A stretch of 50,971 nucleotides of DNA, from positions 6,095 through 57,065 of the forward strand of contig JAKUPR010000003.1 of assembly GCA_022450585.1 (NCBI GenBank), written 5' to 3'. Shown here piece by piece: positions 1 through 50,971 of this stretch (the first letter of the stretch is position 1; every line of letters starts with the position of its first letter). A program made the translations under genes and the position numbers. This DNA comes from Anaerolineales bacterium (GTDB lineage Bacteria; Chloroflexota; Anaerolineae; Anaerolineales; UBA11657). The notes under the pieces were generated by a model. That model saw only the letters and a program-made list of their open reading frames with translations. It was not told the DNA's origin and made no database searches.

Positions 1-341
1 AGCAGATCTATTGCTCGAGCGACTTCCTGGTGCGCTGCGGGCGAGCTCGCTCCCTGTAGGCGCAGCTCCTCACAGAATTGGGCGCTGCGCCCCTCAAGCA
101 TTTCTGCGCAGCGATAGATAATCTGACCGCGATTGTAGGCGGTCCGGCTGGACCATCCCTGGTGCGCGCTGCGAGCTGCGGTTACCGCGTCACGGAAATC
201 CTTGCGCGAGGCGCGGCATATATTCGCTGTAGCAGCGCCATCTGGCGCTTCCCAAGAGAATGTGTGCCCAGATTCGCTCCTTGGGAACTTTCCGGCGATG
301 AAAAGTTTGTGTGTTTTGCGAACTTCTATCCTATTGTTCAT
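1..341 (-). CDS. Aldehyde dehydrogenase family protein, N-terminal part, truncated by window start
   Basis: Not in ORF track because it runs off the edge. Reverse strand from ATG at 341 reads MNNRIEVRKTHKLFIAGKFPRSESGHTFSWEAPDGAATANICRASRKDFRDAVTAARSAHQGWSSRTAYNRGQIIYRCAEMLEGR..., an ALDH N-terminus; no stop to base 1. Confidence 0.8.
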   Translation of the reverse strand, partial: MNNRIEVRKTHKLFIAGKFPRSESGHTFSWEAPDGAATANICRASRKDFRDAVTAARSAHQGWSSRTAYNRGQIIYRCAEMLEGRSAQFCEELRLQGASSPAAHQEVARAIDL

Positions 342-352
342 AATAGTTGCTG

Positions 353-1825
353 CTACCCGTCTAAGCGTACGTATGGCATCAGCCCCTCCACTCCACCCTC
401 GCGTCCCATACCGCTCTCCTTGTAACCTCCGAATGGCGACGTTGGATCGAATTTGTTAAAGGTGTTCGCCCAAATTACCCCAGCGCGTATTTCACGCGTG
501 ACCTTGAAAATTTTTGCACCCTTGTCTGTCCATACTCCGCCGGAAAGACCGTAGGGAGTGTTGTTGGCCTTTTCGATGACTTCATCAACTGTTCGGAAAG
601 TTTGCACTGCGAGTACCGGACCGAAAATCTCTTCTTGTACTACACGGTGGGATTGGGAGACATTGCTGAACAACGTGGGAGCGTGCCAGAAACCGTTGTC
701 CGGAAGATTGCATTTGGACTGATACACTTCTCCGCCCTCCTGCTTACCGATTTCGACAAAAGCTTGAATCCGTTCGAGTTGCTCGCGTGAGTTGATTGCG
801 CCTATGTCAGTATTCTTGTCAAGCGGATTTCCTACGATGAGCATCTCCATGCGTTCTTGCAGCTTTTTGATTACTTCTGCGTAAACGCTTTCCTGAACGA
901 ACAGGCGCGATCCAGCGCAGCATACATGTCCCTGATTGAAGAAAATGGAGTCGATGATTCCTTCCACTGCTTGATCTAAGGCAGCGTCTGCGAAGATAAT
1001 GTTGGCGGCTTTGCCGCCGAGTTCTAAGGTGTAACGTTTGGTGCTCCCTGCTAGTGTTCGCATGATTTCTTTGCCCACTGCTGTCGAGCCTGTGAAGGCG
1101 ATTTTGTCCACGTCGGGGTGGCGTACTAGTATCTGACCGGTCTCTCCGCCACCGGTGACTATGTTCACCACTCCGGGCGGAATCCCGGCCTCGCGTACAA
1201 TCTCTGCTAGGACCATAGCAGTAAGAGGCGTTGTCTCAGCAGGCTTGAGAACTAGTGTGTTTCCAGCTGCGAGTGCAGGCGCAAGTTTCCATGCAGCCAT
1301 CAATAGTGGGAAGTTCCACGGGATAATTTGTGCTGCCACTCCTATAGGCTGTGCGCTACGACCGGGGAATGCGTAATCAAGTTTGTCTGCCCATCCGGCG
1401 TAATAGAAGAAATGTGCAGCAGCAAGGGGCACATCAACGTCACGAGATTCTCTAATTGGTTTGCCGCCGTCCATAGTCTCAATCACGGCTATCTCGCGTG
1501 CTCGCTCCTGAATCATACGCGCAATCCGGAAAATAAGTTTTCCGCGGTCAGCTGCCGGCATGGGTGACCATGTGTGAGTGTAGGCTTCACGGGCTGCTTC
1601 TACTGCACTCTGTATATCAGCTGCACCGGCTTGTGGTACCTCAGAGAGTTTTTCCTCTGTGGCTGGATTGATAATCTCAAGGTAATCTTTGGTCTGGGAC
1701 GGTTGGTACTTTCCACCGATGAACAAATTGTAACGGTCCCGGAGCTTTACCTCGGTGCTACTCTGGGGCGCTGGGCTATAGCTCCAGTCGGTGTCAAAAT
1801 CTAGTGTGGTTTCTTTGTCTGACAT
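353..1825 (-). CDS. Aldehyde dehydrogenase family protein
   Basis: 490 aa; LELGGKAANIIF and NQGHVCCAGSR catalytic Glu/Cys motifs, PWNFPLLMAAWK, EEIFGPVLAV. Confidence 0.95.
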   Translation of the reverse strand: MSDKETTLDFDTDWSYSPAPQSSTEVKLRDRYNLFIGGKYQPSQTKDYLEIINPATEEKLSEVPQAGAADIQSAVEAAREAYTHTWSPMPAADRGKLIFRIARMIQERAREIAVIETMDGGKPIRESRDVDVPLAAAHFFYYAGWADKLDYAFPGRSAQPIGVAAQIIPWNFPLLMAAWKLAPALAAGNTLVLKPAETTPLTAMVLAEIVREAGIPPGVVNIVTGGGETGQILVRHPDVDKIAFTGSTAVGKEIMRTLAGSTKRYTLELGGKAANIIFADAALDQAVEGIIDSIFFNQGHVCCAGSRLFVQESVYAEVIKKLQERMEMLIVGNPLDKNTDIGAINSREQLERIQAFVEIGKQEGGEVYQSKCNLPDNGFWHAPTLFSNVSQSHRVVQEEIFGPVLAVQTFRTVDEVIEKANNTPYGLSGGVWTDKGAKIFKVTREIRAGVIWANTFNKFDPTSPFGGYKESGMGREGGVEGLMPYVRLDG

Positions 1826-1834
1826 GTTTATGTT

Positions 1835-2728
1835 TCAGTCGATAGAAAAGTAGTTAGGCGATTGATAAATTCCTGTGGATTGTTTGACAATTTGCATGAG
1901 GACGTCATTGGCCAGTGAGCTAGCTCCAAATCGGAAAAGATCTGGGGTGAGCCAGGCTTGCCCAAGTGTCTCGCGCAGCATGACAAGATACTGGATTGCT
2001 TGCTTGGCTTTGCTGATCCCACCGGCTGGTTTCAATCCTACTCTCCTGCCGCTCTCGTGGTGGTAATCGCGTATTGCCTGCATCATCACCAGCGTTACCT
2101 CTGGAGTGGCCGCAGGTTGCACCTTTCCGGTAGAGGTCTTGATGAAATTAGCTCCGGCTCTCATCGCTAGGTAGCTGGCAGCTCGGACATTGTCGAGTGT
2201 TACTAGCTCCCCAGTTTCTAGTATGACTTTGAGGTGTGCCTGCCCGCATAATTCCTTCACGCGAGCGATTTCTTCAGCAACGTAGTCGTGCTCACCACTC
2301 AGCAAGCGTCCGCGCGATATTACCATGTCGACTTCGTCAGTGCCATCCTGCACTGCTTGATTGACCTCTGCCAACTTGGTCTCTAGAGTCGCCATCCCGC
2401 TGGGGAATGCCGTTGCTACCGCTGCTACCTTGACACTGCTACCGCGCAATGCTTCTTTCGCGACTTTTATCATTGGAGCATAAACGCAAACCGCGGCTAC
2501 GTGTGGAATACCAGGGAACTTTTCGTGCAGATGAGTAGCCTTGTAACAGAGCTGACGAACCTTACTCGGGGAGTCTCGTCCCTCAAGTGTGGTCAGGTCA
2601 ATCATGCTTAAGGTGAGAGTAAGTGCATGCAATTTGGATTTTTGTTTAATGCTGCGCGCCTTTAGTCGCTTCACTCGCTCTTGTACGCCAATTTGGTCAA
2701 CTGTGTGCATGGGTCTGAGATTGTTCAT
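1835..2728 (-). CDS. deoC: Deoxyribose-phosphate aldolase
   Basis: 297 aa; MIDLTTLEGRDSPSKVRQLCYKA, DEVDMVISRGRLLSGEHDYV, KVILETGELV, FIKTSTGK, GLKPAGGI motifs of DeoC. Confidence 0.93.
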   Translation of the reverse strand: MNNLRPMHTVDQIGVQERVKRLKARSIKQKSKLHALTLTLSMIDLTTLEGRDSPSKVRQLCYKATHLHEKFPGIPHVAAVCVYAPMIKVAKEALRGSSVKVAAVATAFPSGMATLETKLAEVNQAVQDGTDEVDMVISRGRLLSGEHDYVAEEIARVKELCGQAHLKVILETGELVTLDNVRAASYLAMRAGANFIKTSTGKVQPAATPEVTLVMMQAIRDYHHESGRRVGLKPAGGISKAKQAIQYLVMLRETLGQAWLTPDLFRFGASSLANDVLMQIVKQSTGIYQSPNYFSID

Positions 2729-2733
2729 ACTGA

Positions 2734-3348
2734 CTAAACCGGACTCCGATAAGGACTAACAATACGCCAATCCTGTATGGGGAAATAGACGGCCCAGACC
2801 TTTCCTACAATCTGCTCAATAGTTACTGGGCCTATGTGAGTAGCCCGGGAATCTTTCGAGAAGTTACGGTTGTCACCTAACACTAGGAATTGTCCAGTTG
2901 ACAGTTGCCAACGTTGTGTTTCTGTTGGGTGCATGGGCTCATGTAGGTAGGGCTCAACCATTTTATCTCCATTTACATAAAGATCCCCAGCCTTAATTTC
3001 AACGGTGTCTCCGGGAACGGCGACGATTCGTTTAATCAAATCTGTTTGTCCCGAACGCCCAATTAGGTTTTCCCACCAATTTGACGGAGGTGTTGCTGTT
3101 GGGAAGAACACTACCACATCGCCGCGCACAGGTGTATTAAAGCGGTAGCTCATCCGATTGACGATAATGTATTGTCCGTTCTGAAAGCTGTCTTTCATGC
3201 TTTCGCCTTCGATGCGGAATCGTGCGGAGATTGTGTTCACGATGACGAAAATAGCCGCGGCTAGCAGCACGGTCTCAATTAGCTCGCGTATTACCCTCAT
3301 GATAAGTGGGCGTTGACGTGGGTGCCCTTGCGATTGTGATTGTGTCAT
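2734..3348 (-). CDS. lepB: Signal peptidase I
   Basis: 204 aa; N-terminal TM, EGESMKDSFQNGQYIIVNR (catalytic Ser), DLIKRIVAVPGDTVEI (catalytic Lys), GDNRNFSKDSR. Confidence 0.93.
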   Translation of the reverse strand: MTQSQSQGHPRQRPLIMRVIRELIETVLLAAAIFVIVNTISARFRIEGESMKDSFQNGQYIIVNRMSYRFNTPVRGDVVVFFPTATPPSNWWENLIGRSGQTDLIKRIVAVPGDTVEIKAGDLYVNGDKMVEPYLHEPMHPTETQRWQLSTGQFLVLGDNRNFSKDSRATHIGPVTIEQIVGKVWAVYFPIQDWRIVSPYRSPV

Positions 3349-3416
3349 AGGGAGTACGTAATCTGCCTAAATTATATCTGACTTTAGAATTGACTTACCC
3401 ATCGCAATAAAGAGTG

Positions 3417-4790
3417 CTAATCGGATCGCTCTCGGAACGCCAGACGTAAGGGCGTGCCGGAAAATTCAAAGCGGGCGCGAATACGGTTTTCGAGAAAACG
3501 CGTGTAGCTGAAGTGCAACAGTGTACGGTCGTTAATGTGCAGTAAGATCACCGGTGGTGCGGTGGCAACCTGTGTGGCATAGAAGATGCGCAATCGTTTG
3601 CCGCCGCGCGATGGTGGTGCATGCTCCCCGAGCGCAGATCTGATAACTTTGTTTAGTTCTGCAGTTGGTGCGCGCTTGTTCCTATCTTCATGTACATTCA
3701 ACGCTAGGGGGATAATCTTGTTTACGCGCTGGCCCGTCAAAGCGGAAATGAATAGTACGGGTACATAGTCGAGAAATTGGAGTGTATCCCGTACCATCGC
3801 TCTGTAACTGTCTATGGTATAGGTGTCTTTGGGAACGGCGTCCCACTTGTTTACCACGACTATTACGCTGCGTGCTTTGTCAAGAATTATGCCGGCGATA
3901 TGTGCATCCTGGGCTGTGAATGGTTCAGTTGCGTCTACCAATAGTAATACAACCTCCGCTCGATCAATTGCCTTGAGAGCTCGCAACACACTGTATTTCT
4001 CCACTCCTGGCACAATTTTCCCCTTGCGGCGGATGCCAGCTGTATCTATAAGAGTTATATCGCTGCCGTGGTATGTTAGTGGTGTGTCAATTGCATCCCG
4101 TGTTGTACCTGCCACGGGGGACACAATCACGCGCTCATGTGAAAGCAGTCTGTTGAGTAAACTGCTCTTTCCTACGTTTGGCCGTCCGACAATTGCTATA
4201 GAGATCGAATCGTTGTCTTGTTGTGTAGCAGATGTAATCGGCAAATGAGCGACAATGGTATCAAGCAAATCCCCGCTTCCTCTCCCGTGCAGTGCAGAGA
4301 TAGGGTAGGGATCTCCCAGTCCTAGGCTAAAGAATTGCTGTGCGTCGATGCTGCGTGCTGTATTATCACACTTGTTGACGGCTAGCAAAAGGAATGGTCG
4401 CTTCGAATCAGATGTACCCTTGTTGACATGTCTAAGCATGTCGGCCACTTCTATGTCTGTTGCTGTGATGCCTGCTATCACGTCGGTCATAAAGACAACT
4501 AAGTCGGCCTCGCGAATTGCCAATTGAGATTGAGTGCGTATTTCGGCCATGAAATTGGCGGAACTAGCGGAGAGGGTTTGAGTGTACTGTCGCTGACCGT
4601 TAGCTTCGATTCCACCGGTATCTACTAGATCGAAGGAAACACCGTTCCATTCTACTTCTGTTACTAGTCGGTCGCGGGTGGTACCTGGAATGTCATGGAC
4701 CACCGCCAAGCGTTCGCCCGCTAGGCGATTAAAAAGAGTTGACTTACCCACGTTGGGTTGCCCTACCAGTGCGACAAGGGGCTTCCGCAT
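3417..4790 (-). CDS. der: Ribosome biogenesis GTPase Der (EngA)
   Basis: 457 aa; two GTPase domains with GQPNVGKST and GRPNVGKSS P-loops, NKCD and NKWD motifs, C-terminal KH-like domain. Confidence 0.96.
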   Translation of the reverse strand: MRKPLVALVGQPNVGKSTLFNRLAGERLAVVHDIPGTTRDRLVTEVEWNGVSFDLVDTGGIEANGQRQYTQTLSASSANFMAEIRTQSQLAIREADLVVFMTDVIAGITATDIEVADMLRHVNKGTSDSKRPFLLLAVNKCDNTARSIDAQQFFSLGLGDPYPISALHGRGSGDLLDTIVAHLPITSATQQDNDSISIAIVGRPNVGKSSLLNRLLSHERVIVSPVAGTTRDAIDTPLTYHGSDITLIDTAGIRRKGKIVPGVEKYSVLRALKAIDRAEVVLLLVDATEPFTAQDAHIAGIILDKARSVIVVVNKWDAVPKDTYTIDSYRAMVRDTLQFLDYVPVLFISALTGQRVNKIIPLALNVHEDRNKRAPTAELNKVIRSALGEHAPPSRGGKRLRIFYATQVATAPPVILLHINDRTLLHFSYTRFLENRIRARFEFSGTPLRLAFRERSD

Positions 4791-4799
4791 CGGCTGAGA

Positions 4800-6191
4800 T
4801 CAGGGTGTCGAGGTCGGTTGTGCCGTAGTAGGCGAGCCGGTAGCCTCGGATGTCTCTGGTATTGCTGTAGTCTCAGGACTCGAGGTCGTCTCTTCAGGAA
4901 GCATAGTAGGCGTTTTTGGCGATGTTGTTTGGGTTGCTGTAGGCACCGGAGTGTTCGTCGGACTCAGTATATTTACGCGTATAAATTCCGGGAGTACTTG
5001 TTCAGTTTTCGCTACATCAGGTCCAGTGATAACTACGAATGGCTTGATTTCGTGACCACCTGGCTTTAGATGTAGTAAATCTACGATTACTTTGACGTTC
5101 TCAGCAGTCATGCTGTCGAGCACCGGGAGTGGGCCTGACATTATTACGTCAACAGAATTTGGGGATAGATCTGCAACCAGTCCAGCTCCTAGGCCGGTTA
5201 CGGTAAGGTCTTGTCGTATGCGACGACTACTCTCCACTGCCTCTATACTTATTAGAACGAGCACCGATTGCTCGCTCGCGGCGGTTACGCCGTCTTGTAA
5301 TGCCATTGTCAGTCGAGCATCAATATCCTGGAATGTATCACTCACGTCCAGAGGCTCAGTTTCTACGAACCCAGGTAACGCGGCTAGCTGTGCAGGATCA
5401 TCTGAGAAGACTGTTATAGTGGGAGGAGAAGTGGTGATATTGGTAATGCGATATCCCTCGGCTGGTTTCCCAATTAGAACTGCACGGACGGCGACGTCAC
5501 GATAACCGCCTAACTGTCTCAGTGGCACATTCACAGTGGCACTTTCTGGTTGCAGTTTTACTCCGCTTATAATCTGACCACGGTCGTTCATTGGTACTAG
5601 TGTAAATACCCTGTCTATGTTTTCCTTCTCTCCCCGCACATCTAATGCTAGGACAATTTCATTTACTTCCTGCACCAATCTCTCTGGTCCGGTTGCCTTT
5701 ACAGTATCAGTGGAGAGCACTGGAGTGTCGGTCGCATACCCAACGGCGGGCTCTCCTCGCATATTTAATGCTACGGGGACCAAACTTGTGACGACACGTT
5801 CGAGCTCGATGTAGATTTCATTAGGTTCTACGGATAGGATTTCTGCATCGGCCGTTAGGACCTGAGCCTGCAGTGGCACTACGTGTCCCCCAGACGAGAG
5901 ATTGCTCAAATCCGCACTTACCTCCAGTTGGTTGCTACTGAGCGTCGCCCATACTTGTGCTGGTGCTCTGAGTGTTACGGTAGCTTCCGTTGCCGTGGGG
6001 TTAGCAAGTATCATGTCAGAGGGCATGTCAATCAATTTTACGGTTATAGGGCCTGGAAAGATTCGCTCCTCAATTGGGTTTTCCTCATTGGCGGCTGTGA
6101 TCCATACAATTACAGCGAGTACCAGTGCTAATCCGAAGAGACTAAGATTCTCTAGAAGTCGACGTAGAACGTCTGCAAAGGCACTAGCCAT
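4800..6191 (-). CDS. cdaR: YbbR-domain protein (CdaR-like regulator) with Thr/Ser/Pro-rich C-terminal tail
   Basis: 463 aa; N-terminal TM, repeated YbbR-like segments, directly downstream of cdaA with 8-nt overlap. Confidence 0.85.
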   Translation of the reverse strand: MASAFADVLRRLLENLSLFGLALVLAVIVWITAANEENPIEERIFPGPITVKLIDMPSDMILANPTATEATVTLRAPAQVWATLSSNQLEVSADLSNLSSGGHVVPLQAQVLTADAEILSVEPNEIYIELERVVTSLVPVALNMRGEPAVGYATDTPVLSTDTVKATGPERLVQEVNEIVLALDVRGEKENIDRVFTLVPMNDRGQIISGVKLQPESATVNVPLRQLGGYRDVAVRAVLIGKPAEGYRITNITTSPPTITVFSDDPAQLAALPGFVETEPLDVSDTFQDIDARLTMALQDGVTAASEQSVLVLISIEAVESSRRIRQDLTVTGLGAGLVADLSPNSVDVIMSGPLPVLDSMTAENVKVIVDLLHLKPGGHEIKPFVVITGPDVAKTEQVLPEFIRVNILSPTNTPVPTATQTTSPKTPTMLPEETTSSPETTAIPETSEATGSPTTAQPTSTP

Positions 6192-7035
6192 CCAGTCTTG
6201 TCTCCTTCATACCGAGAAAGCGTCGCAACCAGCCTCCAGTGTCTATACCACGCGGCTGGTAGAAGGCGGCCAGAATATTGCTGAGTCGTTTGGGCGTCAG
6301 ACGACGTATCATGCGGCCGTTGTATGCTACCGAGATACTGCCGGTTTCCTCGGAAATTACTACTGCAACCGCATCACTAGATTCGGTGACACCGATAGCG
6401 GCGCGATGTCGCAGCCCGTAACGGCGCTCGGCCATACGTGTATCCGTAGAGAGTGGAAGAACACAGGCGGCTGCGACTATCTGGTCTCCGCGCAGAATAA
6501 CTGCTCCATCGTGCAAAGGTGTATCCTTATGGAATATCTGTACTATTAATTCAGCCGACGGGGTAGCATCCATGAATACACCCGTGTCTATGTACTCCTG
6601 CAGTCCCACTTCGCGCTCTATGACAATCAATCCTCCGTGACGGTTTTGTACCAGTCTGTCGCTGGCGTTGACGATGCAATCAATCACTACCAGTACCTGC
6701 TCTTTGTGACCTCGGAAACTGATCCACTTGCCAGCACGCCCCAGACTTGTCAGTGCACGTCTTATTTCAGGCTGAAAAATTACTGGTATAGCCAATAAGA
6801 GTGCGGGTAGGGTGGCACGTAATAGCCATGATACTGCGCTCAGCTGGAAGATGCCAGAGAATACAACTACCAACATCACTAATACAATTAGTCCTCGCAG
6901 CAGATTAACTGCTTGGGTTCCCCTGACAATTACTAGGAGTACGTAAAACATAAGTGCAACTACCAGAATGTCGAGAGCGCTCATCCAATTGAGTTGCTCA
7001 AGAAGTCTGGAAAGGTCGCGAGTCAGTGTTTCCAC
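6184..7035 (-). CDS. cdaA: Diadenylate cyclase CdaA (DisA_N domain)
   Basis: 283 aa; three N-terminal TM segments, DTPLHDGAVIL (DGA) and RHRAAIG (RHR) motifs. Confidence 0.94.
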   Translation of the reverse strand: METLTRDLSRLLEQLNWMSALDILVVALMFYVLLVIVRGTQAVNLLRGLIVLVMLVVVFSGIFQLSAVSWLLRATLPALLLAIPVIFQPEIRRALTSLGRAGKWISFRGHKEQVLVVIDCIVNASDRLVQNRHGGLIVIEREVGLQEYIDTGVFMDATPSAELIVQIFHKDTPLHDGAVILRGDQIVAAACVLPLSTDTRMAERRYGLRHRAAIGVTESSDAVAVVISEETGSISVAYNGRMIRRLTPKRLSNILAAFYQPRGIDTGGWLRRFLGMKETRLDG

Positions 7036-7055
7036 AGCGATTTTTTACCCGTTTG

Positions 7056-7976
7056 TTACTGGGCCAGCAGTCGTACCAGAATAGCTTTTTGCGCGTGCAG
7101 GCGATTGTGTGCCTGCTGGAAGATTATTGAGTGTGGGCCATCGGCTACTGTATCTGTTATTTCCTCGCCTCGCCGCGCGGGCAGATCATGCATAATCAGA
7201 ACGTCCGGATGTGCTTTCGATACTAGATCCATGTTTACCTGATAAGGTTGGAATACTTGTTGCCGTTGCTCCATTTCTTCTTCCTGTCCCATGCTCGTCC
7301 ATACATCAGTGTAAATTATGTCCGCTTGCGAAACGGCCGTGGCCGGATCACGTAACTGTTGGAACTCAGACCCGGTTTCGGCAGCCAACTCCATGCCGCG
7401 TGCTGCCACACTTGCTTCTAGTTCATAGCCTTCTGGGGAGGCAATACTGAAATGTATTCCTAGGCGCATGCATATCAGCATTAAGGAGGTTGCAACGTTG
7501 TTGCCATCTCCGATAAATGCCAAGTGCAGTCCCTGTATTTGGGGGCGCATTTCCATAATCGTGAAAATATCTGAGATTGCTTGGCATGGATGATTGAAGT
7601 CAGACAAACCGTTGATTACAGGAATGGATGCATGCTTGGCCAAGTTGCACACGTGTGCGTACTCAAAGACACGTGCCACGATTCCGTCGACATAGCCGCT
7701 CAGTACGCGTGCTACGTCGGCAATAGATTCGCGTTTGCCCCTACTAATTTCCCCGGAGGAAATATAAATGACGTCTCCTCCTAAGTGGCGCATTGCCATC
7801 TCAAAGGAGACGCGTGTGCGCAGGCTCGGCTTCTCAAATAGCATCGCTAGAGTCTTGCCCTGTAGCAGTGGGCGGTTACCTGACGCAAAGTACTCCTGCT
7901 TCAGTCTGGCAGCTAGTTCGAGAATATCTTCCAGTTCTGTGCGCGAGAAATCATCAATCGAAAGGAAATCTGACAT
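7056..7976 (-). CDS. argF: Ornithine carbamoyltransferase
   Basis: 306 aa; FEKPSLRTRVSFE, HPCQAISDIFTI, DVWTSMGQEEE, HDLPARRGEEIT. Confidence 0.95.
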   Translation of the reverse strand: MSDFLSIDDFSRTELEDILELAARLKQEYFASGNRPLLQGKTLAMLFEKPSLRTRVSFEMAMRHLGGDVIYISSGEISRGKRESIADVARVLSGYVDGIVARVFEYAHVCNLAKHASIPVINGLSDFNHPCQAISDIFTIMEMRPQIQGLHLAFIGDGNNVATSLMLICMRLGIHFSIASPEGYELEASVAARGMELAAETGSEFQQLRDPATAVSQADIIYTDVWTSMGQEEEMEQRQQVFQPYQVNMDLVSKAHPDVLIMHDLPARRGEEITDTVADGPHSIIFQQAHNRLHAQKAILVRLLAQ

Positions 7977-8202
7977 GGATTAGGATGCTCCGATATGGAC
8001 ATTAAATATATGCCCCCATTTTACCCTGTCACGTGTGTCTGGCAATCCTACCATACTTGTGGTGGTAACCGACATGATATATGTGGAGAGGATTCTATTA
8101 TTAGGGATGATAGGACAATTGATTCATACGATATTGGGCTAGCACATATAGCATTATGGGTTTGAGAGGCTTGGAACTGGCTGCCACCGGATTGGAGCTA
8201 CA

Positions 8203-8280
8203 ATGGAAAAAGTTTTGTGCAAGCTGTTTACTATAGTGCTCATTCTTGTCAATTGTTCGTGGCGTGCGTTGGGAAGTTAA
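8203..8280 (+). CDS. Possible 25-aa hydrophobic small protein
   Basis: ATG at 8203 preceded by GGAG (8194-8197); reads MEKVLCKLFTIVLILVNCSWRALGS-stop. Below ORF-track length cut-off. Speculative. Confidence 0.25.
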   Translation: MEKVLCKLFTIVLILVNCSWRALGS

Positions 8281-8370
8281 TCCAGTACGTTATCCCTAGT
8301 ACTGTCACGCTTTTTGATCTGTAACTTGTTATTACATTGTCACCTTAGTGTTGCCTGTCTTACATGATTT

Positions 8371-9012
8371 CTATGAATGACCTTTCAGCAAATACTCTAA
8401 ATCTTCTGCTAGCTCATGAGGTAGAATCTCGTATGAACGATGAGCGAGAACTAGATTGCCATTTAAGTCGACTACGTATGTCAAGGTTGTGTGGTTGACT
8501 AGATAACCAGCTGCCGAACCCACATCTACTTTCTGGAAATACGCGTTGTAATCTTGGGCCAGATGTTCCAATTCTGCTATTGACCCGCTTAAACCAATGA
8601 ATTCTGAGTTGAACATTGAGAGATGCTTAGCGAGGCGTTCTGGCGTATCCCTTTCCGGGTCGACGGTGATCATAATGAAGCGTATATGTTCGACCTTCTC
8701 CTCCAGAAGATCATGTACTTTGGACCATGTGCCCAATGTGGCTGGACAAGCGTCCGGACAATTAGTAAATCCAAAAAAAAGCAAAACAATCTTACCCCTA
8801 AAATCTCTCAAAGAGACAGTTTGATGATTCTGATCAATAAGAGTGAAATCGGGCGCTGTTACTGGATCCTGGAAACTCATACCGTGAAAAACATATGGTT
8901 TGGGTGCTAATAGAGTGCATCCTACCAGGAGACTGAAAGCCAAGATGACTGTTCCAGCCAGACGGGTGGATGGGAGATGCAGAGCATACTTTGAGTCATG
9001 TATCCTCGTCAT
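8371..9012 (-). CDS. SCO1/SenC family copper-binding/redox lipoprotein
   Basis: 213 aa; lipobox LLVGC, LLFFGFTNCPDACPATL (CxxxC), TVDPERDTPE, distal His in NHTT. Confidence 0.92.
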   Translation of the reverse strand: MTRIHDSKYALHLPSTRLAGTVILAFSLLVGCTLLAPKPYVFHGMSFQDPVTAPDFTLIDQNHQTVSLRDFRGKIVLLFFGFTNCPDACPATLGTWSKVHDLLEEKVEHIRFIMITVDPERDTPERLAKHLSMFNSEFIGLSGSIAELEHLAQDYNAYFQKVDVGSAAGYLVNHTTLTYVVDLNGNLVLAHRSYEILPHELAEDLEYLLKGHS

Positions 9013-9144
9013 GGTTCACCTCTGATCTTGACGGATGTATCATGAATTGAATAGATTCGATGTGGCAAACTTTGTTTGTCCGTCCACAACATAGACTATG
9101 GTTCATCGAAAAAATATCAGGTTATGGTTAGGAGTATTATCGCA

Positions 9145-9735
9145 TCAAGGTTGGGCAACCAACACGTCTACTATAACTTGTCCTGATTGCTCAAACTGTA
9201 GTGCTAGCGGGAAATGGTCATCTTCATGTAAATCCGATTGCAAATCAATCAACATCAGATGATATCCACCAGAAACCAACTCTATACTCCCGTTCGCTGG
9301 TATTTCTATGCCGTTGAGTACTGGACTCATAATCATTAAATCCCCTTCCATGTTTATCTCATGGATTTCCACCGCTTTGGCAAATTCAGAGGTTGCTCCA
9401 AGAAAACGTTCTGCATTCTTGCCGTGATTATGCAGGTTGAGATAGACTGCCGAGTTCGCTCCTTTGAAAGCAGGTCGTGCCCAAAGATTTTGAATTCGCA
9501 ATTCCTCATGGGAGATTGTGACTCCGTCTTTGATACCATCGCTACTCATTGTATGGTCGGCATGGTCGTGTGCAGATTCTCGGCCTATTTGGTTGGCATC
9601 CATACCACTATCTGTGTGGGACACTGTGCACCCAGCAATTGTTATGGCTCCTCCAAGTGATACTATAACAAGCGGGAGTAGTGTTTTTCTAAGTATCACT
9701 GATATTGTTCCGTGTAGTTTAACCATTGTTTTCAT
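9145..9735 (-). CDS. Copper chaperone PCu(A)C domain protein
   Basis: 196 aa; IQNLWARPA, AVYLNLHNHG, VEIHEINMEGDLMIMSPV, SGGYHLMLIDL: H/M-rich copper site of the PCu(A)C family. Confidence 0.9.
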   Translation of the reverse strand: MKTMVKLHGTISVILRKTLLPLVIVSLGGAITIAGCTVSHTDSGMDANQIGRESAHDHADHTMSSDGIKDGVTISHEELRIQNLWARPAFKGANSAVYLNLHNHGKNAERFLGATSEFAKAVEIHEINMEGDLMIMSPVLNGIEIPANGSIELVSGGYHLMLIDLQSDLHEDDHFPLALQFEQSGQVIVDVLVAQP

Positions 9736-9754
9736 GTATCCCCCTTAGTATCCA

Positions 9755-10162
9755 TTATGGGTTAACGGTAAATTGCGTTTCCATTCCAGCTTCCCGATGT
9801 CCGGATAAGTCACAAATCAAAGTATATGTGCCAGGTCTTAATGTTACTGACATGGACTGTGTATCTTGAGGGAGTATCAACTCGATTGTTTCGTCCATGC
9901 CTTCAACAACGAAATTGTGTTCTAAATTACCTGTATTTGTCACCATAAAGGTAACTTCACCTGCCTTAACTTCATCGCGTAGAGGTTCAATTGACCACTC
10001 CCATTGGGTGATTTCAACTAATGGAGGAGATTGTACACAAGCAGTTATTGGGATTGCCAGTATTGCCAGTATTGGCACACTGGGGTTACGAGCGCACTTC
10101 AATAACTTAATTTGATTACCTCTACTATCCAGTGTCCTGGTATGTTTGGATTGGATGATCAA
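9755..10162 (-). CDS. Cupredoxin-like lipoprotein
   Basis: 135 aa; lipobox-like ITAC, LEHNFVVEG and CDLSGHREAGM type-1 copper ligands. Start codon uncertain (first ATG overlaps soxB end by 38 nt). Confidence 0.82.
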   Translation of the reverse strand: MIIQSKHTRTLDSRGNQIKLLKCARNPSVPILAILAIPITACVQSPPLVEITQWEWSIEPLRDEVKAGEVTFMVTNTGNLEHNFVVEGMDETIELILPQDTQSMSVTLRPGTYTLICDLSGHREAGMETQFTVNP

Positions 10163-11810
10163 CCATTATAGTTGGATTAGCTTCAATATAATTTATCAGT
10201 TCCTCTACTGCTGGCAGATCTGTCGCTATTGGTTTGTTATCAACTTGTTGCGTTCTCCCGCCCGAGGTGGCAAGACTGTACCATTGATCGTCAGCCAATG
10301 GAGTCCCATTGACGATAGGATTTAGAAGGCGATTGCCATATGTGCCTTGCTTGTGTAAGTTTGCTTTAATGCCACTGCATCTGCTCATGTCCCCGCCTAG
10401 GCGTAACATTGGATCAGGGTTGAAAACATTATCTAGATTATCCTCAATAATGTTTCGTACATCCATGCCAGTAAGTTGTGCTGTGTATAAGGGTGAGGGC
10501 GTAGGCTTCATTGCATTGTAGATATCTTCCACGGAGATTGTCCCGGGCAATAAAGTGGCGCCGAAACGCCATCCTCCTACGCAGCTTAGGTCAGAACCAG
10601 CAATTTCACGATAAGCGTTTGTCACAAAAGCATCTGTAGTTCCCCCAACAAGTGAGTGACGATAGAGGGTCGATTTCGTCTCTCCGATCACTCTCTCTAA
10701 ATCTTGCTGATATGGAAGATATAGATTGTCGATCATTTCGTTGATCTTGTCATCCGGTTCCACTCGTTCAGACAGAACCGGCAGCAGCTTGTGTTGATAT
10801 CCCACCATCTTTCCATTACTTACTTCTATGTCAAGTGCTCCTAGGAACTTTCCATGTGATCCGGATTGCACTATGAGTGTTTTGCCTACTTGTATTGGTG
10901 TCCATAGGATGCCGTGGGTGTGTCCTCCTACAATAACATCTACTCCTTCCAATCGTTCTGCCATGACCATGTCTTGCGGAAGGCCCATGTGAGAAAGCAA
11001 GATAACCAATTGTGCTCCCTCGTTCTCGCGCACTCGGTTTATCTCTGCCTGCAGCTCGATATCACGGTAACCCATGCGCCAATTGGGGTTTAGAGATGGA
11101 TCCTCTGTGGTTAGTAGGCTAAACGGATAGGCTTCTCCTACAATGGCCACACGCAGTCCATCGATGTCTCTTATCAGGCTGGATTGCAGTACACGATCTT
11201 CGAACTCAGTGTCCACGAGATTTTGTGCTAGCACGGCAAAATTGGCCTCAGAAATGCGGTCCAGTAGGACCTTCTTGCCAAGATTAAGCTCCCAGTGCAT
11301 CGTCATGGCATCATAGCCAATGGCATTCATGATATCTACGCAAGCGCGCCCATTGGTCAACATGGCAATTGCTGATCCATACCATGCGTCGCCACTGTCT
11401 AGAAGAAGGGTGCGCTCAGGGTACTTGGCACGTTCATCTTTAATTAATGCTGCCAAATGGGCTAAACCACCTACTTTACCGTATTGATTGGCGAGATCCA
11501 GAAAATCAACGTGGGAACTTAGATAGGCGGCTGCACTTCCGAATTCGATGTTGTTGTCATGCAAGAACTCTCTGCCTAATGGTTCTCTGTGGTAAACGGG
11601 ACGCAACTGGCCGTGTATGTCCCCGGTCCACAAGATGCGTAATGACACTTTGTCTAGGTGTACGGCAGCAATGGACTTCTCGGGCGATTTTGTCTGCTGG
11701 ACAATGTTGTTGTCCGTTCGAGATTTAGTATTCAGGCCGCAAGCACTGAGGCCAGCGGCTATGGTACTTTGGAGAAATCCGCGACGGGTAATGGATTTGG
11801 GTATTCCCAT
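10125..11810 (-). CDS. soxB: SoxB-like thiosulfohydrolase / 5'-nucleotidase-family metallophosphoesterase
   Basis: 561 aa; Tat signal (ITRRGFLQS), LWTGDIHGQLRPVYHREP, DSGDAW, MHWELNLGKK, GGHTHGILW; next to SoxYZ. Confidence 0.88.
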   Translation of the reverse strand: MGIPKSITRRGFLQSTIAAGLSACGLNTKSRTDNNIVQQTKSPEKSIAAVHLDKVSLRILWTGDIHGQLRPVYHREPLGREFLHDNNIEFGSAAAYLSSHVDFLDLANQYGKVGGLAHLAALIKDERAKYPERTLLLDSGDAWYGSAIAMLTNGRACVDIMNAIGYDAMTMHWELNLGKKVLLDRISEANFAVLAQNLVDTEFEDRVLQSSLIRDIDGLRVAIVGEAYPFSLLTTEDPSLNPNWRMGYRDIELQAEINRVRENEGAQLVILLSHMGLPQDMVMAERLEGVDVIVGGHTHGILWTPIQVGKTLIVQSGSHGKFLGALDIEVSNGKMVGYQHKLLPVLSERVEPDDKINEMIDNLYLPYQQDLERVIGETKSTLYRHSLVGGTTDAFVTNAYREIAGSDLSCVGGWRFGATLLPGTISVEDIYNAMKPTPSPLYTAQLTGMDVRNIIEDNLDNVFNPDPMLRLGGDMSRCSGIKANLHKQGTYGNRLLNPIVNGTPLADDQWYSLATSGGRTQQVDNKPIATDLPAVEELINYIEANPTIMVDHPIQTYQDTG

Positions 11811-11835
11811 GTCATTCGCTCAACCTATACAAACT

Positions 11836-13005
11836 CTATATTGCTGCCCACTTGCGTGATATCTCATTTGATTGGACTAGCAGATACCAAATTACCAGCA
11901 GGGCAAGTAGAGCGATTGTTGCCCCACCCCAGCCGATAATGTCAGGGAGAAACATGGGTTGACCTAGTTGTTGTGTGAGACCACTGGTCTGCAGTAATCT
12001 ATTGAAGAATGAGGCTGAGAGTGTGTAACAAATTAGTGTCAACCACAGTTTCAAATGCCCCTCACCTGCACGCCAAACAGCGCCAGCCCCACATCCTCCA
12101 GCAATTGTCATTCCAATGCCGAAAATCACTCCTCCGGAGAGAGAACCCATCCAATAGGTTGCTCGTACAAATTCATCTACTCTCTCAATGAGTGTGTATT
12201 TGACAATTGAAAATCCAGCTATACTGATTAACAGGGCGATTAACATCGCCTTCGTGTGACTGGCGTCTCCGGTAAGAAATGGTTCCCGGAAGGCGCGCAC
12301 AAAACAGAGCCTAGATCTTTGACAGATTATGCCAAGAACTATCCCAAACATAAGAATGACGCCGCGATCCGGTGCTATGGAAAATAGATAAGCGACTACG
12401 CTCCCTGCTAGAAATAAGCCTAATCCCAGACCCCACATTCGCTGACGCTTTGGACTAGCTAATCCAAGTCTCTTGCGAATAGGTATTTGTTTCTTATCAT
12501 CTGAAGTGGATTTCCCAATCTGCCATACTAGAATGCGTGTTCCAATTAGGGCTCCAACTACAAGACCTAACCCCATAGCTACACCGTGAAGGCTTAATGC
12601 ACTAGTGCCATTGAAAAAACCACCAATGTTGCACCCGCGGACCAAAACTGCACCAGCTCCTATCATGATTCCACCAATAGCACCTTTGACTAGGTCGCCT
12701 AACGGAGCAGCTCGGATCCCAAATTGTCCAGCCAACATCGCACTTAACACAGCTCCCCCCAGGAGACCAAGATTGATCACCGATCCGGAGCGTAGAAGTG
12801 GGGACAGGGGCTCGGATTGAATGAGGCCCAATTGAGAGAGCATCCAATCCCCCCAGTTCAGTGCGCCGTCTAGAGTACTCCAAGGTTGATGATATATAAA
12901 AAGCATCACATTAAACAAACCAATGAGGATCCCGCCTATCCAAACGGGCCATGGACGCCCAAATGCAAAGTTGAAATCATCACGCAGTTTGTCTTGCAGC
13001 GTCAT
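11836..13005 (-). CDS. YeeE/YedE family (TsuA-like) sulfur-compound transporter
   Basis: 389 aa polytopic; conserved Cys/Gly segments VRGCNIGGFFNG, GIICQRSRLCFVRAFRE, IAGGCGAGAVWRAGEG. Confidence 0.9.
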   Translation of the reverse strand: MTLQDKLRDDFNFAFGRPWPVWIGGILIGLFNVMLFIYHQPWSTLDGALNWGDWMLSQLGLIQSEPLSPLLRSGSVINLGLLGGAVLSAMLAGQFGIRAAPLGDLVKGAIGGIMIGAGAVLVRGCNIGGFFNGTSALSLHGVAMGLGLVVGALIGTRILVWQIGKSTSDDKKQIPIRKRLGLASPKRQRMWGLGLGLFLAGSVVAYLFSIAPDRGVILMFGIVLGIICQRSRLCFVRAFREPFLTGDASHTKAMLIALLISIAGFSIVKYTLIERVDEFVRATYWMGSLSGGVIFGIGMTIAGGCGAGAVWRAGEGHLKLWLTLICYTLSASFFNRLLQTSGLTQQLGQPMFLPDIIGWGGATIALLALLVIWYLLVQSNEISRKWAAI

Positions 13006-13027
13006 GATAAGTGTACCGATTTGAATG

Positions 13028-13513
13028 TCATTTGGAGTTCGCTAAGGTACGTACATACTCTGTAAGTACCTGAAGTTGATCGTCGTCTAATAGCAATTCC
13101 CACGGAGGCATTTCCATGCCTTTGCCAACAGATATGATATTCTTGATTTCCTCATCACTCATCTCTTGAAGTATGGTCAAATTTAGCCCCGATTGAGTAC
13201 TAAGACTTCCTACTGAAGGCCCGTCACCTAAACCTGTGAGACCGTGGCATTTGGCGCAATTGTTGATATACAGTGTCTCGGCATCCATGCTTTCTGCTAG
13301 TTCGGCCATGGAAATCTCAGGTATGCCAAAAAGTTCGTCAATCTCTGTGTCTTCATCGATAGGTTCAACGTTTGAGGTGTCTACGGACATCAAGATATCT
13401 TCATTTACTTGTTGGGCATTACCTTGGCAACCACTCAAGATAGGCATTGTCCAAATCAGCATGGCAGCGAATAATATGGAGCAAGAGTAACGAGTCGATT
13501 TATATTTGTTCAT
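13028..13513 (-). CDS. c-type cytochrome lipoprotein
   Basis: 161 aa; lipobox LSGC, single haem motif CAKCH, distal Met in GKGMEMPPW. Confidence 0.88.
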   Translation of the reverse strand: MNKYKSTRYSCSILFAAMLIWTMPILSGCQGNAQQVNEDILMSVDTSNVEPIDEDTEIDELFGIPEISMAELAESMDAETLYINNCAKCHGLTGLGDGPSVGSLSTQSGLNLTILQEMSDEEIKNIISVGKGMEMPPWELLLDDDQLQVLTEYVRTLANSK

Positions 13514-13539
13514 CTATTTGGATACGTGGAACTATGCAT

Positions 13540-13899
13540 TCAAGCATTGTTGAATGCAACAAGCTCGCTGGCTGACACAGTTTCTTTCCTGTGATTTGTA
13601 ACTACAATTTTTATTGGTGCCTCCCGTACAGCACGTATCTTGAAAGCGAGTAGAGGGTTGTCTGAACTCGCAGCATTCATGTGGAATGTGCTAATGGTCT
13701 TGTCTCCATATAAGACTTCTACCGTGCGTACGTAAACCGCTGGCGCAGAGCGTACGAAGCGTTCATAGCGATTCTCAGCAGTCTGAACCAGCTGTAAGCC
13801 AGTGGAAGAAGGATGTTTGATTTTTGCTTTGATCTCAATCACTTCATTCTCACTGATCTCGCGGGGAAGCCTAAGTTTTACACTGAATTCTTCTGTCAT
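13540..13899 (-). CDS. soxZ: Thiosulfate oxidation carrier protein SoxZ
   Basis: 119 aa; IKAKIKHPSSTGL, STFHMNAASSDNPLLAFKIRA; adjacent to soxY. Confidence 0.9.
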   Translation of the reverse strand: MTEEFSVKLRLPREISENEVIEIKAKIKHPSSTGLQLVQTAENRYERFVRSAPAVYVRTVEVLYGDKTISTFHMNAASSDNPLLAFKIRAVREAPIKIVVTNHRKETVSASELVAFNNA

Positions 13900-13914
13900 A
13901 ATGATTCTCCTAGG

Positions 13915-14385
13915 TTAACAGCCACCCAGGCTAACTTTCACGTTCTCGCTAGCTACCCACTTACCATGCTTAGTGCATTCAGCTATCGCTATAACCTGAG
14001 TGTCGCCCCCATCCATCCTCATCTGATTTGCTATATAGGCAATCCCATTTCCAGGCGAGAATTCATATAGGCCTTTTCCTACGATCGGGTCATTAAAGCT
14101 TAATATCTGAATTGATTTGACATAATGATCAGGTTCCATTGGGTGATTTTCAACTGCAATTACTATAGGCACATTAGCTCCATCTTCTGCAATAATTGGA
14201 AGACGGATATTGATTATGTGCTCATATTCCAGTTCGTTGGGATCGTTCGAATCCTCTACAAAGTTAAAATGACCACGTTCTTCCGCATGACTTGGACGGA
14301 CTGTCAAGCCTGTAGTAATTCCTGCAACGCCGAGAGCAGCCATCCGTAGAACCTCTCGGCGCGTTATGTGAGATGAAAACACCAT
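13915..14385 (-). CDS. soxY: Thiosulfate oxidation carrier protein SoxY
   Basis: 156 aa; Tat signal (ITRREVLRMAALGVAG), SoxY fold segments, C-terminal swivel cysteine (VKVSLGGC-stop). Confidence 0.9.
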   Translation of the reverse strand: MVFSSHITRREVLRMAALGVAGITTGLTVRPSHAEERGHFNFVEDSNDPNELEYEHIINIRLPIIAEDGANVPIVIAVENHPMEPDHYVKSIQILSFNDPIVGKGLYEFSPGNGIAYIANQMRMDGGDTQVIAIAECTKHGKWVASENVKVSLGGC

Positions 14386-14409
14386 AATCCTTCTCCCTTG
14401 CTCAAATCA

Positions 14410-14465
14410 ACAAAAGAATATGATTTGTGAGATTGTGTTATCTCATATAAATCATATTCTTTTGT
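14410..14465. repeat. Long inverted repeat / hairpin between beta-propeller gene and soxY
   Basis: ACAAAAGAATATGATTT (14410-14426) is the exact reverse complement of AAATCATATTCTTTTGT (14449-14465); nested TGAGAT (14428-14433) / ATCTCA (14440-14445). Confidence 0.85.
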
Positions 14466-14508
14466 CATCCCGTAAGTTTTGTGCCTACACTACTAATGAC
14501 AATATTGG

Positions 14509-15882
14509 TCAGCTAGGTAGGTCCCCGCACTTTCCATCACTGTCAGTAGACGGCAGATTTTGTGTATTTTTCACATTATCAACTGTCAGTATCTGCTCAC
14601 CACAGAAATAAGGCGCCCACAGGACACCATTAGTTCCAAAGCCGACAACGATGTCGTCTACCCATTCAATAGTTCCACTTTCCTCCACATATTCCAAAAG
14701 CGTCACTGTGTCTCCACCGCGATTAGTGACGATGAACCAGTGACCGTCAGGTGTCCAATGACCATTGTGTGTAGACTTTCCTCCGGTTTCAATCTTATCA
14801 ATAATCTTGTTTTGTGCGCTGTCCAATATTGAAACATGGGAATCCGCTCCATCGTTAGTTACTACTGCCAGTGAGGCCGTGGGGTGGAAATAAGTCGAGT
14901 TTGTGTCTGTTCCAGACTCTAGGGCTTCAACTAATTCTAGTGCACCTATGTCAATGATTCCGAGCTTGCCTATTTTCTTTAGCCCAACGTAGGCGTATTT
15001 GTCATCCGGGCGGAATGCAATGTTGAAAGGACCAGACCCTTCAGGCAATTCAATCTCCTTAATTACTTCTTGTTTCTCGACATCTATGGCGATGATTACA
15101 TTAGCTTTGTCGCAACTGTAAAGAACGACGCTGCCGTCATTGCTCATTTTTCCCGAGCGACATCTTCCTTCTCCTAGGGACTTGACGATTTCTTGAGCAC
15201 TCACGTCGAGCACGTCTACTGAGCCTAGAAGACCGTTGTCCGGGTCATAGCCTTGGTGGCCAATGAAAGCGTATTGACCATCATGACTAAATGTAATGTC
15301 ACGAGAGCGCTGCCCAGTAGTCTCGATCGACGCCACTAACTCTAGTGTGGTCGTATTATGCAAGTGTACGTGTCCACCTTTTTTATCAAGATCTCCATTA
15401 AGCAGTAGTGTCTGGGTTGGACTGAATGCCCCATGGAATGGGTCGTTTATCCCGGTTTGTCCATAGGTGATCTTGTCGGTCCAAGTATCTATCCAGCCAT
15501 AGGCATCATGATCGCCTTTACCCTCAGACTGAAAGTTGATAAATACGTGGCGCATTCCAGGCGCCATCCAGGGATGATGTGGCTGTACGTAAGCAACGCT
15601 AATGAAATGCAGGCCATAATCCTCAGCGTCAGGGTCGATAACGGCAATCTTGCCTTCGGCTTGAACAGGTATATAGAACTTCCCACGCGACATATGAGAA
15701 AGGAGGTCAGCCTGGTTAGGCCACGTCCAGCTATCAGTATAGAAAACAGGTGGCGAACCTTCGAAATCAGTTATTGTAGTCGTAGAGTCTGGTACTGCTG
15801 TGTCCTCAACAGGTTGACATGCCGCAAGTATTAGACTGGGTACAACAAGGTATTTCATCAAACTAATAATGTGTTTATTCAT
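14509..15882 (-). CDS. YVTN/YncE-like beta-propeller lipoprotein
   Basis: 457 aa; lipobox LAAC, repeated blades (DITFSHDGQYAFIGHQG, NIAFRPDDKYAYVGLKK, HWTPDGHWFIVTNRGGDTV). Confidence 0.82.
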   Translation of the reverse strand: MNKHIISLMKYLVVPSLILAACQPVEDTAVPDSTTTITDFEGSPPVFYTDSWTWPNQADLLSHMSRGKFYIPVQAEGKIAVIDPDAEDYGLHFISVAYVQPHHPWMAPGMRHVFINFQSEGKGDHDAYGWIDTWTDKITYGQTGINDPFHGAFSPTQTLLLNGDLDKKGGHVHLHNTTTLELVASIETTGQRSRDITFSHDGQYAFIGHQGYDPDNGLLGSVDVLDVSAQEIVKSLGEGRCRSGKMSNDGSVVLYSCDKANVIIAIDVEKQEVIKEIELPEGSGPFNIAFRPDDKYAYVGLKKIGKLGIIDIGALELVEALESGTDTNSTYFHPTASLAVVTNDGADSHVSILDSAQNKIIDKIETGGKSTHNGHWTPDGHWFIVTNRGGDTVTLLEYVEESGTIEWVDDIVVGFGTNGVLWAPYFCGEQILTVDNVKNTQNLPSTDSDGKCGDLPS

Positions 15883-15989
15883 TTTCTTCTCCTCAATCCA
15901 TCCTTATATATATGATCATGGTTACTTAGTTACTACTTGAGAGTTACTGTATTGGCTGCTAGCACGTGATGTATGTGCAATATATATAC

Positions 15990-16045
15990 CGGCGAAGCAT
16001 CCCTGAGATGCGAAACTAGGGAAAAACCACATGCATGGTAAGCCG
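15990..16045. other. Candidate compact structured RNA (pseudoknot-like), strand unresolved
   Basis: CGGC 15990-15993 / GCCG 16042-16045; GCATC 15997-16001 / GATGC 16007-16011; loop CCT (16002-16004) can pair AGG (16018-16020); ACCA 16026-16029 / TGGT 16036-16039. Found by eye, no covariance test. Confidence 0.35.
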
Positions 16046-16120
16046 AACGATATCCTGTTGATTTTTGTGTACTAATTACCATAGTTTTTCTCTAATGCTA
16101 TCATTTACCTTAACAAATAA

Positions 16121-16266
16121 AGGCCAAACGGTTGAAGTAAAGCGGGCGTAATAACCGCATGGAAGGCAGCCCGCTCTTCCCCGTCTGGCCTCTCAAGGCA
16201 GCTCGATGGCTGCCACTAGCTTGGCCTGTCTAATTTAGATCGAGGGGCGGATCAGCGCTGTCCCTC
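16121..16266 (-). ncRNA. Candidate structured non-coding RNA with three consecutive hairpins
   Basis: AGGCCAAACGG 16121-16131 / CCGTCTGGCCT 16181-16191 (the one mismatch becomes G-U on the minus strand), GAAG 16134-16137 / CTTC 16176-16179, AGCGGGC 16141-16147 / GCCCGCT 16169-16175; GGCAGC 16197-16202 / GCTGCC 16209-16214; third stem 16242-16266. No ORF. Confidence 0.45.
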
Positions 16267-16434
16267 CGTACACATGCAGATTAGATTTACCATATGTGCT
16301 TTCACCTGATGTTGCCTAATAATATCTTGCTGTCACAGTCATAGTGTAATTACGACCGGTCTGTATTATATGGTTTTGGCAGTAATTGTCAAATCGAGTT
16401 TTGTATGTGCTTTTGGTGAAGAAGAGTAACTTTG

Positions 16435-16508
16435 TGGGCAGGACAGGACTCGAACCTGCGACCTCTTCTTTGTAAGAGAAGCGCTCTAACCAGCTGAGCT
16501 ACCCGCCC
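16435..16508 (-). tRNA. tRNA-Val (anticodon UAC)
   Basis: Minus strand GGGCGGGTAGCTCAGCTGGTTAGAGCGCTTCTCTTACAAAGAAGAGGTCGCAGGTTCGAGTCCTGTCCTGCCCA folds as a cloverleaf; anticodon stem CTTCT/AGAAG with loop CTTACAA; CCA not encoded. Confidence 0.96.
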
Positions 16509-16613
16509 GAACACTGTTTCATAGTTTACCATACTGGCTCTGCACCTAAATATATGGTTTTTGCGGTCTTTAGAAAATGGCAGGATTCATGCAGCGATGG
16601 TAATTCTGTACCC

Positions 16614-16641
16614 TTGACAATCTGCAAATCACTAGTAATAT
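16614..16641 (+). promoter_or_regulatory. Sigma70-like promoter of regulator/NusG operon
   Basis: TTGACA (16614-16619), 16-nt spacer, TAATAT (16636-16641), about 47 nt upstream of the ATG at 16689. Confidence 0.7.
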
Positions 16642-16671
16642 TCAGCGAATGAAATTCAGACACTGAATATT
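16637..16671. promoter_or_regulatory. Inverted-repeat operator candidate overlapping the -10 box
   Basis: AATATTCAG (16637-16645) and exact reverse complement CTGAATATT (16663-16671); internal dyad ATTCAG-aca-CTGAAT (16654-16668). Confidence 0.6.
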
Positions 16672-16688
16672 GATTTGGATAGGATAAC

Positions 16689-17177
16689 ATGGATTCTTAC
16701 CCAGCGCCCGAAAACCTGCATGAATTACGGATTTTGGAACAAATAGAGCGTGACCCTGAAGCCACTCAGGCTGATCTAGCTTCCCGAATGGGGGTGGCCG
16801 TTGGTACTGTCAACTGGTACGTAAAGCGGCTCGTGAAAAAGGGGCACATAAAGGTCACTCGCTTGCAGCGTCGGCGCCTCAGGTATCTGATTACTCCGGA
16901 GGGGATCTCCGAGAAAACGCGACTTGCCATGGAGTATGTGCAGATTAGCATGGGTATGTATCGTGCTACTCGGCAGCAGGCACGGGATCTTCTCTCAAGG
17001 GCTCGAGAGGCTGGATTTCAGAGTGTTACGGTGTTAGGACAGGGCGATTTAGTTGACGTGTGTCGACTAACATGTCTTGAGCAATCTGTTCAAATAACCT
17101 CTGAAGACGTTGATGCTGAACTACCAGTACTTCGTGTATCTGGTTCTGCAGTGATGCTGGAGATGCCGGATGTCTAA
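16689..17177 (+). CDS. Winged helix-turn-helix transcriptional regulator
   Basis: 162 aa; LRILEQIERDPEATQADLASRMGVAVGTVNWYVKRLVKKGHIKV wHTH domain; C-terminal small domain of unclear function. Confidence 0.87.
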   Translation: MDSYPAPENLHELRILEQIERDPEATQADLASRMGVAVGTVNWYVKRLVKKGHIKVTRLQRRRLRYLITPEGISEKTRLAMEYVQISMGMYRATRQQARDLLSRAREAGFQSVTVLGQGDLVDVCRLTCLEQSVQITSEDVDAELPVLRVSGSAVMLEMPDV

Positions 17178-17724
17178 TTCTAATATTGATATAGGTAAAC
17201 AGTGGTACGCCTTGCATACCAAGCCACACAAAGAGCGCCAAGTGGCCTCTTTCTTACGCTCCAGAAATATGGAAGTATTTCTACCACTCTTGCGCGTTAA
17301 CCCGGTTAACCCGCGTGCTGCGCGCGAGAGGCCTTATTTCCCGAACTATATTTTTGCACACTTGGATTTAGCCGTGACCGGTCTGAGTGCATTGCAATGG
17401 ACGCCAGGGCTACTACGGATGGTGGAATTTGGTGGTGTGTTTGGCACAGTGCCTGGAGCTCTGATCGATCAGTTAAAGCTCCGGCTGACCGAAATCCGTT
17501 CTGCTGGAGGCATTTCTCTACAAGGGCTGCGTATTGGTGACCGTGTGCGTGTTATAGACGGACCTTTTGAGGGATATGAGGGAGTCTTTGATGCACGTCT
17601 TTCCGGTAGTGACCGAGTACGCGTGTTACTTGAACTTATTAGTGAATTCCAGCGTCGCGATAGCGGTCAGCGCTCTGTTTCAGTGGAACTAAATGTGGGT
17701 AATATCACTAGATTAAGCGCATAG
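17170..17724 (+). CDS. Specialised NusG paralogue (RfaH/LoaP-type transcription factor)
   Basis: 184 aa; KQWYALHTKPHKERQVASFLRSRNMEVFLPLL NGN domain, YFPNYIFAHLDL, KOW-like GDRVRVIDGPFEGYEGVF; overlaps upstream gene by 8 nt and heads a glycan cluster. Confidence 0.9.
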   Translation: MSNSNIDIGKQWYALHTKPHKERQVASFLRSRNMEVFLPLLRVNPVNPRAARERPYFPNYIFAHLDLAVTGLSALQWTPGLLRMVEFGGVFGTVPGALIDQLKLRLTEIRSAGGISLQGLRIGDRVRVIDGPFEGYEGVFDARLSGSDRVRVLLELISEFQRRDSGQRSVSVELNVGNITRLSA

Positions 17725-17888
17725 TCTTGGTGCAGGCGCCGACTTCTCAATTGGGTGAACGGGATGTTGGGCAGGCATATTGTTCACAGCCGGTTGTTTG
17801 TTGTCGGCCACGTCATAAAGTTGGATATGCTAGAGGTGCTCATATAATAGGGCATGTCGAAAGGGCGGAGCGATAATGTTTTTATATT

Positions 17889-17920
17889 TTGACAAACCAG
17901 TTGTTTCGATTGGTTATACT
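17889..17920 (+). promoter_or_regulatory. Weak promoter candidate in 420-bp leader before glycan genes
   Basis: TTGACA (17889-17894) and TATACT (17915-17920), but a 20-nt spacer, longer than optimal. Confidence 0.25.
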
Positions 17921-18144
17921 AATATGATGTTCGAAATGATGACTGTTCGGAAACGTTTGTCTTGCTCATACTAATGCGATGATGTGGTTTTGCGAGATTT
18001 TTTCATTGAGCCGTGTCAATAGATTCATGTTGCAAGTTGCGTGTTGTTGAGGATAATGCTAGAGTATTTACAATTAGACATATCATTAGCTGGACACACA
18101 CCTTGTGTAGCCACAAAACTTATTAAAGGAAAGGGAGTATAGCG

Positions 18145-18801
18145 ATGGCTGACCCTATGTGGGATTCATACAACGAGTTTCTGCTTCATGGTGAAGCGAA
18201 TCGTTTCGCAAAAATGTTTGCTCGTTACGAGCTCTTTCAGAAGATCATGAATTTACCAGGTGATATTGTTGAGGCTGGTGTTTTTAAAGGTGCGGGAGTT
18301 CTTTATTGGGCGAAGCTTGTCGAGATTTTTAATCCTCAATCTACGCGGAGAGTTATTGGATTTGATACGTTTCAGGGTTATCCAGAGACAAACAGGGAGT
18401 ATGAAAGAGATTCTGGGAAAAAATTCGAAGAGGATGCAGACTATGACCCTGTTTCCCCTGATGCCATCATGGAAATCGCGGCCTCGCTTAATCTTTCTCA
18501 CCGAATTGAGCTCGTGAAAGGCGATGCCGCGGAATCTGTTTTGAGTTATGTAAACGACAATCCTGGATTTAGGGTTGCGCTGGTGAATATGGATTTTGAT
18601 ACTTATGACCCTACGGCTGCTTGCTTGCAACATTTGTATCCACTAGTGGTACCAAAAGGTGTGGTAGCTTTTGACAACTACGCTATACGAGGATGGGGCG
18701 AATCAGATGCTGCGGATTCTTTTTTTCGGGACAAGTCCGTTGTATTGCATTCATTTAGTTGGGCAAATACGCCCACGGCCTTTTTTCAGAAGGAAGCATA
18801 G
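18145..18801 (+). CDS. TylF/MycF-like class I SAM-dependent methyltransferase
   Basis: 218 aa; IVEAGVFKGAGVLYWAKL, RRVIGFDTFQGYPE, ALVNMDFDTYDPTAACLQHLYPLV, VAFDNYAIRGWGE. Confidence 0.85.
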   Translation: MADPMWDSYNEFLLHGEANRFAKMFARYELFQKIMNLPGDIVEAGVFKGAGVLYWAKLVEIFNPQSTRRVIGFDTFQGYPETNREYERDSGKKFEEDADYDPVSPDAIMEIAASLNLSHRIELVKGDAAESVLSYVNDNPGFRVALVNMDFDTYDPTAACLQHLYPLVVPKGVVAFDNYAIRGWGESDAADSFFRDKSVVLHSFSWANTPTAFFQKEA

Positions 18802-18815
18802 GGAACTTGAACGCT

Positions 18816-20201
18816 ATGGTCGACCGCTACGTTGTTCAAGATAATGCAACGATTGAGCAGGCGATGCGTTGCATAGATCAGTCTGGAGGCACGGTTGCTC
18901 TCATTACTTATAGGAAGCGTCTCGTTGGACTTGTAACCAATGGTGACATTCGTCGAGCCATACTTCAGGGAAGTCTGTTATCTCGCCCAGTGGCGGAAGT
19001 CATGAATTCAGACCCTTTTCTGTTGCGTACATCAGAGATGGAAGACAATACCCGTTTGTCTGAGGCGCTGATGTTTTTGAAAGAAACGGGAGCCAACGTT
19101 ATGCCGGTAATTGACGATGATAGTCGGTTGCTAGATCTTCTTTTTACTCCGCAACTTGAGGCGCTTGTTTCTAGGGCTTTGCGTAAAACAGATGGGGATT
19201 CAAAACAGCGCCCTAGGATATTGCTAGTTGGAGGTGCTGGTTACATAGGTTCAGTTCTGGCTAGACTATTGATTGAGAATGGGTTTGACGTGCGAGTGGC
19301 AGATCGCCTCATGTATGGACGTGAGCCTATCGAGACCCTAATTGGGCAACCACACTACGAATTTTTTCGCTCTGATATACGACATATAGAGAATATGATT
19401 GACTTGGTAGCTGATGTCTACGCAGTTGTCCACATGGCTGAGATTGTGGGGGACCCTGCATGTGCATTGGACCCCAGCCTTGCTCTGGAGACCAATTTCC
19501 TCTCTGTTCTAGCGTTTGCAACACTGTGTAGCCATATTCAAGTCAACCGCTTTGTATACTTGTCGTCGTGCTCTGTATATGGTGCTAATAGTAACCCTGA
19601 CAAGTTGCTTACTGAAGACTCTCCACTCAATCCGGTTTCGCTATATGCGCAGATGAAAGTCAAGACCGAATCTGGTTTGGTTGAGTTAGCCGAGCGGAGT
19701 GTTAATTTTTCCCCTGTGCTGTTGCGCTTGGCAACTGTATTTGGGTGGTCACTGCGCCCTCGTTTTGATTTGGTGGTGAACCGGATGACTGCTCAGGCAG
19801 TGCGCGATGGAACGATAACGATATTTGGCGGTGAGCAATGGCGTCCAAATATTCACGTTAGTGATGTCTCTAGGGCTATTCTGGCAGTGCTACAAGCTCC
19901 AGTGGTCGATATTAGTTGTCGGGCTCTGAACGTTGGGGACAACGATTTGAATTATCAGGTGCGCGAAATCGGAGAGTCGGTGGCCCGCGGAGTGGTAGGA
20001 ACCCGAATCCAGTTAGAGGTAGATAATACGGATAAGAGGGACTATCGTGTTTCTTTTGATGCAATTCGTGAATTACTAGGATTTGAGGCGTCCGTGAGTC
20101 TATCAGACGGTATTCGGGAGATAAGCGAGTTTCTTGATTTAGAGAGCGTTGATTTTCATCATCCACGATACAACAACTTATATTCTTTGAGGATGCAATA
20201 A
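18816..20201 (+). CDS. CBS-domain pair fused to NAD-dependent epimerase/dehydratase
   Basis: CBS pair (IEQAMRCIDQSGGTVALITYRKRLVGLVTNGDIRRAILQG ... VMNSDPFLL ... NVMPVIDDDSRLLDLL) then Rossmann LLVGGAGYIGS and YAQMK catalytic motif. Track ORF starts at 18759; ATG at 18816 preferred to avoid overlap. Confidence 0.87.
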   Translation: MVDRYVVQDNATIEQAMRCIDQSGGTVALITYRKRLVGLVTNGDIRRAILQGSLLSRPVAEVMNSDPFLLRTSEMEDNTRLSEALMFLKETGANVMPVIDDDSRLLDLLFTPQLEALVSRALRKTDGDSKQRPRILLVGGAGYIGSVLARLLIENGFDVRVADRLMYGREPIETLIGQPHYEFFRSDIRHIENMIDLVADVYAVVHMAEIVGDPACALDPSLALETNFLSVLAFATLCSHIQVNRFVYLSSCSVYGANSNPDKLLTEDSPLNPVSLYAQMKVKTESGLVELAERSVNFSPVLLRLATVFGWSLRPRFDLVVNRMTAQAVRDGTITIFGGEQWRPNIHVSDVSRAILAVLQAPVVDISCRALNVGDNDLNYQVREIGESVARGVVGTRIQLEVDNTDKRDYRVSFDAIRELLGFEASVSLSDGIREISEFLDLESVDFHHPRYNNLYSLRMQ

Positions 20202-20207
20202 TTTTCT

Positions 20208-21233
20208 ATGTCGAATTCATTTGTAGGTGCTCGTATCTTGATTACTGGTGGTACAGGTTCGTTTGGAGAATTTGCCATTAGCCGTTTTCTTGAGGACGAG
20301 CCTGAGCAGATTGTTGTTTACAGCCGTGACGAATATAAGCAGTTCAACTTGCAGCGCAAATACGCCGGGGACAAGCGGCTTCACTTCGTGTTGGGCGATG
20401 TTCGAGATGAGGCTAGACTTACGGATGCTCTGGTTGGTGTTGACGTGGTAATACACGCTGCAGCCATGAAGCAAGTGCCTGCATGTGAGATGAATCCGAG
20501 TGAAGCAATTTTGACCAATGTACTGGGCGCCCACAATGTTGTGCGTTCCTGTCTGCGCAGTGACGTATCTTCTGCAATAAACCTTAGCCCTGACAAAGCG
20601 ACGATGCCAGGTGGAGTTTATGGGGCTACCAAGTTGTTAAGCGAGCGTGTTTTTTCTCACGGCGGAATTTCTCAGGCAAGTAATCTGCGAGCAGCCAGTA
20701 TCCGGTATAGCAATGTGTTGGGCACTCGTGGTAGCGTCGTAGAGGTATTTGAGCAGCGACTGCGTGATGGTTTTCCCTTGGTAGTCTTTGATCCAAGAAT
20801 GATTCGCTTGGTGTTAACCCAGGATCAAGTTGTAGATTTGGCATGTTATGCTTTTGATACTATGCTCGGTGGCGAGGTTTTCATAAAGGATTCTCCGGCT
20901 TTGCGGATTGTGGATTTGGCGCAGGCCATGGTTGATGTTTTCGGAAGCGGCGAAGTGATTGTGAAGGATCAAGATGTGCGGGCGGGCGAGAAATATGATG
21001 CGTACCTGCTATCAGCATCCGAGGCTGAAAATACTTTGATGACCCAGGATGGCTACTTCGTCATTCTGCCCTCATTGTCGAATAGTCAACGTGATATATA
21101 TACTACACACTATCAGCAAGCAAAAGCAGTTGCCGTGCAAGACTATGGTTCATCTACTGCAAGATTGTTGAGCAAGGATGATATAGTGAAAATGATTGGT
21201 GGAATTGTTCAAGACAGAACTTCTTTTGATTAA
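20208..21233 (+). CDS. pseB: PseB-like UDP-GlcNAc 4,6-dehydratase (5-inverting type)
   Basis: 341 aa; RILITGGTGSFGEFA, YSRDEYKQF, VIHAAAMKQVPACEMNPSEAILTNVLGAHNV, LSPDKATMPGGVYGATKLLSE. Confidence 0.88.
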   Translation: MSNSFVGARILITGGTGSFGEFAISRFLEDEPEQIVVYSRDEYKQFNLQRKYAGDKRLHFVLGDVRDEARLTDALVGVDVVIHAAAMKQVPACEMNPSEAILTNVLGAHNVVRSCLRSDVSSAINLSPDKATMPGGVYGATKLLSERVFSHGGISQASNLRAASIRYSNVLGTRGSVVEVFEQRLRDGFPLVVFDPRMIRLVLTQDQVVDLACYAFDTMLGGEVFIKDSPALRIVDLAQAMVDVFGSGEVIVKDQDVRAGEKYDAYLLSASEAENTLMTQDGYFVILPSLSNSQRDIYTTHYQQAKAVAVQDYGSSTARLLSKDDIVKMIGGIVQDRTSFD

Positions 21234-21239
21234 TCTCCA

Positions 21240-22436
21240 ATGACTTACACAATTATTGATCGGAATCGATTGTCGGAAGATCACTTTATACCGTACGCTT
21301 CACAATGGTTGGAGGCAGATGATATTCAGGCCGTTGTAGATGTGCTGGAGAGTAGCTGGATCACACAAGGTCCAAAAGTGAGCGAATTTGAGAGCAAGGT
21401 CGCTGAGCATTGTGGCGCGCGCTATGCTGTTGCTGTCGCGACTGGTACGGCCGCCTTACATTGCGCTGCTTTTGCGGCTGGAGTAGAGCCAGGTGATGAA
21501 GTGATTACCTCCCCCATAACTTTTGTTGCCTCAGCAAATTGTGTTGCCTATTTGGGTGCAAGACCAATCTTTGCGGACATAGACCCAGATACATTGAATT
21601 GCGATCCAAATGAAATAGAGAAGAATATTTCTCCGCGTACTAAGGCTATTATTCCCGTAGATTTTTCTGGACACCCTGCAGAGATGGATGAGATTATGTC
21701 TATCTCCCAGGAGCATGGTCTGACAGTGATTTCAGATGCTGCTCATTCTCTGGGTGCCGAATATCGTGGGAAGACAGTGGGAGCGATTGCTGATATGACG
21801 GTTCTCAGCTTTCATCCCGTTAAGCATATCACCACTGGTGAAGGCGGTATGATCATTACAGACAACCCTGATCTCTATGAGAGACTTCTTCTGTTTCGCA
21901 CACACGGGATAACTAACCGTCTTGAGATGTTAAGTAACAAGAAATCAGGTGGTTGGTATTATGAAATGCAGGCTCTGGGTTACAACTATAGAATAACTGA
22001 CATCCAGTGCGCTTTGGGCATTAGTCAGCTTGCCAAGCTAGATAGATTTGTATCCCGGCGACGTGAAATTGCTCATCATTACGATCAGGCGTTTTCCGGA
22101 ATTCCGGAAGTCATCCTTCCTGTAGAGCGCCCGTATGTTAAGTCATCCTATCACTTATATGTCTTACAGTTTGATTTCAGACTGTTGAGTACAGACCGCA
22201 CTGAACTATTTGACAAACTACGTGCTCGTAACCTTGGTGTTCATGTGCATTACATTCCGGCCCACCTCCAACCTTATTATAAGAATAAGTTTGGATATCA
22301 ATACGGTGACTATCCGCATGCCGAACGGTACTATGATAGGTGTTTAACCATTCCATTGTATCCGCGGATGACTGATATGGATGTACAGAGGGTGATTGAC
22401 AGTATTTGTGAAGAAATTGACTCAGCACGGTTATAG
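21240..22436 (+). CDS. pseC: PseC-like UDP-sugar aminotransferase (DegT/DnrJ/EryC1 family)
   Basis: 398 aa; ATGTAALHCAAFAAGVEPGDEVITSPITFVASANCVAY, SDAAHSLGAEYRGK, SFHPVKHITTGEGGMI (PLP Lys). Confidence 0.9.
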   Translation: MTYTIIDRNRLSEDHFIPYASQWLEADDIQAVVDVLESSWITQGPKVSEFESKVAEHCGARYAVAVATGTAALHCAAFAAGVEPGDEVITSPITFVASANCVAYLGARPIFADIDPDTLNCDPNEIEKNISPRTKAIIPVDFSGHPAEMDEIMSISQEHGLTVISDAAHSLGAEYRGKTVGAIADMTVLSFHPVKHITTGEGGMIITDNPDLYERLLLFRTHGITNRLEMLSNKKSGGWYYEMQALGYNYRITDIQCALGISQLAKLDRFVSRRREIAHHYDQAFSGIPEVILPVERPYVKSSYHLYVLQFDFRLLSTDRTELFDKLRARNLGVHVHYIPAHLQPYYKNKFGYQYGDYPHAERYYDRCLTIPLYPRMTDMDVQRVIDSICEEIDSARL

Positions 22437-23476
22437 TGAGTAATGATGGTGCGGGTGAAGCTCTTCCCCAGCACGATGTTCGTGTGGTCATATGTACACT
22501 TGGATCTCCCCAATCTGGTCTTGGACATCTCCGCAGGTGTCTAGCTTTGGCATGCGCACTTCAGCATCTCTGCGGGGTAGTAGACTTTTGGGTTGAGGAT
22601 ATAGAGGCAGTTTCTGTTATTCGAAATGCTGGTTTCGCGGCACGATTGGTAGACCCAGAAACTCTACCAGAGCCTGGCATCGCCGATATGCTGGTGGTGG
22701 ATGGTTATCATTATGATGATCAGTTCATCAAAAAGGCGCGAGACCGTGTGTCGCTTGTGTTGGCTATTGAGGATTTGCCTGATAGGTTTTTGCCGGCGCA
22801 TATCATATTGAATTCTGGTACGCGCGCCAAGCAGCCTACTCAATTATATCCTTCGGATACTCAGTTTCTTCTTGGTGCCGACTACGCACTGTTGGACTCG
22901 GCTTTCTCAGAATCTCCCTCTCGTGAGTATCGTACTGAAGTACATAGGATACTAATAACTGTTGGCGGATCCGACCCAATGAATCTAATGCCTCGCCTGA
23001 TGCAGTGGGTTCGACAGAGTCATCCTAAAGTGTCGCAGGATGTCATTGTGGGCCCATTTTTTTCCAACCAGGAAGAGATTGAGGAAGTTGCACAGAGTTT
23101 GGGTTCAATAAAACTTTGGACTAATCCTACCAACATGCGCGGTATTATGTGTGAGGCTGACTTAGCTGTTGCTGGAGCTGGCCATACACTCTTCCAGCTC
23201 GCCGCGTGTGCTACACCTACAGTGGCGATTGCGCTTTTCGCTAATCAATTAATTCACGTAAAAGAGTTGGCGCAAAGTGGTGCAGTGGAATGGGTAGCTC
23301 GTTGGAGCGACAATAACCTTGGTGACCGAGTTTTGACCGCTGTCGCCAGATTTTCCAGGGTTTCCGCGCGCTCCAGTTTAGGAAGGGCTGCGAGGAAGAA
23401 TGTCGATGGGAGGGGTGCACAAAGAGTTGCTGCTGTTGCCGTAGAGAGATTGCGAAGAGAGCAAACCTATGACTGA
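22436..23476 (+). CDS. pseG: PseG-like UDP-sugar hydrolase
   Basis: 346 aa, GTG start overlapping pseC stop; SGLGHLRRCLALACAL, LLGADYALLDSAF, ILITVGGSDPMNLM, AGAGHTLFQLAACATPTVAI. Confidence 0.83.
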   Translation: MSNDGAGEALPQHDVRVVICTLGSPQSGLGHLRRCLALACALQHLCGVVDFWVEDIEAVSVIRNAGFAARLVDPETLPEPGIADMLVVDGYHYDDQFIKKARDRVSLVLAIEDLPDRFLPAHIILNSGTRAKQPTQLYPSDTQFLLGADYALLDSAFSESPSREYRTEVHRILITVGGSDPMNLMPRLMQWVRQSHPKVSQDVIVGPFFSNQEEIEEVAQSLGSIKLWTNPTNMRGIMCEADLAVAGAGHTLFQLAACATPTVAIALFANQLIHVKELAQSGAVEWVARWSDNNLGDRVLTAVARFSRVSARSSLGRAARKNVDGRGAQRVAAVAVERLRREQTYD

Positions 23477-24518
23477 AAGAATTAGGGTGGGTGAACGATG
23501 GATTGGAGATGATGAGCCAGTTTTTATCATTGCAGAGGCTGGCAGCAATCACAATGGAAACTTCAACCAAGCGCTTCGTTTGGTCGACGTTGCGGCTGAG
23601 TCTGGAGCAGATGCGGTAAAGTTTCAGACTTTCAAAGCTTCGAAAATGTATCCACGGACTGCAGGCCAATCTGATTATTTGGGAGTTTCTGAGTCCATCT
23701 ACGACATAATCAAGAAGATGGAAATGCCGGAGGATTGGGTGCCACGCTTGGCGGAATATTGTCTGGAAAAGAAGATTGAGTTTATTTCTACTCCGTTTGA
23801 TGAGGCGGCGGTTGAATTACTCGCTCCATATTTGAATATTTTTAAGTTGGCTTCGTATGAATTGACGCATACTCCTTTAGTGCGCCATGTAGCGAGTTTT
23901 GGGAAGCCAATGCTTGTGTCTACCGGAGCATCTAGTTTAGAAGAGGTGATTAAAATAGTTGAGACTATTAGGAGCGAGGGTAACGATCAAATTATTTTGT
24001 GCCAATGTACAGCTAGCTACCCAACATTGCCCGAGGGTGTTAATGCGCGCGCTATGCTTGCAATGCGCGATGAGACCGGATGTCTTGTAGGGCTTTCCGA
24101 TCATTCGCGTGAGCCGATTATTGCCCCTACTGTCGCTGTGTCTCTGGGTGCTTGTGTGATTGAAAAGCATTTCACATTGAGCAACATACTTCCTGGTCCT
24201 GATCACCAGTTCGCTATAGAGCCGAGAGAGTTAGCCAGGCTAGTAGAAACTGTGCGTGTGGCAGAAAAGGTTTTGGGTCACGGACGCAAGGAATTGCTTC
24301 CGGAAGAACATGAGCTGTATGATTTCGCTCGACGGAGTGTTTTTTCCACGCGTAGCATTGAGGCTGGCGAGAGACTTGATCCTGATTGTGTGGCTGTCTT
24401 GCGTTGTGGAAAATTGGGTTATGGACTAGCGCCTGAACAATACGGGAGTATTCTAGGTCGTGCTGTGGGGCGTGATATACCTGCAAATAGTCCAATTCAC
24501 CTTGCTGATTTAGTGTGA
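23469..24518 (+). CDS. pseI: Pseudaminic acid synthase-like (NeuB family with SAF domain)
   Basis: 349 aa; FIIAEAGSNHNGNFNQALRLVDVAAESGADAVKFQTF, STPFDEAAVELL, FKLASYELTHTPL, STGAS, GLSDHS, EKHFTL, C-terminal SAF domain. Confidence 0.9.
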   Translation: MTERIRVGERWIGDDEPVFIIAEAGSNHNGNFNQALRLVDVAAESGADAVKFQTFKASKMYPRTAGQSDYLGVSESIYDIIKKMEMPEDWVPRLAEYCLEKKIEFISTPFDEAAVELLAPYLNIFKLASYELTHTPLVRHVASFGKPMLVSTGASSLEEVIKIVETIRSEGNDQIILCQCTASYPTLPEGVNARAMLAMRDETGCLVGLSDHSREPIIAPTVAVSLGACVIEKHFTLSNILPGPDHQFAIEPRELARLVETVRVAEKVLGHGRKELLPEEHELYDFARRSVFSTRSIEAGERLDPDCVAVLRCGKLGYGLAPEQYGSILGRAVGRDIPANSPIHLADLV

Positions 24519-25006
24519 CTGATTTCTTTCTGCGTGAGGTGACGAATGAGGATGTGCGGCTTCTATGGGAATGGCGGAATGATTCATTGGTACGTGAAAC
24601 GGCTTTCGATCAAGAATTTATATCGTGGAAATCTCATGCTTGTTGGTTTGATCGTAAATTATCTTCTGTTGATTGCCGTATATGGATTTTGCAAGACGAC
24701 GGTTTTCCTGTTGGGCAAGTGCGTTATGATCGTGGTGGAGAAATAGCCGAACTCACCTACTCTGTTTCGAAGGAATTTAGAGGTCGAGGTTTAGGGACAG
24801 TGCTTCTGCAGATGTCTACCCCATTAGCGTGTAAGGAGCTTGACGTTGCTATTTTGGTTGCATTTGTAAAGCAAGGCAATCTTCCGTCAATGCGAGCGCT
24901 AAAGCGATCGGGATTTGAAAGAATGAAGGTAATAAATCGAAACAATGAGCAGTGCTGGAAGTTCCAGAAATCGTGCGAATCATGCAACCAGATATTTACA
25001 TCATAG
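24515..25006 (+). CDS. pseH: GNAT acetyltransferase, PseH-like
   Basis: 163 aa, GTG start overlapping pseI by 4 nt; LLWEWRNDSLVRETAF, VGQVRYDR, LTYSVSKEFRGRGLGTVLLQ. Confidence 0.82.
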   Translation: MTDFFLREVTNEDVRLLWEWRNDSLVRETAFDQEFISWKSHACWFDRKLSSVDCRIWILQDDGFPVGQVRYDRGGEIAELTYSVSKEFRGRGLGTVLLQMSTPLACKELDVAILVAFVKQGNLPSMRALKRSGFERMKVINRNNEQCWKFQKSCESCNQIFTS

Positions 25007-25022
25007 GGAGTTCGACTGATCT

Positions 25023-25703
25023 ATGGCCAAAATAATAGTGGCAACTGTTGGGTCGTGGAATGTTAGCCGTTTCCATCAATGGGAATCAGACAACCAACAC
25101 GATGTTCATTTGATTACAGGGCAGGCGGAATTTAATTTGGAGGCGGTCATCGAGTTTGCGCCACATTACATTTTCTTTCCACAGTGGTACTGGAAAATTC
25201 CAGAAGCAATCTTTGAAAATTATGAGTGTGTGGTTTTTCATATGACAGATCTTCCTTTTGGTCGTGGGGGTAGTCCCTTACAAAACCTTATTCTACGTGG
25301 TATATATAGAACACAATTATCTGCCATAAGGGTGGTGGAGGTCATGGATTCTGGACCAGTATACTTGAAGCACCCGCTATCTTTACATGGCAGTGCGACG
25401 GAAATATATATCCGTGCCTCTGAAACAACTTTTGAGATGATTGATGAAATATTGGAGTCGCGGCTGACCCCGAAAAATCAGAAAGGGGAAGTGGTGAAAT
25501 TCAAACGGCGCACAGCTTCTGAAAGCGAAATTCCGCCTCGTGATGACTTGCAGGATTTATATGATTTTATCCGTATGCTTGATGCTGAGGGATATCCACA
25601 AGCGTTTCTAACTCATGCTGGTTACCGCTACGAATTTTCACGTGCTTCCTTGCGTGATGGACACATTGTTGCTGACGTCATGGTTGTGCCACTGAGTAAG
25701 TAA
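25023..25703 (+). CDS. Formyltransferase-fold protein (sugar N-formyltransferase candidate)
   Basis: 226 aa; HYIFFPQWYWKIPEAIFENYECVVFHMTDLPFGRGGSPLQNLI, resembling the HxxxLPxxRGxxPxxW core of formyltransferases. Confidence 0.78.
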   Translation: MAKIIVATVGSWNVSRFHQWESDNQHDVHLITGQAEFNLEAVIEFAPHYIFFPQWYWKIPEAIFENYECVVFHMTDLPFGRGGSPLQNLILRGIYRTQLSAIRVVEVMDSGPVYLKHPLSLHGSATEIYIRASETTFEMIDEILESRLTPKNQKGEVVKFKRRTASESEIPPRDDLQDLYDFIRMLDAEGYPQAFLTHAGYRYEFSRASLRDGHIVADVMVVPLSK

Positions 25704-25712
25704 GGAGAAGAT

Positions 25713-26393
25713 ATGAGGATTCTGATTGTAGCTGCGCATCCTGACGATGAGGTCCTAGGTTGTGGTGGCACTATAGCCAAGCTTAGTCGGGAGCACGAGG
25801 TCCACATTGGTATACTAGGTGAGGGTATGACAGCTCGCAATGTGCAGCGCGAGGACGTTGACCCGAAAGCGCTCGAAGGATTACATGCTCGGGCGCGAGT
25901 TGCAGGACACCTGCTTGGCTCACGGTCAGTTTTGCTCGAGGGATTGCCGGATAATCGATTTGACGAACTACCTTTGCTTGACGTAGTCAAAAGAGTCGAA
26001 CGGTGGGTCAATGATCTTGCCCCTGAGGTTATTTATACACACCATCAGGGAGATTTAAACATTGATCATGTAGTCACTCATCGGGCAGTGTTGACGGCTA
26101 CCCGCCCAATTGCTAGTTGTCCTGTGCGGGAAATCTATGCATTTGAAGTGCCGTCTTCAACGGAATGGTCATTTCAGAGGTTAGGGGGCGCGTTCTGCCC
26201 TAACTGGTTTGTGGGAATCGATGATACCATTGAGACGAAAGTGCAAGCAATGGAATCCTACGAGAGCGAATCCAGACCATTTCCTCACCCGCGTTCGCCT
26301 GAGGCATTGCGAGCGTATGCGCGACGGTGGGGCAGTGTTGTTGGTTTGCAGGCTGCAGAAGCGTTTGAGCTTGTTAGGGCAGTTCGACCATAG
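25713..26393 (+). CDS. PIG-L/LmbE family deacetylase
   Basis: 226 aa; ILIVAAHPDDEVLGCGGTIAKLS and HHQGDLNIDHVVTHRAVLTATRP. Confidence 0.93.
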   Translation: MRILIVAAHPDDEVLGCGGTIAKLSREHEVHIGILGEGMTARNVQREDVDPKALEGLHARARVAGHLLGSRSVLLEGLPDNRFDELPLLDVVKRVERWVNDLAPEVIYTHHQGDLNIDHVVTHRAVLTATRPIASCPVREIYAFEVPSSTEWSFQRLGGAFCPNWFVGIDDTIETKVQAMESYESESRPFPHPRSPEALRAYARRWGSVVGLQAAEAFELVRAVRP

Positions 26394-26408
26394 GTTTGCG
26401 GAGACATC

Positions 26409-28160
26409 ATGTTGAAAGATAACAATATCATTGCATTGAACTCAGCTAGTGCTAATACGGTGGACAATATCCCAGAGAGATTTCATGAAAGGTTTGACAG
26501 TAATGGTGCGATTATAAGTTCTCACTGGCCGCGGATTACTACTGAGGAATCAGAACTCTACTTTCAGAGTAGGCACCGGGGATTGCAACTGCTGTTAATC
26601 AATCCGCCTATTAGGGAGTGGTCCCATCCAAACATCATGCCCATTGGACATGGGTATGTTGGAGCAGTCGCTGTTATGGATGGACACAAAGTGGATGTAT
26701 TGGATCTTAACGCAGAGCGTGGTGGACCTGTGACGGATGCAGGAAGTAAGTTTTCTGTCTGGGTAGAAAATGAAATAATTAATAGGTTGGACAAGCAAAA
26801 ACCTGATGTGATTGGTATTGGCGGCATCATTACTCAATACAAATTGATTAAAAAGATAGCTACGATTTGCAAGAGACTCTGTCCAGATGTTCCGATTGTA
26901 CTTGGAGGAGGCATTGCCTCGTGTTTACCGGAATTTATGGTCACACGTCTCCCAATAGATGTAGCCTTGCAGGAAGAGGGAGAGGTCACTATTTCTGAGC
27001 TGCTCCATCGTCTGGAAGTAGGGGAGTCCCTTAAGGGATTGGTTGGAATAGCATATCGTCATGAGATTCGGCCTGGTGAATGGACGGTTCGTAACAATGG
27101 ACTGCGTCCGTCGGTTCAGAGTCAGCAAGCTGGTCTCGATGGTCTACCTTGGCCATTGCGTTCAGCTTGGCCGGTTGAGGAAGTGTACAAGCATAATCCG
27201 GTTGGACATCTTAACTGGCAGACTAAGTGGGTCGATGGTGCTGCGGGTGATCCAGGGCAATACTCTGTATCGATGATCGCATCACGTGGGTGTCCTTATG
27301 CGGTCAGGGCTTGTGACTATTGCTATGCTGCTTATCTCGGAAAACAATATCGATTGCGAAGTCCCAAGGAAGTCGTGGATGAGATGCAATATCTTAAGGA
27401 ACGTTTTGGGGTTACATACATTCACTTCTTGGATGATTTGTTGCTTACGGAGTATCGATGGGGTCTAGAGTTATTTGATGAGCTTCGTCGCCGTAAGGAG
27501 ACGGCCGGTTTCGAGGTAATGTGGGGTGGGACATGCCGAACCAACATAGTGGCGGCAGACGTATTAAGGGCTAGGCGAGAAGGTCGCCCGAACATTTTGG
27601 AGCAAGGATACGAGGTTGGAATGCGCCAAGCTTGCTATGGTGTCGAGTCCGCCAGTCCTACTATCTTGAAGGCAATTGATAAAAGTGGGCAGACAGTTGA
27701 AAGGATGGAGATCGCTATTAATGAGACACAGCGTGTTCTTGGTTATGCTGACTGTTCGTTTATGATCGCCTCACCGGGTGAGACTCGAGACACCGTGCGT
27801 GAAACGGTCGAGTTTTGCAAGAAGGTGGGTTTGAATCCAGAGGTATTTTTCTTTACTACGGCCTATCCGGGCACATCCTTCTGGCAATTAGCGCTTGACA
27901 TGGGGTTAATTTGTAAGGCAGTGACTGGGGAAAAGGGACCGGCTGACGATGACATCATTGAAGAGTATTTCTTGCGGCTGGGTGAGCAGGGTGATGACGT
28001 TAGAACTAACTTCAGTGATCTGTCCGATGAAGAGATAATTGAGCTTTCTTGGTGGGCTATAAGCGAGCTGGGTGCACAAAATACTGTGCGACATCCGCAC
28101 TCTGGCGAGATGCAGGATCGCACACAAGCTGTACGCGGGGCAACTAAGGCAGATTTATAA
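26409..28160 (+). CDS. B12-binding-domain-like radical SAM protein with atypical CX6CX2C cluster motif
   Basis: 583 aa; N-terminal cobalamin-binding-like fold (LLINPPIREW, GHGYVGAVAVMDGHKVDVLDLN, VLGGGIAS), then SRGCPYAVRACDYCYA and EVMWGGTCRTN; HFLDDLLL. Confidence 0.85.
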   Translation: MLKDNNIIALNSASANTVDNIPERFHERFDSNGAIISSHWPRITTEESELYFQSRHRGLQLLLINPPIREWSHPNIMPIGHGYVGAVAVMDGHKVDVLDLNAERGGPVTDAGSKFSVWVENEIINRLDKQKPDVIGIGGIITQYKLIKKIATICKRLCPDVPIVLGGGIASCLPEFMVTRLPIDVALQEEGEVTISELLHRLEVGESLKGLVGIAYRHEIRPGEWTVRNNGLRPSVQSQQAGLDGLPWPLRSAWPVEEVYKHNPVGHLNWQTKWVDGAAGDPGQYSVSMIASRGCPYAVRACDYCYAAYLGKQYRLRSPKEVVDEMQYLKERFGVTYIHFLDDLLLTEYRWGLELFDELRRRKETAGFEVMWGGTCRTNIVAADVLRARREGRPNILEQGYEVGMRQACYGVESASPTILKAIDKSGQTVERMEIAINETQRVLGYADCSFMIASPGETRDTVRETVEFCKKVGLNPEVFFFTTAYPGTSFWQLALDMGLICKAVTGEKGPADDDIIEEYFLRLGEQGDDVRTNFSDLSDEEIIELSWWAISELGAQNTVRHPHSGEMQDRTQAVRGATKADL

Positions 28161-28426
28161 ACTTATAGTTTATTCTATCCATGTTGTTTGGCTGATTGCT
28201 TGTAACATAAGAATACGTTGTCTACTGAGTTTGTTTTCGACCTAATAGGTTAGGTTTAGGCTTCTGGCCTGTAACCTCGATGTTGCGGCGCTGACCAAAG
28301 ATATAGAATTAGTAGTTTGTCGCAAATCAAATTGATTATCAGAAAATGCTTTGGTCCAATATACACTCTAGCGGTTACACATCATGTTGATTTTTTTCAT
28401 TCCGTTCATTTATTCTGAAAACTTGC

Positions 28427-29143
28427 ATGGGCAAGCCACATTATGTGGTGCGTGACCAAGGACTGATTGCGTACATGAATTTAACTGATATCGGAGTATG
28501 GTCATGTGGTCGTACGTCGAGTTCTCGGTGCCCTAACAAGATGATACGTTCGTTTCATGATACGACCTTAACTGATATATTGTTGACAAAATTAGCGGAG
28601 CTTCAAAACAACGTTTTCTTTGCTGGTTTTGAGCCGGTATTTCAGGAGAAGTGCAAGAAACACAAAGTTCCCTTTGTACAGAGGACCCAAAACTCTGCCA
28701 CGGTAGACCAGCCAGCTTCTGAAATATATAATTTCCTCGAGTCTCAGCCGTATGAGCTTATGTTACATATAAATGCGTGTGTTCCGTTCCTGAGAACCAG
28801 CACCATTGTTGAATTTTTAGAGAGATGTGTCGGTGATGGGCGGCCGTGTTTTGGTGTTTTTAATAGAATTAACTATTTTACTTTCACTGATGGGACGCCT
28901 ATAAACTGGCCTGATGACCTTACAACGATTAACACCAAGAATGTTTCACCTGTCTATGAATTTGCTCACGTATTCTACTTTTTTGAAAAACAATATTTTG
29001 TTGAAAATGGATGGTTTTGGGATTGGAAAGATGTCAGATATATTGAAATACCGGGAGGGTTAGAAACCTTTGATATTGATCATGAAGAGGATTTTCTAAT
29101 GGCAGAAACTCTTTGGCGAGGGTTACATCATTCTGTAGAATGA
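28427..29143 (+). CDS. Divergent acylneuraminate cytidylyltransferase-like protein
   Basis: 238 aa (true start may be ATG 28475); GRTSSSRCPNKMI in place of ARGGSKRxPxKN, MLHINACVPFLR, C-terminal TFDIDHEEDFLMAETL typical of CMP-NulO synthetases. Confidence 0.7.
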   Translation: MGKPHYVVRDQGLIAYMNLTDIGVWSCGRTSSSRCPNKMIRSFHDTTLTDILLTKLAELQNNVFFAGFEPVFQEKCKKHKVPFVQRTQNSATVDQPASEIYNFLESQPYELMLHINACVPFLRTSTIVEFLERCVGDGRPCFGVFNRINYFTFTDGTPINWPDDLTTINTKNVSPVYEFAHVFYFFEKQYFVENGWFWDWKDVRYIEIPGGLETFDIDHEEDFLMAETLWRGLHHSVE

Positions 29144-29194
29144 TTCCTTTCTGTAAATTAGTGTATTTGAGAGTTTTCCTTTAAGTACAGAATT

Positions 29195-30268
29195 ATGAAT
29201 TTGTCAAAATTACTGATCGAGAAACCTGGAATTTCAAATCTCCATACTCCATATATAGTGGCTGAGGCAGGTGTCAATCATGAGGGATCCATACCAATTG
29301 CAGAACGTTTAATTGAAGAAGCGAAGGAGGGCGGTGCCAATGCCATTAAGTTTCAGGCATATAAGGCTGATACTATTGCTTCCAGGAATTCTCCTGCATA
29401 TTGGGACACGAGCGAGGAACCTATCACCAATCAATTTGATTTGTTTAAAAAGCACGATAAGTTTTGGAGAAAAGAGTTTGAAGTATTGAAAAAAAGGTGT
29501 GATGACGTTGGCATTGAATTTATTTGTACGCCGTTTGATTTTGAATCTGCCTTATTCCTAAATGATCTACTGCAAGTATTTAAGATATCTTCTTCAGATA
29601 TTACCAACAGGCCTCTCATTGAATTTATTGCAGAATTTGGTAAGCCGATTATTCTTTCTACGGGGGCTAGTAACCAAAATGAGATTGCTTCAGCAGTTCG
29701 GTGGATAAAAGATGTCCGTGACAACCCATTGGCTTTGTTGCATTGCATACTTAATTATCCTACTGAGGACAAAATCGCTCATCTAGGTGGGATCATCGGC
29801 CTACAGAATGCATTTCCGGAATTGGTAATAGGGTATTCGGATCACACTTTGCCTAGGGACATGGAAACACTTGTTGTGGCAACTTTGGTTGGAGCGCGGA
29901 TTATTGAAAAACATTTCACTCATGACAAGAGTATTGCCGGCAATGATCACTACCATGCTATGGATAAGACCGACATCCAATTCTTTAGGGAACGATTTGA
30001 AAGAGTAATTTCTCTGATTGGTGATCAGTCGATAAGATTTATGCCGGAAGAGGAAATAGCTCGTCATAATGAGCGCCGGGGCATCGTGGCAGCTAGAGAT
30101 CTTTCAGTGGGACACCAGATAAGCGAAGGTGATTTAGATTTCAAGCGGCCTGCCTATGGTATCAGTCCGGCAGAGTATAAGAGTGTGCTAGGAAAGATAA
30201 TTAGAAGTGCTGTTCAAGCTGACGCGCCATTAAAATGGGAAGATTTACATCTTCAAAGGGACTCCTAA
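29195..30268 (+). CDS. Second NeuB-family nonulosonic acid synthase with SAF domain
   Basis: 357 aa; YIVAEAGVNHEGSIPIAERLIEEAKEGGANAIKFQAYKADTIAS, CTPFDFESALFL, FKISSSDITNRPLI, STGAS, GYSDHTLP, EKHFTHDK. Confidence 0.92.
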   Translation: MNLSKLLIEKPGISNLHTPYIVAEAGVNHEGSIPIAERLIEEAKEGGANAIKFQAYKADTIASRNSPAYWDTSEEPITNQFDLFKKHDKFWRKEFEVLKKRCDDVGIEFICTPFDFESALFLNDLLQVFKISSSDITNRPLIEFIAEFGKPIILSTGASNQNEIASAVRWIKDVRDNPLALLHCILNYPTEDKIAHLGGIIGLQNAFPELVIGYSDHTLPRDMETLVVATLVGARIIEKHFTHDKSIAGNDHYHAMDKTDIQFFRERFERVISLIGDQSIRFMPEEEIARHNERRGIVAARDLSVGHQISEGDLDFKRPAYGISPAEYKSVLGKIIRSAVQADAPLKWEDLHLQRDS

Positions 30269-30270
30269 CT

Positions 30271-30885
30271 ATGCAATATGTAGATGTTTCTGTGATTGTG
30301 ACCAATTTCAACTACGGCAAACTTATACGTCGCTGTATCCGTTCCTTACTACATCAGGCTTTGCCGTCAGAGAATTATGAAATTATCGTTGTGGATGATT
30401 ACTCAACTGACGATTCTTTGGATGCAATAGGGACATTTGTTGAATCAGGAGAAGTGCGGTTAATTCAAAACAGTGAAAACCTGGGGATAGGAGCCAGCGC
30501 TCAGGTAGGTGTTATAAATTCTCGCGGAAAATTTGTGGTTCGTGTCGACTCAGATGATTATGTGCAACCCCCATTTTTGTACATGTTATACAATTTTTTG
30601 AAGTACAACCCAAAGTATGTGGCAGTATCTTGCGATTATTTTCTTACTGATAATGAAGAGCGGATAATTCAGGCGGAATCTTTTGAGGAAAAAGGCCTTG
30701 CGTGTGGTTTAATGTTTCGTACTTCCTACTTGGAAGTCATTGGATCATACAATACTGCAAAACGAGTTTTTGAAGATAAAGATTTGTTTAATCGGATTGA
30801 ACTCGATAAGATTTATCATTTACCAGTGCCTTTATACAACTATGTCAAGCACGGGAACGCCACGACCGATAGATATAACCCCTAA
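30271..30885 (+). CDS. Compact family 2 glycosyltransferase
   Basis: VSVIVTNFNYGKLIRRCIRSLL, IIVVDDYSTDDSL, VRVDSDDYV; ATG 30271 preferred over the track start at 30235. Confidence 0.87.
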   Translation: MQYVDVSVIVTNFNYGKLIRRCIRSLLHQALPSENYEIIVVDDYSTDDSLDAIGTFVESGEVRLIQNSENLGIGASAQVGVINSRGKFVVRVDSDDYVQPPFLYMLYNFLKYNPKYVAVSCDYFLTDNEERIIQAESFEEKGLACGLMFRTSYLEVIGSYNTAKRVFEDKDLFNRIELDKIYHLPVPLYNYVKHGNATTDRYNP

Positions 30886-30991
30886 TACTTTTTGGAAAGG
30901 TAAATTAATTTGGGAATCTCGATTTATTCTTGCACTTTGTTGCTAATGATGCTCATCTAGTTTGGCGGTATCTTATAAGATTGACATAATT

Positions 30992-31726
30992 ATGGCAAAT
31001 CCACAGGTTATTGCGGTCATTCCCGCAAGAGGCGGAAGTAAAAGACTGCCAAGAAAGAATGTCCGTGTGCTTCGGGAAATCCCGCTGATTGCATATCCTA
31101 TACATGCCGCACTGTCCGCGGATTTTATCGATACTGTACTTGTTTCTACTGACAATGATGAGATTGCGGATGTAGCTCGGAAGTGGGGTGCGGAGATTGT
31201 TGAACGACCGGTTGAGATTAGTCGCGATACTTCTCCCATAGATGAGGCATTGCGACACGCTCTGCAATTCTGGCATCGGAAAGCAAATGTTGCTCCGGAG
31301 ATGCTAGTCTGGCTTCAAGCTGACGTACCTATTCACAAGCCTGGCATGATTGACAGGGTAGTTCAAATGCTGAGGACTGATGGGAATGCATCTGCAGTCG
31401 CAACCGGATATCGCGTGTCTGAGCATCCGTCTTGGATGAAGACGATGGATGCGGATGGTTACATGTATCCTTTGGAACCTAGTATGACCACATATCGCCT
31501 ACAAGATTTGCCGGATTTGTTCCTTCTAGATGGCGCAATAATGGCGATGCGGCCCGAGAATCTTGAGAATGATGAAGTAGGTCTACATGTGTATCTAGGT
31601 GAACATCCCAGGCTTCTTGTGCAAGAGCACCCCATGTATTCATTGAACGTTGAGACCATGGAGCAAATGGAGATAGCGCAATTTCATCTAGAACGTCACC
31701 CCGAATTGGTTCCGCCCCGAATTTAA
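30992..31726 (+). CDS. pseF: Acylneuraminate cytidylyltransferase (PseF-like)
   Basis: VIAVIPARGGSKRLPRKNVRVLREIPLIAYPIHAAL, VSTDNDEIADVA, WLQADVPIHKPG; ATG 30992 preferred over TTG 30962. Confidence 0.87.
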   Translation: MANPQVIAVIPARGGSKRLPRKNVRVLREIPLIAYPIHAALSADFIDTVLVSTDNDEIADVARKWGAEIVERPVEISRDTSPIDEALRHALQFWHRKANVAPEMLVWLQADVPIHKPGMIDRVVQMLRTDGNASAVATGYRVSEHPSWMKTMDADGYMYPLEPSMTTYRLQDLPDLFLLDGAIMAMRPENLENDEVGLHVYLGEHPRLLVQEHPMYSLNVETMEQMEIAQFHLERHPELVPPRI

Positions 31727-33171
31727 TGAAGTCTAGTTCAAGTTCGACTAATCGAAGCGCCGTGGTGTTGTGTGTTCATCATAAACCTTGGCTTGTGATG
31801 TCCACTTGGATTACTACATTGGCACAGGATTACCAGGACTTTGACATCTACATAGTTTATAACGTTGGGGATGGTAGCTGTCCTGATAAGTCCTCGTACG
31901 ATTCTTATCGCCATTTTGAGGAGGGATTAGAGACAGAATCTGCACTTGATCATGAGATTGAAAGAGATTCGTACGCGAAGTATGATCAATTAGCGCGAAC
32001 AAGCGGTGTTAATCCAAAACTGAGTCCATTTGATGAGAGGGTACGGGATGTTTGTCGGGTTCATCGAAGCAATGTTTTTGAGCTTGAGTTTGAAAATGAT
32101 CATTCTCTTGATTCTGGAACATGGTATAAGTTCATCAGAACCGGAATATGGAGAAACTACGATCACGTGTTTTTCGTCCAAGAAGGCACATTGTTGACTA
32201 GGACAAATGTTTTATCATCTACCCTAAGTTTTATGAATCATAACAATGTTCACTTTATCGCAGCTGGACACATGAAAAGAAGGATGTCGAAGCGTGTTTT
32301 TCTCAACTACAATACGTATGGAAAGCATTCTACAGAAATAGAACCGATAGATTATTTTCACGATCGCATGATGGGTGAAGTATTAGAGGTTTTTAGTCGT
32401 GACCGTGTATTTAAATCTCTGTGTGATCGATGGACTATGGATTACTCTGGTGATACTCAGCATCATGTTCCGGACATCTGGGGTAGTAGTGCGATATGGC
32501 GTCGTATCCGCAGTATATCTGATTCTCGTGTGCCCGTCTTGGGTCGGTGGAAATGGCTTAAAGATATGCTAATGAGGTATCGGAATATTTTTCCGAAGCT
32601 CGACTCATTTGTGGCGAGAGTAGGACTCACGAGGGTTGTAGATTTAATCCCGAAAAGCCTGATGTCTTCTTTGGGATATGAGTCCAATGTCGACTTGCGA
32701 GACTGCGCGGTTTATGTCAATTGCCTAAGACAAACTCTTAGTGACACAGTATCAGCTCTGGACCATGATACGGTTAAATTTCATTGCGCGGATGATATGG
32801 AATGGTTTGGATGTTCTACTAATCACATTGTTAGTCGTGTGTTTTTGGAACGTTTCTCTGAGAAACTTGAGCAGTACAGTATGTACGATGTATTAGACAT
32901 TCCCTTCGCCGGAACTGCATTAGAACCCATGTGGGGGTTCCTGCCCTCTTGGTTAGGTTTTGAAAAATGGTTCTTTGATGGATATCATCGCGTAGCCAAG
33001 AACTTTCAGAGTTTGAGACGAGAGGATGATCCAGAAGGAATGGCTAGCTACATTAATCGTTACCATTGGGGCAATCTACACGTAGACTGGCATGAGGATT
33101 ACATCAAGTTGAAGGGGACTAGTTCAAATTGTGCTGGTTTGAAAAATATCCTGCCCAATTCCTATTTCTAG
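31726..33171 (+). CDS. Uncharacterised protein with glycosyltransferase-A-like N-terminus
   Basis: 481 aa, start overlaps previous stop; AVVLCVHHKPWLVMSTWITTLAQDYQDFDIYIVYNVGDG and YDHVFFVQEGTLLTR resemble a GT-A scaffold; no confident family. Confidence 0.55.
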   Translation: MKSSSSSTNRSAVVLCVHHKPWLVMSTWITTLAQDYQDFDIYIVYNVGDGSCPDKSSYDSYRHFEEGLETESALDHEIERDSYAKYDQLARTSGVNPKLSPFDERVRDVCRVHRSNVFELEFENDHSLDSGTWYKFIRTGIWRNYDHVFFVQEGTLLTRTNVLSSTLSFMNHNNVHFIAAGHMKRRMSKRVFLNYNTYGKHSTEIEPIDYFHDRMMGEVLEVFSRDRVFKSLCDRWTMDYSGDTQHHVPDIWGSSAIWRRIRSISDSRVPVLGRWKWLKDMLMRYRNIFPKLDSFVARVGLTRVVDLIPKSLMSSLGYESNVDLRDCAVYVNCLRQTLSDTVSALDHDTVKFHCADDMEWFGCSTNHIVSRVFLERFSEKLEQYSMYDVLDIPFAGTALEPMWGFLPSWLGFEKWFFDGYHRVAKNFQSLRREDDPEGMASYINRYHWGNLHVDWHEDYIKLKGTSSNCAGLKNILPNSYF

Positions 33172-33365
33172 CGGTACTCGAGTGTTGTCGGTTACTCTTT
33201 CGTATTTCTGTTCGAAAGTGGTCTGTAGAATTAGTGTTTGAAATAATCCTGCCAAATATTACTAACAATAAGGTCAGCACAGAGTTTGGATCCTCGGCCT
33301 TGTGAAATTTGATATAGGCGATTAGTTTTGTGTTATCAATTGATATTTTGTGAAGGAATGATGCA

Positions 33366-34325
33366 GTGATTAGATTGAAGAACAAATATGATGGCAAATC
33401 TGCTGTAGTTGTTTTAGGTGGGCCATCTATATTGGAGCAAAATATAGATCTGGGTCTTATCAATAAGGATAAGTACACGATTTTTGTTGAAAGTAAAGCA
33501 TTGACACCTCATTTCCTAGATAGTGGTCTTGAGCCAGACTTCTGTGTGATGGCGTTTCCCGAGAAGTGGAAATCCAATTCTCTTCAAGACTGTGTCTTCC
33601 GCTCCTTTCTTGCCCAATCAAATATAAGCTCGCTCTTGAAGCCTGAGCATGACAATGTTGTTGGACACATGAAGGAAAACTTTGATTCCTACTTTGAGCC
33701 GTGGAGAGCGCACAGAGGTGCTCATAAGCGTTATCGATGGAAGCCCGATGTTTATCTGAAAGAATCTCCTTATGAGTTAATTCGGGAGTTTCCAAATGCA
33801 ATGATTATTGCTAGACGGGATTTACTAGCATATTATTTCCCAGATTTTGAGTATCCTAACGAAACCTATTTCTTCGAATATTCTAGTGATTCGGAAGCAT
33901 TTGATCTGGAGAGATATTACAATCCTCTTGTACAGAGCGACAAGGTAATATTGGCGGACAATTCTTTCTACAATTCGGCGGCGATCTCACTGTATCCACT
34001 ACTAAATTTTATGGGATTTGGCGAAGTTTTTTTCCTAGGCATGGATATGTCGATGCTTGGATCAATGGAGTATGCAGCGTTATATACATTCAAGTCAATG
34101 TTTCACTATTGGTGGTACTTTGTCAGAAGTAGTCATGCATTCAACCCGAATTATAAGGCGAATCGCCCCTTCTACTTTCGACCAAAAAGTGAGTTTAATG
34201 ATTTGCACCTCATTTGGAATTACGAGCCTATTAGGTTTGTTCGCGTATACAATAGGTTCAAATATGCGGCACCAATAAAGGATATCCCTAGTGTTTCAAT
34301 TGAGCATTTCTTGGCGAATCAATGA
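33366..34325 (+). CDS. Maf/DUF115-like (motility-associated-factor-type) glycosyltransferase
   Basis: 319 aa; YDGKSAVVVLGGPSILEQNIDL, IFVESKALTPHFLDSGLEPDFCV, NSAAISLYPLLNFMGFGEVFFLGMDMSM, resembling the MAF_flag10/DUF115 core. Confidence 0.65.
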   Translation: MIRLKNKYDGKSAVVVLGGPSILEQNIDLGLINKDKYTIFVESKALTPHFLDSGLEPDFCVMAFPEKWKSNSLQDCVFRSFLAQSNISSLLKPEHDNVVGHMKENFDSYFEPWRAHRGAHKRYRWKPDVYLKESPYELIREFPNAMIIARRDLLAYYFPDFEYPNETYFFEYSSDSEAFDLERYYNPLVQSDKVILADNSFYNSAAISLYPLLNFMGFGEVFFLGMDMSMLGSMEYAALYTFKSMFHYWWYFVRSSHAFNPNYKANRPFYFRPKSEFNDLHLIWNYEPIRFVRVYNRFKYAAPIKDIPSVSIEHFLANQ

Positions 34326-34559
34326 GGTGTCTAGAGACTGGGAGATATCTAATGGAGCTCCGTCGCGTTCCGCTCATCCAGCGCTTTTTCCAATCGCATT
34401 CACAATCTTGAGACAGGTCTAATCCCTCTTTGAGTTCTCCAGGTTAACTATTGATTGTCTTTGCTGATTCGGAACAGATTATCTATGACTTTGTTCTGGT
34501 CTGTTTACTTCATCATAAACTCTAGCGACATAAATTGAGTAATAAGAGAACATTTTGAT

Positions 34560-36416
34560 ATGTCTGAATTTGGCCCTCTGACTTTTAGTCAACTTCTTAT
34601 CAAGTACGCACTGCCGTTATGGAAGAGCATACTCCTCCTGACTATTGGTACTTTGACATCTAGCATACTAGCAGCTGCACAACCCGCCATTGTGGCAGCA
34701 ATTCTGAATACACTCATGCAAGGACCTAGCATGCAAGGACCTAGCAGTCCGGAACCGGTGCCCAGTTCGCCTTTTGATCTTAACTACTTGGGCTCACGTA
34801 CAGCGGGGCTGCTAAGTCCTATAGGTGGAGATCCGCAAACTATCCTACTCGCTCTTGGAGCAATATATGCGGTCCAAGCGATTATGGTTTCGGGGATCGA
34901 TTATGGGAATCATCTTGTCTCTATTGGGATTCGGTTGAATGCCACCCGTTTTATCCAAAATGACTTGTTGAAGCATCTATTATCACTGAGCCTAGGGCAT
35001 TTTCAAAAAATGAAGTCTGGTGACTTAATCTCACGTGTGACAGCTGATGCCACTCAGACGGCGATAGGTTTAGGCCCACTAGTGCAAGGCATTATTCACC
35101 ATACCGCTCGAATCTTGATTTACGGTGTTTACTTGTGTAGTACTAGCATGTGGCTAACAATCGGTGCAATGCTCATGATTGGGGTCCAGTTTTCGCTCAC
35201 ACGCATTCTTAAGAAGCCTGTCGCAGAACGCACTCGCCGGGAGTTGGACGCTAAGGCTAACTTGTCAACTACTTTGCAAGAAACATTCACTAGCATTCGT
35301 GTATCCAAATCCTTCGGTGCCGAAGAATTTGAGTTGAAAAAATTGGGATCATCGATTGAAGGATTTGTTCGGGCAAATTTGCGTCTCCAACGCGTGGCAA
35401 AATTTGAGGCTCCTGCCCGTGCTTTTCTGGATTCACTTGCCTCGATAGGCATTTTTTTTATTGCACTTGAGGAATTGCGAAAGGGCACGTTGTCTATTGA
35501 GGGCTTAGTGATGTTTGTATATGTTGGTCGTCTCCTCATAACGCCCATTAATCATATGGCCACCAATTTTGTGTGGGTTCAAGCCTTGCGGGCGGGATTT
35601 GAAGGAATAAACAATCTTTTGGCACAGAGATCCAAGGTTCTAGATGGCCCTTTGGTTGCTAAGACCCTTGAGAAGAAAATTGAGTTGAAAGGGGTGTATT
35701 TTTCATATGGACATGACCCTGTTTTAGAGAACGTGTCATTTGACATTAACCTTGGTGAGATGGTTGCATTAGTAGGACCAAGTGGGGCTGGAAAATCTAC
35801 TCTTGCTGACATAATACTGCGTTTGTATGATCCTGATAGGGGGGAGGTCTTATTTGATGGAGTCGGATTACGTGAGTTCAAACAGCATGGATATCGTAGA
35901 CTATTTGGCGTAGTGTCTCAGGAAAGTCTACTCTTTCATGACACTGTGCATAACAACATTCTCTATGGTCGGACTGATCTCACGGAAGAAGATGTGCTCA
36001 GAGCCGCTCGTATGGCCAATGCACATGAATTTGTCACTGCATTTCCCCGTGGTTACGACACAATTGTGGGTGATCGTGGGATTCGTCTATCCGGTGGTGA
36101 GCGTCAGCGCGTGGCCATCGCGCGGGCAGTTGTGGCTAACCCCCCTATTTTAATTATGGACGAAGCGACTAGTGCTTTAGACAGTGAGTCAGAGAGATTG
36201 GTTCAGGTTGCGATTGACCGAATCATTGAAAATGCGACTGCGATAGTGATTGCGCATCGTCTTTCAACTGTGTTGCATGCAGACAAAATCGTGGTGCTCG
36301 ATAATGGTCGAATTGTCGATATTGGTCGGCACCAAGAATTGATAGGGAGATGCGCGCTGTATAGCAAATTGTGCGAATTGCAGTTTCATGAAAGGTTCGA
36401 CATATCTTCAAGCTAG
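34560..36416 (+). CDS. ABC transporter, fused permease and ATPase (MsbA-like exporter)
   Basis: 618 aa; six TM segments, Walker A GPSGAGKST, LSGGERQRVAIARA, Walker B ILIMDEATSALD. Confidence 0.95.
   Translation: MSEFGPLTFSQLLIKYALPLWKSILLLTIGTLTSSILAAAQPAIVAAILNTLMQGPSMQGPSSPEPVPSSPFDLNYLGSRTAGLLSPIGGDPQTILLALGAIYAVQAIMVSGIDYGNHLVSIGIRLNATRFIQNDLLKHLLSLSLGHFQKMKSGDLISRVTADATQTAIGLGPLVQGIIHHTARILIYGVYLCSTSMWLTIGAMLMIGVQFSLTRILKKPVAERTRRELDAKANLSTTLQETFTSIRVSKSFGAEEFELKKLGSSIEGFVRANLRLQRVAKFEAPARAFLDSLASIGIFFIALEELRKGTLSIEGLVMFVYVGRLLITPINHMATNFVWVQALRAGFEGINNLLAQRSKVLDGPLVAKTLEKKIELKGVYFSYGHDPVLENVSFDINLGEMVALVGPSGAGKSTLADIILRLYDPDRGEVLFDGVGLREFKQHGYRRLFGVVSQESLLFHDTVHNNILYGRTDLTEEDVLRAARMANAHEFVTAFPRGYDTIVGDRGIRLSGGERQRVAIARAVVANPPILIMDEATSALDSESERLVQVAIDRIIENATAIVIAHRLSTVLHADKIVVLDNGRIVDIGRHQELIGRCALYSKLCELQFHERFDISSS
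34716..34745 (+). repeat. Perfect 15-bp tandem duplication inside the ABC transporter gene
   Basis: ATGCAAGGACCTAGC at 34716-34730 and 34731-34745; encodes MQGPS MQGPS. Confidence 0.95.
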
Positions 36417-36437
36417 AGGAATAGCGAGGATATTCTC

Positions 36438-37334
36438 ATGCTGAATAGTGCATTAGGTACTTTGCTGTACAGGATTCTTCCGAATGATTACTCTTGGGGA
36501 CTACTCAGTCCTCAAGAGCAATCCATCGTAAATTCTGCAAATGCGGATCAATATCTAGATCGTCCGGAATATCGCAATCCGGAACTAAAGGAAGCTTATC
36601 GATCCTTTGACCAGGATGATCCGCGTCAGAGCGATTTAGTTGGAGGCTGGCTGCACGAATGGTTGGATAATGAGGAACCACACACTGTACTCGAGATTGG
36701 ACCAGGATGGGGTTTCTATACCCATTCAATTTGTTTCCATCCTGCGGTAAAGCGCTACATAGCCATAGACAACAACCCGTATTTTTTGGATTGGTTAAGG
36801 CCTAGGCTTGTGAAAGTAAGTGAGACCAAACCCGGTTTCACTTTTGACTTAGTTGTCGGTGATGCTGGTACAGTTCATATTCCAACCTGTGACGCAATTG
36901 TCATGTTATCGGCAATCCATCACATTCCGGACAGAGCCGTTTTATTTAGACAATTGGCATCTAAGTTATGTGTGGGTGGTACTATATTTGCTATTGATCC
37001 AAGTCACTACCTGCCGCGCATCATCGTTTTGTTGAAGAAATTCATCCGCGATCATCGTCGACCTGGTTTCTGGCGGAACTACCGGAACTTGAACACTCAT
37101 CATTTCTGTACGATCGGAGAATTTCTGAGAATCCTCAATGAGGTAAATGAGTTGTCAATCGACTTAGTGCGCTATCATAATTTTTGCTTCCCTCGTGGAA
37201 TCGGGAGGGCAATATCTCTATGGCTAAACAAAAATTATCCCCCTCCTGTAGATGGTCAGTGGGTTGTCGACCGTCGAGATTCAATGTGCCGATGGTTTTG
37301 TTGGCAGATGAATATTGTGTTTCGTCGCCAATAG
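36438..37334 (+). CDS. Class I SAM-dependent methyltransferase
   Basis: 298 aa; TVLEIGPGWGFYTHSI, RYIAIDNNPYFLDWLRPRL, AIVMLSAIHHIPDRAVLFRQLASKLCVGGTIFAIDP. Confidence 0.86.
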   Translation: MLNSALGTLLYRILPNDYSWGLLSPQEQSIVNSANADQYLDRPEYRNPELKEAYRSFDQDDPRQSDLVGGWLHEWLDNEEPHTVLEIGPGWGFYTHSICFHPAVKRYIAIDNNPYFLDWLRPRLVKVSETKPGFTFDLVVGDAGTVHIPTCDAIVMLSAIHHIPDRAVLFRQLASKLCVGGTIFAIDPSHYLPRIIVLLKKFIRDHRRPGFWRNYRNLNTHHFCTIGEFLRILNEVNELSIDLVRYHNFCFPRGIGRAISLWLNKNYPPPVDGQWVVDRRDSMCRWFCWQMNIVFRRQ

Positions 37335-37518
37335 GCAATAAATGCTCCTCATTAGTTTGACGCGCAGACTGAATTATTCTGTGGATCCTTCCAGGATATA
37401 TTCTCATGCTAATTAATTTGATGGAAAGGCTGAACCATTAGATTTTTCTGGGTGCTAGAGGCATTGCAATTATTAGCGTGCAAGAGCGATTGTATTTTTC
37501 AGTGACGAATACTGGACA

Positions 37519-38817
37519 ATGAGACGACGGATTGCTTTTTTCCTGCCGCGTTTGAATCATCTTAGGAACATGGCTCCGGTAATTGACTATGTGACTAGGC
37601 ATTGCCCAAATAGATTCGAAGTGTTTATCTTTTACCCTGGGTGGAAAATATCCAAGGATTTTCTTCAAGTAGACAGGAGCTATCTTGTAGAGCTTTTTGG
37701 TAGTAGGGTCAACTTAGTATCTCTAGAAAGCCCCGCGGACTTATTGCATTCTATCCAGTCTCTTGAAATTGAAGCTATTGTAAATACAAGCCCTGAAGTT
37801 AATGAGATTGATGATGATACCCTACGCGATGCAATTACTCGCTCTCGACTGGTTGGTGTTAAATGGGTTGCGCTCCCATATGCATATCAACAAGAAATGA
37901 TTACTAGCACTGAGCCCGAGATGATTCTGGATTATTGGGATTTGATATGCACTATTGGTCCTCGGTCAATTGAAATAATAGAGTCCTACCTGAGTAATCT
38001 ATCCAGTGACATGAGGGTAGCCATAGGGAAAAGGCTGGCAATCGTTGGGTACCCTGAGATTGATGGAATTGCTAGATTGGATCGAGGTGAGATTCTTGCG
38101 AAATATGGCTTGCCAGATAATAAGCCGATCATCTGTGTTTCAACCGCCCCGACTTGGTACTATCATGGAGCTCGCGGGCACAATTCGGTTTCGGCTGGAT
38201 ATGAAGCCCGCTTTCGAGGAATAGGTCACATACCGTTGTGGGCTACACCTTCCTTGCTCACCACTGTACGTCACCCTGTGATAATCTCCTACAAGAAATA
38301 CTTATCAAAGTTGAGGTTGTTTGCGGATCGAAATAATGCTGTTCTCATTGCAAAAACGCGTTTGAAACATAGGGACCCGGATTACACCGCAGAGTGTTTT
38401 GATGCTATCTTTGACGACGTGACCTATTTCCCCTTTACTACCTTGGAGTTGCTTTCTGTGTCGAGCCTATATTTTGGGTTCGCCAGTATGTCTGTCGTCG
38501 AGACCGTGAACTTGGGTATTTTTTCAATTACAGCTCACCATCTGCCAATGGATATATTAATACCGGCAGGGAAGTATCGCGACTTCTCGCGTCTCTTTCT
38601 TACTCAGAAGGGGAGCATTGGTAATACACCTGGAGTCAGTGAGCTGCTCGATGGAACTAGACCATCGGGTCCCAGGGCACTCGAGAAGTTGTCCAACTCG
38701 AATTTAGAAGATTACCAAGTTGACGAAGTGGAAAGGGAAAAGTTACTAGACAGATTTTTTAGTTTTCGTGGCAAAAGTTCAGAAGCTTTTGTCGATGCAC
38801 TCTCGTCATTGTGGTAG
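37519..38817 (+). CDS. Putative GT-B-like glycosyltransferase or glycerophosphotransferase
   Basis: 432 aa; NHLRNMAPVIDYVTRHCPNRFEVFIFYPGW, KPIICVSTAPTWYYHGARGHNSVS, VLIAKTRLKHRDPDYTAECFDAIFDDVTYFP. Confidence 0.5.
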   Translation: MRRRIAFFLPRLNHLRNMAPVIDYVTRHCPNRFEVFIFYPGWKISKDFLQVDRSYLVELFGSRVNLVSLESPADLLHSIQSLEIEAIVNTSPEVNEIDDDTLRDAITRSRLVGVKWVALPYAYQQEMITSTEPEMILDYWDLICTIGPRSIEIIESYLSNLSSDMRVAIGKRLAIVGYPEIDGIARLDRGEILAKYGLPDNKPIICVSTAPTWYYHGARGHNSVSAGYEARFRGIGHIPLWATPSLLTTVRHPVIISYKKYLSKLRLFADRNNAVLIAKTRLKHRDPDYTAECFDAIFDDVTYFPFTTLELLSVSSLYFGFASMSVVETVNLGIFSITAHHLPMDILIPAGKYRDFSRLFLTQKGSIGNTPGVSELLDGTRPSGPRALEKLSNSNLEDYQVDEVEREKLLDRFFSFRGKSSEAFVDALSSLW

Positions 38818-38874
38818 TTTGTAAGCGTTCTTGTCTATGTGCACTGTACAAGTCTAGCCGACATACTAGGTCGG

Positions 38875-39585
38875 ATGAATCTCGATGAATTAGAGGTACA
38901 AATGAGTACTTTGTTATTCCGTGTGGTTTCTTGGTGTCGAACGCTAACCGGTCGCATCCTTCACATAATGCGTAGGTACATTCTTGCGCGGACCATTCCG
39001 GTCCACAAAGTGCAAAACCCATCTTTGGTGGAATATTTTGAGTATCAGATTGGAGGTACTATAGGGCTAATTAAGAAAGATGCGTGGTTTCGCTACCGAT
39101 TTTTCGGAGAGTACCTCCAGAAGCATGCCTTGCTTGGCGAAATTCAGAGTATGCTCTGTGTCGGTTGTCGAAATGCTTATGAGATTGACTATTTCACGTC
39201 TTTAGGGGTTGCGAAAGTGGTTGGAATTGACCTTGTTTCCGTAGATTCGAGGATTTTTCGTATGGACATGCATGATATGAATTTTCCTGATTCGCATTTT
39301 GATGCTGTCTATGCGGGAGACAGTTTCGAACATACATATGACGCAGACTTACTTGCACGAGAATTTGTTAGGGTTGTAGTCCCTGGAGGATTAATCATAA
39401 TGTCAGTACCAGCCAATGAAGAAACTGACCATGTGGATCGTCTGTTTGTCTCTAAAGCAGATGATATCTATGATATCTTTGGTTCAGCTTGTGACAAAGT
39501 TATCTTAGAAGATGACTTTTGTGACGATTCCGGGATCACACGTGCACTACGTCTTATTTTCCGGACCAGGAGTGTAGAGGCTTAG
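38875..39585 (+). CDS. SAM-dependent methyltransferase
   Basis: SMLCVGCRNAYEIDYFTSLGVAKVVGIDLVS, MDMHDMNFPDSHFDAVYAGDSFEH, VRVVVPGGLIIMSVPA; start uncertain (track start GTG 38839). Confidence 0.8.
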   Translation: MNLDELEVQMSTLLFRVVSWCRTLTGRILHIMRRYILARTIPVHKVQNPSLVEYFEYQIGGTIGLIKKDAWFRYRFFGEYLQKHALLGEIQSMLCVGCRNAYEIDYFTSLGVAKVVGIDLVSVDSRIFRMDMHDMNFPDSHFDAVYAGDSFEHTYDADLLAREFVRVVVPGGLIIMSVPANEETDHVDRLFVSKADDIYDIFGSACDKVILEDDFCDDSGITRALRLIFRTRSVEA

Positions 39586-39593
39586 TAATTACA

Positions 39594-41408
39594 GTGTCAA
39601 CTCACACACAAACAAACAATATTATCAACCGAATGTCTAAGCGTGCATTGCTGAAATTCAAGCGGGGAATCCTCTTGGCTTTAGATGTTGATGGTCACAG
39701 GCGGACAAAGAAGCACAAAGCATTGATAGCAAACCGATACCAAGGGGCGAAAGATATTCTAGTAGCCGGCTTCTGGAATGGGCATGATGCTTCATGTTGC
39801 TTGATGCAAAACGGGAAAATTCTCGCGCACATTGAGTTGGAGCGCTATCTGCGCCTTAAGGAGGTGCATGGTGACGCCCTGTATGTGATGCATGAGTATA
39901 TGCTATCTCGGCTGGGCCTAGACTTTGATGATGTCGATCTCTTTGCGACATGTTATCCGCCCTCCGTTCATGAGAAATATTCTTCTTTGTATCGTCCTGC
40001 ATTGGATCGGATCTTCTTTGTTGGTCATCATACAGCTCATGCTTCTCATGCATTTTATTCCAGTAACCTTGCTAATTCTATGATTCTCACTGTTGATGGT
40101 GGTGGTGTGGAGGGAAGGAATTTTGGCGCCACTGGAATGTATGTCGGTGATGAGCAGGTTGTACGTCCGGTTGCGCCCATTATGCCGCGCCCAAACATTG
40201 GTGGGGTCTGGAGTCGGGTCACTCGCTATGTATTTGGTCTACAGACGGGAGGAAGTGGTGGTCATCAGGCTGGAACTGTTATGGCGATGGCGGCCTTTGG
40301 AGATCGAACACGCTTTGAAGAGCGTTTTTATCGAGCTATGACGGTGGATAACGTGGAGGCTGAAGCTAGACCGCCTGGACACGACTGGTATAGACGTGAA
40401 TTGTTCATACCTATTGATCCTGTAAAGGACCCACCTCATCCTTACTGGTTTGATTTGCGAGAATTAGCAGATCAGGATTCACAAGCCAAATTGGATATTG
40501 CGGCTGGATTTCAGGCGGCAACTGAGCGCATTGTGCAAGAACTTGTGGAACGTCTTTTCGAATTGACGCATGGTAGAAATAAGCAATTATGTATATCCGG
40601 AGGAGTAGCTCTAAATTCTGTTGTGGCTGGTATGTTGGCCAGGAACTTGCCGTGGCTTACTGATTTATACATTCCTCCAGTACCGGCTGATGATGGCTTA
40701 TCGTTAGGGGCTGCACAGTATCTGACGCACCATGTGCTTAATTTGAGTATGCGTGCTGTGCATGATCCATTTTTGTCTCCTTATCTGGGGTTGGAGTATG
40801 ACCAATCGGATGTGATGACTGCGCTTTCGCAATCAAGTAGACCTTTGGAATGGAGACAATGCGACATTCCCGAGCTAGTTTCATTACTAGTCGAAGATAA
40901 GATCATTGCTGCTTTTCATGGACGAAGTGAATCAGGGCGGAGAGCACTTGGTAACAGGAGCATAATTGCCAGTCCACTTAACTCGGAAATGAAATCTATT
41001 GTAAATGAAAAGGTGAAACATAGACAATGGTTTCGGCCGTTCGCCCCAGCTGTATTAGAGGAGGAGGCGGGAGAATGGTTCGAGAGTGGAGATGCGTGGC
41101 CTTCACCTTATATGAGCTTTGTTTTGCCGTTCAAAGAGCACGTCAGGGATCAGGTTCCAGCGGTTATTCATCATGACGGGTCTGCTAGATTGCAGACTGT
41201 ATCTAAAAAGGCTTCACCCTGGTTTTATGACTTGATTTCGGCTTTCAGACAAGTGACAGGTGTCCCGGTAATATTAAACACTTCTTTCAATGACAGGGAA
41301 CCTATTGTTGAAAGTCCTCAGGATGCGATTAACTGCTTCCTAAAGACATCCATTGATTATCTGTATTTCGTTGAACAGAAACTACTTGTTACTGAGAAGA
41401 GAGATTGA
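39594..41408 (+). CDS. Carbamoyltransferase (NodU/CmcH family)
   Basis: 604 aa, GTG start; VAGFWNGHDASCCLMQNGKILAHIELERY, FVGHHTAHASHAFYSSN, CISGGVALNSVVAG, GRSESGRRALGNRSIIASP, LNTSFNDREPIVESP. Confidence 0.93.
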   Translation: MSTHTQTNNIINRMSKRALLKFKRGILLALDVDGHRRTKKHKALIANRYQGAKDILVAGFWNGHDASCCLMQNGKILAHIELERYLRLKEVHGDALYVMHEYMLSRLGLDFDDVDLFATCYPPSVHEKYSSLYRPALDRIFFVGHHTAHASHAFYSSNLANSMILTVDGGGVEGRNFGATGMYVGDEQVVRPVAPIMPRPNIGGVWSRVTRYVFGLQTGGSGGHQAGTVMAMAAFGDRTRFEERFYRAMTVDNVEAEARPPGHDWYRRELFIPIDPVKDPPHPYWFDLRELADQDSQAKLDIAAGFQAATERIVQELVERLFELTHGRNKQLCISGGVALNSVVAGMLARNLPWLTDLYIPPVPADDGLSLGAAQYLTHHVLNLSMRAVHDPFLSPYLGLEYDQSDVMTALSQSSRPLEWRQCDIPELVSLLVEDKIIAAFHGRSESGRRALGNRSIIASPLNSEMKSIVNEKVKHRQWFRPFAPAVLEEEAGEWFESGDAWPSPYMSFVLPFKEHVRDQVPAVIHHDGSARLQTVSKKASPWFYDLISAFRQVTGVPVILNTSFNDREPIVESPQDAINCFLKTSIDYLYFVEQKLLVTEKRD

Positions 41409-41504
41409 TAAGCAGAGACGAGCAGGGGCACCATACAACAATCGAGTATATGTCTCAAAGTGTTATGTGTTTCAATATTAGTGTGCCCGCAAAACGGAGT
41501 TTGC

Positions 41505-42605
41505 ATGTCACATGTACGTCATATAGCTCAAAGATATATTAGTCGCTTGGGGCGTAGTATTGGCGTGGATGTAAGCCGTGGAGCGCTACTTTTGGTAAGC
41601 GGAGGGGGCGGTTGGGCGGTTGACCAGATTGCGTTATCTCTTCGTGAGCATTTACGTGCGAATTATGAGAAGGTTGAGGTAGTTGGTCATATTGGGCAGC
41701 GACCTTTTGTGACACAGGCGAATATCCACTTTCTGTGCAGGCCGGCGTTTTTTGATAGCAATGGCACCCCCGACATCCATTTGTCGAATGGTCTGGTGGT
41801 AAGCTGGCTGCATGGTGGAAGAAATAGTATGGATCCAAACATCGTTGCGGCTTGTGATCAATTAGAGATGCACTGGCGAAGAGTTAATCGGTACATTGTG
41901 CCCAATAGTGTCACACTCCGTAGTCTACTCGAATGTGGTGTGGATCCAAGTATTGTGCATATTATCCCGAACGGTGTCGACACAAAGGTATTCACACCAG
42001 CACCTAACGATTCTGACCGTCACCGTGTTCGTCATGAACTAGGTATCCCATCAGATGCTTTTGTTGTTGGCTCCTTTCAGCGGGACGGTAATGATGCGGG
42101 GGATCCTAAGATGGTCAAGGGTCCAGACGTTCTGGTGGACACTTTGGCAGAGGTATACCAGCGTAGGCCTATATTTGTACTTCTGACTGGTTCTGGTCGA
42201 ACGTATGTTACGCGAAGATTGGATGAATTAGGAGTTCCCTATGTGCATCATTGGCTTTCGAATCCTAGAGAATTAGTGTCTATTTATCATGCGGTCGATT
42301 CATATATTATTAGTTCTCGGGAAGAGGGTGGTCCCGCACCTTTTCGGGAAAGCATGGCCAGTGGAGTTCCGATAGTTAGTACTCGCATGGGATTAGCGGC
42401 AGACCTCGTGCAAAATGGAGTAAATGGTATTGTGGCGGATGTTGGCGATGTGCAAGGACTAGCAGATGGTTTGGTTACCCTATTTGATAATCTTCACCTG
42501 AGGAGGAGCTTGGCTACGGAGGCGCTTAACACTGTTCGTGGCCTAGATTATTCGGTGATTGCTCAACGCTATCATGATGAGGTGTATAGGCTGGCATTCG
42601 GATAA
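41505..42605 (+). CDS. Family 4-like glycosyltransferase
   Basis: PNSVTLRSLLECGVDPSIVHIIPNGVDTKVFTPA, SSREEGGPAPFRESMASGVPIVSTRMG; ATG 41505 preferred over GTG 41460. Confidence 0.9.
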   Translation: MSHVRHIAQRYISRLGRSIGVDVSRGALLLVSGGGGWAVDQIALSLREHLRANYEKVEVVGHIGQRPFVTQANIHFLCRPAFFDSNGTPDIHLSNGLVVSWLHGGRNSMDPNIVAACDQLEMHWRRVNRYIVPNSVTLRSLLECGVDPSIVHIIPNGVDTKVFTPAPNDSDRHRVRHELGIPSDAFVVGSFQRDGNDAGDPKMVKGPDVLVDTLAEVYQRRPIFVLLTGSGRTYVTRRLDELGVPYVHHWLSNPRELVSIYHAVDSYIISSREEGGPAPFRESMASGVPIVSTRMGLAADLVQNGVNGIVADVGDVQGLADGLVTLFDNLHLRRSLATEALNTVRGLDYSVIAQRYHDEVYRLAFG

Positions 42606-42771
42606 ACTTCAGTTCTTCTCGTATGAATTCGTCAGTCTCAATAAACTAGACTCCAATTGATGCCTTCTACTAACGACATACCAATTATGGCTCTAGGTGT
42701 CAGCACTCGAAACTGGGAGCGCTATGCAGCCCATGTATTTCGCGGTGTCTGCTGCTCTGTGGATATATAAA

Positions 42772-43956
42772 ATGCGCATTGCTTTCATCTTGTACGATTT
42801 TGATCTTGGAGGTATGCCGACTTGGATTTATAGTTTGGCATCTAAAATACACTTGTCTCATGAACTACATTTCATATGCACGCACGTCAATAGAATTTCA
42901 CCGAAGTTTCTTGGAGTTGGGCAACCATGTTTTGTCGGACGTAACAGGCTTTCTCTAATTCGCTATTTGATATCTAAGCGGATTCAAGTGGTTCAATATG
43001 GACAGCAACGTCTTTTTGGAGATTGCGCTCTGGCGGCCGGTGTGCCTGTGGTTTTGGAACGTACAGATGGATGGCGTCAAGGCTCGATTGAACAATCGAA
43101 ACGATGGTTGGATGCCGTTGTTTCATCCACTAAGGGAACTCTCCCTCTTATTACTGAGATTACCGGACCAGACCGTGTTCACCTGATTTATAATGGAGTA
43201 GATATAAGTCGCTTCCAGAATGCCAAGCCAGATCGATTGGGTTTTGCGGATGAAGATATACTGGTAGGCCGAGTATCGCGCTTTTCAGGGGGCAAGAATC
43301 TTGAGTTGCTTATTGATGCAATGAGGGTCCTGAAAGAGCGTTACTCGAATGTTAAATTAATTCTAGTAGGAGCGAATTCCAGAATGCCTGGGGCAGAGGA
43401 CTATGAGTCCATTCTTCGGGATCGGGCAGTTGGCATGGAACATTGCGTTCGTTTTGTGGGACAAATAGAAAAACCCGAATCAATTATTGCGGGGTTTGAT
43501 ATTGGTACCTGTGTCTCCCGACGTTACAATGAGGGCATTCCGAACTCTCTGATGGAATGTATGGCTGCTGGCAAACCAGTGGTTGCTACTGCTGTGGATG
43601 ATATACCTGAATTGGTGATAAATGATGAAACTGGATTGTTAATTGAAGACAATGACCTCAATCAACTTGTAGGAGCTTTGGAGACGCTGATTAAGGATCT
43701 TGAATTAAGAAGGAGATTAGGCGTGCAAGGCAATCAGTATGTTCAAGAGCATTTTAATCTTGCTCTACAGGCCGAAAAGTATGTGACTCTCTATGAGGCT
43801 CTTTTTGCAAATGCTAGAAATTCCTCATTGGGTCGACGTGCTACCAAAATCGCTTTTGGCTGGAGTCAGGTGGTAGCGCCTCATCGTGTACTTAGTAAGA
43901 TAGGGAGACTTGTTGGGCTTAGGAATGGTAGAGGTGTGATACGTGAAAGAAATTAA
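42772..43956 (+). CDS. Family 4-like glycosyltransferase
   Basis: MRIAFILYDFDLGGMPTWIYSLA, VHLIYNGVDISRF, VGRVSRFSGGKNLELLIDAM, GIPNSLMECMAAGKPVVATAVDDIPEL; internal start 42772 preferred. Confidence 0.93.
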   Translation: MRIAFILYDFDLGGMPTWIYSLASKIHLSHELHFICTHVNRISPKFLGVGQPCFVGRNRLSLIRYLISKRIQVVQYGQQRLFGDCALAAGVPVVLERTDGWRQGSIEQSKRWLDAVVSSTKGTLPLITEITGPDRVHLIYNGVDISRFQNAKPDRLGFADEDILVGRVSRFSGGKNLELLIDAMRVLKERYSNVKLILVGANSRMPGAEDYESILRDRAVGMEHCVRFVGQIEKPESIIAGFDIGTCVSRRYNEGIPNSLMECMAAGKPVVATAVDDIPELVINDETGLLIEDNDLNQLVGALETLIKDLELRRRLGVQGNQYVQEHFNLALQAEKYVTLYEALFANARNSSLGRRATKIAFGWSQVVAPHRVLSKIGRLVGLRNGRGVIRERN

Positions 43957-45031
43957 GTTTAGAGCCAATGAGCCATTGTTGGCCGATAGCCTTCTTGACA
44001 ATTTATCCAGAGTGTTTGAGGAACGGTATCTAAGTCCGGGTCCATGGGTGACGAGATTTGAGGAAAAGTGGGCGAATGTTTGCAGCGCCTCCTATGCGGT
44101 AGGCACGAGTAGTGGGACAGCTGCCTTGCACTTGGCTCTACTGGCTTGTGATATTGGTCCGGGCGATGAAGTAATTGTCCCGGCAATGACGTGTCCAGAC
44201 ACCCTCAATGCAGTTCTCTTCGCTGGTGCTCAGCCTGTCATTGTGGATATCGAGAATCAACGCTTTGGCATTGATCCCAAGTCCATCGATGAAGCGGTGA
44301 CACTAGCTACGAAAGCAATTATCCCAGTTCATATGTATGGTTGCCCAACTGATCCCGAGGTCTATGATATTGCAGAGCGACGTGGATTAAAAGTGGTGGA
44401 AGATTGCGCGGAAGCGCATGGAGCCGATATTAACGGCAAACTAGTTGGAACTATAGGAGATGTGGGTTGTTTCAGCTTCCGCGGTGATAAGCTGATTGGA
44501 ATAGGTACTGGTGGAATGGTAGTTACGGATGATGAACACATTCGTGATAGAGCGAACTATCTAATAGGTTTAGCTAGTCCCAGCGGATTTGATCGTTATG
44601 CCAGTACTGAGATTGGATACAGTTACGAGATGTCCAATGTCCATGCTGCAATTGGAGTGTCTCAGGTGGATGTAATGGATGAAACTATACGAGCCAAACG
44701 AGGAGTTGCCGCTTGTTATGATGCCTTGCTTCCTGACACGGTAGTCCGGAAACCTATTCAGTTTGCAGGTCATGTATATTGGCGTTATGTGATCCTCCTG
44801 AATCGTGGGCAACCTCGGGATGTGCATGAGAAGTTGTTAGAACTCGGTATCGAAACCTTGCCACCGTTTGTGCCAATGTACCGTCTTCCAATGTACAACT
44901 GTAACAGACCGTACACGGATTTTACAGTTTCCGAGGACGTGTATGAACGATTGTTGTGCCTCCCGGCAAGCCCTTATCTGCGGCAAAGTGAAGTTGAGTA
45001 CATTGTTGACAGTTTGCTGTCTGTGTTATGA
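43943..45031 (+). CDS. DegT/DnrJ/EryC1/StrS family sugar aminotransferase
   Basis: 362 aa; GTSSGTAALHLALLACDIGPGDEVIVPAMTCPDTLNAV, VVEDCAEAHGADINGK, FSFRGDKLIGIGTGGMV. Confidence 0.92.
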   Translation: MKEIKFRANEPLLADSLLDNLSRVFEERYLSPGPWVTRFEEKWANVCSASYAVGTSSGTAALHLALLACDIGPGDEVIVPAMTCPDTLNAVLFAGAQPVIVDIENQRFGIDPKSIDEAVTLATKAIIPVHMYGCPTDPEVYDIAERRGLKVVEDCAEAHGADINGKLVGTIGDVGCFSFRGDKLIGIGTGGMVVTDDEHIRDRANYLIGLASPSGFDRYASTEIGYSYEMSNVHAAIGVSQVDVMDETIRAKRGVAACYDALLPDTVVRKPIQFAGHVYWRYVILLNRGQPRDVHEKLLELGIETLPPFVPMYRLPMYNCNRPYTDFTVSEDVYERLLCLPASPYLRQSEVEYIVDSLLSVL

Positions 45032-45572
45032 GAAGCATGAGGTGTGTTTGATCAGTGTTGTCATATTATCTCACCTGACCGAGCTGATAAAGTGTGAGGA
45101 TTTCCCTATCTGTCGTCATTAAGATACGATGGATAAGCATTCTGTCATTTGCGGACAATGTCATCAAGAATCCCTATCTTGATTCTGATGCTCCCTTTGA
45201 ATGGATTCATCTAAGTGTGCGAGGTATTGATATCTAAGGGTATCATCTTCCATTATTTGTCTTATCGCCGGTTGAATAAATGACTGATCCTTGGTCTCGT
45301 CTTGTATTTGATAGACGATGTATTCGATGGTGGTGCATCTTCAACAAAGGCCGCTATTCTTTCTTGTTGTTTTGCACAAACAGACACTAAGTTTACGAGT
45401 TGGTCTAAGGCATGAGTATGAGAAGAGTTGGCTACTGAATCGTTACCCATTATGACCAGGCAGATACTACACCAATTAATTTGTGCAGTTTTGAGACCTT
45501 GTTTGTCAACTAGATTGCCTTATGGTGGTTGCACAGTGAAAGAAAAACCAGTCCGGTAACCAGATATTCAAT

Positions 45573-46712
45573 TTGTCGAAGACTACGTTGAGAGATGCTC
45601 AGAGGCACCACCTAGGCTTGTTCTTTAGCCGTACGATGTCGTTACAGGCATGGGACAAGGGCGGTCTCTTGGAGCGCGAATTATCATTTTATCAAAACCT
45701 ACAACGGAATTTGGGTGGGTTGACATTCGTTACCTATGGTGATTCCAATGACCTGAGATATACCAATAGATTATTGGGTCTTCGCGTTCTTTGTAACCGG
45801 TGGCGATTACCAATTCGTGTATATGAATTAATAATGCTGTTCGTTCAGGCCCCTTGGTTACGTCATGTTACTGTCTTCAAGACAAATCAAACTTCCGTTG
45901 GGCATGTTGCGTTGCTAGCTAAATTCATTTACCGAAAACCACTGATTGCTCGTTGTGGTTTTATGGCGTCTGAGTTTGCCGTACGGGAGTTCGGCGCTGA
46001 TTCTAGTCGTGCCAAAATCATTATTGGATTGGAGAAAATACTATTTCGTTTTGCCGATTACATTGTAGTAACCACCGAGCAGATGCGGCAATATATATCC
46101 AAATTCCACCATCTACCATTGCAGCGAGTTAGGGTGATTCCCAACTATGTAGACACAGAACGCTTTAAGCCTTTGCCAGAAGCGCGTAAGCGGAATTCAA
46201 TTTGCTTTATTGGACGTCTAGAGCAGCAGAAAAATCTTGTGGCATTGCTGGAGGCATCTAAAGGCTTGACTCATGTTGAATTGTCATTGATTGGGGATGG
46301 TAGCTTGCGAACTGAACTACTAAGGTTAGCGCAAACATACAGACTTCCGGTTAATTTCTTGGGAAGCTTACCTTATTTCAGCTTACCTAAGCATCTTAAT
46401 CGTGCAGAGATATTTGTTCTCCCCTCTCTGTATGAGGGGCACCCGAAAGTACTGCTTGAGGCTATGTCGTGTGGTAGACCGGTGATTGGTACTGATGTGC
46501 CAGGAATCAGAGAATTAATTCGACATAGAGAAACCGGTTTTCTATGTGGAACTTCTCCGGCAGATATCCGTGCTGCTATCCAAGCGGTGTTGAGCGATAT
46601 GGATTTGCGGATGCGTATAGGACGTCAGGCGAGAGAGTTTGTGCTTGAGAATTTTACACTTGAGAGGACAGTGGAAATGGAGATTGCTCTGTTGGACGAA
46701 TTGGCTGCCTGA
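45573..46712 (+). CDS. Family 4-like glycosyltransferase
   Basis: 379 aa, TTG start in track; VRVIPNYVDTERFKPLPE, ICFIGRLEQQKNLVALLEA, LPSLYEGHPKVLLEAMSCGRPVIGTDVPGIREL. Start uncertain. Confidence 0.9.
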   Translation: MSKTTLRDAQRHHLGLFFSRTMSLQAWDKGGLLERELSFYQNLQRNLGGLTFVTYGDSNDLRYTNRLLGLRVLCNRWRLPIRVYELIMLFVQAPWLRHVTVFKTNQTSVGHVALLAKFIYRKPLIARCGFMASEFAVREFGADSSRAKIIIGLEKILFRFADYIVVTTEQMRQYISKFHHLPLQRVRVIPNYVDTERFKPLPEARKRNSICFIGRLEQQKNLVALLEASKGLTHVELSLIGDGSLRTELLRLAQTYRLPVNFLGSLPYFSLPKHLNRAEIFVLPSLYEGHPKVLLEAMSCGRPVIGTDVPGIRELIRHRETGFLCGTSPADIRAAIQAVLSDMDLRMRIGRQAREFVLENFTLERTVEMEIALLDELAA

Positions 46713-46727
46713 CGGTAGTTTGACTAT

Positions 46728-47909
46728 TTGAGTGGGCGAATAGACGTGGTTCATACCATAACCCCGAAAGTCAGTGTAGTTATGTCAGTCTGTGATGGCG
46801 AGCGATACTTGCGCGATTCTGTTGAAAGTATCTGTAACCAGACTCTCGATGACTTTGAATTGATTGTCGTTGATGATGGATCTACAGATGGCACTTGGCA
46901 AATACTATCGGAATATGCTGCCAGGGACTCGCGTGTATCCCTGATACGGAATGAACAAAATGTAGGGTTGACCAAATCTCTTAACAAAGCACTCGCACTT
47001 GTACGTGGACAGTATGTTGCTAGGCATGATGCGGATGATTTGGCGTTTCCATCGCGTCTTGAACAGCAGGTCAGGTTCTTAGACGAACATGTGGAGGTGG
47101 GTCTAATTGGTGCATCAAGTTATGTTGTTGATGAACATGGCCGTGTGGTGGACATTTATCGGGTTCCATCTACTGATGTTGAAATAAGATGGAGGATGCT
47201 TTTCTCCAATCCCTTTATCCACTGCACTATCATGTTTCGTAGCTCTCTGGTGGAACAGGTCGGTTCTTACGATGAGAAGATCAGATTTGCCCAGGATTAT
47301 GACTATTGGGTTAGGATTGCAGAAGTGTGTCAGCTTTTCAATATTGCTAGACCGTTGGCGTCATGGCGCCTGAACACTAGGAGTATTTCCCAGACACGTG
47401 GACGGAGTCAGCAGGCTAGTGCACTTCGCACAAGTGTTGACCAGGTTTCGAAGTGCATTCGTAGAATTGGTCTTGTAAATGCGCAAACTTGGGGACCTGA
47501 CCGCATTCAGGCTCTATGTAAACTTGGTCGGGGTCAATTTGACTCTCTCGACCCAGAAACTACTGTCTCCACCGTAGAGGATTACTTGTGGTTCACCAAT
47601 GAGTATCTAGAGCATGACGTTCGACAGGATGATACTTGGCGCAAAGGGAGTGGGTCAATTTTACCAAATGCTGAAAACGTTGCTCTTAGTGCAGTTGGGT
47701 ATTTTGCCTTGAGTGTATATCGTGAAGTAGGGGTAAATATACTGATGCTTTTGCGAAACAAGAACAGCAGATTGTTTCTATCGCCTGTCGCCTGGCGAAC
47801 TCTAACTAAGATTATGGCCAAGCGAGGGTGGCCTCGGTGGATTCTACAGATCGCCAGAAGTTTTCGTGGGGTTCTTTTGAGTGCTCGCTACAGAATTTCA
47901 GTGGACTAA
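46728..47909 (+). CDS. Family 2 glycosyltransferase
   Basis: 393 aa; KVSVVMSVCDGERYLRDSVESICNQTLDDFELIVVDDGSTDGTW, ARHDADDLAFPSRLEQQ. Start TTG 46728 or GTG 46746. Confidence 0.92.
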   Translation: MSGRIDVVHTITPKVSVVMSVCDGERYLRDSVESICNQTLDDFELIVVDDGSTDGTWQILSEYAARDSRVSLIRNEQNVGLTKSLNKALALVRGQYVARHDADDLAFPSRLEQQVRFLDEHVEVGLIGASSYVVDEHGRVVDIYRVPSTDVEIRWRMLFSNPFIHCTIMFRSSLVEQVGSYDEKIRFAQDYDYWVRIAEVCQLFNIARPLASWRLNTRSISQTRGRSQQASALRTSVDQVSKCIRRIGLVNAQTWGPDRIQALCKLGRGQFDSLDPETTVSTVEDYLWFTNEYLEHDVRQDDTWRKGSGSILPNAENVALSAVGYFALSVYREVGVNILMLLRNKNSRLFLSPVAWRTLTKIMAKRGWPRWILQIARSFRGVLLSARYRISVD

Positions 47910-47910
47910 A

Positions 47911-48249
47911 ATGCAAAATAGGATTACTAACGCAATCTTGAGAGTTGCCTACATATACTTACGTTGGGTGTATCGAGTTACAGAATATCCTAGGCGCTCA
48001 ACAGATGTTAGAGTTAGGCACCAAAATGTCAATCTGAATAGACATCTGAATAAGGGAACTCCAGTTGAAAAGTGGATTCCCGCAAATATTAGAAAGACTG
48101 ACATTTCCCCAGTCACACGGGCTTTCTTGTTCTTTTTTGTACCGATGTTCTATCTAGTGCATTTGTTTTCAAAAATGACTAGAAGGAATTCGTCCTCCTC
48201 CGATTTGGGACGTGTTTCTGAATATGTGTATGAAGGTTTCACGGATTAG
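47911..48249 (+). CDS. Small uncharacterised protein with one hydrophobic segment
   Basis: About 112 aa from ATG 47911 (track 47881); TRAFLFFFVPMFYLVHLFSKM; sits before SGNH hydrolase and carbamoyltransferase. Confidence 0.6.
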   Translation: MQNRITNAILRVAYIYLRWVYRVTEYPRRSTDVRVRHQNVNLNRHLNKGTPVEKWIPANIRKTDISPVTRAFLFFFVPMFYLVHLFSKMTRRNSSSSDLGRVSEYVYEGFTD

Positions 48250-48317
48250 GCTACAAGTATAAAAACATTTTTGCGACATCGATCAAACAAACGTGCTGGT
48301 GTAATTTGGAAAACGGG

Positions 48318-49793
48318 ATGGGAAACGAGCTAATAGTGCTTACGGTGTTTGTTTTGTGGTTGTCGCTAGACGTGGCACTGGGATACGGTATTCGGTATTT
48401 GTATCTTTTCTGGTATCCACAGTCTTACTTAAATCGCACCTTTGCGTCGTCTACAATTGAGCGCATTTGGATTAGCTTCCGGACCTTTCTATGGACGGCT
48501 CTTGACAAACACTATCTTGTCTCAGGTAGTCATCGTCGCTTAATTCAGCCCGATGGGACTTTGGAATCACCTACAGTCTTTGATCCCCACTATGGTTGGC
48601 GATGGGCAACCAGTCGGCGGGTAGATCTTTCCCCTATCGAGAGAACCTCGAAACGAGTACCGCCGGATGCAGGGTTGTTCACTGACAGGAATGGTGTCAT
48701 TCCGAACCGCGCAGATTTTGAGGTCAACTTGGCCAATAAATTGGCTGGACAGTATCGCATCTTTCTGTTAGGAGGGTCCTCGGTCGCTGGTACTTCGAGC
48801 CATATTAACAGTACTGGACACTCTATTGCCAATAATGAGACCATTGCGGCTGTTATGGAGCGTAAGCTTGCTGGAGCTAGTGAAAATATGACTTTTCAAA
48901 TCATTAATTTCGGTGTCCATGGGTATGCATCTGCCCAAGAATTCTTGTACTATGGCCTCGAGCTTGTACACTTTCCTCACGATATGGTTATTTCTTTTCA
49001 TGGCTACAATGATGCTAATCTCGCCCTCTATCATAATGTTTCGATTGATGGAGCTTCCCCAGGGCATTGGTCGATTAATCGCCCGAATTTACATAATAGG
49101 ACATTTGAAGTAACTTCAAGAGTTAGATCACAGGAACAGAGCAGCATACTGCGTTTCGCTGCGAGTTTATTGCAGCAGGTCCTAGGTGGTCTTACAACGG
49201 CATTATTAGTGTCGTTTTGTATACACTCTATAAAAAGCGTCATCCGTGGTTACCAGATGCGTGCAAAAGAGATTCAGAAAGCTAAAGATGAAAGTTTGAC
49301 CTTCGAAAGTGCGGTCAATAATTCGGTCTCTGAAATGGTTCAAACACATAAGCTATCTCAAGAGATGCTAACGCGAATTGATGAATATGCGGAAAGAATG
49401 GTAACCAACGATTTGCATCTGGGTTCTATCGCTGCCTCTGAGGGACAAGTTTTCCTCAGTATTCTGCAACCAATATTAGTTTCAAAGCATATTTTGACTG
49501 AAGAGGAAAGATTCTCTATGCCATCGGGAGCAACGGCTGCAGCGTACCTGGCTTTCACTGAATCTGCTCGGAGGAATTTTCGTGATCGCAGCGATGATGT
49601 CACGGCGCTTGGGGGACACTTTATAGATTTCAGCTCACTCTTGGACAGTAGTGAAAAGCGCTTGTACTCTGATATCATTCACTATAGCGATGAGGGTATA
49701 GATTTCATCTGTAATAGTCTGAGCGAGATTGTGTCTGGAATCATCACAGATGAATCAGCAAAAGGACAGGATGGTGCATGGCAAAGATACTAG
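48318..49793 (+). CDS. SGNH/GDSL-hydrolase-like membrane-anchored protein
   Basis: N-terminal TM; FLLGGSSVAGTSS (Ser block), NFGVHGYASAQEF, SFHGYNDANL, C-terminal DIIHYSDEGIDF (D-x-x-H). Start 48306 (TTG) or 48318 (ATG). Confidence 0.75.
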   Translation: MGNELIVLTVFVLWLSLDVALGYGIRYLYLFWYPQSYLNRTFASSTIERIWISFRTFLWTALDKHYLVSGSHRRLIQPDGTLESPTVFDPHYGWRWATSRRVDLSPIERTSKRVPPDAGLFTDRNGVIPNRADFEVNLANKLAGQYRIFLLGGSSVAGTSSHINSTGHSIANNETIAAVMERKLAGASENMTFQIINFGVHGYASAQEFLYYGLELVHFPHDMVISFHGYNDANLALYHNVSIDGASPGHWSINRPNLHNRTFEVTSRVRSQEQSSILRFAASLLQQVLGGLTTALLVSFCIHSIKSVIRGYQMRAKEIQKAKDESLTFESAVNNSVSEMVQTHKLSQEMLTRIDEYAERMVTNDLHLGSIAASEGQVFLSILQPILVSKHILTEEERFSMPSGATAAAYLAFTESARRNFRDRSDDVTALGGHFIDFSSLLDSSEKRLYSDIIHYSDEGIDFICNSLSEIVSGIITDESAKGQDGAWQRY

Positions 49794-50971
49794 GTGTTGC
49801 TAGCCACTACCATGATGCAGCGGCTGCTCTAATTGTCGACGGGCGAGTAGTGGCTGCTGCTGATGAGGAGAGGTTTTCTCGGGTGAAGCATGATTCGCGT
49901 TTTCCTCGTAATGCAATTGAATTTTGTCTTGCCAAGGGTGGTATCTCGGGCAATGAACTTGACTATGCCGTCTTCTACGAAAATCCTAAACTCAAACTGG
50001 ATAGGATCTTGCGGACGACCTTAAAGCACTCCCCTTATTCGAGAGATTTGTTTGTTGCTGCACTAAGAAGCTACTTGACCAACAAATATTGGATAAAAAC
50101 AGCGATGAGTTCGTTTTTGGATTGCGACACTTCTGCTGTTGTTTTTTGTGAACATCACCTATCTCATGCTTGCAGTGCTTTCTTCTGCTCGCCCTTTTCT
50201 GATGCGGCAGTTGTTACAATCGATGGGGTTGGTGAATGGAACACTGTGACTGCTTCAGTATGTCGGGATGGCCAAATCCTGAAACTATACGAGATTGACT
50301 TTCCTCATTCTGTGGGACTCTTGTATTCTGCTTTTACGGCCTTTCTAAGGTTTAGGGTGAATGATGGTGAATATAGGGTCATGGGATTAGCACCTTACGG
50401 ACGTCCCAACAGAATGGATGACATGTGGAAGCTTGTTAGTCTGCATGGTGACGGGAAGTTTGCCCTGAATTTGGATTATTTTTCCTGGGAGTATGACAGT
50501 CACCGTCTTTATAGCGACAAGTTTTTGGAGCTATTTGGGCAGCCTAGACCAGAAGACTTGGAACTGGACTTTGACGGTCGCGGAAACGATGATAAGAACG
50601 GCGTCGGATTGCTGGCCCAACAATATGCAGATATTGCGGCAAGCGCTCAAAAATTAGTGGAAGAAATTGTGCTTCACATTGTACGTCATATACATGATGT
50701 AGCCGATAGCGACTCACTCTGTTTGGCAGGCGGCGTTGCACTAAACTCTGTTGCTAATCATCGTATTAGGCAAGAAACGCACTTTAGTCATATCTTTGTC
50801 CAGCCTGCGGCCGGTGATGCAGGTTGCGCGCTTGGTGCGGCCTTGTACTGGAATCAGGTAGTCCTAGAAAACGGTCGCTCGGGTGGACGAATGGAGCCAT
50901 TTAACCCGTATTTAGGCGAGGAATTTACTGAGTCTGACTGCCGTAACTTTTTGAGTGCGCAAGCTGGACCT
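49778..50971 (+). CDS. Second carbamoyltransferase (NodU/CmcH family), truncated by window end
   Basis: Not in ORF track because it runs off the edge. ATG 49778 reads MAKILGVASHYHDAAAALIVDGRVVAAADEERFSRVKHDSRFPRNAIEFCL..., CEHHLSHACSAFFCSPFSDAAVVTIDGVGEW, CLAGGVALNSVANHRI; open to base 50971. Confidence 0.92.
   Translation, partial: MAKILGVASHYHDAAAALIVDGRVVAAADEERFSRVKHDSRFPRNAIEFCLAKGGISGNELDYAVFYENPKLKLDRILRTTLKHSPYSRDLFVAALRSYLTNKYWIKTAMSSFLDCDTSAVVFCEHHLSHACSAFFCSPFSDAAVVTIDGVGEWNTVTASVCRDGQILKLYEIDFPHSVGLLYSAFTAFLRFRVNDGEYRVMGLAPYGRPNRMDDMWKLVSLHGDGKFALNLDYFSWEYDSHRLYSDKFLELFGQPRPEDLELDFDGRGNDDKNGVGLLAQQYADIAASAQKLVEEIVLHIVRHIHDVADSDSLCLAGGVALNSVANHRIRQETHFSHIFVQPAAGDAGCALGAALYWNQVVLENGRSGGRMEPFNPYLGEEFTESDCRNFLSAQAGP

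Follow-up and report, generated by a model that had tools for sequence, protein, structure and literature searches.

The occurrence, in a cluster for the synthesis of nonulosonic acids (NulOs), of a formyltransferase gene immediately followed by a gene for a PIG-L/LmbE deacetylase raises the question of what two such enzymes might accomplish together, and on which nitrogen of the sugar. N-acyl groups are a main source of diversity among the bacterial sialic-acid-like sugars. Our analysis of the DNA stretch containing the pair (hereafter the window, 50,971 nucleotides from an Anaerolineales bacterium) suggests that it is probably an N-acyl exchange cassette in a pseudaminic-type NulO pathway, whose product would be a 5-N-formyl-7-N-acetyl NulO.

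The pair belongs to a run of seven close-packed genes, all on the + strand and with no significant gaps between them. This run begins with a PseB-like UDP-GlcNAc 4,6-dehydratase (20208..21233; Polysacc_synt_2, 248.8 bits; TIGR03589 PseB, 295.9 bits, below its cut-off of 407.75), followed by the PseC aminotransferase that makes the 4-amine (21240..22436; TIGR03588, 510.6 bits, above the cut-off of 423.5), a PseG-like UDP-sugar hydrolase (22436..23476; TIGR03590, 146.2 bits, below 153.55) and a NeuB/PseI-type NulO synthase (23469..24518; NeuB, 265.7 bits, with a SAF domain, below the NnaB and PseI equivalog cut-offs). A PseH-like GNAT, the proposed 4-N-acetyltransferase acting at the future C7 position of the NulO (24515..25006; Acetyltransf_3, 57 bits; PseH model, 47.5 bits, below 93.1), separates these from the formyltransferase, here termed FTA (25023..25703, 226 aa), and the PIG-L protein (25713..26393, 226 aa). 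The last two ORFs lie side by side exactly where the earlier note had placed them, with 9 bp between them and an AAGGAG sequence ahead of the PIG-L ATG; their proposed roles are, respectively, formylation of a freed 2-amine (C5 of the NulO) and removal of the 2-N-acetyl group. That note had also described the pair as following PseH in a pseudaminic-type operon. The GNAT directly upstream and the score of PseC, the only protein to pass its equivalog cut-off, agree with this description, whereas PseB, PseG, the GNAT and NeuB fall below theirs. Given the scores of the GNAT and NeuB in particular, the context makes the labels "PseH" and "pseudaminic" likely without proving them, and it is in this sense that we treat the cluster as a pseudaminic-type one. 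At its start (window 18759-20201), an NAD-dependent sugar epimerase is encoded as a fusion with a CBS-domain protein.

The formyltransferase fold claimed for the first protein is recovered by several approaches. It matches Pfam PF21553 (Formyl_trans_C_2) with 84.8 bits against a cut-off of 27, and aligns over its full length with PDB 1zgh at 51% identity (E 4.8e-72). A structure model built from a 25-sequence alignment (pLDDT 96, pTM 0.90; a single-sequence prediction, at pLDDT 38, was unusable) has 1zgh as its nearest solved structure (TM 0.96), followed by HypX, Fmt, WbkC, ArnA, VioF and Rv3404c. The RGGSP(L/I)QN motif of the PF21553/1zgh group is present in the window protein. The 1zgh entry, from Clostridium thermocellum, is titled "methionyl-tRNA formyltransferase" and, like FTA, carries an Asn-less version of the catalytic motif, CVVFHMTDLPFGRGGSP; in the literature searched it has no functional study or link to NulOs, the paper naming it being unrelated. 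Its title would make the window gene a second methionyl-tRNA formyltransferase, a reading that we regard as scarcely credible, since its score with the Fmt model (TIGR00460) is only 27.3 bits (cut-off 201.5), the true Fmt of the genome (279.8 bits) is encoded on another contig, and the gene itself lies within a NulO cluster.

The active site of FTA departs from that of the canonical enzymes. The window protein retains His73 and Asp109 as catalytic residues, while Val71 takes the place of the Asn in Asn-x-His, so that the His/Asn/Asp triad, whose absence from a predicted structure the earlier note had named as refuting its proposal, is found only in part. The same holds for the type as a whole: the His and Asp are present in 31/31 FTA proteins, and the Asn, two residues before the His, in only two of them (L023 and L166), whose gene setting is the same. 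This loss in 29/31 proteins, together with the close fold match to HypX, an enzyme of differing chemistry, could mean that FTA has ceased to be a formyltransferase and acts instead as a hydrolase or moves some other group, serving with PIG-L in an unspecified NulO reaction. We consider such a shift unlikely, given the invariance of the His and Asp, the conservation of the LP..RGGSP loop and of Asn88, and the retention of the catalytic Asn by two members in an identical setting. Moreover, HypX uses 10-formyl-tetrahydrofolate and in the alignment has Ile at the Asn position; because of this, and of the two members that keep the Asn, its absence was not taken as refuting formyl transfer. Asn88 and the neighboring Gln87 are both invariant in the alignment, although it is no more than speculation that Asn88 takes over from the missing Asn.

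The PIG-L assignment of the second protein is likewise borne out, with 77.5 bits to PF02585 (cut-off 28.2) and an intact His2-Asp metal site formed by the AHPDDE motif (His9, Asp12) and the distal His119, which are invariant in the five proteins aligned (that of the window and four relatives). Scores against the NCBIfam equivalog models of the thiol-synthesis enzymes BshB1 (43.4 bits vs 182.5) and MshB (25.8 vs 224.35) speak against its belonging to either. In sharing this motif with the LmbE-like deacetylases, including PIG-L, MshB, BshB and the teicoplanin deacetylase, it joins a group that performs the 2-N-acetyl sugar deacetylation proposed here. All members characterized up to a 2014 review act on substrates containing N-acetylglucosamine or N-acylglucosamine, and the teicoplanin deacetylase clears an acetyl group ahead of a new acyl group (PMC4101496). 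In the literature searched, no LmbE-like deacetylase has been described in NulO synthesis.

The association of these genes extends well beyond the window. A Synechococcus plasmid has the order GNAT-formyltransferase-PIG-L-NeuB as in the window, at about 50% protein identity, and this, along with the presence of the pair in many NulO clusters, indicates that the layout is not due to chance. For a wider comparison, using profiles built for this analysis, we annotated 80 loci from a PIG-L-centred scan of viral contigs, many of which have PIG-L directly beside an FTA-type formyltransferase and NeuB, and another 80 from a NeuB-centred scan in which loci were chosen regardless of PIG-L. Most of these loci come from contigs that IMG/VR classifies as viral, with phage head genes confirmed in L008 only. 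In many contigs the pair of FTA and PIG-L lies directly against NeuB, the ORFs overlapping, and in a haloarchaeal locus from Halorussus (L006) PIG-L lies beside NeuB. Searches for PF21553 in the phylum, family and class of the source organism (397 genomes for the class) returned no copy other than that of the window. The module was thus probably acquired horizontally, and the window is without a close replicate.

Were PIG-L to free a second amine, two acyltransferases should be needed in clusters where it is present and only one where it is absent. Counting GNAT, LbH, formyltransferase and WbqC proteins in clusters dereplicated by NeuB, we found two or more acyltransferases in 24/30 clusters with PIG-L as against 2/24 without it (Fisher p=9e-8), the other 22 of the latter having one or none. 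The PIG-L-positive loci come mostly from the PIG-L search, the NeuB-centred sample contributing only 8; within that sample alone, the figures are 7/8 with PIG-L and 2/24 without (p=8e-5). FTA itself occurs there in 5/8 clusters with PIG-L and in 0/24 lacking it (p=3e-4), a link already apparent from the PIG-L-centred loci when the NeuB-centred scan was begun. An earlier count on GNAT, formyltransferase and hexapeptide patterns showed the same trend, though the NeuB-centred positives were lost in de-duplication; to this the final count added WbqC and an LbH profile. As WbqC was included only after inspection of the exceptions, its association is partly post hoc and is given less weight. Exceptions among the PIG-L clusters include L153, with no recognized acyltransferase, and L061 and L062, with a formyltransferase of the second type discussed below (FTB) only. 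Eighteen plasmid-borne (cellular) Pse clusters picked by PseC similarity contain no PIG-L, FTA or WbqC, which agrees with the model and adds no positives.

The distribution of the deacetylase on a tree of NeuB (INDEPENDENCE) shows that its presence changes at least 14 times, 10 of these changes being forced by well-supported branches, which means that the association of PIG-L with acyltransferases does not go back to a single inherited event. Such changes are captured directly in two pairs of related contigs. L107 and L118 are collinear but for 1283 bp (L107 8965-10247) corresponding to FTA and PIG-L; the contigs align at 79% through to where NeuB ends and at 81% once the GNAT begins. This GNAT is kept (83% protein identity), and the block is placed between the two genes. 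In the second pair, L048 and L096, the difference amounts to about 1350 bp and once more consists of FTA and PIG-L, located between NeuB and an FTB gene that is itself retained (73%). In both pairs FTA and PIG-L come or go as a single block without displacing the resident acyltransferase, so that the cassette would be expected to act on a different amine. As read from these sequences, the empty sites provide the strongest single argument that the pair is likely to be one functional unit and to act on an amine other than that of PseH or FTB. Such repeated gain and loss among the NulO clusters of viral contigs also points to selection on the acyl group itself. Taken together, the recurrence beside NeuB, the one-block gain and loss and the second acyltransferase in the cluster support the earlier proposal that the two proteins act together in NulO synthesis.

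The same observations bear on the alternative that the pair merely shares the cluster and acts on another N-acetylated sugar within the same surface glycan. This would fit the GlcNAc-containing substrates of known PIG-L enzymes (PMC4101496) and the occurrence of PIG-L relatives where NeuB is missing from the cluster (S. meliloti L005 and L054-L059). However, the overlap of the pair with NeuB, and its position exactly between NeuB and the acyltransferase in the empty-site comparisons, make a separate substrate rather improbable.

Returning to an exchange on the NulO precursor, the chemistry of the pathway indicates which nitrogen would be involved. N7 of the NulO derives from the 4-amine of the UDP-sugar and N5 from its 2-N-acetyl group, and the pair is hence assigned to N5. 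As in the established pathway, PseB and PseC would generate a UDP-2-acetamido-4-amino-sugar, on which the GNAT would acetylate the 4-amine, the future C7 nitrogen. PIG-L would then hydrolyze the 2-N-acetyl group, the sole acetyl brought in with UDP-GlcNAc, and FTA would move a formyl group, presumably from 10-formyl-tetrahydrofolate, onto the freed amine. Finally, again along established lines, PseG would free the UDP and NeuB would condense the sugar with pyruvate, the old 2-N becoming the C5 nitrogen. Known sugar N-formyltransferases act on nucleotide sugars, which favors a swap at the UDP-sugar over one at the free sugar or the NulO. As PseH would acylate the C7 amine and the swap would take place at C5, the two would not compete. 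Thus, of the acyl swap alongside PseH proposed earlier, the pairing and the NulO setting are retained, and the site is refined to what is most likely the original 2-N-acetyl group (C5), with PseH on C7.

An exchange at the other amine, in which PseH would add the 4-N-acetyl group only for PIG-L to remove it and FTA to formylate the nitrogen, would yield a 7-N-formyl sugar. The position of the two genes directly behind the GNAT in the window could be read in this way, and 7-N-formyl pseudaminic acid is a known structure; yet formylation of the 4-amine requires no deacetylase, and the second type of formyltransferase appears to accomplish it in clusters free of PIG-L. Furthermore, such an exchange would replace formyl with formyl in the clusters that combine FTB, FTA and PIG-L (L048, L049 and L087), and the resident acyltransferase stays where the cassette is present, making this version quite unlikely. 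Under the assignment of the pair to N5, clusters of the L048 type are predicted to produce a 5,7-di-N-formyl NulO.

The two formyltransferase types are distinct in sequence and in genomic context. FTA, with its RGGSP-QN signature and mostly without the Asn, goes with PIG-L and lies beside a GNAT or FTB. FTB is typified by an N-L-H...LPxNRG signature, retains the canonical Asn-His-Asp triad in all of 17/17 members, and is the sole acyltransferase, in the position of PseH, in 6 PIG-L-free clusters of the NeuB-centred sample, suggesting that these produce 7-N-formyl NulOs. The formyltransferase tree places FTA and FTB in separate parts, FTB forming one group (support 100/88) and FTA one side of a weaker branch (62/91; found in 68% of bootstrap trees). 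The PIG-L-free NulO clusters with FTB alone at the PseH position were recorded as L093, L096, L100, L101, L104, L109 and L116.

PIG-L clusters lacking FTA mostly encode a WbqC-family protein (PF08889) accompanied by an LbH protein (L044, L050 and L123), a GNAT (L021 and L042), FTB, or the formyltransferase type FTC (Mariluticola). WbqC-family proteins may therefore fill the slot of FTA elsewhere, with another acyl group. On the whole, we tentatively entertain, as a generalization that might or might not hold, a two-slot acylation code for NulO clusters: a GNAT, LbH protein or FTB would serve the 4-amine, PIG-L would open a second slot by taking off the 2-N-acetyl group, and FTA (with formyl) or WbqC (with a different acyl group) would fill it, the cassettes of PIG-L and its partner moving between bacteria and phages; this would entail that FTA works without the Asn and that WbqC is an N-acyltransferase. 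The WbqC proteins seen in FTA-less PIG-L NulO clusters are those of L004 (13531-14208), L021, L042, L043, L044, L050, L123 and L124.

Several known systems resemble parts of the proposed cassette. ArnA, WbkC, VioF and Rv3404c have the fold in common with FTA (query TM 0.64-0.71) and likewise the catalytic His and Asp; they differ in that their triad includes the Asn. These enzymes, in which the Asn-His-Asp triad is present, formylate an amine made by an aminotransferase, without a deacetylase. A chemical precedent comes from the haloarchaeon Halorubrum sp. PV6, which makes 5-N-formyl-legionaminic acid and has a formyltransferase gene, HrrPV6_1050, in the cluster; its N5-formyl NulO is of the kind predicted for the window, although no deacetylase is named (PMC6137143). 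By its number, HrrPV6_1052 lies between the NeuD homologue and LegI, and it is given no assignment (PMC6137143). Our literature search, which covered open-access journal papers, returned nothing combining a formyltransferase, pseudaminic acid and a deacetylase, or PIG-L and pseudaminic acid. Neither formyl groups nor PIG-L come up in the recent Clostridium and Vibrionaceae surveys of Pse/Leg clusters. Replacement of the acetyl group derived from UDP-GlcNAc is likewise not described for NulOs in the literature searched. If correct, the proposed cassette would explain 5-N-formyl NulOs and make NulO acyl groups predictable from gene content, besides suggesting a function for the 1zgh/PF21553 family, now annotated as a tRNA enzyme, and offering a handle on the WbqC proteins.

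Other features of these loci extend the range of contexts in which such genes are found. In the window, a B12-binding radical SAM protein (26409-28160) begins 16 bp past the PIG-L gene, and the equivalent formyltransferase/PIG-L pair of the viral contig L007 lies between two radical SAM proteins. Further downstream are a second NeuB and two different CMP-sugar cytidylyltransferases (window 28427-29143, 29195-30268 and 30962-31726), so that a second NulO is possibly made from the same cluster; two NeuB genes are likewise common in the viral loci. Another conserved pair, formed by a sugar epimerase or dehydrogenase gene directly upstream of PIG-L, is present in a number of viral contigs (L054, L057-L059, L065, L072-L076, L078, L085 and L090) in which NeuB is absent within the fetched stretch. 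The phage contig L008, which encodes a portal and a major head protein, has two different formyltransferase-like genes adjacent to each other (9992-11159), with no PIG-L nearby.
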